A stretch of DNA of 64,000 bases from Bacillota bacterium. GTDB lineage: Bacteria; Bacillota; SHA-98; UBA4971. The stretch covers positions 62,001 to 126,000 of the forward strand of contig DUSX01000004.1 of NCBI GenBank assembly GCA_012842395.1. Reading direction: 5' to 3'. Of this stretch, positions 1 through 64,000 are shown piece by piece (the stretch's first letter is position 1; each line of letters starts with the position of its first letter). A model generated the notes under the pieces. It saw nothing but the letters and a program-made list of their open reading frames with translations. It was not told where the DNA came from and ran no database searches. The position numbers and the translations under genes are program-made.

Positions 1-1099
1 CCGCGTACAGCGTCATGGTCTTGCCGCTTCCCGTCGGGCCTGTCACGAGCACGATCCCGTTGGGCCGCGCGAGCGCCTGGCGGAGGCGCGCCGCATCCGC
101 CTCCAGGAACCCAAGCTCGTCGATACGGGTAATGGCCCCCTTTGACCGCAGGATCCTGATCTCGACCTTCTCGCCATAGAGCGTCGGAAGCGTGGACACG
201 CGAAGGTCCACATCCTCGCCCTCCGCTCGCATCTCGACCCGCCCGTCCTGCGGCACCCGCCTTTCGGCAATGTCCATGCCTGCCGTGACCTTGATGCGGG
301 ACGCCACCGCGGGGCCCAGCTCTTTCGGGAACGTCATGACCTGCCTCAGGACACCGTCGACCCTGTATCTCACCCGCACTTGCGACTCTTGCGGCTCGAT
401 GTGGATGTCGCTCGCCCGCGCCTTCACAGCCTCGGAAATGATGGCGCTCGCGAGCCTCACCGCCGGGGCGCTCATCACCTGCGCGTCGTCGGCGGCCTTC
501 CTCGCCTCGTCAGCCCTGGCCTGCTGCGCCTTTCCGGCCGCCCCGGCGACCTGGGCCTGGACCTCCTTGACAAGCTTCACGGCGGGGCCGGCGCCGTAGC
601 ACTCGGCTATCGCGGCCTCGATCTCCGCCTCGCTGGCAATGACAGGATCGACCTCGAGGCCTGTGGAGATCCTCACGTCATCGATGGCGAAGACGTCCAG
701 GGGGTCCGCCATGGCGAGGGTGATGCGGTCGCCGACTCGCTCGATGGGGAATACCTTGTGGGACCTCACGAACGCCTCGGGGAGAAGCCGCGCCACTTCT
801 GGGTTGATGATGTACCTGGCGAGCTCGACCCGGGGAATTCCGAGTTGGGTTTCGAGGGCTGTGAGCATGGTGTCTTCATCGACGAGGCCTAGGGAGACCA
901 ATACCGCACCCAGCCTTCCACCCCCATCCTTCTGGGCAGAAAGCGCTTTGTCGAGGTCTTCCCGCGATAGGACCCCCGCGTCGACTAGAATCTCACCCAG
1001 TTTGCGCCTACGCGCGGCGGGCGCCGCCTGATCTCCGTACACGACGGTCTCGGCGGCCGACAGCTCGCGCCCGGCGCCGGCTCCCCCTGCCGTGCCCAT
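1..1099 (-). CDS. pilB: Type IV pilus / type II secretion assembly ATPase PilB/GspE (3' end cut by window)
   Basis: This is the hexameric cytoplasmic ATPase that powers pilus or pseudopilus assembly. The first 366 residues are visible; the C-terminal half lies outside the window. An MshEN/T2SSE-N-type domain comes first (roughly residues 35-150, with LGEILVDAGVLSREDLDKAL), then the ATPase domain (SDIHIEPQ, RYRVDG). The Walker A GPTGSGKT is at residues 354-361, just before the window edge. The usual K-T-T-T is K-T-M-T here. The ATG follows AAGGA at short spacing. The family is clear, but PilB and GspE cannot be separated without the C-terminus. It lies downstream of coaBC across a 351-bp gap. 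Confidence 0.9.
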   Translation of the reverse strand, partial: MGTAGGAGAGRELSAAETVVYGDQAAPAARRRKLGEILVDAGVLSREDLDKALSAQKDGGGRLGAVLVSLGLVDEDTMLTALETQLGIPRVELARYIINPEVARLLPEAFVRSHKVFPIERVGDRITLAMADPLDVFAIDDVRISTGLEVDPVIASEAEIEAAIAECYGAGPAVKLVKEVQAQVAGAAGKAQQARADEARKAADDAQVMSAPAVRLASAIISEAVKARASDIHIEPQESQVRVRYRVDGVLRQVMTFPKELGPAVASRIKVTAGMDIAERRVPQDGRVEMRAEGEDVDLRVSTLPTLYGEKVEIRILRSKGAITRIDELGFLEADAARLRQALARPNGIVLVTGPTGSGKTMTLYA

Positions 1100-1450
1100 G
1101 CTTCCTTGACACACCCCATCATCAGCGCCGCTGTCTGGCATGCCACAATACACCATGATTACCATATAGTGGCATTTGTCGCAATACAAGATATTCGTTC
1201 TCTATTTGGACATGCTCCAAGGAATTCCTGCACGCCCATCCAAAAAAGAGCAAGAAAGGACACGCCTGCTGGCAGGGCTCCTAGGCTCGCACTATAATCG
1301 TTAATCGTTCTCGACGGATACGAGGGATTGAACGGGCATTGAGTGGGGTGCACAAATACTTCGCCAGGGTGGACACCGGCGCTCCTGCAACCACTGGAAA
1401 TGGTGAAAGGACTGACGCACCCTCACCTATGGATACGAGAGACAACCGCA
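1100..1450. other. Intergenic region coaBC-pilB
   Basis: No convincing gene is seen in these 351 bases. They are visibly more AT-rich than the neighbours. The one clear structure is an inverted repeat at 1140-1175 (ATGCCAC, 22-nt spacer, GTGGCAT) about 40 bases upstream of the pilB start. A TATAAT-like hexamer near 1292 has no matching -35. I looked for a cyclic-di-GMP riboswitch, which sometimes precedes pilus genes, and did not find its conserved core. Confidence 0.5.
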
Positions 1451-2677
1451 TCACGAGCCCGTTTCCGACCGCCTCTTGAGAAGCTGTGCCACTTCGTCGA
1501 GGATCTTGTGCGCGAGGTCCCTTTTCCGCACGAGCGGGATCGCATCCACTCGCCCGTCGCGGTGTATGATCTTGGCCTCGTTGAAATCGGACCCGAATCC
1601 CGCGCCGGGACGTGTCACATCGTTAGCCACGATAAAGTCCAGGTTCTTCGCGTGCAGCTTCTCGGCGGCGTGATCCATGAGGTCGTGGGTTTCCGCGGCG
1701 AATCCCACCACCACACGTCCGCCCTTGTGCCTCCCCACGGTGCTGATGATATCCTCGCACGCCTCGAGCTCCAGCGTCATCGGCCCCGCGCTCTTCCGCA
1801 GCTTTTGGGGTGCCGCCTTTGCGGGGCGCCAATCCGCGGGGGCGGCCGCTCCGATCACCGCGTCGGCCTTCTCGAACCTCGCCATCACCGCGTCCAGCAT
1901 CTCGCGAGCGGTGCGAACGTGAACCACCTCGACTCCTGCCGGGTCCGCCAGGGAAGTAGGCCCGCTCACCAGGACAACACTGGCGCCGCGGTCACGTGCG
2001 GCCTCCGCCAGGGCATAGCCCATTTTGCCCGAGGACCGGTTCGAGATATGCCTCACGGGGTCTATCGGCTCCTCGGTCGGCCCCGCGGTCACGATCACTC
2101 TGAAGCCTGCGAGATCTCTCTTGACGCAGACTATCCTCTCGATCTCCTTCACGATCTCCTCCGGCTCCGGCATCCGCCCTTTGCCCTGGGCGCCGCACGC
2201 GAGGTATCCCGTGGCAGGCTCCATGGCTCTGTAACCGAGCGCGCGGAGGCGTTCGAGGTTCGAGCGGAAAATGGGGTTCTCGTACATCGCCTCGTTCATA
2301 GACGGGACGAAAAGCACCGGCGCCCTCGTCGCCATTATGATGGTCGTGAGAAGGTCATCGGCTATGCCGCAGGCGACCTTGCCGACGCAGTTCGCCGTGG
2401 CCGGCGCAACGACCACGATGTCTGCCTTCTCCGCAAGCGCGACGTGTCGTACGTTCCATTCCCCTGGGTCGGAGAACATGTCAACGCTCACCGGATTGCG
2501 CGAGAGCGTACGAAACGTGAGGGGCGAGACGAACTTCGTGGCCGCCTCGGTCATGACGACGTGAACCTCTGCCCCGCTTTTCACAAGGATGCTCGCGACC
2601 TCAGCAGCCTTGTACGCGGCGATTCCTCCCGTGACTCCGAGAATCACCGTCTTGCTCTCCAGCTTCGAGCCGTCCAT
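1451..2677 (-). CDS. coaBC: Bifunctional phosphopantothenoylcysteine decarboxylase / phosphopantothenate-cysteine ligase CoaBC
   Basis: CoaBC makes 4'-phosphopantetheine in coenzyme A synthesis: CoaB joins cysteine to phosphopantothenate and CoaC decarboxylates the product. The 408-aa length is standard. The N-terminal flavoprotein half starts GVTGGIAAYKAAE and shows VAPATAN, a PSMNEAMYENP substrate clamp and an ACG...GKGRMPEP loop. The C-terminal ligase half starts near residue 195 with VTAGPTEEPIDPVRHISNRSSG. I chose the ATG preceded by GCGAGGTGCGAG; an upstream in-frame extension of 37 residues looks non-coding. It follows rpoZ and gmk, as in many Firmicutes and Actinobacteria. Confidence 0.97.
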   Translation of the reverse strand: MDGSKLESKTVILGVTGGIAAYKAAEVASILVKSGAEVHVVMTEAATKFVSPLTFRTLSRNPVSVDMFSDPGEWNVRHVALAEKADIVVVAPATANCVGKVACGIADDLLTTIIMATRAPVLFVPSMNEAMYENPIFRSNLERLRALGYRAMEPATGYLACGAQGKGRMPEPEEIVKEIERIVCVKRDLAGFRVIVTAGPTEEPIDPVRHISNRSSGKMGYALAEAARDRGASVVLVSGPTSLADPAGVEVVHVRTAREMLDAVMARFEKADAVIGAAAPADWRPAKAAPQKLRKSAGPMTLELEACEDIISTVGRHKGGRVVVGFAAETHDLMDHAAEKLHAKNLDFIVANDVTRPGAGFGSDFNEAKIIHRDGRVDAIPLVRKRDLAHKILDEVAQLLKRRSETGS

Positions 2678-2801
2678 CTCGCACCTCGCCCCCCGTGGCT
2701 TGTCCCACCCGCCCCGCTCCCGCTGCGCAGGCCGGCGGGCGGTCCGTTCCTTACAGTCGTGTGGCGCCCCTCGCGGGGCGCCACACATTCCACAATCACA
2801 A

Positions 2802-3008
2802 CTACTTCATACCTGACTTGGGCTGCTCGAACGTGACCTTTCCGGCGAGGATCTCCTCCATTGCTATGGTTACGGGCTTGTCCGACTTCGAATCTACGAG
2901 TCTCTTCGCCCCGTTCATGAGCTGCCTTGCTCGCTTCGCCGTCGCGACCACCAGAGCATAGCGGCTCTCGGCCTTGTCGGCGAACGCATCAACAGGTGGA
3001 TAAGACAT
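2802..3008 (-). CDS. rpoZ: DNA-directed RNA polymerase omega subunit
   Basis: Omega is the small RNA polymerase subunit that helps fold and recruit beta-prime. The 68-aa protein matches the family at its start (MSYPPVDAFADKAESRYALV) and in VATAKRARQL, with DSKSDKPVTIAMEEILAGKV towards the end. I chose the ATG at 3008 because the family begins there; a 16-residue upstream extension is probably untranslated. A G-rich Shine-Dalgarno lies somewhat far upstream. The gene sits 69 bases downstream of gmk and 124 bases upstream of coaBC, the standard gmk-rpoZ-coaBC order. Confidence 0.95.
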   Translation of the reverse strand: MSYPPVDAFADKAESRYALVVATAKRARQLMNGAKRLVDSKSDKPVTIAMEEILAGKVTFEQPKSGMK

Positions 3009-3077
3009 ATCTTGGAACGTCCCTCCCGTAAACACGCATGAATTTCCGGCGGTCACCGGCTCGAAGGCCCTGAAACC

Positions 3078-3710
3078 TCATCGAGCCTCCCTTCGCAGGG
3101 AGTCGACGAAGGACCTCAGGTCACATCGGGCGATCCTGCACCGTTCCGCGGTGAGTATGGCCTTGAGCTTCTCTGTGGCCACCTCAAGATCCTCATTGAC
3201 GATCACGTAGTCGTAGTCGAAGACTGCCTCGAGTTCCTCCATGGCCGCGTTGAGACGCGCACAGAGCGCGTCGGGCGCGTCACGCCCGCGCCGCGTCGCG
3301 CGCCTCCTGAGCTCTTCCATGGACGGCGGCATCAAATACACGAACACACCCGCCGGCCACCTCGCCCTCACCTGCCGTGCGCCCTGTATGTCCACATCGA
3401 GGATCACATCCTCCCCTTGTTCGATCGTTTCCTCGATGAACCTGCGAGGTGTGCCATATGAATTGCCGTATACCGTAGCCCACTCCAGCAGCTCCCCCGC
3501 CTCTTGCATCTCGCGAAATCGTTCGGGCGTCACGAAGTGATAGTGAACCCCGTCGATCTCTCCGGGCCCCGGCGGGCGCGTGGTGACGGACACGGAATAA
3601 CGTATGCCTTCGGTTCGTTTCAACAGCTCATTCACCAGGGTGTTCTTTCCGGCGCCCGATGGGCCGGAAAGCACCACAAGGAACCCGCGCTTCCTCCGCA
3701 CACCGCTCAC
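3078..3710 (-). CDS. gmk: Guanylate kinase
   Basis: Guanylate kinase phosphorylates GMP/dGMP to GDP/dGDP with ATP. The 210-aa protein has the P-loop GPSGAGKNT (residues 16-24), the GMP-binding [21 protein letters not shown] segment, and the YGNSYGTPR and [12 protein letters not shown] motifs. The residue after the P-loop lysine is Asn, where Gly or Ser is usual; this is a variation, not an obvious defect. Its GTG start overlaps the remA stop by four bases (GTGA), so translation is probably coupled. Confidence 0.96.
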
Positions 3711-3973
3711 TCGCTAGCTTCACGACCCAAGTCTTTGCCACCCAGCCTGTGGGCCACGGTCTCGGGCTGCACCGCGCACAGGATGACGTGGTCGCTGTCG
3801 GTCATGACTACCGCACGCGTCCTCCTGCCGTACGTCGCGTCTATGAGCCTGCCGCGGTCCCTGGCTTCCTGGACAATTCTCTTGATGGGAGCGGACTCGG
3901 GGCTCACGATGGCGATGATGCGGTTCGCCGCCACGATGTTCCCGAACCCGATGTTAATGAGCTTAACGTCCAT
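3707..3973 (-). CDS. remA: RemA-family (DUF370) DNA-binding regulator
   Basis: RemA is a small DNA-binding activator of extracellular matrix and osmoprotection genes in Bacillus subtilis. Here the 88-aa protein starts [14 protein letters not shown], the family's hallmark, followed by [31 protein letters not shown] chose the ATG at 3973 because GAGAGGTG lies six bases upstream; a GTG three codons earlier overlaps that ribosome site. It sits between mihF and gmk. The family assignment is firm; the regulon in this organism is unknown. Confidence 0.94.
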
Positions 3974-3988
3974 GTCCGGCACCTCTCC

Positions 3989-4300
3989 CTATTTCGCCAG
4001 TCTCTTGAGCAACGCTTCCTTCTGCCTGGCCCCAAGACCCTGGACCCTTCTCGACTCGTGAATCCCTATTTCCTCCATAATCTTGCGACTTCTGACTCGT
4101 CCGATCCGTGGCAACGACTCCAGCAGGTACGCGACGCGCATCCGGGATATCACGTTGTCGTCGGGACTGTTCAGGATCTTCTCCAGCGTGAGGGTGCCGC
4201 GCTTCAGGCTCTCGCGGATCTGCGCCCGCTTGGAACGCATCTCCTGAGCCTTCTTGAGGGCAGCCCTCTTCTGCTCGGCGCTCAGCTCCGGCAAAGCCAT
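3989..4300 (-). CDS. mihF: Actinobacterial-type integration host factor (mIHF)
   Basis: mIHF is a small nucleoid-associated DNA-bending protein best known from actinobacteria and unrelated to the IHF/HU fold. The 103-aa product MALPELSAEQKRAALKKAQEM... is basic. It has the helix-two-turns-helix-like segment SRMRVAYLLESLPRIGRVRSRKIMEEIGI and ends in a GLGARQKEALLKRL helix. AAGGAGGTGAGACC directly precedes the ATG. In actinobacteria the gene is next to gmk, and here it is one gene away, in a run yicC-mihF-remA-gmk-rpoZ-coaBC. Confidence 0.92.
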   Translation of the reverse strand: MALPELSAEQKRAALKKAQEMRSKRAQIRESLKRGTLTLEKILNSPDDNVISRMRVAYLLESLPRIGRVRSRKIMEEIGIHESRRVQGLGARQKEALLKRLAK

Positions 4301-4346
4301 GGTCTCACCTCCTTGCATGTAAGACTCGATGTAGCCTGGGGCGGGG

Positions 4347-5225
4347 TCACTCTATGTTCTGGATTTGCTCCCGGATCTTCTCGAGTTCGCTCTTGATCTC
4401 CACTACCATATGAGAGATCTCGACGTCCTGCGACTTCGACCCTATGGTATTGGCCTCCCGGTGCATCTCCTGTACAAGGAACTCAAGCCGCCTTCCGGCG
4501 GGCTCGGCCTGTTCTATGACCGAGTGAACCTGCGCTATATGGCTTGCAAGCCTTACGAGTTCCTCAGTGACGTTGATCTTGTCGGCGTATATCGCCGCCT
4601 CCATTGCGATGCGCGTCTCATCAATGGGAACATCTGCAAGGAGTTCACGCAATCGTGCCTCGAGCCTGGCTCTGTATTCCTCTGCGACGACGGGGGCGCG
4701 CTCCGAGATCCTGGCTATAAGCTGCTCTATTTTCGACGTCCTATGAACCAGATCGCGCGCCAACGACTCCCCCTCGGCCGCCCGCATCCTCGCGAGCGCC
4801 TCCAGGGCTTGGTTCGCGGCGGCTTTCACAACCTGCCATGCGGCATCGGGGTCGACAGAAACGGGCTTGACCGTGACGACGTCCTGGAGACTCAGAATGG
4901 TCTCGACTCCTACCTCACCGGCGATCCCGAGACGCGCCGCGAGGTCCTTGGCGGCGGCATGGTAAGCCTGCGCCAGGTCCATCCTGACCTCGACCGTCTT
5001 CAACGGGGCCCCGGCCTCTTCCACCGTGACACTTACGTCGACGTGCCCGCGGGCGAGGCTCTCCGCAACGAGGGCCCGAAGCTTGTCTTCGAGCTCGGCG
5101 AGCTCCCTCGGGATCCGCACACTTATATCACGGTATCGGTGGTTCGTCGAACGCACCTCCACCGTGACAATGAGCCCCTCGCCGGTGGACGTTCCCCGGC
5201 CGTACCCGGTCATGCTCTTCGGCAT
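4347..5225 (-). CDS. yicC: YicC-family endoribonuclease
   Basis: YicC family proteins have been shown to be endoribonucleases in E. coli and Bacillus. The 292-aa product opens with the signature MPKSMTGYGRG, has RSTNHRYRDISVRIPRELAELEDKLR near residue 30 and ends with the conserved FLVQEMHREANTIGSKS and VEIKSELEKIREQIQNIE. A GGGAGG lies 12 bases before the ATG. It is the first gene of the mihF-remA-gmk-rpoZ-coaBC run and has a sigma-A-like promoter just upstream. Confidence 0.95.
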   Translation of the reverse strand: MPKSMTGYGRGTSTGEGLIVTVEVRSTNHRYRDISVRIPRELAELEDKLRALVAESLARGHVDVSVTVEEAGAPLKTVEVRMDLAQAYHAAAKDLAARLGIAGEVGVETILSLQDVVTVKPVSVDPDAAWQVVKAAANQALEALARMRAAEGESLARDLVHRTSKIEQLIARISERAPVVAEEYRARLEARLRELLADVPIDETRIAMEAAIYADKINVTEELVRLASHIAQVHSVIEQAEPAGRRLEFLVQEMHREANTIGSKSQDVEISHMVVEIKSELEKIREQIQNIE

Positions 5226-5249
5226 CAGGCGCCGCGCCTCCCGAACCCT

Positions 5250-5279
5250 ATTCTACTACATAGCATTTGCGGTTCACAA
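5250..5279 (-). promoter_or_regulatory. Sigma-A-like promoter for the yicC-coaBC gene run
   Basis: On the minus strand TTGTGA and TAGAAT are separated by 18 bases, ending about 25 bases upstream of the yicC start codon. The -35 is a 4/6 match, so this is a reasonable but not perfect promoter. Confidence 0.5.
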
Positions 5280-5447
5280 GTGCTTTTTGGCATGAATTGC
5301 CGTGTTGACCACGGGAAAGGTCGCGGCATGTCCCCAAGGCCAGCTCAGCCCGGTTTCGCTGCCTCGTTCGCCTACATGGTTGCCCGCAGCATCCAGGCCG
5401 GGACGGGACGGGGATTGAAAAAAGCAACCCACTGGATCAGGCCCGAA

Positions 5448-8264
5448 TCATGCCCGCACCACGGACATGTGACGCAGGAGGGCGCGGCGCGCCTTGCGGG
5501 CCACGACCGCAAGAGCGCTGGACCATCCTGAGAACACGAGAATGATCAACCAGTCCACGCCCCTGAGAGGAACGGTGTGAAAGACGCGTTGAACGGCTGG
5601 CCAATACACCACCGAAACCTGCATCACCGAGGATATCAGCACAGCTCCGACGAGGTATGGGTTGGACCAAGGGTTCAGCTCCACGATGGAGCGATACTCG
5701 GACCGGCAGTGAAAGACGTACAAGAGCTGCGCCATGACCAGGGACGTAAAAGCGACGGTGCGCGCGCGCGTGATGTCCGCATGGAGAAAGAGGGACACGA
5801 GAAACGCCGCTATCGTGCACAGACCGATGAATACGCCCTGCGAGGCTATCTTGAGTCCGAGCCCCCTCGAGAACACCCCCTCCTTGGGGTCCCGTGGCTT
5901 CCTCGTCATCACATCCGGGTCCACCGGGTCGACACCGAGCGCGATCGCCGGAAGGCCGTCGGTCACGAGATTCATCCACAGGATCTGCATGGGCACGAGA
6001 GGCAACGGCAATCCCACAAGCACCGCGATGAGCATTGAGAGAACCTCGCCGGCGTTGCACGCGAGCAGGTATCTTATGAACTTACGAATGTTATCGTATA
6101 TCCCGCGGCCTTCTTCAACGGCCGCGACGATGGTGGCGTAATTGTCATCGGCGAGAACCATCGCGGCGGCCTCACGGGTGACGTCGGTGCCGGACATGCC
6201 CATAGCCACGCCGATGTCCGCCTCCTTGACAGCGGGTGCGTCGTTCACGCCGTCGCCTGTCATCGCGACCACGTGTCCCTGGCTCTTGAGCGCCCGCACG
6301 ATCCGGAGTTTGTGCTCGGGGGATACCCTCGCGAACACCGACGTCGTGACCACCGCCTTCGAGAAAGCCTCCCCCGTCATGTGATCGATCTCCGGTCCCG
6401 TGATGGCCCGGGCCTCGCCGTCCGCGAGTTCGAGGGCGCTGGCCACGGCAGTGGCCGTCCCCGCGTGATCTCCGGTTACCATGATCGTCCTGATGCCGGC
6501 GCTGCGGGCGGTCCTGATGGCGCGCTTCACATCCTCTCGCGGAGGATCCACCATCCCCGCGAGGCCGACGAACACGAGGTCCGTCTCGATGCGGCCCGCT
6601 GAACGGACATCCAGGTGCAGGCCCTCCGGAAGCTCGCGATACGCGAGGGCCAGCACGCGCAAGCCGCGCGCGGCCATCCGCGCGCTTCGCGCGAGAACGG
6701 CGTCCCTGTCGCTCCTTGTCATGGGCCTTGCCTGCCCGCCCACCAAGAGCGAGCCGGACAAGCCCACCAGCACCTCGGGCGCACCCTTGACGTAGGCGAT
6801 GGCGCCCCTGCCTCGTGGGTTCTCGTAGACAGCGGTCATCATCTTGCGCTCCGGGTCGAAGGGGATCTCGTACAGGAGCGCTGCCCGCCCGCCCGACGGG
6901 GCCCGGTCGCGGAGCAACCCTGCTTTGGCCGCGGCCACCACAAGAGCCCCTTCCGTGGGATCACCCAGAACGCCCCATCGGCCGCCGGCGGGGCCGCGTC
7001 GCGTCGCGCGTGCCGCAGCAGGCTGCATAACCGAGTCCGGACCGGCCACTTGCCCGCCGCACGTAAGCCGCGCGTTGTTGCAGTACAGGCCGATCCGGAG
7101 GGCCAGGGCAAGGTGGTCATCGGCAAGTGGATCGAGGGGTCTACCGGCCTCGATGAACTGCCCGAACGGGGCGTAACCGGTGCCGGTGACCTCTATCAAC
7201 CTGCCGCCGAGGTCCAGCTCCGTCAGGGTTATCTCGTTCCGGGTGAGGGTGCCCGTCTTGTCAGAGCAAATCACTGTCGTGCAGCCCAGGGTTTCCACGG
7301 CCGGCAGGCGCCGCACTATGGCATTCCGCTTGCTCATCCGCTGCACACCGAGGGCAAGGGCTATGGTCACCACCGCGGGCAGGCCCTCGGGAATAGCCGC
7401 CACAGCCAAGCTGACCCCGGCGAGGAACATCTCGATGACCCCTTCGCCGCGCCAGATGCCAGCCGCAGAAACGAGAGCGCACAGGGCGATGCAGATGAAC
7501 ACGAGCGTCCTGCCTAGGTGCTCGAGCCGCCGCTGAAGAGGCGTGAGCTCCTCTCTCTCCTCCTGTATCAGGTGGGCGATCCGGCCTATCTCGGTATCCA
7601 TGCCAGTTGCGACGACCACAGCCTTCCCCCTGCCGCGCGTGACGACCGTGCCCATGAAGACCATGTTCCGCCTGTCTCCGACCGGCACAGTCGCCGCCAA
7701 GACGTCGTCCGATCTCTTGACGACGGGCACCGACTCGCCGGTAAGTGCCGACTCCTCCACCTCTAGGGCGGTCGTCTCGACCAGCCGGGCGTCCGCCGGG
7801 ATCCTGTCGCCGACCTCGACGAGGAGGAGGTCTCCAGGGACGACCTCCCTCGCCTTCACCTCCATGGGCGCACCGTCCCGGATGACCCTGGCGGACGGTG
7901 CCGCAAGCTCCTTGAGCGCTTCGAGGGAGCGCTCCGCGCGATACTCCTGCAGAAAGCCAAGAGCTGCGTTCAGGGTGACGATGGCCAGGATCGTGAAGGC
8001 ATCGCCTGTCTCTCCCAGCGCCGCCGATATCCCGGCCGCCGCGATGAGCACCAATACCATGAAGTCGCTGAACTGGTCCGCAAACATCTTGAGAGCCGAG
8101 GCCTTCCTGGCTTGCCGAAGCTCGTTGGGCCCGGTTCTGCCGAGCCTCCTTGCCGCCTCCCTCGAAGACAGCCCCGCCACGAGGCTGGTTCTGAGGCACG
8201 ACGCCACCGCGGACGGGCCCATGCTGTGCCACGAGTGCTCCTTCCGGTCCTGCAAGACGCTCAC
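5448..8264 (-). CDS. Calcium-transporting P-type ATPase (P2A, SERCA-like)
   Basis: This 938-aa membrane ATPase exports cations, most likely Ca2+, at the cost of ATP. The actuator TGES is at residues 175-178, the M4 ion-binding IPEGLP at 291-296 and the phosphorylation site DKTGTLT from D335. The hinge TGDGVNDAPAVKEADIG is present. M5 CNAGEV and M6 NLVTDGLPA supply the Asn/Glu and Asn/Thr/Asp expected at both SERCA Ca2+ sites, so Ca2+ is favoured over Mn2+ or Na+. The N-terminus is a cation-ATPase-N domain (LSSREAARRLGRTGPNEL). The GTG start has AAGG eight bases upstream. It is divergent from rqcH. Confidence 0.93.
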   Translation of the reverse strand: MSVLQDRKEHSWHSMGPSAVASCLRTSLVAGLSSREAARRLGRTGPNELRQARKASALKMFADQFSDFMVLVLIAAAGISAALGETGDAFTILAIVTLNAALGFLQEYRAERSLEALKELAAPSARVIRDGAPMEVKAREVVPGDLLLVEVGDRIPADARLVETTALEVEESALTGESVPVVKRSDDVLAATVPVGDRRNMVFMGTVVTRGRGKAVVVATGMDTEIGRIAHLIQEEREELTPLQRRLEHLGRTLVFICIALCALVSAAGIWRGEGVIEMFLAGVSLAVAAIPEGLPAVVTIALALGVQRMSKRNAIVRRLPAVETLGCTTVICSDKTGTLTRNEITLTELDLGGRLIEVTGTGYAPFGQFIEAGRPLDPLADDHLALALRIGLYCNNARLTCGGQVAGPDSVMQPAAARATRRGPAGGRWGVLGDPTEGALVVAAAKAGLLRDRAPSGGRAALLYEIPFDPERKMMTAVYENPRGRGAIAYVKGAPEVLVGLSGSLLVGGQARPMTRSDRDAVLARSARMAARGLRVLALAYRELPEGLHLDVRSAGRIETDLVFVGLAGMVDPPREDVKRAIRTARSAGIRTIMVTGDHAGTATAVASALELADGEARAITGPEIDHMTGEAFSKAVVTTSVFARVSPEHKLRIVRALKSQGHVVAMTGDGVNDAPAVKEADIGVAMGMSGTDVTREAAAMVLADDNYATIVAAVEEGRGIYDNIRKFIRYLLACNAGEVLSMLIAVLVGLPLPLVPMQILWMNLVTDGLPAIALGVDPVDPDVMTRKPRDPKEGVFSRGLGLKIASQGVFIGLCTIAAFLVSLFLHADITRARTVAFTSLVMAQLLYVFHCRSEYRSIVELNPWSNPYLVGAVLISSVMQVSVVYWPAVQRVFHTVPLRGVDWLIILVFSGWSSALAVVARKARRALLRHMSVVRA

Positions 8265-8404
8265 CCCTGTCGCCTTGAAGAGTGCCAGCGCCCCGGCTCC
8301 GGTGCCGGGACGTCACACATTCATTGATATGCCCTTGTCCATGGGAACATGTCTGGGGACATCGCCCGAAGTGCGCCAGTCTTAGGCGCCGGAGTCTTCC
8401 TTCG

Positions 8405-8514
8405 GGTTGCCGGTGTTGCCCTCCGGGGACGGCGCGCTTGCGGCACGCCTCGTTCGAATTCGGCGCTCAAGACAGCCGAATTCTCCACGCCCCGTCGTGC
8501 AAGCACCGGCAACC
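8405..8514 (-). repeat. Dispersed 110-nt structured element, copy 1
   Basis: Read on the minus strand the element begins GGTTGCCGGTGCTTGCACGA and ends GGGCAACACCGGCAACC. The ends form an 11-bp stem (GGTTGCCGGTG with CACCGGCAACC) plus TTGC/GCAA beyond a single bulged base. Inside are a 9-bp hairpin (GAATTCGGC with GCCGAATTC, 10-nt loop) and a 7-bp hairpin GGCGTGC-CGCAA-GCGCGCC. It differs from copy 2 at only a few positions. It lies between the divergent Ca2+-ATPase and rqcH genes. I do not recognise it as a named RNA or repeat family. Confidence 0.85.
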
Positions 8515-8531
8515 CTGCCGACGTCAGAGAA

Positions 8532-8547
8532 GCAGGCGAAAGCCTGC
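8532..8547 (+). other. Short GNRA-type hairpin beside repeat copy 1
   Basis: GCAGGC-GAAA-GCCTGC forms a perfect 6-bp stem with a GAAA tetraloop, 17 bases outside copy 1 of the dispersed element. It has no T-tract, so it does not look like a terminator. The rest of 8265-8718 apart from copy 1 holds no gene I can support. Confidence 0.4.
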
Positions 8548-8718
8548 GGGGCGGTACGACGCCGTCCGAGTGGCTGTTGCGAAGGTCTTGTATGCCTTGC
8601 AAGGACTGAGATGACATGATGAGGGAGGATGGCAGCCCGCCTTGGGGAGTGGCTCGTCGCTGGAGCTCGTCGCTGGAATGCAGGCCTGCGTCCGTCCTGT
8701 GCCCGGCGGCGCGTAGCG

Positions 8719-8747
8719 TTGACGGCGGGTCCTGCGAGCCATATACT
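8719..8747 (+). promoter_or_regulatory. Sigma-A-like promoter for rqcH
   Basis: TTGACG and TATACT are separated by exactly 17 bases on the plus strand. The predicted transcript start is about 20 bases before the rqcH ATG, leaving room only for the ribosome binding site. Confidence 0.75.
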
Positions 8748-8775
8748 ACACGTGGACGCGATCGGGGTGAGGCGA

Positions 8776-10608
8776 ATGACGTTCGACGGCATCGTCATGG
8801 CGGCTGTCGTGGCCGAGCTGCGGGAACTTACACAAGGGGCCAGGGTAGACTCGGTTTATCAGCCTGGGAAGCTCGACGTGCTCATCGTAGCGCGCCGTCC
8901 GGGGCGCAGCGTCGGTATCATCGCATCGGCGGAGGCGTCGTGCGCACGCGTGCACGCGACCACGGCGGAGCGCGAGAATCCTCCAGCGCCGCCCGCGTTC
9001 TGCATGCTCCTAAGGAAACATCTTGTTGGCGCAAGGATCGCCCGGCTTGATCAGAAGGGCCTTGATAGGGTCCTCGAGATCGGGTTTGTGGGCCCGTATG
9101 ACGATCCGCCAAGGACGCTCGTCATAGAGATAATGGGCAGGCACAGCAACATCATTCTTGTAGACGACCGATCGGGGCTCGTCCTCGACAGCATCAAGCA
9201 CATCGGCCCCGCGCAGAGCCGCGTGCGCACGGTGCGTCCTGGGACGAAGTATGTGCCGCCACCTTCGCAGGAGAGGCTGAACCCGCTGCAGACGTCTGCG
9301 AGCGAATTCTCGGAGGCCCTGGAACGCTTCGCCCGCGATCATCCGGAGCTTTCCTCCGAAGAGTTTCTCACTCACGCGTTCATGGGGCTTGGACGCGATT
9401 CTGCCAGGGTGATAGTGTCCCAGGCGGATCTGGCTACAAGGGGAATGCCGGGCGACGAGGCCGCCGGCACGGGGGCGGCGCAGCGCATCTCAGGCCTGGC
9501 CCCCGACGGCGTGGCTCGACTGTGGGAGGAGTTCTCCCGGGCCATGGCGAGCGTCCGCGAGGGTCGGTTTTCGCCGTGCGCAGGTGTGGACCGGAAGACC
9601 GGTGCCGTGGCATGGATATCCGTCATCGGCGCGCCTGCACAGGCTCCGGCGGAAGCAGCGGGGCCGGAGGAGCGGGTGGATTTTCCCACAGTGGGGGCGC
9701 TCTTGGACTATGCGTTCACGCCGCGCGAGAGGACTCTGACGCTCTCTGCCGCGTCGCAGGACGTGTTGCGCGCTGTCTCCACGGCCATCGATCGGCTCCG
9801 GCGCAAGCTCGCCGCCCAGGAGGAGGAGATTCGAGAGGCCGAGAGGGCGGACGAATTTCGACGGGCTGGGGAGCTAATCACGGCGAACGCCCAGATCATC
9901 GAGAGTGGCCAGCCAAGAGCTGAAGTCGTCGATTATTTCGACCCCCAGTTGCGGCGGGTGGAGGTCGAGCTCGATCCCAGGCTCTCGCCCCACGAGAACG
10001 CCCAAGAATACTTCAAGAAGTATGCGCGGGCCAAGCGCCGGCTCGCAGTGGCGAAGGAGCAGGCTGACCTGACCCGGGCAGAGCTCGAGTACCTCGAGCA
10101 GGTGGCGGTGACCATCGAACAGGCTGAGAGCCTCGAGGCAATAGAGCAGATCCGCCGCGAGCTCGCAGACCAGGGATACCTCAGCCATCCCAAGAGAGAA
10201 CGACCCGGGGCCCGCAGGCACGAGGCGCCGTCCGCAGCGGGGCCGCTGCGTTTCGACGTCGAAGGCAACGAGGTCCTTGTAGGGCGGAACAACACGGAGA
10301 ACGATCTTCTCACCTTGAAGATGGCGCGGCCTAACGATATATGGCTGCACGCGAGAGGCGTGCCCGGCGCCCATGTGGTGCTTAGAGTCCGGCCGGAGGA
10401 ACCTCAGCGGGTCTCCGACAGCGTGCTGCTGCGCGCAGCGGAGATCGCCGCGTACTACAGCAAAGCTCGTTCCGCGACCAAAGCCGCAGTGGATTACACT
10501 CTCAGGAAGCATGTGAGGAAGCCGAAGGGGGCTCGCCCGGGCATGGTCATCTACGACCACGAGAAGACGATCGTGGCGGCTCCCAGGCCGCCGCGGGGAA
10601 GCGCCTAG
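8776..10608 (+). CDS. rqcH: Rqc2/RqcH ribosome quality control protein (NFACT family)
   Basis: RqcH binds obstructed 50S subunits carrying peptidyl-tRNA and recruits tRNA-Ala to add C-terminal alanine tails that mark nascent chains for degradation. The 610-aa protein has an NFACT-N domain (MTFDGIVMAAVVAELRE, FCMLLRKHL), a long central coiled coil (about residues 330-480) and the NFACT-R domain (GNEVLVGRNNTENDLLT, IWLHARGVPGAHVVLR). The D97-R98 pair needed for tailing in B. subtilis falls at exactly D97-R98. I chose the ATG at 8776, after GGTGAGGCGA and a good promoter; 49 codons upstream look non-coding. It is one of few plus-strand genes. Confidence 0.96.
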   Translation: MTFDGIVMAAVVAELRELTQGARVDSVYQPGKLDVLIVARRPGRSVGIIASAEASCARVHATTAERENPPAPPAFCMLLRKHLVGARIARLDQKGLDRVLEIGFVGPYDDPPRTLVIEIMGRHSNIILVDDRSGLVLDSIKHIGPAQSRVRTVRPGTKYVPPPSQERLNPLQTSASEFSEALERFARDHPELSSEEFLTHAFMGLGRDSARVIVSQADLATRGMPGDEAAGTGAAQRISGLAPDGVARLWEEFSRAMASVREGRFSPCAGVDRKTGAVAWISVIGAPAQAPAEAAGPEERVDFPTVGALLDYAFTPRERTLTLSAASQDVLRAVSTAIDRLRRKLAAQEEEIREAERADEFRRAGELITANAQIIESGQPRAEVVDYFDPQLRRVEVELDPRLSPHENAQEYFKKYARAKRRLAVAKEQADLTRAELEYLEQVAVTIEQAESLEAIEQIRRELADQGYLSHPKRERPGARRHEAPSAAGPLRFDVEGNEVLVGRNNTENDLLTLKMARPNDIWLHARGVPGAHVVLRVRPEEPQRVSDSVLLRAAEIAAYYSKARSATKAAVDYTLRKHVRKPKGARPGMVIYDHEKTIVAAPRPPRGSA

Positions 10609-10655
10609 GAGCCGCACGCTCGCGTCGGTATCGCTGGTTCGCCGGTTGCGCCAAA

Positions 10656-11786
10656 CTACGCGGTGACCTCGGCCCCCGCTTCGCGCTCAAGGTCGATGAG
10701 CCTTGCGATCACGCGCTCCGAGAGACGGTCGACCGCCCCAAAGTCCATGCTCCGCACGTAATAGGCCTGCATCTCGTCATGCACAGTCTTCGCCTTGTGC
10801 AGGAACTCGGTCGCTCTGAGAATGGCCTGGTGAAACCTTTCCCTCGAGCTTGCTATGATGTCCTGGTATTTGGAGAGCACCCCTCTGTCGAGCGCTACCT
10901 TCATCTCGACGGTCCTATCGAGTTCTTTGGACGCGTCGAAAAGGTGCGGCCACGTGCCGCTTATCACCGCTACTCCGAGGGCGGGAATCACCACGTGATC
11001 CACTTCCGTGGGGTCCAGCGGGCAGTGATAGAACTCGACGTCGAGACCGCGTTCTATTGCGGCCTCACCGATCTTGCGCGCGATGGTGGACTTGCCCGTT
11101 CCAGGCTCTCCTTTGAGCACGTACCTGCGCGGAAGCCTCCCCACAATGGTATCGAGGTGGTGGACGGGCCCGTCGGGCGACAGAGCGCTCGCGAAGAGAC
11201 GCCTGGGCCGGCCGGGCACCCTTGTCACCGGCAGGTCCCCGAGGATGTCACGCTTCATCTCGTCAGCCATGCAATTGACGTAACCGAAGTCCAGCGCCTC
11301 CGTGTAGCACGCCTCCCAATCATCGTGGACGATCTTCGCCTCCTTGAGGTACCGGAAGGCGCGCTCGAAAAGGCGCGAGATCTCAGCGTTGGCATTCATT
11401 ATCTCACGTCTCGACGCACGGAGCGAGCTTTCGTTCCAGAACTCCCCGAGGTTGATGATCTCGTCCACCGCGCCCGGGTTTTTCGGGTCCACGACATGCG
11501 GAGCAGTGCCGTCCACAACGGTAAAGCCCAGATCGTGCACGGCCGCGCCGTCGTAGGAGTCGTTGTCAGACGAACAACAGAAGAACTCGACATCGTAACC
11601 CATGTCGACGAACCTTTGTCCGACCCTCTTCATGAAGGTCGACTTGCCGACGCCGGGCCCGCCCTTTACGATTATCGTCTTGTTTGCGTCGGGCGGGAGC
11701 AGCTGCTCATAGAACGAGAAAAAGCCCTCGGGCGTGTTGGCTCCGGGGAACACCTTCTTTACCCAGCCCTTCCCATGGGACTTCAT
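10656..11786 (-). CDS. Tandem P-loop ATPase (PRK06851-like), function unknown
   Basis: This 376-aa soluble protein is an internal duplication of a P-loop domain. Walker A motifs are GGPGVGKST (residues 42-50) and GEPGTGKST (226-234). Each half then has a parallel block ending VVDGTAPHVVD (about 91-100) or VISGTWPHLFD, and a helical tail with A(K)xVHD. I recognise it as a family seen in spore-forming Firmicutes with no established role. GGGAGGGATAAC precedes the ATG. It is convergent with rqcH. A nucleotide-dependent switch or kinase role is inference only. Confidence 0.75.
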   Translation of the reverse strand: MKSHGKGWVKKVFPGANTPEGFFSFYEQLLPPDANKTIIVKGGPGVGKSTFMKRVGQRFVDMGYDVEFFCCSSDNDSYDGAAVHDLGFTVVDGTAPHVVDPKNPGAVDEIINLGEFWNESSLRASRREIMNANAEISRLFERAFRYLKEAKIVHDDWEACYTEALDFGYVNCMADEMKRDILGDLPVTRVPGRPRRLFASALSPDGPVHHLDTIVGRLPRRYVLKGEPGTGKSTIARKIGEAAIERGLDVEFYHCPLDPTEVDHVVIPALGVAVISGTWPHLFDASKELDRTVEMKVALDRGVLSKYQDIIASSRERFHQAILRATEFLHKAKTVHDEMQAYYVRSMDFGAVDRLSERVIARLIDLEREAGAEVTA

Positions 11787-12016
11787 GTTATCCCTCCCCT
11801 ATGCGCCTCTCTCCCAGGGGCGCACGGTGCCGTTCCCGTGTGCGGACGCCGAGATGCGGAGCGCATTCACGGGCAGGACACAGTCTACAGCATGATATTG
11901 AACGAGCGGGGAACGGGTGCTTGGACATCGCCCCGACGTGCGCACGCGCGCCGGGTCCCCGAGGCTCTCCACGTAGCTCGCTGTAGCGGTGAGACTCCTG
12001 CAGCTCGCCGCGACGT

Positions 12017-13309
12017 TCAGATCCCTACTCGCCGGAAGATGTCGTCGATATGAGCGAGATGCCTCGATAGGTCGAAGCACGCTTCCAGGTCAGCGGGCTT
12101 CAGAATCGCGGTGATCTCCGGGTCGCCGAAGACGAGGTCTTTGAAGTTCAGCCCCTCGTCCCAGGCCCTCGCCGCGTTGCGCTGCACGAGCGCGTATGCG
12201 TGCTCGCGGTTGAGGCCCCGCCCGACGAGGGCGAGCATCACGGCCTCGGAGTAAACGAGGCCGCCCGTCATCTCAAGGTTGGCGGTCATCCTGTCCTTCC
12301 TGACAACGAGCCCCTCCATGACCTCGGCGAACTTTCGGAGCATGTAGTCCGCAAGCGTCGTCGCGTCGGGGAGGACGACGCGCTCGACAGACGAGTTGCT
12401 TATGTCGCGCTCATGCCAGAGCGCGGTGTTCTCCATCGCTGCAAGAGCGTATCCGCGCATGACCCTCGCAAGGCCGGTGACCCTCTCCGAGATTATGGGG
12501 TTGCGCTTATGCGGCATGGCCGAGGAACCCTTCTGGCCCGGCCGGAATGGCTCCTGCACCTCGAACACCTCGGTGCGCTGTAGCCCGCGTATCTCTGTCG
12601 CGAACTTCTCCAAAGAGCCCGCGATGATCGCAAGGGTGGTGACGTATTCGGCATGGCGGTCGCGCGAGAGCACCTGGGTGGACGCGTCCGCAGGCGTGAG
12701 CCCTAGCTTGCTGCAGACGTATTCCTCAACCCTTGGGTCCATGCTCGCGTACGTGCCGACGGCCCCGGAGATCCTGCCAACGCTGACTACGTCGCGCGCG
12801 CGCTGCATCCTCGCCAGGTTCCGGCGCATCTCCGACACCCACACAGCCAGCTTGAGGCCGAAGGTGATGGGCTCCGCGTGAACGCCATGGGTGCGGCCGA
12901 TCATGGGCGTGTTCTTGTGTTCCCGGGCTTTCTCGGTCAAAACGTCGATGACCCTGCGGATGTCACGGATGATTATCTCGGACGCGTCCCGCAGGAGCAA
13001 TGAAAGGGCGGTGTCCACCACGTCATAGGAGGTCATGCCCATGTGTATGTAGCGTGCTTCCGGCCCCACGTTTTCGCTGACGTTGGTCAGAAACGCTATG
13101 ACGTCGTGGTCGACTATCGCCTCTATCTCTTTGATCCGCGCTATGTCGAAGCGCGCCTTTTCCCTGATGGCTTCGACGGCCTCGGCAGGCACGCGCCCTA
13201 TGCTCGCCCAACCCTCGCAAGCCAGGATCTCGATCTCCAGCCACTTCTTGTACTTGTTCTCCTGCTCCCAAAGCTGCCTCATTTCTGGATAAGCGTAACG
13301 ATCTATCAT
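12017..13309 (-). CDS. purB: Adenylosuccinate lyase
   Basis: PurB removes fumarate from SAICAR and from adenylosuccinate in purine synthesis. The length of 430 aa is standard. It begins MIDRYAYPEMRQLWEQENKY and has GRTHGVHAEPITFGLKLAVW, the family signature SSAMPHKRNP near residue 265 and NSSVERVVLPDA. The ATG is preceded by GGAGGCGACGTGGC. A 32-residue in-frame extension upstream would run into pyrE and was not used. It is the last gene of the pyrimidine run, 29 bases after pyrE, so it is probably co-transcribed. Confidence 0.96.
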   Translation of the reverse strand: MIDRYAYPEMRQLWEQENKYKKWLEIEILACEGWASIGRVPAEAVEAIREKARFDIARIKEIEAIVDHDVIAFLTNVSENVGPEARYIHMGMTSYDVVDTALSLLLRDASEIIIRDIRRVIDVLTEKAREHKNTPMIGRTHGVHAEPITFGLKLAVWVSEMRRNLARMQRARDVVSVGRISGAVGTYASMDPRVEEYVCSKLGLTPADASTQVLSRDRHAEYVTTLAIIAGSLEKFATEIRGLQRTEVFEVQEPFRPGQKGSSAMPHKRNPIISERVTGLARVMRGYALAAMENTALWHERDISNSSVERVVLPDATTLADYMLRKFAEVMEGLVVRKDRMTANLEMTGGLVYSEAVMLALVGRGLNREHAYALVQRNAARAWDEGLNFKDLVFGDPEITAILKPADLEACFDLSRHLAHIDDIFRRVGI

Positions 13310-13338
13310 GCCACGTCGCCTCCGATGCCTTAAGCGCC

Positions 13339-13959
13339 TTAGCCGAGCCCGAGCCTTCTCGAACCGGGATCGGCCAGTGGTATATTCGCTCCGCACAGGG
13401 GACATTCCTCCGGGACGTAAGTCTCAAATGCGACCTGGACGAGGCTTTCAGCCCGCACGCCGAAATCCACGCGACCCCCGCTCCTATCCACGATGATGCC
13501 GACCCCCACAACCTCCCCTCGGCTTTCTGCCACGAGGTTCAAGACCTCTCTCACGGAGAGGCCGGTCGTCACGACATCCTCCACTACGAGGACGCGTTCG
13601 CCAGGCGCTATCGCAAACCCCCGCCGGAGAACGCGGCGGCCGCCTTCTCTTTCGGCGAACATGGCCCTCGTTCCCAGCTTACGCGCGACCTCGTACGCCA
13701 CGAGAATGCCGCCTGTAGTGGGGCCTATCACCACGTCGACGCGCTCTCCCTGGAACCTATCGGCGAGACGGCCGAGCACTTTCGCGGCGAGCTCCGGACG
13801 TTCGAGAAGCCGGAACTTCTCGATGTACACCGGGCTGTGGAGGCCCGAGCTGAGCCTGAAGTGACCCGTGAGGTACGCTCCGGCTTGTTTCAGCGTCGCC
13901 AGCACCTCTTCCGAATCCGTCCGTGCCGATGACAGGTGACCGTTCCTACTGTCTCCCAT
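13339..13959 (-). CDS. pyrE: Orotate phosphoribosyltransferase
   Basis: PyrE converts orotate and PRPP to OMP. The 206-aa protein has the substrate segment TGHFRLSSGLHSPVYIEKF, the VIGPTTGGILVAYEVARKL loop and the PRPP-binding VLVVEDVVTTGLSV. The C-terminal tail with CPLCGANIPLADPGSR is the longer form found in several Firmicutes and thermophiles. Its start overlaps the end of pyrF by 14 bases. Confidence 0.96.
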   Translation of the reverse strand: MGDSRNGHLSSARTDSEEVLATLKQAGAYLTGHFRLSSGLHSPVYIEKFRLLERPELAAKVLGRLADRFQGERVDVVIGPTTGGILVAYEVARKLGTRAMFAEREGGRRVLRRGFAIAPGERVLVVEDVVTTGLSVREVLNLVAESRGEVVGVGIIVDRSGGRVDFGVRAESLVQVAFETYVPEECPLCGANIPLADPGSRRLGLG

Positions 13960-14713
13960 CCTGGCTCGCCTCCCTCACCTCGTCCAAGAGCTTTTTCGCT
14001 GCGTCCCGCGGACGGGTCGCGTGCGTGATGGGCCTGCCAACGACGATGAAGTCGGCTCCCGCAAGCACCGCTTGGGTCGGGGTAACGCACCTCCTCTGGT
14101 CGTGCGCGTCTTGTGCCCACGCTGGCCTCACGCCTGGAACCACCGTGACAAAACCACGTCCGCACGCCTCGCGTACCGCAGGCGCCTCCAACGCGGACGT
14201 CACGACCCCATCGAGCCCGCTCTCCTTGGCAAGGAGTGCCATCCGGACGACGTGCTCCGCCAGCCCGTGGACACAGCCTGGCGCGACCTCTTCCGCGAAA
14301 GCACGCTGGTCTATGCTGGTGAGCACTGTCACGCCCACGACCTTTGGTGGGCGCAGATCTCGCTCCGTAGCGGCCTTGCGCGCAGCTAAGAGCCCTTGCT
14401 TCATCATCTCGGACCCGCCTGCGGCGTGAATGTCAACGATGTGCACACCGGGCCTCACGAGGGCCGCCATGGCGCGACCTACCGTAGCGGGGATGTCGTG
14501 GAGCTTGAGATCCAAGAACACCTTCGCCCCGAGGGCAGTCACGTCATCAACGATGGTTGGCCCGCACGAGTAGAAGAGCTCCATTCCGACCTTAAACATG
14601 CTGATATCGGGCATGAGGCGTCTCACCAGCGAGAGCGCCTCTTGAGCGGAGCTCGTATCAAGAGCCACAACGACCTCGGTCTTCGCTTCCACGCTCGCTT
14701 TCCCCCCATGCAT
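13946..14713 (-). CDS. pyrF: Orotidine 5'-phosphate decarboxylase
   Basis: PyrF decarboxylates OMP to UMP, the last step of the pathway. The core shows VALDTSSAQEAL, the catalytic FLDLKLHDIP (Lys/Asp array), VTVLTSID, VVPGVRP and IVVGRPITHA. The start is uncertain: the ATG at 14713 gives 255 aa, and a GTG at 14692 after GGGGGGAAA gives 248 aa. Either start lies inside the 3' end of pyrD. It belongs to the pyrB-C-K-D-F-E run controlled by the pyr attenuator. Confidence 0.95.
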   Translation of the reverse strand: MHGGKASVEAKTEVVVALDTSSAQEALSLVRRLMPDISMFKVGMELFYSCGPTIVDDVTALGAKVFLDLKLHDIPATVGRAMAALVRPGVHIVDIHAAGGSEMMKQGLLAARKAATERDLRPPKVVGVTVLTSIDQRAFAEEVAPGCVHGLAEHVVRMALLAKESGLDGVVTSALEAPAVREACGRGFVTVVPGVRPAWAQDAHDQRRCVTPTQAVLAGADFIVVGRPITHATRPRDAAKKLLDEVREASQDGRQ

Positions 14714-15713
14714 GCTTCTCGTTCGCAGAAGATCCGCAGTCCGGCACCCGCGGCGCGTCGCTCTCACCCATGTTGTCGCGACAACGGCATCTCGCACGCC
14801 ATCTTGCACGCCCCACAAGGTCGGTCACGGCACTCATGCCCCGATCGGCCAGATAGGAGCGTATGCCATCTATGACGTCGAGGCACGTCGTGGGCGAGAT
14901 GAAGTTTCCTGTGCCGATCGCGACGGCCGTGGCACCCGCGAGAAGGAACTCCACGGCGTCCTGCGCCGTGCATATCCCGCCCATGCCAACCACGGGGATC
15001 TTCACGCAGGACGCCACCTCCCACACGGCCCGCAGCGCAAGCGGCCTGATTGCCGGCCCTGAGAGCCCTGCAAAGACCCGGGAGAACGCGGGCCTCATCC
15101 GCCGGGCATCTATGGCGACGCCAAGATACGTGTTCACGCACGACACTGCGTCCGCGCCACCCATCTCAGCCGCCCTTGCCGAACCCGCGATGTCAGCCAC
15201 ATTCGGCGAGAGCTTCACTATGAGAGTTTTCGCACTCGCCCGCCTGACAGCGGCGGTCACCTCGTACACCGCTTCCGGGTCGCTCGCGAAGGGCCGTCCG
15301 CCGGCGTGGATGTTCGGGCACGATACGTTGACCTCGATCCCCTGGATCCCCGGCACGTCCTCCAGGCGCGACGCGAGCTCGCAAAACTCGGCCACCGAGT
15401 CGCCGGAGATGTTCGCGATGATGGGCACGCCGCGGGCCGCAAGCACGGGTGCCTCGTCCCTCGCGAAGGTGGCGAGCCCCGGGTTCTGGAGCCCTACGGA
15501 ATTGAGCAGCCCGCACGGTGTCTCCCACAGCCTCGGGGGTGGGTTGCCTGCTCGAGGCCGCAAGGTCAAGCCCTTCGTCACAATCGCTCCGAGGGCGGAG
15601 ATGTCGAAGAGGCGGGCGAACTCTCTCCCGAATCCGAACGTGCCTGACGCCGCCATCACTGGGTTCTTCATCCTGATCGAGCCTATGGTGACCGAAAGGT
15701 CAGGTTGCGCCAT
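14658..15713 (-). CDS. pyrD: Dihydroorotate dehydrogenase B, catalytic subunit (C-terminally extended)
   Basis: PyrD oxidises dihydroorotate to orotate and passes electrons through PyrK to NAD+. It begins MAQPDLSVTIGSIRMKNPVMAAS and has GIEVNVSCPNIHAGG with the catalytic Cys, VKLSPNVADIA, and the FMN-phosphate segments GMGGICTAQDA and AIGTGNF. GGAGGTGGACCTTG precedes the ATG. Family proteins stop soon after the conserved DLVGRA; this one carries about 50 further low-complexity polar residues and overlaps pyrF by 35-56 bases. The extension could be real or could come from a lost stop codon. Confidence 0.94.
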   Translation of the reverse strand: MAQPDLSVTIGSIRMKNPVMAASGTFGFGREFARLFDISALGAIVTKGLTLRPRAGNPPPRLWETPCGLLNSVGLQNPGLATFARDEAPVLAARGVPIIANISGDSVAEFCELASRLEDVPGIQGIEVNVSCPNIHAGGRPFASDPEAVYEVTAAVRRASAKTLIVKLSPNVADIAGSARAAEMGGADAVSCVNTYLGVAIDARRMRPAFSRVFAGLSGPAIRPLALRAVWEVASCVKIPVVGMGGICTAQDAVEFLLAGATAVAIGTGNFISPTTCLDVIDGIRSYLADRGMSAVTDLVGRARWRARCRCRDNMGESDAPRVPDCGSSANEKHAWGESERGSEDRGRCGS

Positions 15714-16701
15714 CAAGGTCCACCTCCTCCGACCCGAACACTGGGCCGTCACAGCACACGCGAAGGTAGGCTGGTCGCCCCGCCTCCACCGAGGCTTGGC
15801 TCGCCTTGACGGCGCAACCGAGACACGCGCCGAGGCCGCACGCCATCCTCTCCTCCAGGCTTATCTGCACCGGCACGCCGTGCGCTTGGCCGATCCTCGC
15901 CACCTCGCGAAGCATTTCCGTAGGGCCGCAGGCGTACGCGAGCGCCACGTTGTGCGAAGCCAGCACTTCGCTGAAGACGTGGGTCACGAGGCCTTGCTCA
16001 CCAGCGCTCCCGTCCTCGGTCACCACCCTCAGCACCGCACGCCCTGCCACACGCCCGGCCGCGCACTCCTCGAGCCGCCGCCCAGCCCGCCCGGGGCCCG
16101 CCTCCGGCTGCGCGATCCGGGACGGTCCACTCTCGCTGGGGATCGCCGGAACCATGTCGAGGCCCACGAGGAATTCGCGGCTCCTCGCACCGACGATGAA
16201 CGCAAACCCCAGGCCCGAACGCGACAGCGCGTGGCTCAGCATGATGAGGGGCGCCACCCCCAGCCCCCCGGCCACGAGAGCGATCGTCGGCGGGGAGGCC
16301 CCGGCGCCAGCGTTTGCACCGCGCTTCGCTGCCAGTTCCCGCGAGCGCACGTGCGCTTTCGGAATATCGAATCCTCTCCCGAGCGGCCCGAGCACGTCGA
16401 GCTCTGCTCCACGCGGCAATGCCGCGAGGGCCCTCGTAGCCTTGCCCACTGCTTGATAGAGCAGCGTGAACGTCCCGTCCCCCGGCTCCGTCAGGCAGAC
16501 GCTGAACGGGCGCCTTAGAAGTGGGTCCAGGGACGGGCCGGGGAGTCGCACGTGTACGAACTGGCCCGGCAGCGCGTGGCGTGCTATGTGGCGGTTCGCC
16601 AGCAGCATCCGGTAACACCCCGGGCCTACCATCTCGTTTTCGACCAGTACCGCTACTGACGCCGTGAGAGCGGGCCTCTCGCACCCAGGTTTGCGCGCCA
16701 C
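15700..16701 (-). CDS. pyrK: Dihydroorotate dehydrogenase electron transfer subunit
   Basis: PyrK carries FAD and a [2Fe-2S] cluster and links PyrD to NAD+. The FAD region has LLRRPFSVCL, the NAD region GGLGVAPLIMLSHAL, and the cluster cysteines are in ERMACGLGACLGCAVK and RVCCDGPVF. At 333 aa it is longer than usual (about 260). Two inserts explain this: around KAHVRSRELAAKRGANAG and around SRIAQPEAGPGRAGRRLEE. GGAGGAGCGGTTTCC precedes the GTG start, and the gene overlaps pyrD by 14 bases. Confidence 0.94.
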   Translation of the reverse strand: MARKPGCERPALTASVAVLVENEMVGPGCYRMLLANRHIARHALPGQFVHVRLPGPSLDPLLRRPFSVCLTEPGDGTFTLLYQAVGKATRALAALPRGAELDVLGPLGRGFDIPKAHVRSRELAAKRGANAGAGASPPTIALVAGGLGVAPLIMLSHALSRSGLGFAFIVGARSREFLVGLDMVPAIPSESGPSRIAQPEAGPGRAGRRLEECAAGRVAGRAVLRVVTEDGSAGEQGLVTHVFSEVLASHNVALAYACGPTEMLREVARIGQAHGVPVQISLEERMACGLGACLGCAVKASQASVEAGRPAYLRVCCDGPVFGSEEVDLDGAT

Positions 16702-16738
16702 GGAAACCGCTCCTCCTCTCGTCTCTTACCAGGCAACC

Positions 16739-18055
16739 TCAGGATCTCGCCGCATCCTCAGGCGCGGTCCATATCTCAACCGAGCCTTCCTTCGCCACCA
16801 CGGTCGCAAAGACCCTCCCGAAAAGCCGCCGGCCACCAAAGGGTGTATTCCGCGAAAGGGATGCGAATGTGGACGGGTCTACCGTGAAACTCGCGTCCGG
16901 GTCGACAACCGTGATATTCGCTGGCGCGCCGGGCACAAGTCCGGGCCAGTCGAGCCCGAGGATCCTCGCGGGGGCGTACGACATCCTCTCCACGAGCTGG
17001 CCGAGGGCGAGGACCCCCGTCTTGACAAGTTCGGTGATGGCAAGGGGCAGGGCCGTCTCCAGTCCGATCATTCCGAACGCGGCTAGCTCGTATTCCACCT
17101 CTTTCTCCTCCGCCGTGTGGGGTGCGTGGTCGGACGCAATCGCGTCTATCGTACCGTCCGCCAGCCCGCGGCGCAGCGCCTCCACGTCCCTTTCCGTTCG
17201 AAGTGGCGGGTTCACCTTGGTGTTCGCATCGTAGCCCGCTGTTGCAGCGTCAGTAAGGGTGAAATGGTGGGGCGTGGCCTCACATGTCACCTTCACGCCC
17301 CTCTCCTTGGCGCGTCGCACGAGATCCACCGAGCCGGCGGTGCTGACATGAGCGATATGGAGCCTGGCCCCGGTAAGCTCGGCAAGAAGGATGTCCCTCG
17401 CCACCATGGCCTCCTCGGCGGCGGCGGGGATCCCGGGCAGCCCGAGTCGTGTGGACCAGTAACCTTCGTTGATGGCTCCGCCGGCCGAGAGCTCAACGTC
17501 CTCGGCGTGAGATATCACTGGTATATCGAACATACTTGCGTACTCCATGGCGTAGCGCATCACCCTGGAGTTGTTGACGGGATGTCCGTCGTCCGATATC
17601 GCAACCGCACCGGCCTTGCGCAACTCGCCCACCTCGGCGAGTTCAACCCCGGCAAGGCCCTTCGTGATGGCACCCACTGGCAGGACCCTAACGTGGCCGG
17701 TCTCCCTGGCTCTCGAAAGCACGAACGTGACAGCCGCTCCGGTGTCCAAGGGCGGATCCGTGTTTGGCATGCACGCCACAGCCACGAACCCTCCTCTCGC
17801 TGCGGCGAGGGTGCCGGTTTCGATGGTTTCCTCGTCCTCCCTGCCGGGCTCGCGAAGATGTACGTGCATGTCGATGAGCCCCGGGAGCACCGCCTTCCCG
17901 CTCACGTCGAGCACCCGTCCGTCCTGCGGGCCGAGGGAGCCGCCGAGGTCCATGCCAATGGCGACGATCTTCCCTTCCTCTATGAGCACGTCCATCGTCC
18001 CGTCCAGGCCGTTACGGGGATCCACCACGCGGCCTCCCTTAAGCGCTAACTTCAC
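16739..18055 (-). CDS. pyrC: Dihydroorotase
   Basis: PyrC cyclises N-carbamoyl-aspartate to dihydroorotate. The 438-aa class I enzyme has the metal-binding [10 protein letters not shown] (near residue 62), the [11 protein letters not shown] segment, [39 protein letters not shown] and the catalytic [12 protein letters not shown]. It overlaps the end of pyrB by 17 bases, indicating translational coupling. Confidence 0.96.
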
Positions 18056-18980
18056 TGGGTTTCCCTCCTCCCGAAAGCAGATAGAGCACGGCCATCCGGC
18101 ACGCGATGCCGTTTGTGACCTGCCCGTGTATGGCGGCGTTCTGACTCTCGGCGACCTCCTCGGTGATCTCCACCCCGAGGTTTGCCGGCCCCGGGTGCAG
18201 GATCAGCACGCCGCGTTTGCACTTTTCGACCCTCTTACGCGTGAGGCCATACATCTCCGAGTACTCGCGAATGCTCGGGAAGAGCCCCTTCCTTTGCCTC
18301 TCAAGCTGAAGCCTGAGAACGTTCACGACGTCGGCGTCGGCCAGCGCCTCGTCGAGGTCACAGGTGACTTCCACGCCCATGCCGGAGATCTCGGGTGGGA
18401 TGAGGGTCCTGGGACCGCACACGGTCACGTGAGCGCCCAGTTTCGTGAGCCCCCATATGTTGGACCTCGCAACCCTGCTGTGCAGGATGTCACCGACGAT
18501 GGCGACCTTGAGACCTTCGATGCGCCCGAGACGTTCCCTGATGGTGAAGAGGTCGAGGAGCGCTTGTGTGGGGTGTTCGTGGCGGCCGTCACCGGCGTTT
18601 ATCACGGAAGCGGTCACCGTCCGTGCCACGAGATGCGGCGCGCCCGCCATCTGATGACGGATGACTATGAAGTTCGCGCCGAGGGCTGCGAGGGTCCTCG
18701 CGGTGTCTTTCAGGTTTTCGCCTTTCACCACGCTGCTCGTGGACGTCGCGATGTTCGTCACGTCCGCGCTCATCCATTTCCCCGCGAGCTCGAAGGACGT
18801 CCTCGTCCTCGTGCTCGGCTCGTAGAACAGGTTGACCATGGTCTTGCCCCGCAGTGTAGGCAGCTTCTTGATCTCCCGCGTGAATATCTCCTTCATCGGC
18901 ACGGCTGTATCCAGAATGAGCTCGATCTCCTCGCGTTCGAGGTACTCCAGGCCCAATAGGTCTTTGTGTCTGAGCGGCAT
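18039..18980 (-). CDS. pyrB: Aspartate carbamoyltransferase catalytic subunit
   Basis: PyrB condenses carbamoyl phosphate with aspartate, the committed step. The 313-aa protein has the carbamoyl-phosphate motif [13 protein letters not shown], then [20 protein letters not shown] and [14 protein letters not shown] chose the ATG at 18980 because AAGGA lies just upstream and 313 aa is the normal length; a longer reading of 472 aa runs back through the leader and repeat copy 2 and is not credible. No pyrI regulatory-subunit gene is present. Confidence 0.96.
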
Positions 18981-19432
18981 CCCGTCCTTCCCCCTTTGCT
19001 TGACGACCTCGCGCGGCCCGTTCAGCCCGGGCCGCAGGGCTCGTGTTCCCTGAGTGAGGGTGCGTCGGTTCGCGCCTTTCTTCCAGTAGATGCCGGGTTG
19101 CGGGCCTTGCAACCGGGCACAGCGTCCCAAGCGGACCGCCCGACTAAGTGTGTCGCCAGAAGCTCGTGCTGCTTTTCGGCAGAGGTGTCCTGCCGACGGT
19201 TGCCGGTGTTGCCCTCCGGGGACGGCGCGCTTGCAGCACACCTCGTTCGAATTCGGCGCGCGAGATAGCCGAATTCTCCACGCCCCGTCGTGCAAGCACC
19301 GGCAACCGCTCCCGGGAGCCGGGAGCATTCCTGCACCCTCACTTGGGCGTCGCGTGAGACACGTCGTTCGTCGTTCATACCTAGCTTGTCCTCGATGTCC
19401 TGCACACTCGCGCCCCATTCTCGCACGGCGTA
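18981..19432 (-). other. Long pyrB leader downstream of the attenuator
   Basis: About 450 bases separate the attenuator terminator from the pyrB start, unusually long for a pyr leader. Copy 2 of the dispersed structured element sits in the middle (19198-19307), in the orientation of transcription. In-frame readings around it have no recognisable protein similarity. One short reading just after the terminator ([19 protein letters not shown]) looks protein-like but has no support. Confidence 0.6.
19198..19307 (-). repeat. Dispersed 110-nt structured element, copy 2
   Basis: It has the same length, ends and layout as copy 1. Differences are concentrated in the loop of the GAATTCGGC hairpin and in the second hairpin, which reads GGTGTGC-TGCAA-GCGCGCC. 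The C-to-T change there replaces a C-G pair by a U-G wobble on the minus-strand RNA but would give an A-C mismatch on the other strand. It lies in the transcribed pyrB leader, so it is expected to be present in the pyr mRNA. Confidence 0.85.
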
Positions 19433-19472
19433 CACCAAAAGCCTCCCTGCCGGCCACGCCGGCAGGGAGGCA
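19433..19472 (-). terminator. pyr operon attenuator terminator
   Basis: A perfect 14-bp stem (GCCTCCCTGCCGGC paired with its complement, GTG loop) is followed by TTTT on the minus strand. It lies between pyrR and pyrB, about 30 bases after the PyrR-binding hairpin, which is the expected arrangement for PyrR-controlled attenuation. Confidence 0.92.
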
Positions 19473-19502
19473 GTACGTCGTACAATCCGTGCCCGCTCAT
19501 CC

Positions 19503-19536
19503 CCCCTTCCGGCCTCGCTGGACCCTTTTAAAGGGG
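19503..19536 (-). promoter_or_regulatory. PyrR binding loop (anti-antiterminator)
   Basis: The minus-strand RNA has a CCCCTT/AAGGGG lower stem enclosing GGTCCAGCGAGGCCGG, matching the PyrR recognition consensus with its UCCAGNGAGGCY core. With UMP bound, PyrR would stabilise this hairpin and favour the downstream terminator, lowering pyrBCKDFE expression when pyrimidines are plentiful. The mechanism is known for Bacillus; here it is inferred from the sequence match. Confidence 0.9.
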
Positions 19537-19566
19537 TTCGCTTGGTTTTGATTGAGCCCGCAGCGT

Positions 19567-20121
<555 letters not shown>

Positions 20122-20193
20122 CTACACCTCCCGCGCGGCCCGCGCGAAACTTGCCCTCCCGTTTGGACTCGCGAGCCCCCTCGCCTACCTGGT

Positions 20194-21135
20194 TTACCTA
20201 GCTTTCGCGGGCCCAGGCTGCTTTGACCTGCTAGCCGCGGCGATCCGCCGCTGCTGCCTCGCCCTTTCCCACATCCTCCACTCGAGCCATATGGGGCTCG
20301 CTATGAATATCGATGAGTACGTACCAGTGATAAGGCCAATGATGAGGGCGAGGCTGAAATCCTTGATGCTGGCTCCACCGAAGAAGAAGAGCGCGAACAC
20401 GGCAAGCAGCGTCGTTATCACAGTGTTCAACGACCGCGTCAGCGTCTGCAGTATGCTCTTGTTGGTGAGCTCCTCCAGGGTCTCCTTCTTCCGAAGCCTG
20501 AGGTTCTCGCGTATCTTGTCGAATATGACTATGGTGTCGTTGATGGAATACCCGATGATCGTGAGCACGGCCGCGATGAAGGGGCTATTCACCTGTCTCC
20601 CCATTAGGGCGAACGCACCTAGTACGATTATGGTGTCGTGTATGAGCGCGAGGACCGCTGCCACCGCGAACTTAAACTCGAATCGAACAGACACGTATAT
20701 GATTATCCCGATCCACGATATCACGACCGCCGTGAGAGCCCGGCTCAGAAGCTCCCTCCCGATGACTCCCTCGACCATCTGGGATTCGATGACGCTGACC
20801 TGGCCTATTCTCTGGGACAGGGTCGCCACGATCCGCCCGACCTGCTCATCATTGAGGGGTCGCCCTCCGACCTGCGCCCTCACCTGCACGTCGTTGGTTC
20901 CCCCTATAGGCTGGACCACGGCCTTCCGGAGATTCATGTCCGCAAGCTCCCTGCTCGTGAGCGCCTCGGAAACTTCGCTCGCCGTGACTGGCCTCTCGAA
21001 CCTAAGCCTGAGGAGAGACCCGCCGGTGAAGTCAACCCCAAGGTTCAAGCCGCGAGTGAGAAGCGCGATGATCCCGCAGGCCACGAGTATCCCTGATATG
21101 GCAAGGAACAAGCGCCTCTTGCCGATTATATTCAC
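20194..21135 (-). CDS. secF: Protein translocase subunit SecF
   Basis: SecF works with SecD as a proton-driven membrane component that helps pull exported proteins through SecYEG. The 313-aa protein has one N-terminal membrane segment, GLNLGVDFTGGSLLRLRFE and a periplasmic P1-like domain. Five further membrane segments follow, including GYSINDTIVIFDKIRENLR. GGGAGGTTGGAACC precedes its GTG start. It lies 13 bases after secD, as separate genes rather than the fused SecDF of Bacillus. Confidence 0.95.
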   Translation of the reverse strand: MNIIGKRRLFLAISGILVACGIIALLTRGLNLGVDFTGGSLLRLRFERPVTASEVSEALTSRELADMNLRKAVVQPIGGTNDVQVRAQVGGRPLNDEQVGRIVATLSQRIGQVSVIESQMVEGVIGRELLSRALTAVVISWIGIIIYVSVRFEFKFAVAAVLALIHDTIIVLGAFALMGRQVNSPFIAAVLTIIGYSINDTIVIFDKIRENLRLRKKETLEELTNKSILQTLTRSLNTVITTLLAVFALFFFGGASIKDFSLALIIGLITGTYSSIFIASPIWLEWRMWERARQQRRIAAASRSKQPGPAKAR

Positions 21136-21148
21136 GGTTCCAACCTCC

Positions 21149-22342
21149 CTACGCGCCGAAGTACCTTGCGTATCTCTCGGGGTTCCGATCCACCACGGCG
21201 GTTATGAGAACCCTCGTGACAACTATCGCCGTGAACATACTGGCGATTATGCCGAGCCCAAGTGTAACCGCGAAGCCCCTCACGGCGCCGGTCCCATACA
21301 CGTACAGGACGGCGGCGGTGATGAGCGTTGTGACGTTGGAGTCGAGTATGCACCCGAACGCCCGCGTGAACCCGGCGTCGATGGCGGCCCGAAGCCGCTT
21401 GCCGCCGCGCATTTCCTCTTTGATTCGCTCGAAGATGATTACGTTGGCGTCAACCGCCATGCCCACCGAGAGAATGAGACCCGCGATGCCCGGCAGCGTG
21501 AGTACGGCGTGAATCACCGCCAGCGCCGCGAGGACGATGAGACCATACACGCCGAGCGCAATGTCCGCCATGATCCCTGGTAGCCTGTACACCGCGAGCA
21601 TGAACAAGACCACGAGCCCTGCGCCTATAACGGCGGCGACCTTGCTCTGGTCGATGGATTCCTGTCCGAGGGTCGGCTCGAGCACCTCACTGTGAAGAAG
21701 GTCCAGCGGCACCGGCAACGCGCCAGCGCGGAGCATCATGGAAAGGTCCTTGGCCTTGTCCATGCTACCGATGCCGGTGATCTGGCCCTTGTCTCTGATG
21801 ACGCTCTGCACCACAGGCGAGGATAGAAGCTCCTGGTCAAGGTATATCGAAATCGGGCGACCGATGTTCTCGCGGGTCGCCTTCTCGAACTTTTTCGCGC
21901 CTTCGCTCGTGAGTTCAAAATGCACCGCTGGACGGCCGTACTCATCCGAGCCCGCCGTCGCGTTCTTAAGATCGCTGCCGGTCATTATGACGTTTCCCTG
22001 CTCGTCCCTGAACTCGAGCTGGGCGGTCCTGCCGATGACCTCTCTCGCCCTCTGCGGGTCCTTCACACCAGCCAACTCGACGACGATCCGCTTCGCACCT
22101 TGCCGGTAGATGGCTGGCTCAGACACACCGAGCTGGTTGACTCTTCTTTCGATGACTTCTTTGGCACGTGCCACAGCATCCTCGTCGGCCTTCACTGTGT
22201 CGGTGTCCCTCGCCTCGAGGACCATCCGGGTACCCCCCCGGAGGTCGAGGCCGAGGTTCATGGGCAGCTTGTAAATAACCACAGCGCATACCACGCATAA
22301 CGCAGCGATGCCAACGAGCTTCCAGAGGGTTCCTGACCTCAT
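21149..22342 (-). CDS. secD: Protein translocase subunit SecD
   Basis: SecD partners SecF in late protein translocation. The 397-aa protein has an N-terminal membrane segment and LGLDLRGGTRMVLEA, then a short P1 domain with ERRVNQLGVSEPAIYRQG. The C-terminal bundle contains VGMAVDANVIIFERIKEEMR. I chose the ATG at 22342 because AAAGGAGGAACCGG lies just upstream; 14 further in-frame codons are ignored. A strong promoter sits 43 bases upstream. Confidence 0.95.
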   Translation of the reverse strand: MRSGTLWKLVGIAALCVVCAVVIYKLPMNLGLDLRGGTRMVLEARDTDTVKADEDAVARAKEVIERRVNQLGVSEPAIYRQGAKRIVVELAGVKDPQRAREVIGRTAQLEFRDEQGNVIMTGSDLKNATAGSDEYGRPAVHFELTSEGAKKFEKATRENIGRPISIYLDQELLSSPVVQSVIRDKGQITGIGSMDKAKDLSMMLRAGALPVPLDLLHSEVLEPTLGQESIDQSKVAAVIGAGLVVLFMLAVYRLPGIMADIALGVYGLIVLAALAVIHAVLTLPGIAGLILSVGMAVDANVIIFERIKEEMRGGKRLRAAIDAGFTRAFGCILDSNVTTLITAAVLYVYGTGAVRGFAVTLGLGIIASMFTAIVVTRVLITAVVDRNPERYARYFGA

Positions 22343-22384
22343 GAATCCGGTTCCTCCTTTGCCCGCCCAGACTGACACAACCAC

Positions 22385-22413
22385 ATTATATGGATTGCGT
22401 TGGGGCTTGTCAA
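22385..22413 (-). promoter_or_regulatory. Strong sigma-A-like promoter for secD-secF(-pyrR)
   Basis: On the minus strand TTGACA and TATAAT are separated by exactly 17 bases, a full consensus promoter about 40 bases upstream of secD. Confidence 0.88.
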
Positions 22414-22510
22414 CGAAACGGCGGCTCTGCGGCTCGGCGGCTCAGGCCAGGTCCCCGCGAATGGCTCACAGGCCCGTTCCCGCTCACGGGCCGACGTCCG
22501 GCCCGGGTTA

Positions 22511-23173
22511 CTACAGCAGCTTGGCGCCGTTTATTTCAAGCTTGAAGTGGCACCGCAAGAACTGGGCGGCCCGCCTGCACATCACCATTCTCGCCAGGAA
22601 GATCTCAAAGTAGTCCATGACAGGGGATATATCCGTGTCGATCTCTAGTTCCAGAGTTATGGTGCGCGCATGGGCGTCTACCCTCAAAAACGACCTCAGG
22701 ACGGCGTAGTTCACGCGGTCGTGGATCTCGAACGTCGTGGGGTCGGCGTTCCGCACTCTCGACCTGTGCACGTCTGACTTGTCGGCCAGGATGAGGGCAG
22801 CAGCCACGGCGTTCACCGCCTGCCCCACCTCCTCCTCATGATTCCCGATAGCGCCCGCCACGGTTGCGACCTCCGCTGGGTCCATGCCCGCCTTGAGCAG
22901 GATCATGGTGGCGAGCGCCGCCCCTACAGATCCGTGGTGATCCCGCCCCGCCATGTTCCCGATATCGTGCATGTATCCAGCTATGGAGGCAAGCTCCGCC
23001 TCTCTGTTGGGGTGTCCGAGTCGCTCCAGGATGTTCCTGGCTATGGTGGAGACCAGGGATGCGTGTCGCGCTCCATGCTCAGTAAAGCCCATGGCACCGA
23101 GGTGCTCATTGGCTTTCTCCACGAAGACCCTCACCTCTGGTATTCCCTTGACGTCATCGAGCGTAAGGGCCAT
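22511..23173 (-). CDS. HD-domain phosphohydrolase-like protein
   Basis: The 220-aa soluble protein carries an HD-type metal site: HGARHASLV near residue 33, YMHDIGNM near 67 (the HD pair), DHHGSVGAALA near 78 and IGNHEEEVG near 108, with DKSDVHRSRV further on. HD proteins of this kind hydrolyse nucleotide phosphates or cyclic dinucleotides; the substrate here is not evident. GGAGGTGCAAAG precedes the ATG. It stands alone between secD and the divergent YabG-like gene. Confidence 0.8.
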   Translation of the reverse strand: MALTLDDVKGIPEVRVFVEKANEHLGAMGFTEHGARHASLVSTIARNILERLGHPNREAELASIAGYMHDIGNMAGRDHHGSVGAALATMILLKAGMDPAEVATVAGAIGNHEEEVGQAVNAVAAALILADKSDVHRSRVRNADPTTFEIHDRVNYAVLRSFLRVDAHARTITLELEIDTDISPVMDYFEIFLARMVMCRRAAQFLRCHFKLEINGAKLL

Positions 23174-23564
23174 CTTTGCACCTCCAGTTCGCGGGAAGCC
23201 AGCTCCTCACCCCACGTCCAGCGGGCAAGCCCGCAGCCCAGCCTTGCGGGCCGCGACGCATTTTCGCGTGAGTGCGGCGAGCCTGCACCGATTCGTGGCC
23301 CCGTCGCATAGAATGCCGGGCCCCGCGCGCAAGTATCCCCGCCCGAGCGTGCGGCCCGAAATGCGAGCCTGAAAGGCCAAAGGCGCACGGCCAGTCGGCG
23401 GTCCGCCGTCGCAGCACCGAGGCGTGACGACTGGTAGCGGTTTTCTTCACCGTGCGAGCCTTGACCCGTGTGACGCGGCACCCCCGGGGGACATAGACTG
23501 TATCGGGAAAGGAAGGATCGACCCACCTGCCGCCAGCAAGTCTCCGAGCTCTGGAGGGAGGGAG
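23174..23564. other. Intergenic region between divergent HD and YabG-like genes
   Basis: No gene is supported in these 391 bases; readings across them lack family similarity. A small perfect inverted repeat GCGGGC-AA-GCCCGC lies near 23223. CATAGACTG about 75 bases upstream of the YabG-like gene vaguely resembles a sigma-K -10 but misses its last position, so I do not call a promoter. Confidence 0.4.
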
Positions 23565-23786
23565 ATGGCGAAGCCGGTCACCGTAGGTGATTTCGTCACC
23601 AGGAAATCTTACGATGGCGACGTCATCTTCAAGGTCGTCGCCGTCCAGGGGGAGAGCGCCTTGCTTCGCGGGGTTCTGCTCAGGATCATGGCCGACGCCC
23701 CCATGAGCGATCTCGTTAGAATCGAGCCGGAGCGTGCCCTCTTGGCACTGCGCTCTCTTGAACGCTTTGAGAGGAAGACGGGTTAG
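23565..23786 (+). CDS. Stand-alone YabG N-terminal-domain-like small protein
   Basis: The 73-aa product runs MAKPVTVGDFVTRKSYDGDV and continues IFKVVAVQGESALLRG...LRIMADAPMSDLVRIE. It closely resembles the first 60-70 residues of YabG, the spore coat protease (which has VGD-V-RKSY--DV-F and ...RL-AD---SDLV). The roughly 200-residue catalytic part of YabG is absent: a stop follows and no frame downstream continues it. GGAGGGAGGGAG precedes the ATG. It could be a truncated relic or a genuine small protein sharing the SH3-like domain. Confidence 0.7.
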   Translation: MAKPVTVGDFVTRKSYDGDVIFKVVAVQGESALLRGVLLRIMADAPMSDLVRIEPERALLALRSLERFERKTG

Positions 23787-23823
23787 AGCCACGATGAGTT
23801 TCATGAAAGGGGTGGTTTGAGGC

Positions 23824-24147
23824 ATGCGGAGCATCACCAGGGAAGACCTCATGCAGCTCGAGCAGTACATCAAGACGCTTCCTCCTAAGGACAAAGAGCC
23901 GCACACCCTCGCGAGCCCGCAGCAGCTCACGTTCGTGCTCGCGAGAGCCACGTGGTTTAGGCAGCAAGCCCCGGAAGGCAGCGGGGTGCTTTGGATTGCC
24001 TCCACGGATTCAGGATATGTCACCGCCAACGTGAGCGAGACCTTCGTTGCAAACTGGGGCCCAGTGATCATGGCCGCCGACCAGTTGTGGCTGGGAGTCG
24101 ACGCGAACTCCGTCATCGTGCTGTGGCAGCCTGGCGCCACTTTCTGA
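23824..24147 (+). CDS. Hypothetical protein, 107 aa
   Basis: I do not recognise this protein. It begins MRSITREDLMQLEQYIKTLPPKD and has an aromatic C-terminal half (SGVLWIASTDSGYVTANVSE, FVANWGPVIMAADQLWLGV). No signal peptide or membrane segment is evident. It follows the YabG-like gene by 37 bases on the same strand, with AAGGGGTGG before the ATG, so the two are probably one unit. A strong hairpin begins right after its stop codon. Confidence 0.55.
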   Translation: MRSITREDLMQLEQYIKTLPPKDKEPHTLASPQQLTFVLARATWFRQQAPEGSGVLWIASTDSGYVTANVSETFVANWGPVIMAADQLWLGVDANSVIVLWQPGATF

Positions 24148-24181
24148 GTGGTTCTCCGTGCCAGCCCACGGCTGGAACCAC
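24148..24181 (+). other. Stable stem-loop after the 107-aa gene
   Basis: GTGGTTC pairs with GAACCAC, enclosing CCGTG-CCAGCC-CACGG. It starts at the base after the stop codon. There is no T-tract, so it may be a transcript-stabilising 3' end or a terminator of the weak type. Confidence 0.5.
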
Positions 24182-24268
24182 CGAAAGGACGAAGATGGCA
24201 ACGACCGCCGATTCTCGGGGTGGATCGTCACGGGTTTGCGAGAATTTCCGGCGCTCAAGTCGCGCCCA

Positions 24269-24380
24269 GGGTTGCCGGGGGTTGCACGAAGGGGGTGCCT
24301 CAAATTCGGCCATCGTACCCGCCGAATCCGAAAGACGCGCGCCGCAAGCGGCCCCCCTGGAGAGCAAGGCCGACAATCCT
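24269..24380 (+). repeat. Dispersed structured element, copy 4 (most diverged)
   Basis: It is recognisable by GGGTTGCCGG, the TTGCACGA box, an ATTCGGC/GCCGAAT hairpin with a 10-nt loop, a GCCGC-AA-GCGGC hairpin and a GAGAGCAA...GACAATCC end. The closing stem keeps mostly paired positions, including a G-U pair, with a C-A mismatch. It reads on plus, the same way as copy 3 and opposite to copies 1 and 2, and stands about 57 bases before copy 3. Confidence 0.7.
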
Positions 24381-24437
24381 AGGCAGGGCCCCCGAAAAGC
24401 AAGTGGAGATGCGAGAATGCTTCCGATCATTGGGATG

Positions 24438-24559
24438 GGTTGCCGGTGATTGCACGAGGTGTGTCAGAGTCTGGGCACTGGCCCGACGGGCCCCTACGGG
24501 CCCGATTTCGGCGAGGCGTACCACTCGGGGCGCCGTCCCCGAGCGCAACACCGGCAACC
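24438..24559 (+). repeat. Dispersed structured element, copy 3
   Basis: The closing stem is identical to copies 1 and 2 (GGTTGCCGGTG, bulged A, TTGC ... GCAA, CACCGGCAACC), as is the TTGCACGA box. The interior differs: the central hairpin is GGGCCC-CTAC-GGGCCC, and a CTCGGGG/CCCCGAG stem with a CGCCGT loop is possible near the 3' side. At 122 nt it is the longest copy. It lies between the convergent 107-aa gene and yajC. Confidence 0.8.
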
Positions 24560-24598
24560 CAGCGATTCAACTGCCGGAAAAAGCCTCGAAATCCAGTG

Positions 24599-24916
24599 TC
24601 ACTGGCCGGCGAGCTCCGGCTCCTTGTCTTTGGCTGGTTCGCCCTTCCCCAGCACGGCACCAACGGCGGCACGTGTGGTCTTTATGCGCACCTTGTCAGC
24701 TATCTCGAGGATAAGCGAATCCTCTTTCACATCCACGATCTGGCCGTATATGCCGCCCACCGTGATGACGTAATTGCCCTTGCGCAGAGAGTTGAGCATC
24801 TCGCGCCTCTTCTTCTGCTGAATCTGTTGAGGCCTGATGAGGAAGAAGTAGGATACGGCGAACACGAGCACTAACATCAGAAGACTCGACACAAGCGACC
24901 CTTGTTGTGCGGGCAT
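24599..24916 (-). CDS. yajC: Preprotein translocase subunit YajC
   Basis: YajC is a small membrane protein associated with SecDF-YidC. The 105-aa protein has one membrane segment (LVSSLLMLVLVFAVSYFFLI) followed by RPQQIQQKKRREMLNSLRKG and the TVGGIYGQIVDVKEDSLILEIAD core. I chose the ATG at 24916 because AGAGGTGAAGTCG precedes it; a GTG three codons earlier overlaps the ribosome site. It follows tgt by 51 bases, the common queA-tgt-yajC order. Confidence 0.95.
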   Translation of the reverse strand: MPAQQGSLVSSLLMLVLVFAVSYFFLIRPQQIQQKKRREMLNSLRKGNYVITVGGIYGQIVDVKEDSLILEIADKVRIKTTRAAVGAVLGKGEPAKDKEPELAGQ

Positions 24917-24967
24917 CGACTTCACCTCTGCCTTATGGTATTCCCAACACAGTTTTCCGGCAATGTC

Positions 24968-26113
<1,146 letters not shown>

Positions 26114-26148
26114 TCACCGAACTGAACGACGCCCCGTAACTGGCTCCG

Positions 26149-27276
26149 TCACAAAAGCAGCATCGCATCTCCAAAGCTGAAGAATCGATACCTTTCCTTC
26201 ACTGCGAGCTCGTAAGCGGCCATGACCCTGTCGTACCCGCCGAAGGCGCACACGAGCATGAGCAGCGTCGATCGTGGAAGGTGGAAGTTCGTGACCAGGG
26301 CGTCGACCAATCGAAACCGGTAACCCGGGTAAATGAACTTAGTCGTCCACCCACTGGAGGGAAGGACAGCGCCGTCCTCGCACGTTCGCAGCGACTCGAG
26401 CGTCCGCACGCTCGTCGTGCCCACCGCAAACACTTTCCCGCCAGCCCGCCTCGTCTCTGTGAGCACCCTCGCGGCGTGCTCGCTCACCGTGAAGTACTCG
26501 GCGTGCATCACGTGCTCCTCCACGGTCTCGACTTTCACCGGACGGAACGTGCCCAATCCCACGTGCAAGGTGACATACACTATCCGGACGCCTTTCTCCT
26601 CCAGCTTCTGAAGGAGCTCGCGCGTGAAGTGGAGCCCGGCTGTGGGCGCGGCCGCTGAAGCCTGCTTGGCGGGGTCGGCGTACACCGTCTGGTACCTCTC
26701 TGGGTCGGATATCTCCTTTTTGATATAGGGTGGGAGCGGCACGCGGCCGATCTCCTCCACAACGCGGTCGAAATCTCCGTCTGAAACGAACCGCACAAGC
26801 CTGCCGCCCGCCGGAGTCTTATCAAGCACATCAGCCACGAGACGCTCGCCAAAGGACAGCCTCGTGCCGGGCATCGCCCTTTTGCCGGGTTTCACCAGGA
26901 CCTCCCATAGTTCGCCGCCGCCCTCGCGCGCTCTCTCGCTCGCGCACGCCGCGCTCCCCGCGTCGTGTCGGGGTTCGCAACGGAGCGTGCCTCCGCTTGC
27001 GCTACCACCCGGGCCGCTCACCTTGGAAAGCAGGAGCAGCTCGACCCTGCCGCCCGTGCCCTCGCGCCTGCCCACGAGCCGCGCCTTCATGACACGAGTA
27101 TCGTTGAGGACCAGGGCGTCCCCGCTCGCGACATAGTTGATGATGTCGCGGAACGACCTGTGCTCTATTTCCCCGTGTCGCGGCACGACCATCAGCCGCG
27201 ACTCGTCCCGCCGCTCCAAGGGTTCCTGTGCCACGAGCTCCTGTGGCAGGTAGAAATCGAAGTCCGCAACCCTCAT
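26149..27276 (-). CDS. queA: S-adenosylmethionine:tRNA ribosyltransferase-isomerase
   Basis: QueA adds the cyclopentene moiety to preQ1 in tRNA using the ribosyl group of SAM. The 375-aa protein begins MRVADFDFYLPQELVAQEPLERRDESRL and has DALVLNDTRVMKARL, PLPPYIKK, APTAGLHFT, GLGTFRPVKVE and TNFHLPRSTLLMLVCAF. An insert of about 35 residues rich in Gly, Ala and Ser lies after LLLLSKV and makes it longer than usual. The ATG at 27276 overlaps the cdd stop by four bases (ATGA); upstream in-frame readings are cdd in another frame. Confidence 0.96.
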   Translation of the reverse strand: MRVADFDFYLPQELVAQEPLERRDESRLMVVPRHGEIEHRSFRDIINYVASGDALVLNDTRVMKARLVGRREGTGGRVELLLLSKVSGPGGSASGGTLRCEPRHDAGSAACASERAREGGGELWEVLVKPGKRAMPGTRLSFGERLVADVLDKTPAGGRLVRFVSDGDFDRVVEEIGRVPLPPYIKKEISDPERYQTVYADPAKQASAAAPTAGLHFTRELLQKLEEKGVRIVYVTLHVGLGTFRPVKVETVEEHVMHAEYFTVSEHAARVLTETRRAGGKVFAVGTTSVRTLESLRTCEDGAVLPSSGWTTKFIYPGYRFRLVDALVTNFHLPRSTLLMLVCAFGGYDRVMAAYELAVKERYRFFSFGDAMLLL

Positions 27277-27698
27277 GCCCTTGGCCCGCTCCCCGCCGAC
27301 GGCGCGCGGGAAATGTCGGCTCCGGTGAAGGCCCCCGGCAGCAGGTCGGCTGCGGCAGCAACCATCACGTCGCCCCTGAGGTTCGACATGATCACCTGAA
27401 TGCCAGGACCGAACTCCACGAGCACCTGCCTGCATATGCCGCACGGCGCGCACGGGCCCTCGGTATCTGCCACAATGGCGATGGCGGAGAAATCCCGCTC
27501 GCCCTCGGACACCGCCTTTGCCACCGCGCACCGTTCAGCGCATACCCCAGCCGGATATGAGGCGTTTTCCACATTGCATCCGGTGTACACCTTGCCACTC
27601 TGCCCGAGAAGCGCCGCTCCCACTTGAAAACGCGAGTAAGGCGCGTACGCCCGCTCCCTCGCACTTTTCGCCAGCTCGATGAGAGTGTCTCGGTCCAT
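27273..27698 (-). CDS. cdd: Cytidine deaminase
   Basis: Cdd deaminates cytidine and deoxycytidine for pyrimidine salvage. The 141-aa protein has PYSRFQVGAALLG, the catalytic NVENASYPAGVCAERCA with Cys and Glu, and the zinc pair PCAPCGICRQVL. GGAGGG lies six bases upstream of the ATG at 27698; an ATG two codons earlier directly abuts it. In many Firmicutes cdd follows dgkA; here two DUF881 genes separate them, and queA follows instead of era. Confidence 0.95.
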   Translation of the reverse strand: MDRDTLIELAKSARERAYAPYSRFQVGAALLGQSGKVYTGCNVENASYPAGVCAERCAVAKAVSEGERDFSAIAIVADTEGPCAPCGICRQVLVEFGPGIQVIMSNLRGDVMVAAAADLLPGAFTGADISRAPSAGSGPRA

Positions 27699-27728
27699 TC
27701 CCATCCCTCCGATACTCCCTTACTCCTC

Positions 27729-28598
27729 CTACCGCCCGTTGTACGCCGCCAAAGTGACGGTGGGTTCGTCCGTGACATCGATCCTCTTGCCGTCCCGCGC
27801 GAACCTGGCCCCGATGTCTGCGAGCGCGCGCCTGAGCGCCTGCGGATCCCCGACGGCTTTGATGACCACGGGGTTCACGGCGATGGGCCTTTGGTTCACA
27901 AGTATGACCGGGCCCGCGCACCTCACTGATGACTGCGCCACTATGCGCTGCCCGCCCACTTCCGCCCCACGAGCGCCCGCATCAAAGAGAAGGTTCAGGA
28001 TCTCCCTGATATCCCTCTCGTGAACGATCTCTCGGGTCCGGTAGCCGTCCTCGGCATCATACGCGCGCACGACGACGCCCGGCCCCACGAGCTCCGCCAT
28101 GCCGGCGACCTCGCGCACCCTTGCCAGCTCCTCGCGCTCCGTCCTCACCTCGTCCTGCAGCCTCTGGATGTCCTGGCGCACTTGCCTTTCCCATTCGCCC
28201 TTGGACCACGACGGGAAACCGGCGCGCGCGAAGCTGATGGCCTCCTGCGCGTCGCCCGCCTCCGTGCAGAGCGCCTTCGCCACCTCAGCCGGGCTCGCGG
28301 CAAGCCCGATTGCGGTGTCCAGGCGCGAGAGCGCGTCATTCACGTACGGCACATCCTCCACGTCAGCCTTCCGGGCGGCGGACCGAAGATATTCCGCCAC
28401 AGCGTGTCCCCCGCGTCGAACCATCTCCAAGTCGTCCATCTCGCCCGGAAAGCGGAAAAGCGACATCCTCCGTGCGAGAGCAACGGTATCGAGCGCTACG
28501 AGAATCGCGGCACACACGAGAAGGAGCCGCAGGGTGCGCCCGCGGCCCTCGCTGCGCTTGCGTCCCTCTGGGCCTGAGAGGGTTTGTTGGAGGATCAA
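27729..28598 (-). CDS. DUF881-family membrane-anchored protein (paralogue 2)
   Basis: The 289-aa protein has one N-terminal membrane anchor (about residues 22-40), an extracytoplasmic region with a probable coiled coil (QVRQDIQRLQDEVRTEREEL), and the DUF881 C-terminal domain. DUF881 marks include GPGVVVRAYDAEDG, GARGAEVGGQRIVAQSSVRCAG and ILVNQRPIAVNPVVIKAVGDP. It is clearly paralogous to the next upstream gene. DUF881 proteins have no firmly established biochemical role. The gene ends 30 bases before cdd. Confidence 0.8.
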   Translation of the reverse strand: MILQQTLSGPEGRKRSEGRGRTLRLLLVCAAILVALDTVALARRMSLFRFPGEMDDLEMVRRGGHAVAEYLRSAARKADVEDVPYVNDALSRLDTAIGLAASPAEVAKALCTEAGDAQEAISFARAGFPSWSKGEWERQVRQDIQRLQDEVRTEREELARVREVAGMAELVGPGVVVRAYDAEDGYRTREIVHERDIREILNLLFDAGARGAEVGGQRIVAQSSVRCAGPVILVNQRPIAVNPVVIKAVGDPQALRRALADIGARFARDGKRIDVTDEPTVTLAAYNGR

Positions 28599-28601
28599 CG
28601 C

Positions 28602-29618
28602 CTACTGACCCTCCTTCCGGAAAGCGCTGAGCACAATGTTATCCTGTCTCTCGATCTCCACGCGTATGCCCCACGGCTTCAAGCTGTTGGTGATGAGCTC
28701 GAGGCTGCTCGCGAGCAGCTCCGGGTCACCTACAGCACGGATAGTAACGGGGTTCACCGCGATGGGCTGCTGGTTGACGAGGAGTAACGGGCCCGCGCTT
28801 CGTATGGACGAGGTCGCAACCAATCTCTGGCCTCCCACCTCCACGCCGGACGCGCCCGCCGCAAACAACTCGTTGACCATGTCCCTGACGTCCCTCTCTT
28901 GGACCACGTCCTCTCTCGACTGCCCTCCCGGGGCGTCATAGACCCTCACCACTATGCCCTGGCCCTCGAGAGGGCTGTAGCCCGCAGACCGTTTCAGCGT
29001 CTCGAGCGCCGACCGAATGTTGTCAAGCTCGGCCTGAAGCAGCTTCAAAGCGTCCTGGGTCGTTCTCGCGGCGATCAGAGAGGCCTTGCCGTTCAGGACC
29101 TCCACCTCGACGGGGCCAGAGAGAGCCCCGAGGGTGGGCTCGGCTCGGAGCCTCGCGGTCGTCTCGGGCGAGAGCGTGAAGCCCTTCGCCTCCACGGTCA
29201 CCTGGCCGTCCCTGCCACGTGCAACAGTAACGATGGTTTTCTCCGTAACGCTCCGTATGGCCGGGTCCTGGCTCACGATCGAGAGAACGAGCTCTCGCCG
29301 CTGGTTCTCCTCTTCCCGCGCTATCACGTCCTGCACAGCCCGGCCATAGGTCGTGATGGCCGACGCGATCTCCTCGCCGCTTACCGCCTGTTCTACCTCG
29401 AACTTGAATTTCGCCAGGGCGTCCCTCACCGCCGAGTTCTTCGCAAGGCCCGAACTCATGCAGGTAGCCTCGTAGTAGTCGGCCAGGGCGCGCGCGCCGC
29501 CGCGCACTATCTCGGTCTCACTGATCTCCCCAGGGAATCTCAGGAGGTCGAGCGATCGCGCCAGCATGGCCACGTTTGCGGCCATCAGTATGACAAGTGC
29601 TGCTATGAGCGTCCTCAT
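28602..29618 (-). CDS. DUF881-family membrane-anchored protein (paralogue 1)
   Basis: The 338-aa protein begins MRTLIAALVILMAANVAMLARSL, a signal anchor, and shares with paralogue 2 the following FRFPGE/LRFPGE segment and DUF881 domain (GIVVRVYDAPGGQ, GVEVGGQRLVATSSIRSAG, LLVNQQPIAVNPVTIRAVGDP). It has an extra middle region of about 100 residues (ELVLSIVSQDPAIRSVTEKT). The start is the ATG at 29618; the longer in-frame reading runs through the promoter. The two paralogues are three bases apart. Confidence 0.8.
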   Translation of the reverse strand: MRTLIAALVILMAANVAMLARSLDLLRFPGEISETEIVRGGARALADYYEATCMSSGLAKNSAVRDALAKFKFEVEQAVSGEEIASAITTYGRAVQDVIAREEENQRRELVLSIVSQDPAIRSVTEKTIVTVARGRDGQVTVEAKGFTLSPETTARLRAEPTLGALSGPVEVEVLNGKASLIAARTTQDALKLLQAELDNIRSALETLKRSAGYSPLEGQGIVVRVYDAPGGQSREDVVQERDVRDMVNELFAAGASGVEVGGQRLVATSSIRSAGPLLLVNQQPIAVNPVTIRAVGDPELLASSLELITNSLKPWGIRVEIERQDNIVLSAFRKEGQ

Positions 29619-29672
29619 TCCAGCACCCGAAGGGTCTCGCACGTTAGAATCCCCCCGCTCCGGTCCCAACAC

Positions 29673-29678
29673 ATTATA
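29673..29678 (-). promoter_or_regulatory. Extended -10 promoter for the DUF881-cdd-queA-tgt-yajC run
   Basis: The minus strand reads TGGTATAAT, an extended -10, about 55 bases upstream of the first DUF881 start. The -35 region (TGGATG at 17 bases) is poor, which fits an extended -10 promoter. It suggests the DUF881 genes and those behind them form one transcript. Confidence 0.6.
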
Positions 29679-29749
29679 CCAGAAAAGCCCCACAGCATCC
29701 ACGAAACACGGAAGCCTGCCACGATCCGGCAGCGTGCCCAAGCTCGCAC

Positions 29750-30133
29750 TCAGGCAAGGCGGAGGAGCGCCCGCGCGGCCTCGACTAGCTTCGGCCCGAG
29801 GATCGCCGCACCGACCACCGTCGCCCACGCCGCGCTCACGAGCACCGTTCCCGCGGCTATGTCCTTCACTGTCTTCACCCGAGTCTCCCATGTCGGACAC
29901 GCTATGTCGCACATGAGTTCGAACGCGGTGTTCGTGAGCTCGCATATGAGCACAAGGGCAACGGCAAGGGCAAGGCATGCAAGCTCGACCGCGGACACGC
30001 GGAGCACGGCTGCGGCCGCCATCACGCAGGCGGCCGCGGCGAAATGGATCCGCATGTTTCGCTCGCTACGGAGCACGGCCCTCACGCCTTGGACCGCGCA
30101 GCAGAAGCTTTGCGCGAGAGACCTCGTTTTCAC
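29750..30133 (-). CDS. dgkA: Undecaprenol/diacylglycerol kinase (DgkA family)
   Basis: This small trimeric-type membrane kinase phosphorylates undecaprenol or diacylglycerol. The 127-aa protein has three membrane segments, the ALVLICELTNTAFELMCD signature (E, N, E and D positions of the active site) and KTVKDIAAGTVLVSA. Its start overlaps the ybeY stop by four bases. The gene order pgpH-ybeY-dgkA matches other Firmicutes. Confidence 0.92.
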   Translation of the reverse strand: MKTRSLAQSFCCAVQGVRAVLRSERNMRIHFAAAACVMAAAAVLRVSAVELACLALAVALVLICELTNTAFELMCDIACPTWETRVKTVKDIAAGTVLVSAAWATVVGAAILGPKLVEAARALLRLA

Positions 30134-30627
30134 CCGCGCCCACTCTCCTCATCCCGAGCGGTCGCGTCCTCACCAGCAGCCGCAGCAGCCTCGGCCAGGA
30201 TCTGCCGCTCACGGGCCTCCATTTCGTCCGCATCGGCGTCGGTTTCGTGGTCGTATCCGAGGAGGTGGAGAAGACCGTGGACAACGAGGGTGACCGCGTG
30301 GTGGATGAGGCCCCGTGCGCCAGGCATCGGTGCCTCGCGAGCGGCGGTCTCCATGGAGATCACTATGTCGCCGAGCACAGCTGGCTCCCCGGGCACGTCG
30401 CTGTCATCCATCGGGAACGACAGCACATCCGTGGACGCGTCCTTGCCCCGGAATTGCCTGTTTAGCTCACGAATCCGCCCATCGTCCACGAGAGCAACGC
30501 TAACCTCAACCCCCGAGATGTCCACGCCCTCACGGGCAAGCCCCACGGTCACGGCGTGCTCGAGGGCAGCCGAAAGCTCTCCTGTCACTTCGATCTTGTC
30601 CTGGAGATTCACGATCTCAACAGGCAC
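30130..30627 (-). CDS. ybeY: Endoribonuclease YbeY (rRNA maturation)
   Basis: YbeY is a zinc-dependent RNase involved in 16S rRNA 3' processing and ribosome quality control. The protein of about 165 aa has RFRGKDASTDVLSFPMDD-like sequence (FRGKDASTDVLSFP), LGDIVIS and the zinc triad in HGLLHLLGYDH. I prefer the GTG at 30627, seven bases after GGAGGG; a TTG two codons earlier abuts the ribosome site. A charged Ala/Glu tail of about 30 residues follows the catalytic core. Confidence 0.94.
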   Translation of the reverse strand: MPVEIVNLQDKIEVTGELSAALEHAVTVGLAREGVDISGVEVSVALVDDGRIRELNRQFRGKDASTDVLSFPMDDSDVPGEPAVLGDIVISMETAAREAPMPGARGLIHHAVTLVVHGLLHLLGYDHETDADADEMEARERQILAEAAAAAGEDATARDEESGRG

Positions 30628-30659
30628 TTGCAATCCCTCCGTTCAGGTAGGCACGAGCC

Positions 30660-32864
30660 CTACGCGCGCTTGGCCTCGAAGTCCTTGAGGGTCGTCTCGG
30701 GGTATTCGATCCTCGCATGGAATATGCCCGTGAGCACGCGAACGAACGCCCGCGCAACGCCATCGAGGTCTTTCAGCGTGAGGTCGCACTCGTCAAATTG
30801 ACCATCAGCAAGCCTTTCCTTCATTATCTTGCGCACAAGGCCCTCGATCCTGCCGGGCGTGGGCCTCGCAAGGGATCGAACCGCAGCCTCCACAGAGTCG
30901 GCGAGCATGACTATGGCTGCCTCCTTGCTCTGCGGTTTGGGGCCCGGGTAACGGAAGTCTTTCTCGTCGACGCCCTCCTCGCGCCCCCCGTCGGTGGCCT
31001 TATGGTAAAAGTAGGGTACGAGGCTGGTCCCGTGATGCTCGCGGATGATGTCGACGATGGCCTCGGGAAGCCGGTACCTGCTGGCCAGCTCGACACCGTC
31101 CTTCACGTGGGACGTTATGACGAGTGTGCTGAGGGTGGGAGCTATCTTGTCGTGCGGATTATCCTGCATGAGCTGGTTTTCGACGAAGAAGTAAGGGCGC
31201 TTCATCTTCCCCACGTCGTGGTAGTATGACCCAACCCGCACGAGCAAAGAGTCGGCCCCCACGGCCTCCGCGGCCGCCTCGGCCAGGTTCCCCACGATGA
31301 TGCTGTGGTGGTACGTCCCGGGCGCCTCCACCAGCAACCTCCTCAGAAGCGGCTGGGTGGGATTGGAGAGCTCCAACAGCCTGATGGAGGAGGTCATCCT
31401 GAACAGGTTCTCGAAAAAGGGTAGGAACCCGATGGTCACAACCGTGGACAGGACGCCGTTTATGAGGCCTAGGTACCAGAAGGCCGAGATCGACGGGTCC
31501 CCGGCAGTAGGCCCGATGGCCGCGATCGCCAGCGCGCCCACAGCGCCGACCACGGTGCCCGCCCGCATGAGGTCGGAACGCTCGGATATCCTGGTGACGC
31601 AGAAAGTACCTGCGAGCCCCGAGATGGTGGCAGCCGCGGTCACAGGAAAAGAGCCTCCCGCGATGAGCCCAGTCAGGGCTCCGAACACAACCGCAGAGAG
31701 AGCCGAGAGCCTTGCATCCACGAGCACGGCCACGAGCATGGTCCCGAGGCTCGCGGGCACAAGAAAACCAGCGCCTGGCCACGGAATGGAGCATATCACG
31801 GCGGCCGCGAGCGCGATGAGCACCACGATCGTTCCCAGGAGCAAAAGGAGTTTCGCGTCGTAGAACACGTCCCGCCGGTGAAGGTACAGGTACGCTCCGA
31901 TCACAGCTAGCAGTAGTGCTACGAGAACGAAGATGCTCCCCAGCATGAACGGGTTAAACCGGGGCGCCAAAAGCCCGAGATCCTGAAGTATGGCAATGTG
32001 GTCCTCGGTGGCTATCTCGCCGCGTCTGATGACCACCTGGCCCTTCAAGATCATCACCGGCTTCACCTGCCGGATGGCGGCCTCGCGTGCCTTCTCCACC
32101 TTGCCCGGGTTGAGCACGAGGTTCGGGCTTATCTGGCTTGCGACGACCTCGCTCACCGCCTTCTGGGTCGCGCCGGGCAATCCCAGGGACTCCACAGCAT
32201 CGCTGGCCCGCTTCGTCGCGGCGTCAAGCGTCTCCTTGCTCACCCGCATTTCTCGCATGATCCGCCCGGCCACCGACTTCGCGGTCGCCCTCGCCTCATC
32301 GAATTCTTCCTGCGAAAGGCCTATCAGTGTTGAAATGGTCTCGCGAGACAGATTCGTACCGAAATCAGCTGCGGTCTTGGCGGCCAGCTTAGACACGGCG
32401 GCTTCGACATCAGCGCTTCGCGGCGCGCGTTCCCCTCCCTGACTCTCCGCACCCTGTTGCGCCAGTCCCAGCTTCCCGCGTTCGTCGGCGATGGCGTCGA
32501 ATATGAGGTCTATGGTGTCTTCCGCGCTTATGCTGGCGGCGAGGCTGATGTCGTAGTTGGCGGGCGAGGCGTTGGCCTCTTTGATCGCCTCCCTCGCGGC
32601 CTCCTCGCGGAGGCGTTCCGTGGCGGGTCGGTTGATTATGTCGCGCGACGCCTCAACATCAACGCGGCTGGGCTGGCCGACCTCGAGCTCCACGCGTCTA
32701 GGGACGAGCACCGCGGAAACGATCGCGACAAGCGCAAGGGTGACCGCCGCCACAACCAGGGCGCGGTGTAGCGCGGGGTCTCGCCACAGGCCACTCCCCC
32801 TCTCGGCAGACGGCTGCGACGGCTGCGTCATGCTTGCAGCAGGCTTTCCCGTCGGAATGGGCAT
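30660..32864 (-). CDS. pgpH: 7TM-HD phosphohydrolase (PgpH-like c-di-AMP phosphodiesterase)
   Basis: PgpH-family proteins hydrolyse cyclic di-AMP at the membrane. The 734-aa protein has an N-terminal membrane segment, an extracytoplasmic 7TMR-HDED-type domain (about residues 60-300), a seven-segment membrane region (about 305-500) and a cytoplasmic HD domain. The HD domain has EAPGTYHHSIIVGNLAEAAA, YYHDVGKMKRPYFF, ITSHVKDGVELA, IREHHGTSL and MLADSVEAAVRSL. GGGGGGAGGTGT precedes the ATG. It lies between phoH and ybeY. Confidence 0.93.
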   Translation of the reverse strand: MPIPTGKPAASMTQPSQPSAERGSGLWRDPALHRALVVAAVTLALVAIVSAVLVPRRVELEVGQPSRVDVEASRDIINRPATERLREEAAREAIKEANASPANYDISLAASISAEDTIDLIFDAIADERGKLGLAQQGAESQGGERAPRSADVEAAVSKLAAKTAADFGTNLSRETISTLIGLSQEEFDEARATAKSVAGRIMREMRVSKETLDAATKRASDAVESLGLPGATQKAVSEVVASQISPNLVLNPGKVEKAREAAIRQVKPVMILKGQVVIRRGEIATEDHIAILQDLGLLAPRFNPFMLGSIFVLVALLLAVIGAYLYLHRRDVFYDAKLLLLLGTIVVLIALAAAVICSIPWPGAGFLVPASLGTMLVAVLVDARLSALSAVVFGALTGLIAGGSFPVTAAATISGLAGTFCVTRISERSDLMRAGTVVGAVGALAIAAIGPTAGDPSISAFWYLGLINGVLSTVVTIGFLPFFENLFRMTSSIRLLELSNPTQPLLRRLLVEAPGTYHHSIIVGNLAEAAAEAVGADSLLVRVGSYYHDVGKMKRPYFFVENQLMQDNPHDKIAPTLSTLVITSHVKDGVELASRYRLPEAIVDIIREHHGTSLVPYFYHKATDGGREEGVDEKDFRYPGPKPQSKEAAIVMLADSVEAAVRSLARPTPGRIEGLVRKIMKERLADGQFDECDLTLKDLDGVARAFVRVLTGIFHARIEYPETTLKDFEAKRA

Positions 32865-32875
32865 ACACCTCCCCC

Positions 32876-33853
32876 CTAGACCTCTTCCTTCTCCCGCTCG
32901 TACCTCTCGTAAGCTCTTATGACCTTCTGGACGAGCTCGTTTCGGACCACATCCCTGTCAGTAAGATAGACAAACTCCACGCCGTCCACGCCAGCCAGGA
33001 TGTGCTGAACTTCCTCGAGCCCCGAGAACTTGCGGCTGGGGAGGTCAGTCTGGGTAAGGTCCCCGGTCACGACGACCCTTGAGCCAAACCCCATCCTCGT
33101 CAGAAACATCTTCATCTGCTCGTGCGTGGTGTTCTGGGCCTCGTCCAGGATGATGAAGGAGTCGTCGAGCGTTCGCCCGCGCATGTACGCAAGGGGGGCT
33201 ATCTCGATGATACCTCTCTCCAAATGCTTTCTGAACGTGTCAACGCCGACTATGTCGTAGATCGCGTCGTAAAGGGGTCGAAGGTATGGGTCCACCTTCT
33301 CCTGGAGATCCCCGGGCAAGAAGCCCAGCTTCTCGCCAGCCTCGACCACGGGACGCGTCAGAACGATCCGTGATATCTCCTTGTTTTTCAGGGCCGCGAT
33401 GGCCATCGCCATCGCGAGATACGTCTTGCCCGTGCCCGCCGGACCGATGGCGAAGACTATGCCAGACCTGCGCATAGCCTCCACGTACCTCTTCTGGCCC
33501 AAGGTCTTGGGGCATATCCGCTTGCCTCTGGTCGTGACTTGGATGACGTCGCTCATGACGTCCGAGAGGCTTGTCCCACTGCTCTCTCTCACAAGCTCTA
33601 TCGCATACCTGATGTCGCTTTCCGTGAGCCGATGACCGGCCCTCACGATCTCGAGGAGCTCCGCGAGCACCTTGCGCGCGCTGGCCACCTTGGCCGGGTC
33701 ACCGTCGATGGCAACGTCGTCCCCGCGAGACGATATGGTGACGCCGAGCTCCTTCTCGACGAGTCGCAGCGTCTCGTCACGCCTCCCGAACAGGGCCATG
33801 GCCTCGTGCACGTCCCTGAGCGGCAGCCTTTCAGGAGCGGTCTGCACGTTCAA
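32876..33853 (-). CDS. phoH: PhoH-family ATPase
   Basis: PhoH-like proteins are P-loop NTPases proposed to act on RNA. The 325-aa protein has an N-terminal KH-like/PhoH-N part, the Walker A FAIGPAGTGKTYLAMAMA (near residue 143), VLTRPVVEAGEKLGFLPGD, the Walker B DDSFIILDEAQNTTHEQMKMFLTRMG and VVTGDLTQTDLP. The start (TTG at 33853, or GTG at 33847) overlaps the end of yqfD. The yqfC-yqfD-phoH-pgpH order is typical of spore formers. Confidence 0.95.
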   Translation of the reverse strand: MNVQTAPERLPLRDVHEAMALFGRRDETLRLVEKELGVTISSRGDDVAIDGDPAKVASARKVLAELLEIVRAGHRLTESDIRYAIELVRESSGTSLSDVMSDVIQVTTRGKRICPKTLGQKRYVEAMRRSGIVFAIGPAGTGKTYLAMAMAIAALKNKEISRIVLTRPVVEAGEKLGFLPGDLQEKVDPYLRPLYDAIYDIVGVDTFRKHLERGIIEIAPLAYMRGRTLDDSFIILDEAQNTTHEQMKMFLTRMGFGSRVVVTGDLTQTDLPSRKFSGLEEVQHILAGVDGVEFVYLTDRDVVRNELVQKVIRAYERYEREKEEV

Positions 33854-35090
33854 GTTCCTGCTCTTGCCTCCTCTCTCTAGCTATGTCCTCCGCGGTTTCC
33901 ATCGTCATCGTGAAGGTGACGACCCCGCCTTGAGAGTACTTGACGTCCTCCGTGACGTCAAGGATCTTGGCATCCCTCGGCAGCCTTGCCTCGAGGGCGG
34001 CGCGCGCCCTCGCACGCGCCGCGGCCAGCACCTCGTCCCTATCAAGCAACTCGGCCCGCCGTGTCACCTCACGATACGTCGTGACATCGAGGCCGACGCT
34101 GTGACCGGCAGCGCCGTAAGGAGGCACACTGTACGACCTGTCCTCGCGCTCGTAATCGGAGAATGGCGGAGCCTTCGGACCGACAACGAACGCGAGCCCG
34201 CCGATTCTGAAACGGCGCGCGCGAGCCACCCTCCCCGTCTCAGTGACCACCTCTCTCACGAGCGAGCACTTTTCCGAGTAGGTTCGCCAAACCCTCCCCA
34301 AGACTATGCCGCGCGCGTTCACGACCTCAGGCGTTCCCGTCCCGTCCTCGCCAGCCCCGGGGCCTACAATCACGCCCGCGATCAACACCTGGCCCTTGGT
34401 GACGGTATCACCCTCGCCCACAAGCGGCTCTCCCGAAAGCACGATGATGTTGGTGACGAGGGCGTCCTCCGCCGCCACGACGTCCACCACCCCAGGCTTC
34501 GCGTCGGGCAGGGTCTTCTCAACGATTTCAATGGTGGCCATCGTGCCCCTGACGTGCACCGCCGCCCACGCAACCTCCGGAAACTCCGCCAGGATGCCCC
34601 TCGCCACCGCCGCCGGGTCCACGGAGCTTTTTAACACGCCGGGGCGCAGCCCGTGGCGGGCTGCGAGCTCGAGCACGGCCTTCGGCCGCGTCTTCTCAGC
34701 ACCGGAGACATCCACGAACCACACGAACGACGAGAGCGCGTAGAGCGCGACAGAAAAGAGGATTGCACCGGCGACGAGGCCCTTTCGCTTGGCAAGCCGC
34801 CGCACGACGAACGGCAGGCCCACTTTCTCCTCAACTCGCGCTTGGCAATCCGTTTCCTTCAACACCCGGCCGAGAGAAGGGAGATCGTGAAGGTAGGCCC
34901 TCGCGACGAGGGACCGGTCGTCAACCCTGGTTATGTCCCAGAGGTCTATCCCGCGCGCTAGGGCCGTGTTCACGAACTTCTCGAGGGTCCTTCCCTTGAC
35001 CGCTATTATAACATACCCCTTAAGGTAGCACCACAGGTCCGGGAGAGCCACCGGCCACCCCTCCCCCTGACGGGGCGAGCTCATTCCCAT
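33831..35090 (-). CDS. yqfD: Sporulation protein YqfD
   Basis: YqfD is a mother-cell sporulation membrane protein required in B. subtilis for efficient sporulation. The 419-aa protein begins with a soluble region (DLWCYLKGYVIIAVKGRTLEKF) and has a membrane segment near residue 115. The extracytoplasmic region follows, with FPEVAWAAVHVRGTMATIEIVEKTLP and VVDVVAAEDALVTNIIVLSG. Its ATG overlaps the yqfC stop. Confidence 0.92.
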   Translation of the reverse strand: MGMSSPRQGEGWPVALPDLWCYLKGYVIIAVKGRTLEKFVNTALARGIDLWDITRVDDRSLVARAYLHDLPSLGRVLKETDCQARVEEKVGLPFVVRRLAKRKGLVAGAILFSVALYALSSFVWFVDVSGAEKTRPKAVLELAARHGLRPGVLKSSVDPAAVARGILAEFPEVAWAAVHVRGTMATIEIVEKTLPDAKPGVVDVVAAEDALVTNIIVLSGEPLVGEGDTVTKGQVLIAGVIVGPGAGEDGTGTPEVVNARGIVLGRVWRTYSEKCSLVREVVTETGRVARARRFRIGGLAFVVGPKAPPFSDYEREDRSYSVPPYGAAGHSVGLDVTTYREVTRRAELLDRDEVLAAARARARAALEARLPRDAKILDVTEDVKYSQGGVVTFTMTMETAEDIARERRQEQELERADRS

Positions 35091-35374
35091 AGCGCGACGC
35101 GGTGTATGCGCCCGTCGATGGTTATCTCGCTTTTGGTGATCTTGCCTATGGACAGGCCCTTGCCCTCCACCGCGACCTCGCCTCTCGAGGTCGCCACCCT
35201 CACCGCCTGCTGGCTGTACTCGATGATGCCCTGATGGTTCTCGATGGTAAGCTGCACGTTTCCCACAAGCACCACGCGCGGCATGTCGAGGAGGACGTTC
35301 TTCGGGATCTCGAACAGCTCGGCGAGCCGTTCCTCTATGTTCCCGGCCACACCATTCCTGTCGCCACCTCGCAT
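35081..35374 (-). CDS. yqfC: Sporulation protein YqfC (YabP/YqfC family)
   Basis: YqfC is a small protein of the YabP/YqfC family made in the mother cell during sporulation. The protein shows LFEIPKNVLLDMPRVVLVGN, LTIENHQGIIEYSQQAVRVATSRGEVAV and GKITKSEITIDGRI. The annotated ATG gives 97 aa; a GTG eight codons in has a better-placed AGGA and would give 89 aa. It is coupled to yqfD by overlap. Confidence 0.92.
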   Translation of the reverse strand: MRGGDRNGVAGNIEERLAELFEIPKNVLLDMPRVVLVGNVQLTIENHQGIIEYSQQAVRVATSRGEVAVEGKGLSIGKITKSEITIDGRIHRVALWE

Positions 35375-35725
35375 CGCACGCCCGTCCCCCTCAGGCCAGC
35401 CTCAACCACCGCTCCGGACGCGGCTTCGTCCGCGGGTCGGATTCAAGCTCGAGATGGCTGCGGACCTTACCTCGAAGTCACAGTCACAGCGCTCACGCAG
35501 CCAACGCCATTTACTATTTAAGTGTATTCTGCCGGTCACGGGAACTTGCTCTGGAGCAGGCATGGGATCGGGCGAGCGCCAGGCGCCGTGCGGTGATACC
35601 GTTTTTCGCGCCGGTTTTGGGTGAACGGGAAACGGCGTGGGTGAACGAAAAACGGTGCCTGACCACATGTAAGTAAGTCAGGCACCGTGCGATCCTTCAG
35701 CCCCGCCCTCAAACTCGCCCAGAGC
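35375..35725. other. Intergenic region rpsU-yqfC
   Basis: No gene is supported. It holds the rpsU terminator (35647-35688) and, just beside it, two direct repeats of 17 bases with a 20-base period (35619-35635 and 35639-35655, GGGTGAACG-GAAACGG type). The remainder towards yqfC shows no clear promoter, so yqfC may depend on a sporulation sigma factor I cannot identify here. Confidence 0.5.
35647..35688 (-). terminator. rpsU terminator
   Basis: On the minus strand a 12-bp stem ACGGTGCCTGAC/GTCAGGCACCGT with a 13-nt loop is followed by five T residues. It lies 38 bases after the rpsU stop codon. Confidence 0.88.
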
Positions 35726-35905
35726 CTAGTAGCGGAACTTTCGCTTACGCGCGGCCTCCGACTTTTTCTTCCGCCGCACGCTCGGCTTTTCATAGTGTTC
35801 GTGTTTTCGGAGTTCAGCGAAAACTCCCGACCTCTGGCACTCGCGCTTAAACCTGCGGAGCGCACTATCGAGGGATTCGTTTTTTCCGACGCGTACTTCT
35901 GACAT
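35726..35905 (-). CDS. rpsU: 30S ribosomal protein S21
   Basis: S21 is a small basic 30S protein near the anti-Shine-Dalgarno region. The 59-aa product starts [22 protein letters not shown] and has the basic tail [17 protein letters not shown] chose the ATG at 35905 after GGAGGGAGATCGG. It has its own strong promoter and terminator, so it is probably a monocistronic unit between hinT and yqfC. Confidence 0.96.
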
Positions 35906-36213
35906 CCGATCTCCCTCCCTCCGCAACCACGATCTCTACCCGACGGTGCTGCAGCTTGGGGCAGCCAGCTGTGGTAACGGAGACCAGTCGGGCATTCGCT
36001 GAAACGACCCATAAAAGGGCCTACGCCCGATTATACCGTAGGGCTCGATCTCGTGTCAATCTCGAAGCGAACCCGCGAACGTGCGAGCCGCCGAACCGCT
36101 CGGCCGCTGAACCGCCGAGCCGCATTGCCGCGCGACCGCAAAGTAGCCTTCCGGCCGCCTTGCAGCCCTTGCGCGCCCCACCTCATCTGCCCACAGCCGC
36201 CTGCGCAAACCTC
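35906..36213. other. Intergenic region hinT-rpsU
   Basis: It contains the rpsU promoter and about 125 bases of untranslated leader. Between the promoter and hinT lies a GC-rich stretch with a tandem imperfect repeat on the minus strand (GCGGTTCAGCGGC / GCGGTTCGGCGGC, 16-base period, about 36080-36120). No gene is supported. Confidence 0.5.
36030..36059 (-). promoter_or_regulatory. Strong sigma-A-like promoter for rpsU
   Basis: TTGACA and TATAAT, both full consensus, are separated by 18 bases on the minus strand, about 125 bases upstream of the rpsU ATG. Confidence 0.88.
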
Positions 36214-36600
36214 TCACCCGGGGGGCCACCCGAGACGCCTCCCGCCGAGAACGTGCATGTGGAGGTGGAAAACGCTCTGGCCAGCCGTCTCTCCACAGTT
36301 GCCCACGACTCGGAACCCCTCCCCGACCCCGAGCGCGGACGCAACCCTCGAGGCGACGGCAAGGAGGTGACCCGCCAACTCCTCATCGCCCTCGCCCAGC
36401 TCGGCGAGGGAGCTTATGTGGCGCTTCGGTATCACAAGCACGTGAACGGGCGCCTGGGGATTGATGTCACGGAAGGCAAGCGTCCGTTCATCCTCGTACA
36501 CCACGTCCGACGGGATCTCATGTCTCGCGATCTTGCAGAATAGGCAGTCCGCTGGATTGCTCTCGGAATGCGCAACGGCCCCGGCCTCGGTTCGACTCAT
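36214..36600 (-). CDS. hinT: HIT-family nucleotide hydrolase (HinT-like)
   Basis: HinT proteins hydrolyse AMP- or GMP-linked phosphoramidates and adenylated lysine. The 128-aa protein has the zinc-type CLFCKIARHEIPS start, AFRDINPQAPVHVLVIPKRHI and the catalytic histidine triad in GQSVFHLHMHVLGG. It follows mtaB by 12 bases and closes the heat-shock run before the rpsU promoter. Confidence 0.93.
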   Translation of the reverse strand: MSRTEAGAVAHSESNPADCLFCKIARHEIPSDVVYEDERTLAFRDINPQAPVHVLVIPKRHISSLAELGEGDEELAGHLLAVASRVASALGVGEGFRVVGNCGETAGQSVFHLHMHVLGGRRLGWPPG

Positions 36601-36612
36601 TGCATTCCCCCC

Positions 36613-38004
36613 TCATCCATATAACTTCTCTCCGGGCGCCCTTGATCCTTCCTCCGAGGTGCCGGGCGGAAAAACTCTTCTTGCCGTGACGCCCTGGGCG
36701 TTCGCTGCGACGACGGAGACGGGGACGAGTTCTCCCTCAACACCCGCCTCCGATCGAAACTCAACCCGCACATAGGTGCTCCCGGGACCCTTTGCCGTAC
36801 CTGTGCCAGCGTCGTACTCCTCCACGAGCGCTTCCTCACGCGACCCCACCAGGCTCCGGTGAAACTCGAGCATGAGCTCGCGGCCCAGCGCGATCATCGC
36901 GTCACTACGGGCCCGCTTCTCAGCCGGGTCGACCTGGTCCCCCATCCTGGCAGCACGTGTGCCAGGCCTGGGTGAATACGCGAACACGTGGATTCTGGAG
37001 AACCCCATGCGCCTCACGAACTCAAGCGAACGAGCGAAGCGATCCCTCGTTTCTCCCGGGAAGCCCACCATGACATCGGTGGTGATTCCGCAAGGCTGGA
37101 TCTGCTCGCGTATCCGTTCGATGAGACGCTCGTAGTCCGCGGCACGGTACCTCCTGTTCATCAGGGCGAGGATGCCGTCGTCCCCGCTTTGAAGCGGTAT
37201 GTGAAAGTGCTTTGCTACCTTGGGAAGCCTCGCCACGGCATGTATGAGCCGTTCGTCGACATCTAGGGGCTCGACCGAGCTAAGCCGCACCCTGCCGAGT
37301 CCCGTAACTTCGTGGACCCGCTCCACCAACCATGCGAGGTCTGGGCGAGCGCCGCCCTCGAGCTCGGCCAGGTCCCTGCCGTAGGCGCCCAGATGGACGC
37401 CGGTCAACACGATCTCCCTGTGGCCCGACCGCACGAGCTTCTCAACCTCGGAAAGCACGCTCTTGGGATCGCGACTTCTTGACACCCCGCGTGCAAGCGG
37501 CACCCTGCAATAGGAGCAGAACTCGTCACACCCCTCCTGGACCTTGACAAAGCCGCGTGTCCTCGCACGAACCGCCCCAAAGGGAAGCTCCTCAAACGCG
37601 CCGCCCGGGCGGCCCTTCGCGGCCTCGACCAGGGGGGCGCGCGCCTCGCCCCTCATGGCCTTTTCCACGAGGTCCACGAGCTTTGTCCTCTCCAGAATCC
37701 CCGCGACCACGTCCACCCCTGGGATCGCAGCGACCTCATCCGGCGCCACCTGCGCGTAGCATCCGACAACGGCCACGATGGCCGACGGGTTCTTGCGCTT
37801 CGCGCGCCGAATTGCCTGCCTGGACTTTTTCTCGCCCATGCTCGTGACCGTGCAGGTGTTGACGCAGTACACGTCGGCAGGGGAATCGAAATCCACGATC
37901 TCGTAGCCCCGCTCGCGGAAGAGCTGCGCCAGCCCTTCGGTATCATACTGGTTCACCTTGCACCCCAACGTGTAGAAGGCGCACCTTAGCGTCTTCCCAG
38001 GCAA
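36613..38004 (-). CDS. mtaB: tRNA (t6A37) methylthiotransferase MtaB
   Basis: MtaB is a radical-SAM enzyme that adds a methylthio group to t6A at tRNA position 37. The 463-aa protein has the N-terminal cluster cysteines in TLGCKVNQYD, NTCTVT and VVGCYAQ, the radical-SAM CxxxCxxC in GCDEFCSYCRVPLARG, HFHIPLQSGDD and a C-terminal TRAM domain. The start is a TTG immediately after the rsmE stop (TAG-TTG), with GGGGAGATG nine bases upstream. Confidence 0.95.
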   Translation of the reverse strand: MPGKTLRCAFYTLGCKVNQYDTEGLAQLFRERGYEIVDFDSPADVYCVNTCTVTSMGEKKSRQAIRRAKRKNPSAIVAVVGCYAQVAPDEVAAIPGVDVVAGILERTKLVDLVEKAMRGEARAPLVEAAKGRPGGAFEELPFGAVRARTRGFVKVQEGCDEFCSYCRVPLARGVSRSRDPKSVLSEVEKLVRSGHREIVLTGVHLGAYGRDLAELEGGARPDLAWLVERVHEVTGLGRVRLSSVEPLDVDERLIHAVARLPKVAKHFHIPLQSGDDGILALMNRRYRAADYERLIERIREQIQPCGITTDVMVGFPGETRDRFARSLEFVRRMGFSRIHVFAYSPRPGTRAARMGDQVDPAEKRARSDAMIALGRELMLEFHRSLVGSREEALVEEYDAGTGTAKGPGSTYVRVEFRSEAGVEGELVPVSVVAANAQGVTARRVFPPGTSEEGSRAPGEKLYG

Positions 38005-38838
38005 CTAGCACATCTCCCCGGCCTCGTACAGAATGACGGATGCCACGACGAGCCCCGCCGTTTCAGTGCGAAGTATCCTCGGCCCCAGACCGCATGTTAC
38101 CGCACCACACTCTACAGCTTGTCCAACCTCTTCGCGGGAAAACCCGCCCTCGGGGCCGATGAGCACGAAGATGTCGCGGGCGCCGCTGCGCTCGCGCAGC
38201 ACTTCCCGGATGCCCCGCGATCTCTCGAGCTCCCAGGGCATGATCGTCAAGTGGTCATCCCCCTCACCCGCGCACGCCTCCGCCGACAAGCGTATGAACG
38301 CTAGCGCCTCCTGGAAGCTCATGATGTCAAGCACGTCAGGCACGCGCTGCCGACCGGACTGCTTGGCCGCCTCCCGCGCGATCCGCCTCCACCGCTCAAC
38401 CCTTCTCGGCGCCGCGGTCGGATCGGGCCGCGCGACGGTGCGCTCCGTTACGACAGGCACGAAACGGCCGACACCGACCTCGGTGTTCCTCCTGATGACC
38501 TCGTCCATCTTGTCGCCCTTCGGGACCCCTTGCAGGAGAGAAATGAATACAGAGGGCTCACGGCATACGTCGTTGCCCTCTGCGAGCGTCAACTGCACCT
38601 CATCACTGGCGGCCCACGTGATAAGTCCGCGGCGCTCAGCACCTGTGCCGTCCACGACCTCGATCTCGTCGCCCGGTCCAAGCCTGAGAACGCGGACGAT
38701 GTGCCGCGCATCCTGGCCGGTTATCACCGCTCGAGAGCCGGATTCTGTGTGCCCGGGCACGAAGAATCTTGGGCGCCCGCGCTCACGCGTGGCGCTCCCA
38801 TGCGTCGCGGACCTTTTGGAAGAAGGTTCTCGGTTCAT
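38005..38838 (-). CDS. rsmE: 16S rRNA (uracil-1498-N3)-methyltransferase
   Basis: RsmE methylates U1498 of 16S rRNA. It has the N-terminal PUA-like segment PRFFVPG...[22 protein letters not shown], then [28 protein letters not shown], and the SPOUT knot [15 protein letters not shown] and [15 protein letters not shown]. The ATG at 38838 gives 277 aa and overlaps dnaJ by 56 bases; no later in-frame start precedes the conserved PRFFV. The usual prmA gene between dnaJ and rsmE is missing. Confidence 0.93.
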
Positions 38839-39931
38839 CGTCAGTCTTGTGTGCACCCCGCAGCCTGGCGAGCTCGCGAATGAGCTCCTTCTCCCTGTCT
38901 GTAAGCCTCGTCGGCGTCACGACTTTGACCCGGACGTACTGATCCCCGCGGGGCCCGCCGTGTACGTCCGGAATCCCTTTCCCTCTGAGGCGGAAAGCCG
39001 TCCCGGTCTGGGTGCCTTCTGGCACCTGCACCGAAGCTCTGCCGCCGAGCGCTGGCACCTCGATCTCGTCGCCCAGGGCGGCTTGCCAAACGCTTATGGG
39101 GACCTCGCAGTAGATGTCGTTCCCCCGGCGCTCGAAAATCTCATGCGGCCTCACGGTGATGAACACGAAGAGATCCCCCGGCGGCCCGCCGCGCGTCCCG
39201 GCCTCGCCTTCGCCAGCCACGCGCACGCGCATTCCCGAGTCCACCCCGGCAGGGATCCTGACCCTGATCTTCTTGCGCTTCCGGACCCTTCCCCTCCCCT
39301 GGCACGTCTGGCACGGAGATTCGATCACCCTCCCCTCGCCCCCGCAGCGAGGGCAGGTCGTGATGCTCGTGAATCTTCCGAACGCCGTGGTCCGCACCTG
39401 GGTGGTCTGCCCTCGGCCGCCGCAGACCGGACAGGTGATCGGCGACGTGCCCGGCTTTGCGCCGGTGCCGCCACACGAGGAGCAAGTGTCGAGGCGCACC
39501 ACCTCGATGTCCCTATCGAGCCCGGAGGCGGCCTCTTCAAGGGAGATCTCGAGATCGTACCGGAGGTCAGCCCCGCGCTCTGGGCCCGTGCGCGGGGCAC
39601 GGGCCCCGCCGAAGCCGCCTCCGAAGAACATGTCGAAGATGCTGTCGAACGACGTCCCGAAGTCGCCAAAGTCCCAACCGCCCGCGCCGCCGGGCCCGCC
39701 CGCCGGGCCTTCGGCTGCGTGGCCAAACTGGTCGTACCGGCGCCGTTTCTCGGGGTCGGACAATACCTCGTACGCCTCGTTTATTTCCTTGAACTTCTCC
39801 TCGGCCGACGGATCCTCTTTGTTCATGTCGGGGTGATACTTGCGCGCAAGCTTCCGGAACGCCTTTTTGATCTCGTCCTGGCTCGCGTTCCTGTCCACCC
39901 CGAGGACCTCATAATAATCGCGCTTTGCCAA
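38783..39931 (-). CDS. dnaJ: Chaperone DnaJ
   Basis: DnaJ delivers substrates to DnaK and stimulates its ATPase. The 382-aa type I protein has a J domain ([24 protein letters not shown] with HPD), a Gly/Phe region, and four zinc motifs [24 protein letters not shown] and CQTCQGRG, followed by the C-terminal substrate domains. The start appears to be TTG after GTGAGGA. It lies 46 bases after dnaK. Confidence 0.96.
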
Positions 39932-39977
39932 TCCTCACACCCCTGGACAAGCAGCGATGACGCCGCAGGATGCGGGA

Positions 39978-41870
39978 TTACTCGTCCTTGACCTCTTTAT
40001 ACTCGGCATCGACCACGTCATCGCGCCCTGACGAGCGCGTCCCGCCCGCGCCTGCGGAAGACCCGCCCGTCCCTGTCGCTCCGCCGTCTCCGGCTGCACC
40101 GCCGCCGCCCGCTCCTGCTCCAGCTCCGGCAGCTCCAGCGCGGCTGTACATGGCTGTGGTCACCTCGTGCAGGGCGCTTAGGAGCTCGTCCTTGCGAGCC
40201 TTGATGGTCGCGATATCCTTGCCGGCCAGCGCCGACCGCAGGCCCTCCTTCGCCCTCTCGACCTTGGCCGCTTGATCGCTGGATATCTTGTCCTTGTGCT
40301 CCCTGAGCGTCTTCTCAGCGGTGTACACCAGCGAGTCGGCCTCGTTTCGGAGCTCAGCCTCTTCCTTTCTGCGCTTGTCCTCCTCCGCGTGGGCTTCCGC
40401 TTCCTTCACCATGCGCTCGATGTCCTCGCGGGACACGCCGCTCGAGGAGGTGATGGTGATCTTCTGTTCGCGCCCGGTTCCGAGGTCCTTGGCAGACACG
40501 TGGACGATCCCGTTCACATCAATGTCGAAGGTCACCTCGATCTGGGGCACCCCCCGGGGCGCAGGCGGTATCCCAGTCAACTGGAACCTGCCAAGGGACA
40601 CGTTGTCAGCGGCCATCGGGCGCTCACCCTGCAGCACGTTGATCTCGACGGTGGTCTGGTTGTCGGCCGCAGTCGAGAATATCTGCTTCTTGGTAGTGGG
40701 GATCGTGGTGTTGCGCTCGATGAGCTTCGTGAAAACCCCTCCAAGGGTCTCGATCCCAAGCGAAAGGGGCGTCACGTCGAGGAGCAGCACATCATGCACC
40801 TCGCCCGAGAGCACGCCGGCCTGGATGGCCGCGCCCAGAGCCACGACCTCGTCCGGGTTCACGCCCTTGTGGGGTTCCTTGCCGATAAGGTCTCTGATAG
40901 CCCTCTGGACCGCCGGCATCCTAGTCTGCCCGCCCACGAGGATCACTTTGTCGATGTCCTTGGGCTCGAGCCCCGCGTCTTCCAACGCCCTGCGCGTGGG
41001 CCCCAGGGTCTTTTCAACGAGGTCCTGGGTGAGCTCCTCCAATTTCGCCCTCGTGAGCGTCATATCGAGGTGCAGCGGCTGCCCGCTCGAATCGGCGGCG
41101 ATGAACGGAAGGTTGATGTTCGCGGTCACTAGGCCTGACAGCTCGATCTTAGCCTTCTCAGCCGCCTCGGTCAGTCGCTGCAGCGTGACCCTGTCTTTGC
41201 GCAGGTCTATCCCGTGCTGTTTCATGAATTCCTCTGCGATGTAATCCACGATCCGCTTGTCGAAGTCGTCCCCGCCGAGGAGGTTGTTGCCCGACGTGGC
41301 CTTCACCTCGAAGACGCCGTCCCCGAGCTCCAGAATGGACACGTCGAACGTGCCGCCACCGAGGTCGAACACGAGGATCGTGTGGTCCTGGCCCTTGTCG
41401 AGCCCATAGGCCAGGGCGGCAGCGGTTGGCTCGTTGATGATCCGAAGGACCTCGAGGCCTGCGATCCTTCCCGCATCCTTCGTCGCTTGGCGCTGCGCGT
41501 CGGTGAAGTACGCCGGGACAGTGATCACGGCCTTGTCGATCTTTTCGCCAAGGTACGCCTCAGCGTCCTCCTTGAGCTTCCGGAGGATCATGGCGGAGAT
41601 CTCCTGCGGGGTGTACTCCTTATCGTCGATCTTCACTCTATAAGTTGTGCCCATCTTTCGCTTGATGGAGAGAACGGTCCTCTCAGGGTTGACGACCGCC
41701 TGCCTCTTCGCAACCTGACCGACCATCCGCTCCCCTGTCTTCGAAAACGCCACAGCCGAGGGAGTGAGCCTCGAGCCCTCGGCGTTCGGGATGACCTTCG
41801 CCTCGCCGCCTTCCATCACGGCGATCACTGAGTTGGTTGTTCCGAGATCTATTCCCACTACTCGCGACAT
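39978..41870 (-). CDS. dnaK: Chaperone DnaK (Hsp70)
   Basis: DnaK is the central Hsp70 chaperone. The 630-aa protein begins [22 protein letters not shown] and shows [33 protein letters not shown] and [14 protein letters not shown]. The substrate domain has [15 protein letters not shown], and the tail is Gly-rich ending [14 protein letters not shown]. Two adjacent ATG codons follow GGGGGGTAGG; I chose the second. A longer in-frame reading runs back into grpE and is rejected. It lies 142 bases after grpE. Confidence 0.97.
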
Positions 41871-42012
41871 CATCCTACCCCCCATCTCGTGCGCTGTCAC
41901 CAAATATGCACCGGTGGCGAGGCACGGCACGCGACATCGCCTCGCCCCCCTGTACCGTTCGTCCCGCTCGAGCCCGCACACTCGGCGCTCGACGCCCAGC
42001 CCCGCCTGGCGT

Positions 42013-42738
42013 TCAGTCTGCCGCCCCCTGGGTGTCGGGCGGCTTCGCGTCTTCGCCCGATTGATCGTTGACCCGGTCCGCACGCGACTCCAAGAGCTCG
42101 TCGCCGCTGTCCAAGTGCTGAGGCTCGCCTGCGGCCGCCTCGCCGGCCGATTGCCGGTCAGGCTTGCATGCCACCGTGACGAGCGCAGGCCTGATGACGC
42201 GGTCCTTGGATGCGTATCCCCGCTGGACCTCCTCCAGAACCACGCCCTCCTCCACCGAGTCGGTGGGCACCCTTAGTATAGCCTCATGCCTCATGGGGTC
42301 AAAAGGCTCCCCGGCGGCGGAGATCGGCTTTACCCCCTCCTTCTCGAGGAATTCGAGAAACTTGCCCATCACGAGATCGAGGCCCCGGGCTGTGGCTTCG
42401 TCAGCCGCCGTGCCGGTCTTGGCGTGTTTTATCGCACGCTCCAGGCTATCCAGGGCCGGAAGCATGTCTTTGACCAGGCCCTCCACAACCAACGCCCGCA
42501 GCTCCGCCTGCTCGCGGGCCGCCCGTTTCTTGAAGTTCTCCAGATCAGCCTGGGCTCGCTGCCAACCGGCGAGATATCTCTCCTTGAGCGCGATCTCTTC
42601 CTTCAGCATCGCCTCAAGGCTCGGCCCGTTGCCGACGTCCTGGGAGGGAGTGCCTTCTTGCGGTTCACCCTCGGGATGACCGCCCTTTTCACCTTCCGCG
42701 GGTGCACCACCCTGGCCCTGCAAAGCGTCCTCGCTCAC
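42013..42738 (-). CDS. grpE: Nucleotide exchange factor GrpE
   Basis: GrpE releases ADP from DnaK. The 241-aa protein has a disordered acidic N-terminus, the long helix ([25 protein letters not shown]) and the beta-wing [42 protein letters not shown]. It has an unusually long C-terminal tail of about 45 polar residues. Its GTG start overlaps the chaperonin stop by four bases (GTGA). Confidence 0.96.
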
Positions 42739-44297
42739 GTGCCCGCCTCCTTCGCCTCACCTACGTTATCCTCTCTCTTTTTCACTATCCTGTCAATCCT
42801 GAGGACAGCCTCCCCCACCTCCGCGGCGGCTTTCAGCGCGTACAGCTTCACGGGGGCGGGATCGACCACGCCCATTACGAGCATGTCGGCTATCTCACCC
42901 GTGTCACAGTCTATGGCGAGACAGTCGCTTCCCGCCGCTGCCTGCGCGGTCACGACTTCCTCGACTTTCTCGAGAGGGTTGTACCCGGCGTTCTGAACAA
43001 TCTGGGCAAGCGGGCGCTTCAGCGCGGCCACGACGCAGTCCACGCCATAAGCCGCCATGCCCTTCACCTCGTGCCTCACCGCCGCAAGGCTCCTCGCGGC
43101 GGAGATCTCGGCCGCCCCACCGCCCGGGACCACGCCTCCTCTGACAGCGGCCTGCACCGCCGAGACGGCGTCATGCGCGATTCTCTCGCGCTCCCCGACG
43201 ACGTCTCTCGTCGCTGCGCCCACAACGATCGTGGCCATCGGCCTGCCCCGTCCGCCGACTATCCGGATCTCCGAAAGCTTTTCATCCTCGTACACCCTCT
43301 CTGCGGTCCCGAGGACCTTCTCGATCTCGGCGACAGGCCTCGCAAGCCACGAACGCTTCACCGGACGCGCGCCCGTGTGTTCAGCCACCTTTCTAAGGTC
43401 GCGCCACGACACCCTCGTCGCGACCATCACACCCGCATCCGTGAGGATATCCTCCGCGACATCCGCGATCCCGTGATCCACCAAGATCACGTTGACCCCG
43501 CACGCCACCAGGCGTCTCAGGTTGTTCTCGAACTCCTCCTGGAGCGAGAAATGCCTCTCGATGCCACGCTCGGTGGCGAGCGCTTCATCATCGAGCTTCT
43601 CAGGCTCGAGCGCGTCATCGACCACGAGGATCCTCGCCGTGGCCACGCTTACAGGCATGTGCCTGTTGTGCCTGGCCTTCTTCACGATGACCCCCATGAA
43701 TACCTCGTTTGCTGCCCCCTCCTGGGCGACTATGGCGTCCCGAAGCCGGAACGCCGGGTCGAGTAGGCTGTCCACGCCGACAAGCCTCGCGGCGTCCACG
43801 GCGAGCGCGGCTATGTCGCGATGTCCTCGTCCGGCAGTGTAAGCCACTCGGAGAAGGAGAGGGTCGTCCAGGCCCTCAATGGGACGTGCGGACCGCTCCA
43901 GCGACTCAAGGGCCGCTTTCGCGCCCGCCCTGACCCCGTCTATGAGACGCGGCACGGGCACGCCGTCGGCGACCATGTCCAGCCCGGCCTGCACGAGCGC
44001 GCTGGCCATTATCGTGGCGGTGGTGGTCCCGTCGCCGATCTCCTCTTGCTGGGCTCGGGCGACGTTGATGAGCATCCTCGCAGCGGGGTGCGTCGCCTCC
44101 ATGCGCTCGAGGATCGTGCACCCGTCGTTTGTCACGACCACGTCCCCGAACCTGTCGACGAGCATCGTGTCCAGCCCCTTAGGCCCGATCGTGCCCTCTA
44201 CGGCGGACGCCACCGCGCGAAGCGCAGACGCGTTGGAGATGAGCGCCGCCATCCTCTCGTTCCCAGTGCCCTCCGCCGCCTTGTGAGGCTCGCCCAA
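42735..44297 (-). CDS. Archaeal-like (group II/III) chaperonin in the dnaK operon
   Basis: The 520-aa protein belongs to the thermosome/TCP-1 side of the chaperonin superfamily, not to GroEL. It has [25 protein letters not shown], the ATPase [10 protein letters not shown] (from residue 88), [16 protein letters not shown] in the apical domain, [16 protein letters not shown] and [24 protein letters not shown]. Such bacterial homologues are known in Carboxydothermus hydrogenoformans and relatives as group III chaperonins, also in the dnaK locus. The start is probably TTG. It lies between hrcA and grpE, so CIRCE heat-shock control is expected. No groES/groEL is in the window. Confidence 0.93.
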
Positions 44298-44327
44298 GAA
44301 GACCCCTCTCTTCCCGGAAACAGTTTT

Positions 44328-44354
44328 ATGGGGCTAAGCTGACCTTAACCCCAT
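44328..44354. other. Imperfect palindrome between hrcA and the chaperonin gene
   Basis: ATGGGG-C-TAAG...CTTA-A-CCCCAT forms a near-symmetrical hairpin in the 102-base gap between hrcA and the chaperonin gene. No T-tract follows on the minus strand, so it is not a standard terminator. It may be an RNA processing or stability element. Confidence 0.4.
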
Positions 44355-44399
44355 GCGCCTGGAAACACCCCATGCCGTGCAGTGACCGCCGCGCTTGTG

Positions 44400-45449
44400 T
44401 TACATGAGGAGGATCCTCGTGAGGACATCGCCGAGGTTCTCGGCCACGAACTCAACCAGAGCCACGACGCGCGAGTAGTGCATGCGGGTCGGGCCGACGA
44501 CGCCGAGAGCCCCCATGGGGACGCCCCGGACCTCGTACGGCGCACTCACGATGCTGCAGGGCTTCATGCTCGGGTGCCCTGCTTCGCGGCCGATCATCAC
44601 GGTCACGCCCCTCGCTTCAACCACACCGGACAGAAGCGCGTAAAGCGCGTCGTCTTCGGCCAGAAACTCGAGCACCGTCCGGGCCTTCGAGATATCCTGG
44701 AACTCTGGCTGCTCGAGAAGATTCACCTGTCCATCGCTGTACACTTGCTCCTCGTGCCGGTCTTCCAGCGACTGCGCGATCGCCTCGAGCGCGGCGTCGA
44801 CGAAGGTGTTGTACTCGTCGAGCTCTGCCTTGATCTCGCGCAGGAGCGAGGCGCCGATGCGAGACAGCGGAAGATTGGCAAGCCGCGAATTGAGGAACTC
44901 TGCGATGTTTGCCAGCTGCTGCCTCGTCAGCGGATGCCCCGTCGCAACGAGGTGAGTGCGAACGAAACCGGGATCAATTACGAGGACAACGAGCACATTC
45001 ATGCTGTCAACCGGCAGGAGCTCGATCCGCTTGAATACGCCCGCCTTTGAGATCGGCGATAACACGAAAGCGGCGTACTTCGATAGCTGCGCTAGTATAC
45101 GCGCCGTTTCCTCGATTATGAGCTCGATCTCGCGTCGCCTTTCCGCAAGGGTCCGCCTGATCCTCGCTCTCTCATCCTCGGATACGGGCTTGCGCTTCAT
45201 GATGAAGTCGACGTAGAAGCGATATCCCTTCTCGGACGGAATGCGCCCCGCCGATGTATGAGGCTGTTCGAGGTAACCCGATTCCTCGAGATCCGCCATC
45301 TCATTCCTGATCGTGGCAGGACTGACTCCGAGGTTGTACCTACGCGCGATGGTGCGGGATCCTACCGGTTCCGCCGTGTTGATATAGTCATCGGTGACCG
45401 CTTCCAGTATGCGCCTCTTCCTGGCGTCCATGTCAGGCTGGAAGCCCAT
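44400..45449 (-). CDS. hrcA: Heat-inducible transcription repressor HrcA
   Basis: HrcA represses class I heat-shock genes by binding CIRCE. The 349-aa protein has an N-terminal winged helix (RRILEAVTDDYINTAEPVGSRTIARRY, SPATIRNEMADLEESGYLEQPHTSAGRIPSEKGYRFYVD) followed by the GAF-like sensor domain and dimerisation region. I chose the ATG at 45449 after AAGGGGGATCCGTG; an earlier in-frame codon lies inside the CIRCE region. It is the first gene of the operon. Confidence 0.96.
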   Translation of the reverse strand: MGFQPDMDARKRRILEAVTDDYINTAEPVGSRTIARRYNLGVSPATIRNEMADLEESGYLEQPHTSAGRIPSEKGYRFYVDFIMKRKPVSEDERARIRRTLAERRREIELIIEETARILAQLSKYAAFVLSPISKAGVFKRIELLPVDSMNVLVVLVIDPGFVRTHLVATGHPLTRQQLANIAEFLNSRLANLPLSRIGASLLREIKAELDEYNTFVDAALEAIAQSLEDRHEEQVYSDGQVNLLEQPEFQDISKARTVLEFLAEDDALYALLSGVVEARGVTVMIGREAGHPSMKPCSIVSAPYEVRGVPMGALGVVGPTRMHYSRVVALVEFVAENLGDVLTRILLM

Positions 45450-45472
45450 CACGGATCCCCCTTCGTCCTTTG

Positions 45473-45499
45473 TTAGCACTCACACAACCAGAGTGCTAA
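45473..45499 (-). promoter_or_regulatory. CIRCE operator
   Basis: A perfect 9-bp inverted repeat TTAGCACTC/GAGTGCTAA with a 9-base spacer matches the CIRCE consensus exactly. It sits between the promoter and the hrcA start, where HrcA binding would block transcription of the whole operon. Confidence 0.97.
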
Positions 45500-45512
45500 A
45501 CTTCCCGCGATA

Positions 45513-45542
45513 AACATACCACCGGGCTTCGCCCTTTGTCAA
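45513..45542 (-). promoter_or_regulatory. Sigma-A-like promoter of the hrcA heat-shock operon
   Basis: TTGACA and TATGTT are separated by 18 bases on the minus strand, and the CIRCE repeat starts 13 bases downstream of the -10, covering the expected transcription start. Confidence 0.8.
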
Positions 45543-45628
45543 GCGCGTTTTCGCGGCCCCGCGGCCCCGTCAGGCTGCAAGTCCTGCGGAGCGGTGCCCC
45601 GTCAACCCCAGCCATATGTGGTCCACTG

Positions 45629-46057
45629 TCAACGCCCCCATAGGGAGACGAGCGCACCAAGCGCGAAGATGACCGCTGCTTGGGTGAAGACCCCCCAAGG
45701 GAAGGCGAGGCGCCTGTGCCGGACAAGCCCGCTGTGGGATGGGAACAGGAGGCGGAGCCGCCCGTGCGGCCTGAAAGCTCTGGGGAATAGATACGCCGCA
45801 GCAACCTCCAGGTCGGGTAGCGCGCCCCCGAGGCCGCCAGCGATGGCCCGGACGTCGGCACCGGCAGCCAGCACGGCGAGGGCAAGCGCGCACGTGGCGA
45901 TCACGTCTAGGGCGCCCCACCAGTGGTTGGTGTACTCGGAATGCGGCACCGCGTCCAGCACAGCATGGCTCACAAGACCCGTGCAGGCCGCGCTGATGGG
46001 GCCGGGCAGGACAGTCCCTATGGTGCCGCCTGCAATAAAGTGGGCTATGCAGTACAC
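45629..46057 (-). CDS. YdjM-like membrane protein (putative metal-dependent hydrolase fold)
   Basis: The 142-aa hydrophobic protein starts VYCIAHFIAGGTIGTVLPG and has SHAVLDAVPHSEYTNHWWGALD and GGLGGALPDLEV. The spaced His and Asp residues in membrane segments resemble the YdjM/LexA-regulated membrane hydrolase family, but function is unproven. I prefer the GTG at 46057 preceded by GGAGGTG; an earlier in-frame GTG at 46102 is possible. It ends about 90 bases before the hrcA promoter. Confidence 0.6.
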   Translation of the reverse strand: MYCIAHFIAGGTIGTVLPGPISAACTGLVSHAVLDAVPHSEYTNHWWGALDVIATCALALAVLAAGADVRAIAGGLGGALPDLEVAAAYLFPRAFRPHGRLRLLFPSHSGLVRHRRLAFPWGVFTQAAVIFALGALVSLWGR

Positions 46058-46145
46058 CTCGTGCTCCACCTCCGCGAAGTCGCACGGCCACGTGCCGCCC
46101 ACTCGACGCCCGGTCGTTCGTGATTACGTTCAACGCGTGCGCCCG

Positions 46146-46490
46146 TCATCCTCCCTGTCCCCCACGATACATGATGGCGCGTATCGCGCGTCTCATGTAG
46201 CCCACCGCGCGCCGCATGCCTTCGCGGGTCACGGACGTGGCTGCGAGCGCCGCGCGCCGCGCGCTGGCAAGTTCGTCTACAAAGTCGATATGGTATCCGA
46301 CGCCTAGAAGGTACACGTCGTAGCTGTGCTCCCCGGTCCTGTCGATGCGCACCGACGAAGGCGGCCTGTCCAACCCGGTGATGTCGTTCTCGGCCTTCTC
46401 CACGAGGTAAAGCCCGCAGGCAGACGCGACACCGAGGAGTGCGACGCACACCGCAAGCCCGGCCGCCCGGACGACGCTGCTCCGCCTCAT
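46146..46490 (-). CDS. Hypothetical membrane-anchored protein coupled to spoIIP
   Basis: I do not recognise this 114-aa protein. It has an N-terminal signal anchor (VVRAAGLAVCVALLGVASACGLYLV), then a short extracytoplasmic region (RPPSSVRIDRTGEHSYDVYLLGVGYHIDFV) and a basic helical tail. Its ATG overlaps the spoIIP stop by four bases, so it is translationally coupled to spoIIP and probably made in sporulating cells. Confidence 0.65.
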   Translation of the reverse strand: MRRSSVVRAAGLAVCVALLGVASACGLYLVEKAENDITGLDRPPSSVRIDRTGEHSYDVYLLGVGYHIDFVDELASARRAALAATSVTREGMRRAVGYMRRAIRAIMYRGGQGG

Positions 46491-47833
46491 CTCTGGATGT
46501 CCTCCAACACTGACGCGATCACGTCGGCAAGGAGCACCGCGGCCGACTCCGCTTCCTGCCTGGTGTTTTGCTCGCAGCCGATTTCCAGGATGACCGCCCT
46601 GTTGTGTACGTGCTGGTTCCACCTGGCGTCGTCGCGCACATTGATCCCTCTGGAGAGGCCAGGGTACATCTCATCCATCTTCGCGTTGAGCTGATAGGCA
46701 AAAGCCAGATTCTCGCGCCAATTCGGGTGAGGAAGCCCAAAGCGGTCGGTCGTCACGACGATGAACACCCTCGCCGCCCTCCGGCCGCCTATCTCCACCG
46801 TGGCCGGACTGGAGAGCCGGCTCGTCCCTGCGTCCCGGTGCACGTCGAAGACCATCTCGATCGTAGGGTACTTCTGAAGGGCCTCGGATACGGTCTTGTA
46901 CGAGTTGGTGTACGCGTCCCTCCAGACTGGATAGTCATGAATCTTCCGGGAATGGACCACGGGAATGTTGTACTTCTCAGAAAGGGCCTTCGCGAGCGCG
47001 GCACCCACGGCGATCACGCCTTCCTCACTGCCCCACACGTGGTCAGCCCCGGAGGTGAGCCGATATGACTCGGAGCTGTGAGAATGGTAGATGAAGACAA
47101 GCGGTTTGTCGCCCCAGCTCCGGGTCGCGATCCGCCGCTCCTGCTCGGTTTCAGTTCCGGAGGGCGCCGGGCGCGGAACCACGACCGGAGGCTGCACGGG
47201 TTGCTGCGGCCGAACCTGGCCCGACGGTCCGCCTGACGGCGGGTGTTCGAGCGTGCTGCCCTCGTCGGGCGCGAGGCCCCCTTCAAGCGCCGGGGTGCCT
47301 GTGGTCCCAGGCCCTGTGCCACGGTCTTGAACCGCGTCGGCGCCAGCTCGCGACGCCACCGGGACCGCCTCCGACGGCACCCTGAATCCAGCGATTCCGA
47401 TCGTGAGAAACGTGCTTGGGTCCTTTATGTCTGCCTGCGAAAGCGTCAGCAAGAGAGAGCGGATGGCCGAGCTCGCCGCATCGCGTGCGGTCGCGGCGCC
47501 GTTCGGGCGGATTCGGGCGAACATCGGAATGGCGCTCCCAACGAGGCCGTCTGGAGCTATGCCGCGAACCGCAGCCCGCGTTCCCTCTGCGATCCTTCGC
47601 TCACCTTCAAGCAGAAAGCCGCTCAACGCCGGAAGGACGTTTCCGCCCGATGGGGCGGTCCTGATCTCCAGGAAACCTGCCAAACCCACGCCGATGCCCA
47701 GAAGCAGCACAGCCGAGTACAGAAAAGCGGGGCCCCACGGCTTCGCCGTGCCGTGCGCGCCCGCAACCGGCCGAGCCTTGGACCAGCCTCGCCTGCTCAA
47801 GGACCACCTACGATTCCTCCACATGGACCCCAT
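46487..47833 (-). CDS. spoIIP: Stage II sporulation protein P (SpoIIP)
   Basis: SpoIIP is the amidase/endopeptidase that, with SpoIID and SpoIIM, degrades septal peptidoglycan during engulfment. It has an N-terminal membrane anchor (FLYSAVLLLGIGVGLAGFL), a Pro/Gly-rich linker and the catalytic domain FIYHSHSSESY...NSYKTVSEAL, FDVHRDAG and AVILEIGCEQNT. The start is uncertain between ATG codons at 47833 and 47824. gpr lies just upstream. Confidence 0.94.
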   Translation of the reverse strand: MGSMWRNRRWSLSRRGWSKARPVAGAHGTAKPWGPAFLYSAVLLLGIGVGLAGFLEIRTAPSGGNVLPALSGFLLEGERRIAEGTRAAVRGIAPDGLVGSAIPMFARIRPNGAATARDAASSAIRSLLLTLSQADIKDPSTFLTIGIAGFRVPSEAVPVASRAGADAVQDRGTGPGTTGTPALEGGLAPDEGSTLEHPPSGGPSGQVRPQQPVQPPVVVPRPAPSGTETEQERRIATRSWGDKPLVFIYHSHSSESYRLTSGADHVWGSEEGVIAVGAALAKALSEKYNIPVVHSRKIHDYPVWRDAYTNSYKTVSEALQKYPTIEMVFDVHRDAGTSRLSSPATVEIGGRRAARVFIVVTTDRFGLPHPNWRENLAFAYQLNAKMDEMYPGLSRGINVRDDARWNQHVHNRAVILEIGCEQNTRQEAESAAVLLADVIASVLEDIQR

Positions 47834-47984
47834 CCAACGTACCCCGCTTTCCCGGCCTCGGTCGCCAAGCTTGCCTGTCCAGCCGACCCAGAGCAAGCCC
47901 TGCCTGCTTAGCTCATATATATGACCGGGATGGGGGATTTAGACTCGCACCGGTCCATTGTGTCACCTAACCGCCAGTCCGGTG

Positions 47985-49067
47985 TCAGCCCGAAAGGTAC
48001 GCGAGTATCCGGTCCCAATCCATGGACGGGTGAAGCGCCGCGTTAAGACCCCCTGCCACGACCGTGGCGAGGTCCTCAACGAGGTCATCGATCTCCTTGG
48101 GCGTGACCACGAGCGCACCGAAGTACGGGGCCAACGCCTGCCTGAGAAACTGCCTCCTCTCTGCCAGGCCCGGCGCCGGTTGAGGGGGCGCCCCCGGTCC
48201 TCCTGGGTGCGCTGTGCCGCCCTGCATGAACTCCATGGCGTCGAGTGCGATCGTCTCCGCTGCCACCACCGTGGGGACGCCGATGGCGATCACTGGGACG
48301 CCCAGGCTCTCTCTGGTGATCCCAAGTCGCTTGTTACCGACGCCCGACCCGGGCCTGATCCCCGTATCACCCATCTGAATTGTCGTCCCGAGCCGGCTGG
48401 TTGACATGGACGCAAGCGCGTCCACAACCACAACGAAGTCGGGCCTGACGTTGCTCACGATCCCCTTGATTATCTCCCCGGTCTCGATACCCGTGAGCCC
48501 CAGCACGCCGGGGGCGATGGCGCAAACCGGCCGCATGCCCCCGCGGAGCTCGGGAGGGACCAGGCCGTGAAGGTGCCTGGTAATAGTGAGGTACTCCACA
48601 GTCCTTGGGCCGAGGGCGTCCGGGGTGGCCTGCCAGTTGCCAAGGCCCGCCACGAGCACGGTCGCGTTCGGCGCCAAGGGTGCGAGCCTTGAGAATTCCC
48701 GTGCAAAGGTCTGCGCGAGTTCCTCCTGTACCTCCTTGCTCCGGCTCCGAAGGTGCGGGGACTCTATGGTAACGTAATTACCCTGCACCTTGCCAAGGGC
48801 CCGCGCGGCTTCCTCCGTGACGACTTTGACCCGGGTTATCGTCGCGTACCTGGTTCTTTCAGTCTCTGAGAGGACCCCGGGGATCTCTCCTCCCGTCCTG
48901 CGCGCCAGGAACTCGCGCGCCTCGACCGCGAGATCCGTGCGCACGCTGAAGCCGTTCCAGGTGGGACCCTGCGGCTCGTCCTTTGACGGTGGTGCGTCGT
49001 CCCTGCGCCGGACGCGCGGACCGAGTCCCCGTATCACGCGTAGGCTTCTCTTCCCAGACAGCCGCAC
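47985..49067 (-). CDS. gpr: Spore germination protease GPR
   Basis: GPR cleaves small acid-soluble spore proteins at germination. The 360-aa protein has SVRTDLAVEAREF, the autoprocessing-type propeptide region, TVLVAGLGNWQATPDALGP, FVVVVDALASMSTSRLGTTIQMGDTGIRPGSGVGN and VPVIAIGVPTVVAAETIA. The start is GTG after GGGAGTGATG. gpr and spoIIP next to rpsT and holA is the common arrangement in spore formers. Confidence 0.96.
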   Translation of the reverse strand: MRLSGKRSLRVIRGLGPRVRRRDDAPPSKDEPQGPTWNGFSVRTDLAVEAREFLARRTGGEIPGVLSETERTRYATITRVKVVTEEAARALGKVQGNYVTIESPHLRSRSKEVQEELAQTFAREFSRLAPLAPNATVLVAGLGNWQATPDALGPRTVEYLTITRHLHGLVPPELRGGMRPVCAIAPGVLGLTGIETGEIIKGIVSNVRPDFVVVVDALASMSTSRLGTTIQMGDTGIRPGSGVGNKRLGITRESLGVPVIAIGVPTVVAAETIALDAMEFMQGGTAHPGGPGAPPQPAPGLAERRQFLRQALAPYFGALVVTPKEIDDLVEDLATVVAGGLNAALHPSMDWDRILAYLSG

Positions 49068-49146
49068 TCATCATCACTCCCAAATTCGGCGATTTACACA
49101 GTGGACCCGACCACGGGCGCCGTTGCCCGGCTCGCGGTGCGCCAAC

Positions 49147-49476
49147 TCAGCGGGCCTCGAGAGGAACGAGGAAATCGATGAACCCGACGGCCGCGCCGGC
49201 AATGACCGCTCCCTCTGGAGACACCGCCATTCCAGGAACGGCGAACTGGGCGAGATAGGTGGCAGCCGCACACGTCAAGAACCCCACGACCGCACGTACC
49301 TTGGCAGATGGCGGCCGCTTGAGCGACTTCTCTACGACGTAGCCCGCTGCAGCAGCGCCGAGGGCGGTCGGGATCGCGCCCGAGAAACCGCCTGCCGAAA
49401 AGCCCGGCATCACATAGCTCAAGCTCAGGATGACGAAGGCACACGCCAGGAACCTCGTTGCGGCTCCGAAGAGCAC
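49147..49476 (-). CDS. Small membrane protein, holin-4-like
   Basis: The 109-aa protein is mostly hydrophobic, with three or four membrane segments (FLACAFVILSLSYVMPGFS, GAIPTALGAAAAGYVVEK, AVVGFLTCAAATYLAQF, GAVIAGAAVGFIDFLV). It resembles small phage-holin-family-4/YvlD-type membrane proteins often seen at this position, but function is unknown. The GTG start has a GGGAG immediately before it, which is too close, so the start is uncertain. It is divergent from rpsT. Confidence 0.55.
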   Translation of the reverse strand: MLFGAATRFLACAFVILSLSYVMPGFSAGGFSGAIPTALGAAAAGYVVEKSLKRPPSAKVRAVVGFLTCAAATYLAQFAVPGMAVSPEGAVIAGAAVGFIDFLVPLEAR

Positions 49477-49587
49477 CTCCCAACCACCACACTGACCCGA
49501 TATGGGGTCCTGCCTGTGTCGTATCTTTCCCAGGGGAACACCTCAGTATCCGTCGTGGTCCGAGTCCGCGCGAGCCTTGCCCACCTG

Positions 49588-49616
49588 TTGCAGTTGGGCG
49601 GCGCTCATGGTAGAAT
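49588..49616 (+). promoter_or_regulatory. Sigma-A-like promoter for rpsT
   Basis: TTGCAG and TAGAAT are separated by 17 bases on the plus strand, about 40 bases upstream of the rpsT start. Confidence 0.7.
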
Positions 49617-49656
49617 TGGTCTCGTGATCCGCGAAGTTGCAAGGAGGTTGAAGCGT

Positions 49657-49950
49657 TTGCCTAACATCAAGTCAGCGGCGAAGCGGGTGAAGACGGCCCG
49701 GGCGCGGGCCATCCGCAACGCGTCCACGAAGAGCTCGGTGAAAACTGCGGTCAAGAGGTACGAGGCGCAGCTCGCTCAGGGCGACCCCGGCACGGCCGAG
49801 ATAGCCTTGCGTAGGGCTATGAGCGCACTTGACAAGGCGGCAAAGAAGGGCGTCATCCATAAGAACCAAGCGGCGCGGCGGAAGTCCAGGCTTGCTAAGA
49901 AACTGGTAGCGGCAGTCGGGGCCAAAGACGAAGCAGCGGCGGAGCAATAA
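49657..49950 (+). CDS. rpsT: 30S ribosomal protein S20 (TTG start)
   Basis: S20 is a 16S rRNA-binding protein. The 97-aa product is (M)PNIKSAAKRVKTARARAIRN...KSSVKTAVKRYE...ALDKAAKKGVIHKNQAARRKSRL, matching the family throughout, with a short Ala/Glu tail. The start is TTG, decided by the strong AAGGAGGT nine bases upstream and by the family's usual N-terminus. It has its own promoter and is convergent with holA. Confidence 0.95.
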   Translation: MPNIKSAAKRVKTARARAIRNASTKSSVKTAVKRYEAQLAQGDPGTAEIALRRAMSALDKAAKKGVIHKNQAARRKSRLAKKLVAAVGAKDEAAAEQ

Positions 49951-49970
49951 CAGGCGAATACGGCATGGCG

Positions 49971-49997
49971 CCCCGCGCGATCGTCAAAGCCGCGGGG
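49971..49997 (+). terminator. Possible rpsT/holA intergenic terminator hairpin
   Basis: CCCCGCG pairs with CGCGGGG across a 13-base loop between the convergent rpsT and holA genes. No T-tract follows, so the call is weak. Confidence 0.35.
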
Positions 49998-50036
49998 TGG
50001 ATGGCCCACCGGAGACGGTACGGGCGCGTGGACCCA

Positions 50037-51095
50037 TCAGCCTCGCGCCCTGTGAGTGCACAAGCGCACGATGAGCTTTTCCAAAACGACGCTCTCCGGA
50101 GCAGCGGACGTCTTGAGGTCCACATCCGCCGCTGCCAGGGCGATGAGTGCATCCTCAAGGTCCTCGATGTCGAAATTCCGGGCCTGGGCCAAGCACTTGC
50201 GTATCATGAAATCCTGCAGATGGGTGACACCGGCGATGCCCTGCCGTGTCATGCCCTCGACCTGCAGGGTTTTCGTTTGCATGATGAGGCGAATCTGCCG
50301 GGCGACCATGCCGAGGATGCGCGCGGGCGCTTCACCGAAACCAAGGAGCCGACGTGCCGCGGCGACCGCCTTCGGCGTGTCCCGTTGCCCGATGGCATCC
50401 ACGAGGTCGAATATACCGAGGCCGGGCTCGCCCGCGGACGCCGCCATCACATGTGCCAACGTGACGGCGCGTGGGGCGCCGGAACCACCAGGCGGCGGCG
50501 CTGCGGCGCTGCCTCCCGCGCCTATCCCCGCATAGTCACACGCCTTTTCCAAGCCTTGGGCAAGCCTGGCGGCGCTCGTGCCTAGGGTTCGCACCAGGTA
50601 CTCGCTGGCCTCGGGCCTGAGGTTCACGCCGCGCTCCCTTGCCAGTGCTGCGAGCCACGAGGTCGCCTCGCTTTCGTAGAGGCGCCGGTACCGCACGACC
50701 ATCCCCATCTGCGCCACCGCTCTGCAAGCCCACGTTCTCTCGTCAGCTGAGGCGGCCACCAGGATGGCGACGCTGGTCCGCGGCATTCTTTGCGTGGCGC
50801 TCACAACAGCCTTCTGCTCCTCTGCGCCGAGCTCGTCGAACCCACGCAGCACCACGACGCGCTTCGGGGCGAACGCCGGGGCTGACATGAGCGCTGCGAT
50901 CACGGACTCAACGTCCGTCTCCCCCGCCCTGAAGACAGCAAGGTTGAAGTCACGCGTGTCCGGCTCGAGGCACGCATCGATGAGCTTCCGCACAGCCTCG
51001 TCTCGCAGGTGTTCCTCCTCTCCGTACAGGAGGTACACGGGTTTGAGCCTACCGGATTTCACGTCCGCCATCACGTCAGCCGGCCCGGCGGTCAT
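50037..51095 (-). CDS. holA: DNA polymerase III delta subunit
   Basis: HolA is the clamp-loader delta subunit that opens the sliding clamp. The 352-aa protein has the N-terminal LKPVYLLYGEEEHLRDEAV, RVVVLRGFDEL, the LRPEASEYLVRTLGTSAARLAQGLEKA region and a C-terminal collar domain (IRKCLAQARNFDIEDLEDALIALAAADVDLKTS). The start is the ATG at 51095; the longer in-frame reading enters the permease gene. In many Firmicutes it directly follows comEC; here an ABC cassette intervenes. Confidence 0.93.
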   Translation of the reverse strand: MTAGPADVMADVKSGRLKPVYLLYGEEEHLRDEAVRKLIDACLEPDTRDFNLAVFRAGETDVESVIAALMSAPAFAPKRVVVLRGFDELGAEEQKAVVSATQRMPRTSVAILVAASADERTWACRAVAQMGMVVRYRRLYESEATSWLAALARERGVNLRPEASEYLVRTLGTSAARLAQGLEKACDYAGIGAGGSAAAPPPGGSGAPRAVTLAHVMAASAGEPGLGIFDLVDAIGQRDTPKAVAAARRLLGFGEAPARILGMVARQIRLIMQTKTLQVEGMTRQGIAGVTHLQDFMIRKCLAQARNFDIEDLEDALIALAAADVDLKTSAAPESVVLEKLIVRLCTHRARG

Positions 51096-51154
51096 CGCCT
51101 GATCGCTCCATTCCTGCCCGGTTCGCGCTTGCTGCTTGCGGCCGACACGTCGCT

Positions 51155-52030
51155 TCAGCTCTTCAAGCCCGTCCGCGCGATCCCCTGGATGAACTGACGC
51201 TGCACAAAGAAGAATCCGATCACTACAGGCAGTATAGCCATCGTGGATGCGGCCATCAAGAGGGTCGGCACAGTGCCATGCTCCTGCATGAACGTGGAGA
51301 GCCCCACCTGGATCGTGCGCATTCGGTCGCTGTTCGTCACGATGAGCGGCCAAAGGAAAGCGTTCCAGCTCCCGATGAACGTAAACAGGCCGCACGTGAT
51401 GAACACTGGACGGGAGAGCGGCGCCATGACTTGCCACAGGTACCCAAAACGCGAGCACCCGTCTATCTGAGCCGCGTCGTAAAGCTCCTTGGGGATCGTC
51501 TGGAAGAACTGGCGCATCAGGAATATGCTGAACACGCTCCCCAGCCAAGGCACGATCAGCGCGTAGTAGGTGTCGATCCAGTTCAGCCTGAACAAGAGCA
51601 CGTAGTTTGGAACCAGGGTCATCTGGTCTGGGATCATCATGGTGCCGAGGAAGAGCGTGAAGATGACTTCACGCCCGAAAAAGTTCATGGTCGCGAAGGC
51701 ATAGGCCGCGAGCGCCGAGAAAACGAGCTGACCCACTGTGGTCGCGGTAGCCACGACCGCGCTGTTGAAGAAGTACCTCGCGAAGGGCGCTTCGTTCCAC
51801 GCATCCACGTAGTTCGACCATACAAGGCGCGACGGTATCCACCTGATCGGCACGGTGAAGACCTCGCTGTAGTCCTTCAGCGACGTCGATATCATCCACG
51901 CGAACGGCGCGAGCATGATCACGGCGCCCGCTAACAGGAAAGCATGGATGCCGGCAGACCGAAGGATGCGGGCGACGGCCGCGCCTGGCCTATGCTTGGT
52001 CCTCACGTGGCTTGCTGTTTCATCCTTCAT
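51155..52030 (-). CDS. Sugar / glycerol-phosphate-type ABC transporter permease 2 (UgpE/MalG-like)
   Basis: This 291-aa inner-membrane permease has six membrane segments and the EAA loop ELYDAAQIDGCSRFGYLWQVMAPLSRP that contacts the ATPase. Its N-terminus (FAWMISTSLKDYSEVF, WIPSRLVWSNYVDAW) is typical of MalG/UgpE proteins. It ends the cassette ugpB-like, PHP hydrolase, permease 1, permease 2. No ATPase gene is present here, so a shared MsmX/UgpC-type ATPase elsewhere is likely. Confidence 0.9.
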   Translation of the reverse strand: MKDETASHVRTKHRPGAAVARILRSAGIHAFLLAGAVIMLAPFAWMISTSLKDYSEVFTVPIRWIPSRLVWSNYVDAWNEAPFARYFFNSAVVATATTVGQLVFSALAAYAFATMNFFGREVIFTLFLGTMMIPDQMTLVPNYVLLFRLNWIDTYYALIVPWLGSVFSIFLMRQFFQTIPKELYDAAQIDGCSRFGYLWQVMAPLSRPVFITCGLFTFIGSWNAFLWPLIVTNSDRMRTIQVGLSTFMQEHGTVPTLLMAASTMAILPVVIGFFFVQRQFIQGIARTGLKS

Positions 52031-52049
52031 CGGTACACACGTCTCCTTC

Positions 52050-52970
52050 TCACTGGTAGTAAACCCGCGAGCCTATATACTTGCGCTGCAGGAGAGTAAG
52101 GGCGAAGATGATCACGAAAAGCGCGTACGCCATGGCGGACGCGTAACCCATCTTGAAATCCTCGAACCCCACCTTGTACAGATAGTACACCACCACGAGA
52201 GTGCTCTTGAGAGGCCCGCCTCGGGTCATCACATACACCTGGCTGAAGACCTGGAAGGACCCGATCACCGAGATGATGAGCACGAAGAACGTGGTCGGTG
52301 ACAAGAGCGGCCACGTGATGTATCTGAAGATCGACCAGCCCCTGGCACCGTCGATCTGCGCCGCCTCGTAGTACTCGGAGGAGATGTTCTGCAGGCCCGC
52401 GAGGAAGATCACGACGTTGTATCCGAGCCCCTTCCAGATGCTCATCAGGATTATGCAGGGCATTGCCCATTTGGGGTCCAAGAGCCATGACTGAATGGGG
52501 AGGCCGAGCTTGTCCAAAATGCCGTTAAGAAGACCCGAATAGTCAGGATGGTATATCCAGAACCAGATGATCGCCACTGCGTTTGCAGCGGTGATGACCG
52601 GCAGGAAGTACACCGTGCGATACCAGGCAAGCCCCCTGATCTTCTGGTTGAGGAGGATGGCGACAACGAGCGCAACTGCCATGGACGTGGGGACAGTGCC
52701 TACGACGTAGTACACCGTGTTCAGGAGCGATGTCACGAAGTCGCTGTCCTTGAGCAGCGCCGCGTAGTTCGCGAACCCTACGAACTCCGGGTTCGGGCTT
52801 ATGTAGTTCCAGTCGAGAAGGCTGACGTAAAACGCGTAGAATACCGGCGCGAAGTGGAACGTAACGAGCACCGCGAGAGACGGCAGGAGATATAGGTAAG
52901 CCGTGAGCGTCTCCCTAATGTACTTGCGCCGCGCGGCTGCGCCTTTAGATCGAGACGGTCGAACCGCCAC
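52050..52970 (-). CDS. Sugar / glycerol-phosphate-type ABC transporter permease 1 (UgpA/MalF-like)
   Basis: The 306-aa permease has about six membrane segments, starts with YLYLLPSLAVLVTFHFAPVFYAFYVSL and contains the EAA loop EYYEAAQIDGARGWSIFRYITWPLLSP and VYVMTRGGPLKSTLVVVYYLY. It lies 19 bases before permease 2 and 47 bases after the PHP hydrolase gene, on one probable transcript. Substrate class is inferred from the binding-protein gene. Confidence 0.9.
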   Translation of the reverse strand: MAVRPSRSKGAAARRKYIRETLTAYLYLLPSLAVLVTFHFAPVFYAFYVSLLDWNYISPNPEFVGFANYAALLKDSDFVTSLLNTVYYVVGTVPTSMAVALVVAILLNQKIRGLAWYRTVYFLPVITAANAVAIIWFWIYHPDYSGLLNGILDKLGLPIQSWLLDPKWAMPCIILMSIWKGLGYNVVIFLAGLQNISSEYYEAAQIDGARGWSIFRYITWPLLSPTTFFVLIISVIGSFQVFSQVYVMTRGGPLKSTLVVVYYLYKVGFEDFKMGYASAMAYALFVIIFALTLLQRKYIGSRVYYQ

Positions 52971-53017
52971 CTCAAAGCACCACCTTCACAATGTGCCCGC
53001 GGGGCAGAGCCGGCCGG

Positions 53018-55153
53018 TCACCTTGATCCCAGCCATCCCACGAGCTTCAACATGAATTCTTCGTTGCCGAGGTCCGGACGAAAGTCGTAGGCCGAATATA
53101 GCGGCGCGCCCATGGCGACCACCCGGCCCTTGCCGACGTCTTCCGAGGCACACACCACCGGGCGAGACGTGTACGCGTGCCATGAACCCTTTCCGTTCGT
53201 GTCCACGCTGCACGCCTCATCGGCCCCGACCGCGAGGACCACGACCCCATCACTCGCATTGAGAGTGCCGAACGCGTCATCAGCGATCGAGCATCCCTGG
53301 CTCATGCGCACCGGCAGAGACACCGGGCCAAGAAGCCTCTCGCCATCGGCGGTGAGGATGCACGTGGCCGTTGAGCCGAACGCTGAACCCTCTCCTTTCT
53401 CCCGGACCTCGTCGTCCGAGAACCTCATCGAACAGCCAAGCGCCGTCAATATCGCATTGAGCTGATCCACGTCACGCTCGGGGTCTTCAGCGTCCGACGA
53501 GCCCGCAAGCACCAACGAGCCCCCGCTCGTCACGAACTCGCGCACCGCGGCGAGCTCGGATTCATCAAAGGTGGTCGGGGTGAGCGCGATACCCGGCTCG
53601 GGATTCGCGATGATGAGGATCGACGTTCCCCTCAGGCTCTCGGGTGTGATCCTTCCCTGGCACAGCACTCCCTCGTACCCGTTCGACGCCAGCGCGTCCA
53701 GGAAACTGCCTGCGAAACCACTCGCACGGTTATTGTGACCCTCGTCCACCACGACCCTGGGTAACGCTTCAGGAAGCACGTGGAGTTCAATCGAGTAAGC
53801 GTTCTCCGAATACGCGGGCATGGACGGGTCGATGACCGTGGCCACAACGGTGACGTCCCCGCTCACCGGGCACGCCCATTCGAGGGAGACCGGCACCGTG
53901 GCACCCGGGCCGACGTCTGTCTTGACCGCCCCGATGGGCATGCGTTGGCCGTCCGCCACCGCCGCGAACTCCACAATTGTGCCCGGCGCAGGTCCTGCGC
54001 CGAGGTTCACCACGTCGCCGCGCAGGTGCCCCGTCGCGCCCTTCTTGGCAAGCGGAACGTCGAACCGGAAGTCAGCCATCAAGAGGTCGGACCGGCTCTT
54101 TATCCAGATCGGGCTTGTGACCACCACATCTTTGTCCTTTTGCTCGATCCGCAGGTAATACCAGTTGTACCCATCCTTGGGCGTAATGCGCAGCGTCCGG
54201 TGGAAGGGCACGCCCGACGCACCCTCGTCGCCGGAACCCGGCAGCGTCGCGATCACGGTCCCACGGTTGGAGACCACCTCTGCCTTTTCCACGGCGTCGC
54301 CGGGATCCGGGTCAGACACATCGATGACGAACTCGGCAGGCCCAAGAGGGAGGGTCGACCCCATCCACTGCCCTTCGGCAGCGAACCGCACGCGAACGTT
54401 CTTGTCTTCGGTTGAGTAGGTGCGCATCGCCCGGAGCGCTTCCATGAGGTCCTCACGCGTGAGAGCGCGCGCCACCACGCCGGTCCTCGCGTCCGTCGCC
54501 GTGCCCCAATCGGCTCTGTGATTGTCCTGGCTGTTGATGGCTCCGAGATGCCATCCCCGGTCCAGGGCGCGAACGTATGACGCCTCATACTTGGTGTTCC
54601 CCGGATACGGCCCGGAGCCGACTTCGAGAAGCCTTATGGTCTTGTTGCCCTCAAGCGAGTACTTGAAGTCATCCCAGTTCCCCTGCTCGTTTCTTTGGGG
54701 GTGGTTGAAACTCGCTATGCCTTTGTTCTCGCTCATCCACCCGATGAGATCGTCAAAAGTCACCTGAACGTCGCGGGAGCAAGGCTCGGGGGCTTCAATG
54801 ATGGATATGTGTCCAGCCCCGTGCGTCCACTCGGTCCCTCTGAAGGCAACGAACCTGCCTGGTTCCGTAAAACTCTTCGCCGCCTCCACAAGCGCTTCCC
54901 AGTGATGAGGGTTCTCGACCATGTAGTAACCATGCTCAGTGATCCCCAGAAAGTCGAGACCCGCGACGTCCCTCGCGTAAGCGTAAGCCTCCTCCGGAGT
55001 CAGCTCACCGTCGGAGTACGACGTATGAGAGTGGATGTACCCGAAGTAGAAGTCCCACTCCCCATCCTGCGCCGAGACCTGGCCTGAGGCCGTCGCCACC
55101 GCAGCAAGAACGCATATGATCGCGGACCACAGGAGCTTTCTTCCGCGGATCAC
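53018..55153 (-). CDS. Secreted PHP-domain metallohydrolase (CehA/McbA-like) with CARDB-like and C-terminal gatase-like domains
   Basis: The 711-aa protein has a cleavable signal peptide ending near VSA-Q (residue 28). A PHP-type metal site follows: YIHSHTSYSDGE from residue 39, LDFLGITEHGYY, FRGTEWT, ASFNHPQ and NSQDNH. Residues 310-480 resemble beta-sandwich/CARDB repeats (RGDVVNLGAGPAPGT). The last 220 residues resemble a DUF4350/gatase-like domain (LIIANPEPGIALTP, FVTSGGSLVLAGSSD). I chose the GTG at 55153 after GGAAGGAGGAGG. Its place between a UgpB-like protein and the permeases suggests it releases the imported substrate outside the cell, by phosphoester hydrolysis. Confidence 0.82.
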   Translation of the reverse strand: MIRGRKLLWSAIICVLAAVATASGQVSAQDGEWDFYFGYIHSHTSYSDGELTPEEAYAYARDVAGLDFLGITEHGYYMVENPHHWEALVEAAKSFTEPGRFVAFRGTEWTHGAGHISIIEAPEPCSRDVQVTFDDLIGWMSENKGIASFNHPQRNEQGNWDDFKYSLEGNKTIRLLEVGSGPYPGNTKYEASYVRALDRGWHLGAINSQDNHRADWGTATDARTGVVARALTREDLMEALRAMRTYSTEDKNVRVRFAAEGQWMGSTLPLGPAEFVIDVSDPDPGDAVEKAEVVSNRGTVIATLPGSGDEGASGVPFHRTLRITPKDGYNWYYLRIEQKDKDVVVTSPIWIKSRSDLLMADFRFDVPLAKKGATGHLRGDVVNLGAGPAPGTIVEFAAVADGQRMPIGAVKTDVGPGATVPVSLEWACPVSGDVTVVATVIDPSMPAYSENAYSIELHVLPEALPRVVVDEGHNNRASGFAGSFLDALASNGYEGVLCQGRITPESLRGTSILIIANPEPGIALTPTTFDESELAAVREFVTSGGSLVLAGSSDAEDPERDVDQLNAILTALGCSMRFSDDEVREKGEGSAFGSTATCILTADGERLLGPVSLPVRMSQGCSIADDAFGTLNASDGVVVLAVGADEACSVDTNGKGSWHAYTSRPVVCASEDVGKGRVVAMGAPLYSAYDFRPDLGNEEFMLKLVGWLGSR

Positions 55154-55270
55154 GGGTCCTCCTCCTTCCCGCATGTGCACCGGACAAGGGTCCGGGGCAA
55201 GCCCCGCATAGCTGCCCCGGACCACCCGCCCGCATGCCTTGCCGTGTACCTCAGTGACACGAGACAAGAG

Positions 55271-56536
55271 CTACTTGGCTAGCAGAGCGTTGACTTTCTC
55301 GGCCGCCTTGTCCAAAGCCTGTTTGGGAGTGGCCTTCGCGAGGAACGCCTCTTCCACCGCCTGGCTGATGATATCGCGGATGTCCTGCCATTCCGCTATG
55401 TTCGGGTCGGTTACCGCGTACTTGAGCGCGTTGAGACTAGCAGCGTTTCTGGGGTTGGCGGCCATCCAGTCCTTCATTTGCTGCAGGTAGAGCGCGGACT
55501 TCCTGACGGGAATGTAGCCGGTGTTGATCGCCCAGTATGCAGTCTGGGTCGGGCTCGTGAGCCACTTCATGAACTTCCACGCGGCCTGTTGTTCCTCAGG
55601 GGTGGCGGAGGCGAACATTACGAGGTCCGTTCCTGCTACGGGCGCTGCCGGGGTCTTCTTATACGGAATCGGCCCTATGCCCCACTCGAACTTGTTCCCG
55701 ACCGCCTGGTCTGTATACGAGTAACTCGCCGAGGTCGCGAAGTACCCGCACGTTCTGCCGGCCCCGAAGTCGGCATCGGCGTAGCCGGGGATATAGTAAG
55801 CCACCTTGTACTTGTGAAGCAGGTCCACCATGAACTGAAGGGCTTCGACACCCTCTGGGCTGTTGAAGACGGCTTTCTTGCCGCTTGCATCAAGATACCG
55901 ACCGCCGTTCGTGAAGAGGAGGTTGGCGAAGTAGTCAACGTTGGGCCTGAGCACGATCCCATATCGCGTGATCTTGCCGTCCTTTACCACGGTCGTCGCC
56001 TTCGAGGCGATGAGAAGATCCTCCCACGTCTTGGGCGGTTCAAGGCCGGCTTCCTTCAGAGCTGTAAGATTGTAAATGTAGATGGCGACGCTTTTGTTGA
56101 ACGGCAGGGTGTACATCTTGCCGTTGAACGTGCAGCCGACCCGTAGCTCCGGCCAGAAATCCTCCACTTCCTCCTTGGAAAGACCACCAGGCCCCGCGAA
56201 AAAGTCTTCAACCGGCTTCACGGCGCCGGATTTGACGTATTCAGCCACCCAGTTGCCGTAAGCCTGCGCCATCGTGGGAGGTTTCTTCGCAGCAAGCGCG
56301 GCCATTATCTTCTGGTTGAGCGCGCTATAGCTCCCCTGGTATTCGGTCTTCACGACTATGTCGGGATTCTGCTTTTGGAACTGGGCGACGAGCTCATCCA
56401 GGGCCTTCCCGAGGCCCGACCCCATTCCGTGCCAAAACGTTATCGTAACCTTGGAGCCTGCCGCCACAGGCGAGAATCCCGCAAGAAGCACGATGAGAAG
56501 GCTGAGGCTTATAACGCTGACAACAACTCGTTTCAA
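55271..56536 (-). CDS. Extracellular solute-binding protein, UgpB-like
   Basis: The 421-aa protein has a signal peptide (VVVSVISLSLLIVLLAGFSPVAA) with no lipobox cysteine, unusual for a monoderm binding protein. The mature part starts ITFWHGMGSGLGKALDELVAQFQ and has YQGSYSALNQKIMAALAAKKPPTMAQAYGNW, typical of glycerol-3-phosphate / glycerophosphodiester binding proteins, so that substrate is favoured over a sugar. The start is probably TTG after GGGGGAACCGG. A promoter lies about 240 bases upstream with a possible leader peptide between. Confidence 0.87.
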   Translation of the reverse strand: MKRVVVSVISLSLLIVLLAGFSPVAAGSKVTITFWHGMGSGLGKALDELVAQFQKQNPDIVVKTEYQGSYSALNQKIMAALAAKKPPTMAQAYGNWVAEYVKSGAVKPVEDFFAGPGGLSKEEVEDFWPELRVGCTFNGKMYTLPFNKSVAIYIYNLTALKEAGLEPPKTWEDLLIASKATTVVKDGKITRYGIVLRPNVDYFANLLFTNGGRYLDASGKKAVFNSPEGVEALQFMVDLLHKYKVAYYIPGYADADFGAGRTCGYFATSASYSYTDQAVGNKFEWGIGPIPYKKTPAAPVAGTDLVMFASATPEEQQAAWKFMKWLTSPTQTAYWAINTGYIPVRKSALYLQQMKDWMAANPRNAASLNALKYAVTDPNIAEWQDIRDIISQAVEEAFLAKATPKQALDKAAEKVNALLAK

Positions 56537-56637
56537 CCGGTTCCCCCGAAGCGACGCGCCTCACCGCGCGCACCGGGGAATCCCCCCTTTCATGCTCGTT
56601 GTCCCGCCCTCAGGCGTCGTTCGGACCCTTTCCATCA

Positions 56638-56679
56638 TCATTTGCGCTTTGACAACCATGCAAGGTCGGAAGAGCCCAC
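56638..56679 (-). CDS. Possible 13-aa leader peptide upstream of the ugpB-like gene
   Basis: AAGGAGGTGAGA, a near-perfect ribosome binding site, stands at ideal spacing before a GTG that opens VGSSDLAWLSKRK and then stops. It lies in the 5' untranslated region of the binding-protein gene, about 100 bases before its start, whereas that gene's own ribosome site is weaker. A regulatory upstream ORF is plausible; a chance match is also possible. Confidence 0.35.
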   Translation of the reverse strand: MGSSDLAWLSKRK

Positions 56680-56777
56680 TCTCACCTCCTTTTGACCCTC
56701 CTCTGTCGCCCGTCAGTCTGGGCATGCCGGGACAGCCGTATGACGCGGCTCGCCCTCCCCGCCACTTTCCTGGCGGA

Positions 56778-56806
56778 CTTATAAAATTCTCCCCAAAATT
56801 CGTCAT
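56778..56806 (-). promoter_or_regulatory. Putative promoter of the ugp-like cassette
   Basis: ATGACG and TATAAG are separated by 17 bases on the minus strand, within an AT-rich patch. Both hexamers are imperfect but the spacing is right. Confidence 0.5.
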
Positions 56807-56848
56807 TCCTGCCATAGCTGAACCTTTCCTGTAAGAGACCTTGTCACC

Positions 56849-59278
56849 TCATCGTCGCATGGGAATGACCCTCAGCCTTCTGCCACACACGCGCGCGGTC
56901 ACCGCGCCGTTTATGTCTGTCCTCAGCGTGGTGACAGCACCCCCGGACAGCAACTGCAGGGTGTCGCGCGCGGGGTGTCCGAAGTCGTTGGGACCAACCG
57001 ATATGACGGCCCAAGACGGGGATACGGCCCGGAGGAACAGCGGGGGGCACGCGGCCGACGCCCCATGGTGCGGGACCTTGAGGATGTCAGCGTCAAGGTC
57101 CCAGGAGGCCTCCACGAGCGCCGAGAGGACCTCCGGGCCGGCATCTCCCGTCAGAAGAACCCTCGTGTTCGCGAACCTCATCATCATCACGACGGAGAGG
57201 TCGTTGAGGTCTTGAACCGCAGTGCCCGGACTGAGTCTGGACGGGCAGAGGATATCTATGGTGACGCCATCGCCCAGGTCCACACGGCCTCCCTGGGCGA
57301 CTTCGACGACCGGGACGCTCCTAGCCTGCGCAGCGTCTGCCAACCGCACGTCGAGCTCCGGCCTCAGTCCCTCTGGGAGCCGAGGTCTCAGCAAAACACC
57401 TACATCAAGGCGCCTGAGCACTTCGAAAAGTCCGCCGATGTGATCCTGGTGTGGGTGCGTGGCGACAACGACGTCTAGACGCCTGACGCCGCGACGTTCC
57501 AGATACGGCACGACCGTGTCGGCGCCAGGGTCACGCCCTGTTGGGGCAAGGGAGCCTCCGGCGTCAACCAGCATGGTCCGACCAGCAGGGGTGCGGATGA
57601 AGCTCGAGTCGCCCTGGCCGACTGACAGGAACACGATCTCGAGCGCTCCCGGCCTCAGGACCGCGACCCACATCAAGACGGCGGCGGTGGCCAACCCGAG
57701 CACCACAAGATGGCGCCGGCGCAAAGCGACCGCGCGCCGCAGACGCCTGGGGCCGTCGGCCACGAACATCGAGAGATATAGGCACAGCACGGCCCAGAGA
57801 GGGGGCTGGGCCACAGGCAAAGACGCGAACGGCACGCGCCCAAGCGTCTGTATCAACCGCTCCAGCGCGAGCAGAACGAGTGAGTTTCCGGCGTTCAGGA
57901 CGACCGCCACCGGAAGGCAGACCGTCCCGACGAGGGCCGCGACGAAACCCGCGACGACCGCTACCCCCGCAAGAGCAACGCACGGCACATTTGCGATGAT
58001 GCCGATGAGGGACACCCGGCCGAAGTACCAAGCTACAAGCGGCGCCACACCGACCTGAGCCGCAAGCGACGCCGCAACGGTATCTGCGAGCCAGCCTGGG
58101 AGTCTCGCAAACATGCGCCTGAACCGGGGTGAAAGCTGCAGGATGCCGAGGACCGATGCGAAAGACATTTGGGCCCCTGGATCGAAGATCACAAAGGGAT
58201 TCCGCCCTGCCATCACAAGGCCACTCAGATACAGGGCACCACGGGCGCTTGGGCGGCGTTTCCTCAGCGCCGCGGCGCCCGCACACGAGAGCATCAGGGC
58301 GGCCCGCACCGCGGACGGGCGCATGCCGCATGCGACCGCGTACAACCAGCCGCCCCCTACAGCGCAGATAAGAGCAACGCGCCCGCGAACGCCCAGGATT
58401 GCGAGAATGCCCCACAGGACCGCAGCCACTAGCCCGACGTGCAAGCCGGACACGGAAAAGAGATGCGCGGTACCAGTGGCCTGCGCCTCAACCTGCATGC
58501 CCTCCGGAGCGCTCCCGAACAGCATCGCTGAGAGAAGCTCCGCTTGCGGCTGGGGCAAAGTGGCGCGTGTCACCGCGATCATGCGCCGACGCACGTCTGC
58601 TGCCACCGTGGCCGCCCCGAAACGGCGACCCGGCCGAACAGACACTTCGCGGGAGCTGGCGACGTACAGCGTCCCCGAGACGCCTTTGCAGGCGAGCGCG
58701 GTTCTCGTGTCGCGCTCACCTGGGTTCGCGGGAGGTTGCGGAGGATAGAACCGTCCCGAGACCTCCACCACAGCACCTGGCAGCAGGCGGGCCCGAAGGT
58801 CCTCGTTACAGTTTACGACTAGGAGCAGCTTGGCGCCGGAGGCTCCCGGATGACCGTTTACCGACCGAACCCTGACCACGCCGCGCCATCGCCCGTCCGA
58901 CGTCTCGTCGGGGACTCCGTCGATGACGCCCGCAAAGGTCGCCCTCGCAGCGCGGCCGAGGTCGCGCACAATGCGGTCAGGCTCCCGTTCCCACGAGGCC
59001 ATCGCCATGGATACCATTCCAGCCAGAAACACAAAGGCCCACAACGCAAGGTTCTTGGAGCCAGGACGCGGCGCTGCACCGCCCCGGAATCGCTGCCACG
59101 GTCTTCGTGCGGCCCGTCGGTCACGCCAAGCTAAGATTCCGGCCGTTACCAGCAGGGATGCCGGGCCGAGGAGGGCAGTCGGCCCCCATGCCTTCATCAT
59201 CACCGCACCGGAACCGAATAGAACGAGCGTACACCGGATGACCGCAGCTTGCTCCACTGTCTCGTGCCCCCGTCGCAC
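56849..59278 (-). CDS. comEC: Competence protein ComEC/Rec2 (DNA uptake channel)
   Basis: ComEC forms the membrane channel for single-stranded DNA entry in natural transformation. The 809-aa protein has N-terminal membrane segments with a DUF4131-like domain, the central competence domain (LFSVSGLHVGLVAAVLW) with many membrane segments, and a C-terminal metallo-beta-lactamase domain. The latter has VDAGGSLAPTG, VVATHPHQDHIGGL and RVLLTGDAG, and an intact HxHxDH site. The start is probably GTG. It follows comEA by 72 bases. Confidence 0.95.
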   Translation of the reverse strand: MRRGHETVEQAAVIRCTLVLFGSGAVMMKAWGPTALLGPASLLVTAGILAWRDRRAARRPWQRFRGGAAPRPGSKNLALWAFVFLAGMVSMAMASWEREPDRIVRDLGRAARATFAGVIDGVPDETSDGRWRGVVRVRSVNGHPGASGAKLLLVVNCNEDLRARLLPGAVVEVSGRFYPPQPPANPGERDTRTALACKGVSGTLYVASSREVSVRPGRRFGAATVAADVRRRMIAVTRATLPQPQAELLSAMLFGSAPEGMQVEAQATGTAHLFSVSGLHVGLVAAVLWGILAILGVRGRVALICAVGGGWLYAVACGMRPSAVRAALMLSCAGAAALRKRRPSARGALYLSGLVMAGRNPFVIFDPGAQMSFASVLGILQLSPRFRRMFARLPGWLADTVAASLAAQVGVAPLVAWYFGRVSLIGIIANVPCVALAGVAVVAGFVAALVGTVCLPVAVVLNAGNSLVLLALERLIQTLGRVPFASLPVAQPPLWAVLCLYLSMFVADGPRRLRRAVALRRRHLVVLGLATAAVLMWVAVLRPGALEIVFLSVGQGDSSFIRTPAGRTMLVDAGGSLAPTGRDPGADTVVPYLERRGVRRLDVVVATHPHQDHIGGLFEVLRRLDVGVLLRPRLPEGLRPELDVRLADAAQARSVPVVEVAQGGRVDLGDGVTIDILCPSRLSPGTAVQDLNDLSVVMMMRFANTRVLLTGDAGPEVLSALVEASWDLDADILKVPHHGASAACPPLFLRAVSPSWAVISVGPNDFGHPARDTLQLLSGGAVTTLRTDINGAVTARVCGRRLRVIPMRR

Positions 59279-59350
59279 CCAACCCGCTTCTAGGCCGGTA
59301 CCCTCGACACGTGGCGGCGCGCCGCCAGCTCGGACACCTCGAGGCGCCCG

Positions 59351-60019
59351 TCAGTACACGGTGACGAAGTCCTTCAAAGCCTCGTACTTCTTCGCACCGA
59401 TCCCTGGCACGTCCAAGAGTTGCTCCGGGCGTTCAAACCTTCCCAGGGCGTTGCGGTAATCAACTATCTTCTGGGCAAGGACCGGGCCTATGCCGGGAAG
59501 CGCATCCAGCTCGGTGAGACCGGCCGTGTTGATGTTGACGCGGCCGCGACCGCCCCCTGGCGCACTCGCGGGGTCGGCGTGCGTCTGGGCAGGACCTTCG
59601 GTCGGGCTCGTGCTCACGCCGGGCTGCTCGCGGGGTTTTACTGGAACGTACACCTGTGAGGAGTCGGACAACACCATAGCCATGTTCACTAGCTCGGCCC
59701 GCGCATCAGGAGCAAGCCCTCCCGCTGCCTTCACGGCGTCGGCCACGCGAGACCCGCGGGGAAGCGTATAGACACCAGGCTTCACGACCCCTCCGCATAC
59801 GTGTACGGTCACCTCATGTTCCTGAGAGCAATCGCCTGTGGCCTCACCTCTCTCTGCTGCCTCCACGCTGCTGGTCGCGCGGGGTTCTGTCACCGCGCCC
59901 GGAATCACCACGACATCGTTTTCAGAAAGGCGCCTAGTGACGAGCACGACTGCGCCTGCGCAAAGCGCGAAGGCCACCACGCACAACACAAACCTCTGCC
60001 GCCTTGATAAGTCGAACAC
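59351..60019 (-). CDS. comEA: Competence DNA receptor ComEA
   Basis: ComEA binds double-stranded DNA outside the membrane and passes it to ComEC. The 222-aa protein has an N-terminal anchor (FVLCVVAFALCAGAVVLV), a SLBB domain (VHVCGGVVKPGVYTLPRGSRVADAVKAAGG) and C-terminal helix-hairpin-helix motifs (NINTAGLTELDALPGIGPVLAQKIVDYR). The start is GTG. Confidence 0.94.
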   Translation of the reverse strand: MFDLSRRQRFVLCVVAFALCAGAVVLVTRRLSENDVVVIPGAVTEPRATSSVEAAERGEATGDCSQEHEVTVHVCGGVVKPGVYTLPRGSRVADAVKAAGGLAPDARAELVNMAMVLSDSSQVYVPVKPREQPGVSTSPTEGPAQTHADPASAPGGGRGRVNINTAGLTELDALPGIGPVLAQKIVDYRNALGRFERPEQLLDVPGIGAKKYEALKDFVTVY

Positions 60020-60150
60020 TGGATCACTCCCCCCAGCTTGTCTCCGCAGTTACCATAAATGTTCCATGTGCGGCAGAAAGTTCCTCTGGTGCCGGACTAG
60101 CCCACCAAGGCGGTTTCGGGGTGACACCGTGGGTGATTCTCAAGACGGCA

Positions 60151-60180
60151 ACGCCCTCCGCCTACGGAGGCGGAGGGCGT
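60151..60180. other. Strong inverted repeat between tRNA-Ala and comEA
   Basis: ACGCCCTCCGCC pairs perfectly with GGCGGAGGGCGT across a 6-base loop. Neither strand has a clear T-run, but a T7 tract follows the tRNA itself 57 bases upstream. It may act as a transcription end for the tRNA. Confidence 0.5.
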
Positions 60181-60244
60181 CTCTTAGGTTTCATCGAGAC
60201 CAGCGTTCCGCGAAGAATCGCTGCCCCCAATCAGTCAAAAAAAG

Positions 60245-60320
60245 TGGTGGAGACGATGGGAATCGAACCCACGACCTCGTGAATGCCATTCACGCGCTCT
60301 CCCAACTGAGCTACGTCCCC
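60245..60320 (-). tRNA. tRNA-Ala (anticodon GGC)
   Basis: A 76-base cloverleaf with encoded CCA. The acceptor stem GGGGACG/CGTCTCC contains the G3-U70 pair that identifies tRNA-Ala. The D arm is GCTCAGTTGGGAGAGC, the anticodon loop ATGGCAT gives GGC, and the T loop is GTTCGATTC. Seven T residues follow almost directly after CCA on the minus strand. Confidence 0.96.
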
Positions 60321-60380
60321 AGACACTTGATGCCTCATCACGACCATCGAACCGCGTTGCGCGTCATGCGGTTCACTGCG

Positions 60381-60409
60381 ATTATAACAAACCATCCCGG
60401 CCAAGTCAA
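60381..60409 (-). promoter_or_regulatory. Sigma-A-like promoter for tRNA-Ala
   Basis: TTGACT and TATAAT are separated by 17 bases on the minus strand. The promoter overlaps the last codons of rsfS and gives a short leader before the tRNA, containing a GC-rich AACCGC/GCGGTT hairpin. Confidence 0.8.
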
Positions 60410-60777
60410 GACCGCCGAGCCTCGCGCCGCTCGGCGCACACGCCATCAAGACCTTGCCCTGCCCGGCCTTCAACAATCCGCGCGCCCCTGTACAGGCGCT
60501 CCAGATCGTAATACTCTCTCTCCCGGGCATGAAACACATGGACCACCGTGTCAGCATAGTCGAGGATTATCCAGCCACCCTCGACGGACCCTTCCCTATG
60601 CCTCGGCAGGATACCCTGCTCCTTAAGCTCGTTCAACACCGCATCAGCAATAGCCTTCACCTGCGTGCGGGACGTCCCGCTCGCTATCACGAAGTAATCT
60701 GCTATTATAGTCAGTTCCCGGACGTCCAGGACCAACACGTCCTGGGCTTTCTTGCCCTCTGCAGCCGCACGGGCCAT
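60406..60777 (-). CDS. rsfS: Ribosomal silencing factor RsfS
   Basis: RsfS binds L14 and blocks subunit joining in stationary phase. The protein has KKAQDVLVLDVRELTIIADYFVIASGTSRTQVKAIADAV, GSVEGGWIILDYADTVVHVFHAREREYYDLERLY. The ATG at 60777 (123 aa) has a weak ribosome site and would begin a few residues later than usual for the family. The in-frame sequence upstream adds (I)DPLSVAE, and GGGAGGCGGGCAAGC stands before an ATA at 60799-60801, raising the possibility of a rare AUA start. Confidence 0.92.
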   Translation of the reverse strand: MARAAAEGKKAQDVLVLDVRELTIIADYFVIASGTSRTQVKAIADAVLNELKEQGILPRHREGSVEGGWIILDYADTVVHVFHAREREYYDLERLYRGARIVEGRAGQGLDGVCAERREARRS

Positions 60778-60930
60778 CTCAGCTACGGATAGTGGGTCTA
60801 TGCTTGCCCGCCTCCCATTCGCTCCGGCTCAGCTTGAAGCACGAGGAAATACCCGGGCTCCCTATGGCCACCTGCCGTACCGCGTCGCGCGGACCTACCT
60901 TCACGCAGGTCGAAAAACCGCCGCGCCCTA

Positions 60931-61188
60931 TCAGTATCTTGGCTGACGCGGCCTCGCCTCGTTCACGATGATCTGTCTTCCGCCGATGTCAGCACCGTTC
61001 ATGGCCGCAACCACGCGCTCGACATCCTCATCCTCGACCTCTACGAAGCCGAAACCCCTTGACCTCCCTGTCTCTCTGTCCGTAATCACTCTGCTGCCCT
61101 TGACATCCGCCACCGCCCTGAACGCCTCGGCAAGGTCCTCCTCTGTCACGGCCCAGGGCAAGTTCCCCACGTACAGGGTCTTTGTCAC
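60931..61188 (-). CDS. RRM-domain RNA-binding protein
   Basis: The 85-aa protein is a single RNA recognition motif: RNP2 LYVGNLPW near residue 5 and RNP1 RGFGFVEV near residue 48. Small single-RRM proteins occur in cyanobacteria and some other bacteria. I chose the GTG at 61188 after GGAGGTGGTACGCG. Immediately upstream lies a terminator and a 300-nt untranslated interval, which suggests transcription attenuation. In many Firmicutes yqeK occupies this place between nadD and rsfS. Confidence 0.9.
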   Translation of the reverse strand: MTKTLYVGNLPWAVTEEDLAEAFRAVADVKGSRVITDRETGRSRGFGFVEVEDEDVERVVAAMNGADIGGRQIIVNEARPRQPRY

Positions 61189-61212
61189 CGCGTACCACCT
61201 CCGCTTTATTAT

Positions 61213-61246
61213 GAAAGAAAAACCAAGGCTGCAAGATACCTTGGTT
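61213..61246 (-). terminator. Rho-independent terminator in front of the RRM gene
   Basis: ACCAAGG pairs with CCTTGGT across a 10-base loop, followed by TTTTCTTTC on the minus strand. It ends about 25 bases before the RRM gene's ribosome site and start, the position expected for an attenuator. Confidence 0.75.
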
Positions 61247-61518
61247 CTCCATCCGCACATTCTATTCAGATCGTGGCGCGGCCGGCAAGCTCGTCACAGC
61301 CAACCAACGGCCGCTGTGCTACGTATAGGCTTTGACTGCCTCCGATCGGATTCCGCCTACGGAAAGACCTGAACCACGGAAACCCGCAAGACTACGCTAT
61401 GATCTGGCAGGAGTTTTCACTTGAGTATGCACGCCGGCCGTGGCCTGCGTGCGCACGTGGCCTTAGCGCACCCAGCCTGACCTCCAACTCCTAGATTCCC
61501 CAGCTTCTGCGCGTCACC
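61213..61518 (-). ncRNA. Candidate leader RNA or small RNA upstream of the RRM gene
   Basis: A consensus promoter (61525-61553) starts a transcript of about 300 bases that ends at a rho-independent terminator (61213-61246) before the RRM gene. The interval has several hairpins on the minus strand, for example GCGGCCG...CGGCCGC (about 61278-61314), TTCCG-TAGG-CGGAA and the palindrome TCCGATCGGA. I checked for RNase P, tmRNA, SRP and 6S RNA features and did not find them. It may be a cis-acting leader controlling the RRM protein or an independent RNA. Confidence 0.5.
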
Positions 61519-61524
61519 AAACTT

Positions 61525-61553
61525 ATTATACCACCCATACCGGTTGCTGTAAA
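61525..61553 (-). promoter_or_regulatory. Sigma-A-like promoter of the RRM leader
   Basis: TTTACA and TATAAT are separated by 17 bases on the minus strand, 45 bases downstream of the nadD stop codon. Confidence 0.82.
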
Positions 61554-61597
61554 CGCCCGCAGACGGACTTTGCACGCCATAGACCCGGCCCGGACGC

Positions 61598-63606
<2,009 letters not shown>

Positions 63607-63876
63607 CTATGAACCAGCGGCCTCTACGGGGTACACGCTAACGCGCTTGGCGTCCTTTCCACAACGCTCGTACGACACGCGCCCGCTAACCTTGGCGTAG
63701 AGGGTGTCGTCACCGCCCACTCCCACGTTCGCACCCGGTCGAATCCTGGTGCCTCGCTGCCGGACGAGGATGCTGCCCGCGGGAACGAGCTCGCCCGCAT
63801 GCTCCTTCACGCCCAGCCTTTTCGACCTCGAATCGCGCCCGTTTCTCGAGCTGCCTACGCCTTTCTTGTGAGCCAT
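63607..63876 (-). CDS. rpmA: 50S ribosomal protein L27
   Basis: L27 lies near the peptidyl transferase centre. The 89-aa product begins [24 protein letters not shown] and has [37 protein letters not shown]. It lacks the N-terminal extension that most Firmicutes L27 proteins carry and that is removed by the protease Prp. GAGGAGGTG precedes the ATG at 63876. Confidence 0.97.
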
Positions 63877-63879
63877 GCA

Positions 63880-64000
63880 TCACACCTCCTCGCCATCAGA
63901 AGGGCTCTGTGAGACATCCTGACCCACCGCGGAGGCCTCGGGCAGGATGCGTTGAATGCAGACTTCTGTGAATGGCTGCCTGTGACCGTAGCGCCTTCTG
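63880..64000 (-). CDS. rplU: 50S ribosomal protein L21, C-terminal end (5' part outside window)
   Basis: The last 39 codons are visible, reading RRRYGHRQPFTEVCIQRILPEA and ending SPSDGEEV before TGA. The R-R-YGHRQPFTEV-I segment is the typical L21 C-terminus. Its stop lies three bases before the rpmA start, leaving no room for the prp (ysxB) gene that usually separates rplU and rpmA in Firmicutes. Confidence 0.9.
   Translation of the reverse strand, partial: RRRYGHRQPFTEVCIQRILPEASAVGQDVSQSPSDGEEV

Follow-up and report, generated by a model that had tools for sequence, protein, structure and literature searches.

The locus studied here raises the question of why an archaeal-like chaperonin is encoded within the dnaK heat-shock operon of a bacterium: which kind of chaperonin it is, how it would be controlled, and whether it works with the Hsp70 machinery encoded beside it. 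The window, by which we mean the whole 64,000-nucleotide stretch that was analysed, carries on its minus strand a sigma-A-like promoter, a CIRCE operator, hrcA, cpn, grpE, dnaK and dnaJ, arranged in this order as one operon (Table 1). The earlier note had described a chaperonin of 520 residues lying between hrcA and grpE, behind a perfect CIRCE and a good promoter and overlapping grpE by four bases. Gene, operator and overlap are all present, and the promoter, which agrees with the consensus at 10/12 positions, is correctly placed, though with 2 such sites in the region against 0.5 expected the match is weak on its own. The spacer between its -35 and -10 elements also holds a short palindrome, GGGCGAAGCCC. 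The start of hrcA, which as the single PF01628 match in the genome encodes its sole HrcA, should be set at the ATG at 45449 or the GTG at 45452, as the mechanically listed GTG at 45479 falls inside the CIRCE. The cpn reading frame opens with a TTG codon preceded by the ribosome-binding site GAGAGGGG, and the GTGA shared by its stop and the grpE start suggests that translation of the two genes is coupled.

Table 1. Features of the hrcA-cpn-dnaK operon in the window, in order of transcription, followed by the mini-ORF found in relatives
Feature	Position	Strand	Basis or detail
Promoter, sigma-A type	45513..45542	-	TTGACA-18-TATGTT, TG ahead of the -10; consensus match only
CIRCE operator, perfect	45473..45499	.	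TTAGCACTC-N9-GAGTGCTAA, hrcA 5' leader; 0 expected in shuffles
hrcA, heat-shock repressor	44400..45449	-	TIGR00331, 344 bits (cut-off 197)
Hairpin, 11 bp	44328..44354	-	AUGGGGUUAAG-GUCAG-CUUAGCCCCAU, hrcA-cpn gap
cpn, group III (thermosome-like) chaperonin, 520 aa	42735..44297	-	Sequence, profile and structure matches
GTGA overlap, cpn stop and grpE GTG start	42735..42738	-	Read from sequence
grpE	42013..42738	-	PF01025
dnaK	39978..41870	-	NF001413, 977 bits
dnaJ	38783..39931	-	TIGR02349, 470 bits
IIB mini-ORF (relatives, outside the window)	L051:6107-6385; L062:~6119-6364; L071:6048-6326; L094:6093-6419		cpn-dnaJ gap

Sequence and predicted structure together identify this chaperonin as a Group III CPN, neither a GroEL nor an archaeal thermosome, in agreement with the archaeal-like, group III identity that had been proposed for it. 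A sequence search of the PDB placed the reconstructed ancestral group III chaperonin 9rwq first (1.9e-178), a protein named ACIII in its paper and ACII in its PDB title. The best natural match was 5x9u, Ch-CPN of Carboxydothermus hydrogenoformans (1.7e-127), with archaeal thermosomes at about 5e-64, and identity to Bacillota relatives outside its own genus is 53-62%. No group III model was among its NCBIfam matches. The loop and active-site residues that define group III were taken from PMC5635000 and compared in an alignment of the window chaperonin with two archaeal CPNs, Ch-CPN and a single relative. Here the nucleotide-sensing loop is 6 residues shorter than in group II, a deletion common to Ch-CPN, and the built-in lid is shortened in both proteins by a 4-residue deletion relative to the two archaeal CPNs. 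Residues D58, D89, R157 and D376 align with D56, D87, R155 and D373 of Ch-CPN, the three catalytic aspartates being intact and R157 standing where group II has a lysine. The predicted structure (pLDDT 88) includes the helices of the apical lid, and in a structure search 5x9v came first (rmsd 1.9 over 492 columns), it and 5x9u preceding every group II entry, while the best 50 matches were all group III, group II or CCT. A chaperonin of this built-in-lid type would need no GroES partner, as had been suggested. That the protein is instead a divergent group I GroEL using GroES is scarcely credible, for although it belongs to the same superfamily (PF00118), the genome encodes a separate GroEL with an adjacent GroES, the GroEL model TIGR02348 has a cut-off of 582 bits and scores only 155, and GroEL does not appear among those 50 structure matches.

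The tree gives group I and group II one fully supported branch each, and the window chaperonin lies outside both. The placement check that the earlier note had called for thus sets it outside GroEL by tree, as by the NCBIfam models and the structure search. Its genus groups with L048 and L015 with a support of 98%, and L015 and L010 (the twin of L048) come from genomes of the window's class. AU tests built on an unconverged tree search did not reject monophyly of group III against I plus II (p-AU 0.78), and likewise did not reject alternatives in which group II, or indeed group I, joins the clade of the window chaperonin. By sequence, structure and tree the protein groups with Ch-CPN and Bacillota CPNs, apart from groups I and II; because the search is unconverged and fixes neither the root nor the junction of II and III, we make no claim on horizontal transfer versus relic.

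A scan of genome contigs from GTDB species found 382 places encoding candidate relatives of the chaperonin, and the best 80 of these are all bacterial records. Among this best 80, the full hrcA-cpn-grpE-dnaK-dnaJ order lies within the flanks of 65, and a CIRCE with 0-2 mismatches precedes hrcA in each of the 76 with upstream DNA; in 53 of 71 relatives cpn and grpE follow each other closely. Chaperonin distances correlate with those of hrcA (Mantel r 0.86), dnaK (0.83) and dnaJ (0.79), consistent with mostly vertical inheritance within the operon, though such correlations are no sign of physical interaction because linkage alone makes operon genes co-evolve. Recent insertion of an archaeal thermosome (group II) gene into the operon is very improbable. 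The next-best PDB relatives after group III are archaeal and thermosome models head the NCBIfam matches, but these models reach only 279-284 bits, far under their cut-offs of 400-671, the protein lacks the two loops specific to group II, and cpn resembles the adjoining genes in G+C and GC3. The bacterial origin of all the best 80 relatives and the way in which chaperonin distances track those of the operon partners also speak against such an insertion, as does the tree, where the six group II rows together form a single 100% branch that excludes the window chaperonin.

The earlier note had pointed to group III chaperonins at the dnaK locus of Carboxydothermus and relatives, and this location is indeed typical of the family (PMC5635000; best 80 of the 382 relatives). 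Both the family and its dnaK-operon location are already published (PMC5635000, PMC5220055, PMC12696368); group III CPNs in dnaK operons have been in print since 2010-2017, and the arrangement is known from hundreds of related bacteria. The window gene is one more species in this published family and ordinary for its kind. For Ch-CPN the references are Techtmann & Robb 2010 and An et al. 2017 (PMC5635000). Three individual loci deserve mention in their own right. At L019 (G030:C1, ~1798352-1802392) the group III cpn, flanked by hrcA and grpE, is interrupted by an (AT)n dinucleotide run that shifts its frame, possibly through phase variation, decay or a sequencing slip; at L182 the cpn match falls in two pieces around 1370-1391, with a small indel or frameshift as a possible cause; and L020, at first sight an odd thermosome-like bacterial protein, proved to be an ordinary GroEL.

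The genome (3.14 Mb, 98% complete) holds exactly two cpn60-family genes and one groES, the latter beside the other cpn60 on C18. The search for groEL and groES proposed earlier therefore finds both, under a perfect CIRCE of their own, which together with that of the hrcA operon makes up the two CIRCEs of the whole genome. CPN is additional to GroEL in every group III bearer among 40 relatives. The sole full-length DnaK and the sole GrpE of the genome sit in the window operon, and prefoldin was searched for in the genome and found absent, control matches arising only in archaea. With HrcA and a perfect CIRCE in cis, the proposed HrcA/CIRCE control holds at the level of sequence. We consider it highly probable that the locus, taken as a whole, represents a Group III CPN inherited with the dnaK operon, folding proteins independently of GroES and induced by heat through HrcA and CIRCE. 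Ch-CPN forms double eight-membered rings, has ATPase activity and folds proteins free of GroES (PMC5635000); by analogy, the window protein would most likely assemble into a double ring with eight subunits per ring and a built-in lid, hydrolyse ATP and fold its clients without GroES. As in B. subtilis, HrcA bound to CIRCE would repress the operon, and heat would lift this repression so that HrcA, CPN, GrpE, DnaK and DnaJ rise together, with groESL under the same repressor via the second CIRCE.

A further layer of control may lie directly behind hrcA, where the window and loci L005-L010 and L130-L137 share a hairpin motif (GGGGUUAAG/CUUAGCCCC) that occurs once in the window and is absent at groES. 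Its 9-bp core, with a U-G wobble among the pairs, occurs in all families sampled in the window's class and is kept whether the next gene is cpn (the window's genus and f3), grpE (f2) or dnaJ (g2). The loop measures 4-10 nt across the class, two outer pairs covary with both sides changed, and 99% of cells pair in the alignment as against 25-58% when it is slid; at L015 the 3' arm is degenerate and pairing is retained. No Rfam match was found for the hairpin. RNase Y of B. subtilis cuts between hrcA and grpE and so frees chaperone synthesis from its coupling to the repressor (PMC11313650), and this likeness makes the hairpin a candidate mRNA-processing or stability element, which would probably mark transcript processing that leaves repressor and chaperones in different amounts. 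A DNA operator is less likely because loop length varies and the outer pairs covary. A general hairpin excess in hrcA-cpn gaps was set aside as non-specific, since dnaK-dnaJ gaps show it too.

That CPN acts as part of the Hsp70 network, as had been suggested, is plausible, though as yet unproven. Clients might pass from DnaJ/DnaK to CPN, a speculative step that is made plausible by the absence of prefoldin and for which membership in the operon is weak support. It is a real possibility, somewhat short of an even chance, that cpn resides in the operon for dosage or co-regulation only, as part of class I heat shock and with no direct link to DnaK/DnaJ; groESL is under the same control from outside the operon, which fits this reading. 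Lineages in which the linkage breaks bear on both sides. Nine Fermentithermobacillaceae-like loci (L045, L050, L051, L062, L071, L081, L089, L091 and L094, the upstream part of L045 being outside the comparison) read hrcA-cpn-dnaJ. The idea that DnaK was lost from these genomes was rejected, as dnaK and grpE were found elsewhere in them, at a separate locus with the order dnaK-grpE and without CIRCE in the five loci read. That cpn in this group retains CIRCE-hrcA control after dnaK-grpE moved favours co-regulation alone, but cpn also remains next to dnaJ after dnaK departs, which argues for a closer tie. In g2, a sister genus within the family to which the window's species belongs, group III CPN occurs in 0/7 genomes. 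At its loci L138-L140 (G007, G009 and G006) hrcA is followed directly by dnaJ, with cpn, grpE and dnaK gone from there, and full-length DnaK is encoded elsewhere in six of the seven genomes and GrpE in all seven. The remaining genome, G008, shows no full-length DnaK; its assembly is 90% complete, so the sequence is possibly missing. The g2 DnaKs are 64-68% identical to that of the window and 68-78% identical to the relocated DnaKs of the Fermentithermobacillaceae-like group; for DnaK from another family of the window's class, identity to the window's DnaK is 88%. The simplest reading is that DnaK-GrpE of g2 was replaced from another lineage and the native block then lost. Loss of cpn from a genus that retains a DnaK of another source again fits co-regulation, but its disappearance along with the native dnaK-grpE points the other way.

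A further observation that bears on partnership comes from ten Fermentithermobacillaceae-like genomes (L051, L062, L071, L094 and L178-L183), which carry an intact ORF of ~80-110 aa between cpn and dnaJ (the L182 contig stops short of dnaJ) and have dnaK-grpE elsewhere, where checked. The match of this ORF to the Hsp70 family is confined to positions ~229-302, namely subdomain IIB of the nucleotide-binding domain (NBD), the lobe on which GrpE takes hold and which it rotates (PMC10825016). A dN/dS of 0.14-0.44 across six close pairs indicates purifying selection, and the predicted fold (pLDDT 84, from a four-row alignment) can be overlaid on DnaK to within 0.8 A across 75 columns with 41% identity; L050, L081, L089 and L091 of the same group have no such ORF. 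In origin the ORF is most likely what was left behind when dnaK moved away, and selection, judged from these ratios, has retained it; its product may act as a CPN/DnaJ adaptor, sequester GrpE or serve as a regulator. No description of a stand-alone IIB protein was found in the literature searched, and a search on the CCT-Hsc70 interface gave nothing on subdomain IIB. Retention of this peptide between cpn and dnaJ counts against co-regulation alone, as does the direct binding of CCT to Hsc70 that has been reported (cited in PMC5635000), though for the flow of clients the kept dnaJ neighbour and IIB lobe are suggestive only. A bolder proposal holds that group III CPNs work with DnaJ and use Hsp70 subdomain IIB as a docking surface, with IIB kept as a small adaptor where dnaK-grpE left and full DnaK filling this role in the window's species. 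We regard it as unlikely, but if true the adaptor would reveal the portion of DnaK on which the chaperonin pathway depends.

These side findings in relatives are of more interest than the window chaperonin itself, and the two clues that they give, on control (the hairpin) and on partners (IIB), are apparently undescribed. The relatives offer direct handles on a question from the literature, whether group III CPNs take clients from DnaK/DnaJ, through natural separations of the genes (cpn-dnaJ without dnaK, and cpn lost with native dnaK) and through a stand-alone IIB peptide amenable to expression and binding assays, while the hairpin after hrcA supplies a class-wide model for uncoupling repressor from chaperone synthesis.

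Among known systems, Ch-CPN (5X9U/5X9V) is like the window chaperonin in fold, loop loss, short lid, catalytic Arg/Asp and site in the dnaK operon; the two are 43% identical, the window protein being nearer to other Bacillota CPNs than to Ch-CPN. The archaeal thermosome of group II shares the overall fold and the built-in lid but differs in its identity of 31-33%, in the 6- and 4-residue deletions of the window protein and in scores below the NCBIfam cut-offs, and the genome that holds the window has no prefoldin. The mini-protein model of the relatives resembles subdomain IIB of the Hsp70 NBD (DnaK lobe II, 5OOW) in fold, but consists of ~80-110 residues alone, with the rest of Hsp70 missing. 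The HrcA/CIRCE class I regulon of B. subtilis is matched by an HrcA equivalog and by CIRCE before both hrcA-...-grpE-dnaK-dnaJ and groES-groEL, and the hrcA mRNA cleavage site of that species lies, like the window hairpin, just after hrcA (PMC11313650). The dnaK operon of B. subtilis differs in that the window has cpn inserted between hrcA and grpE.
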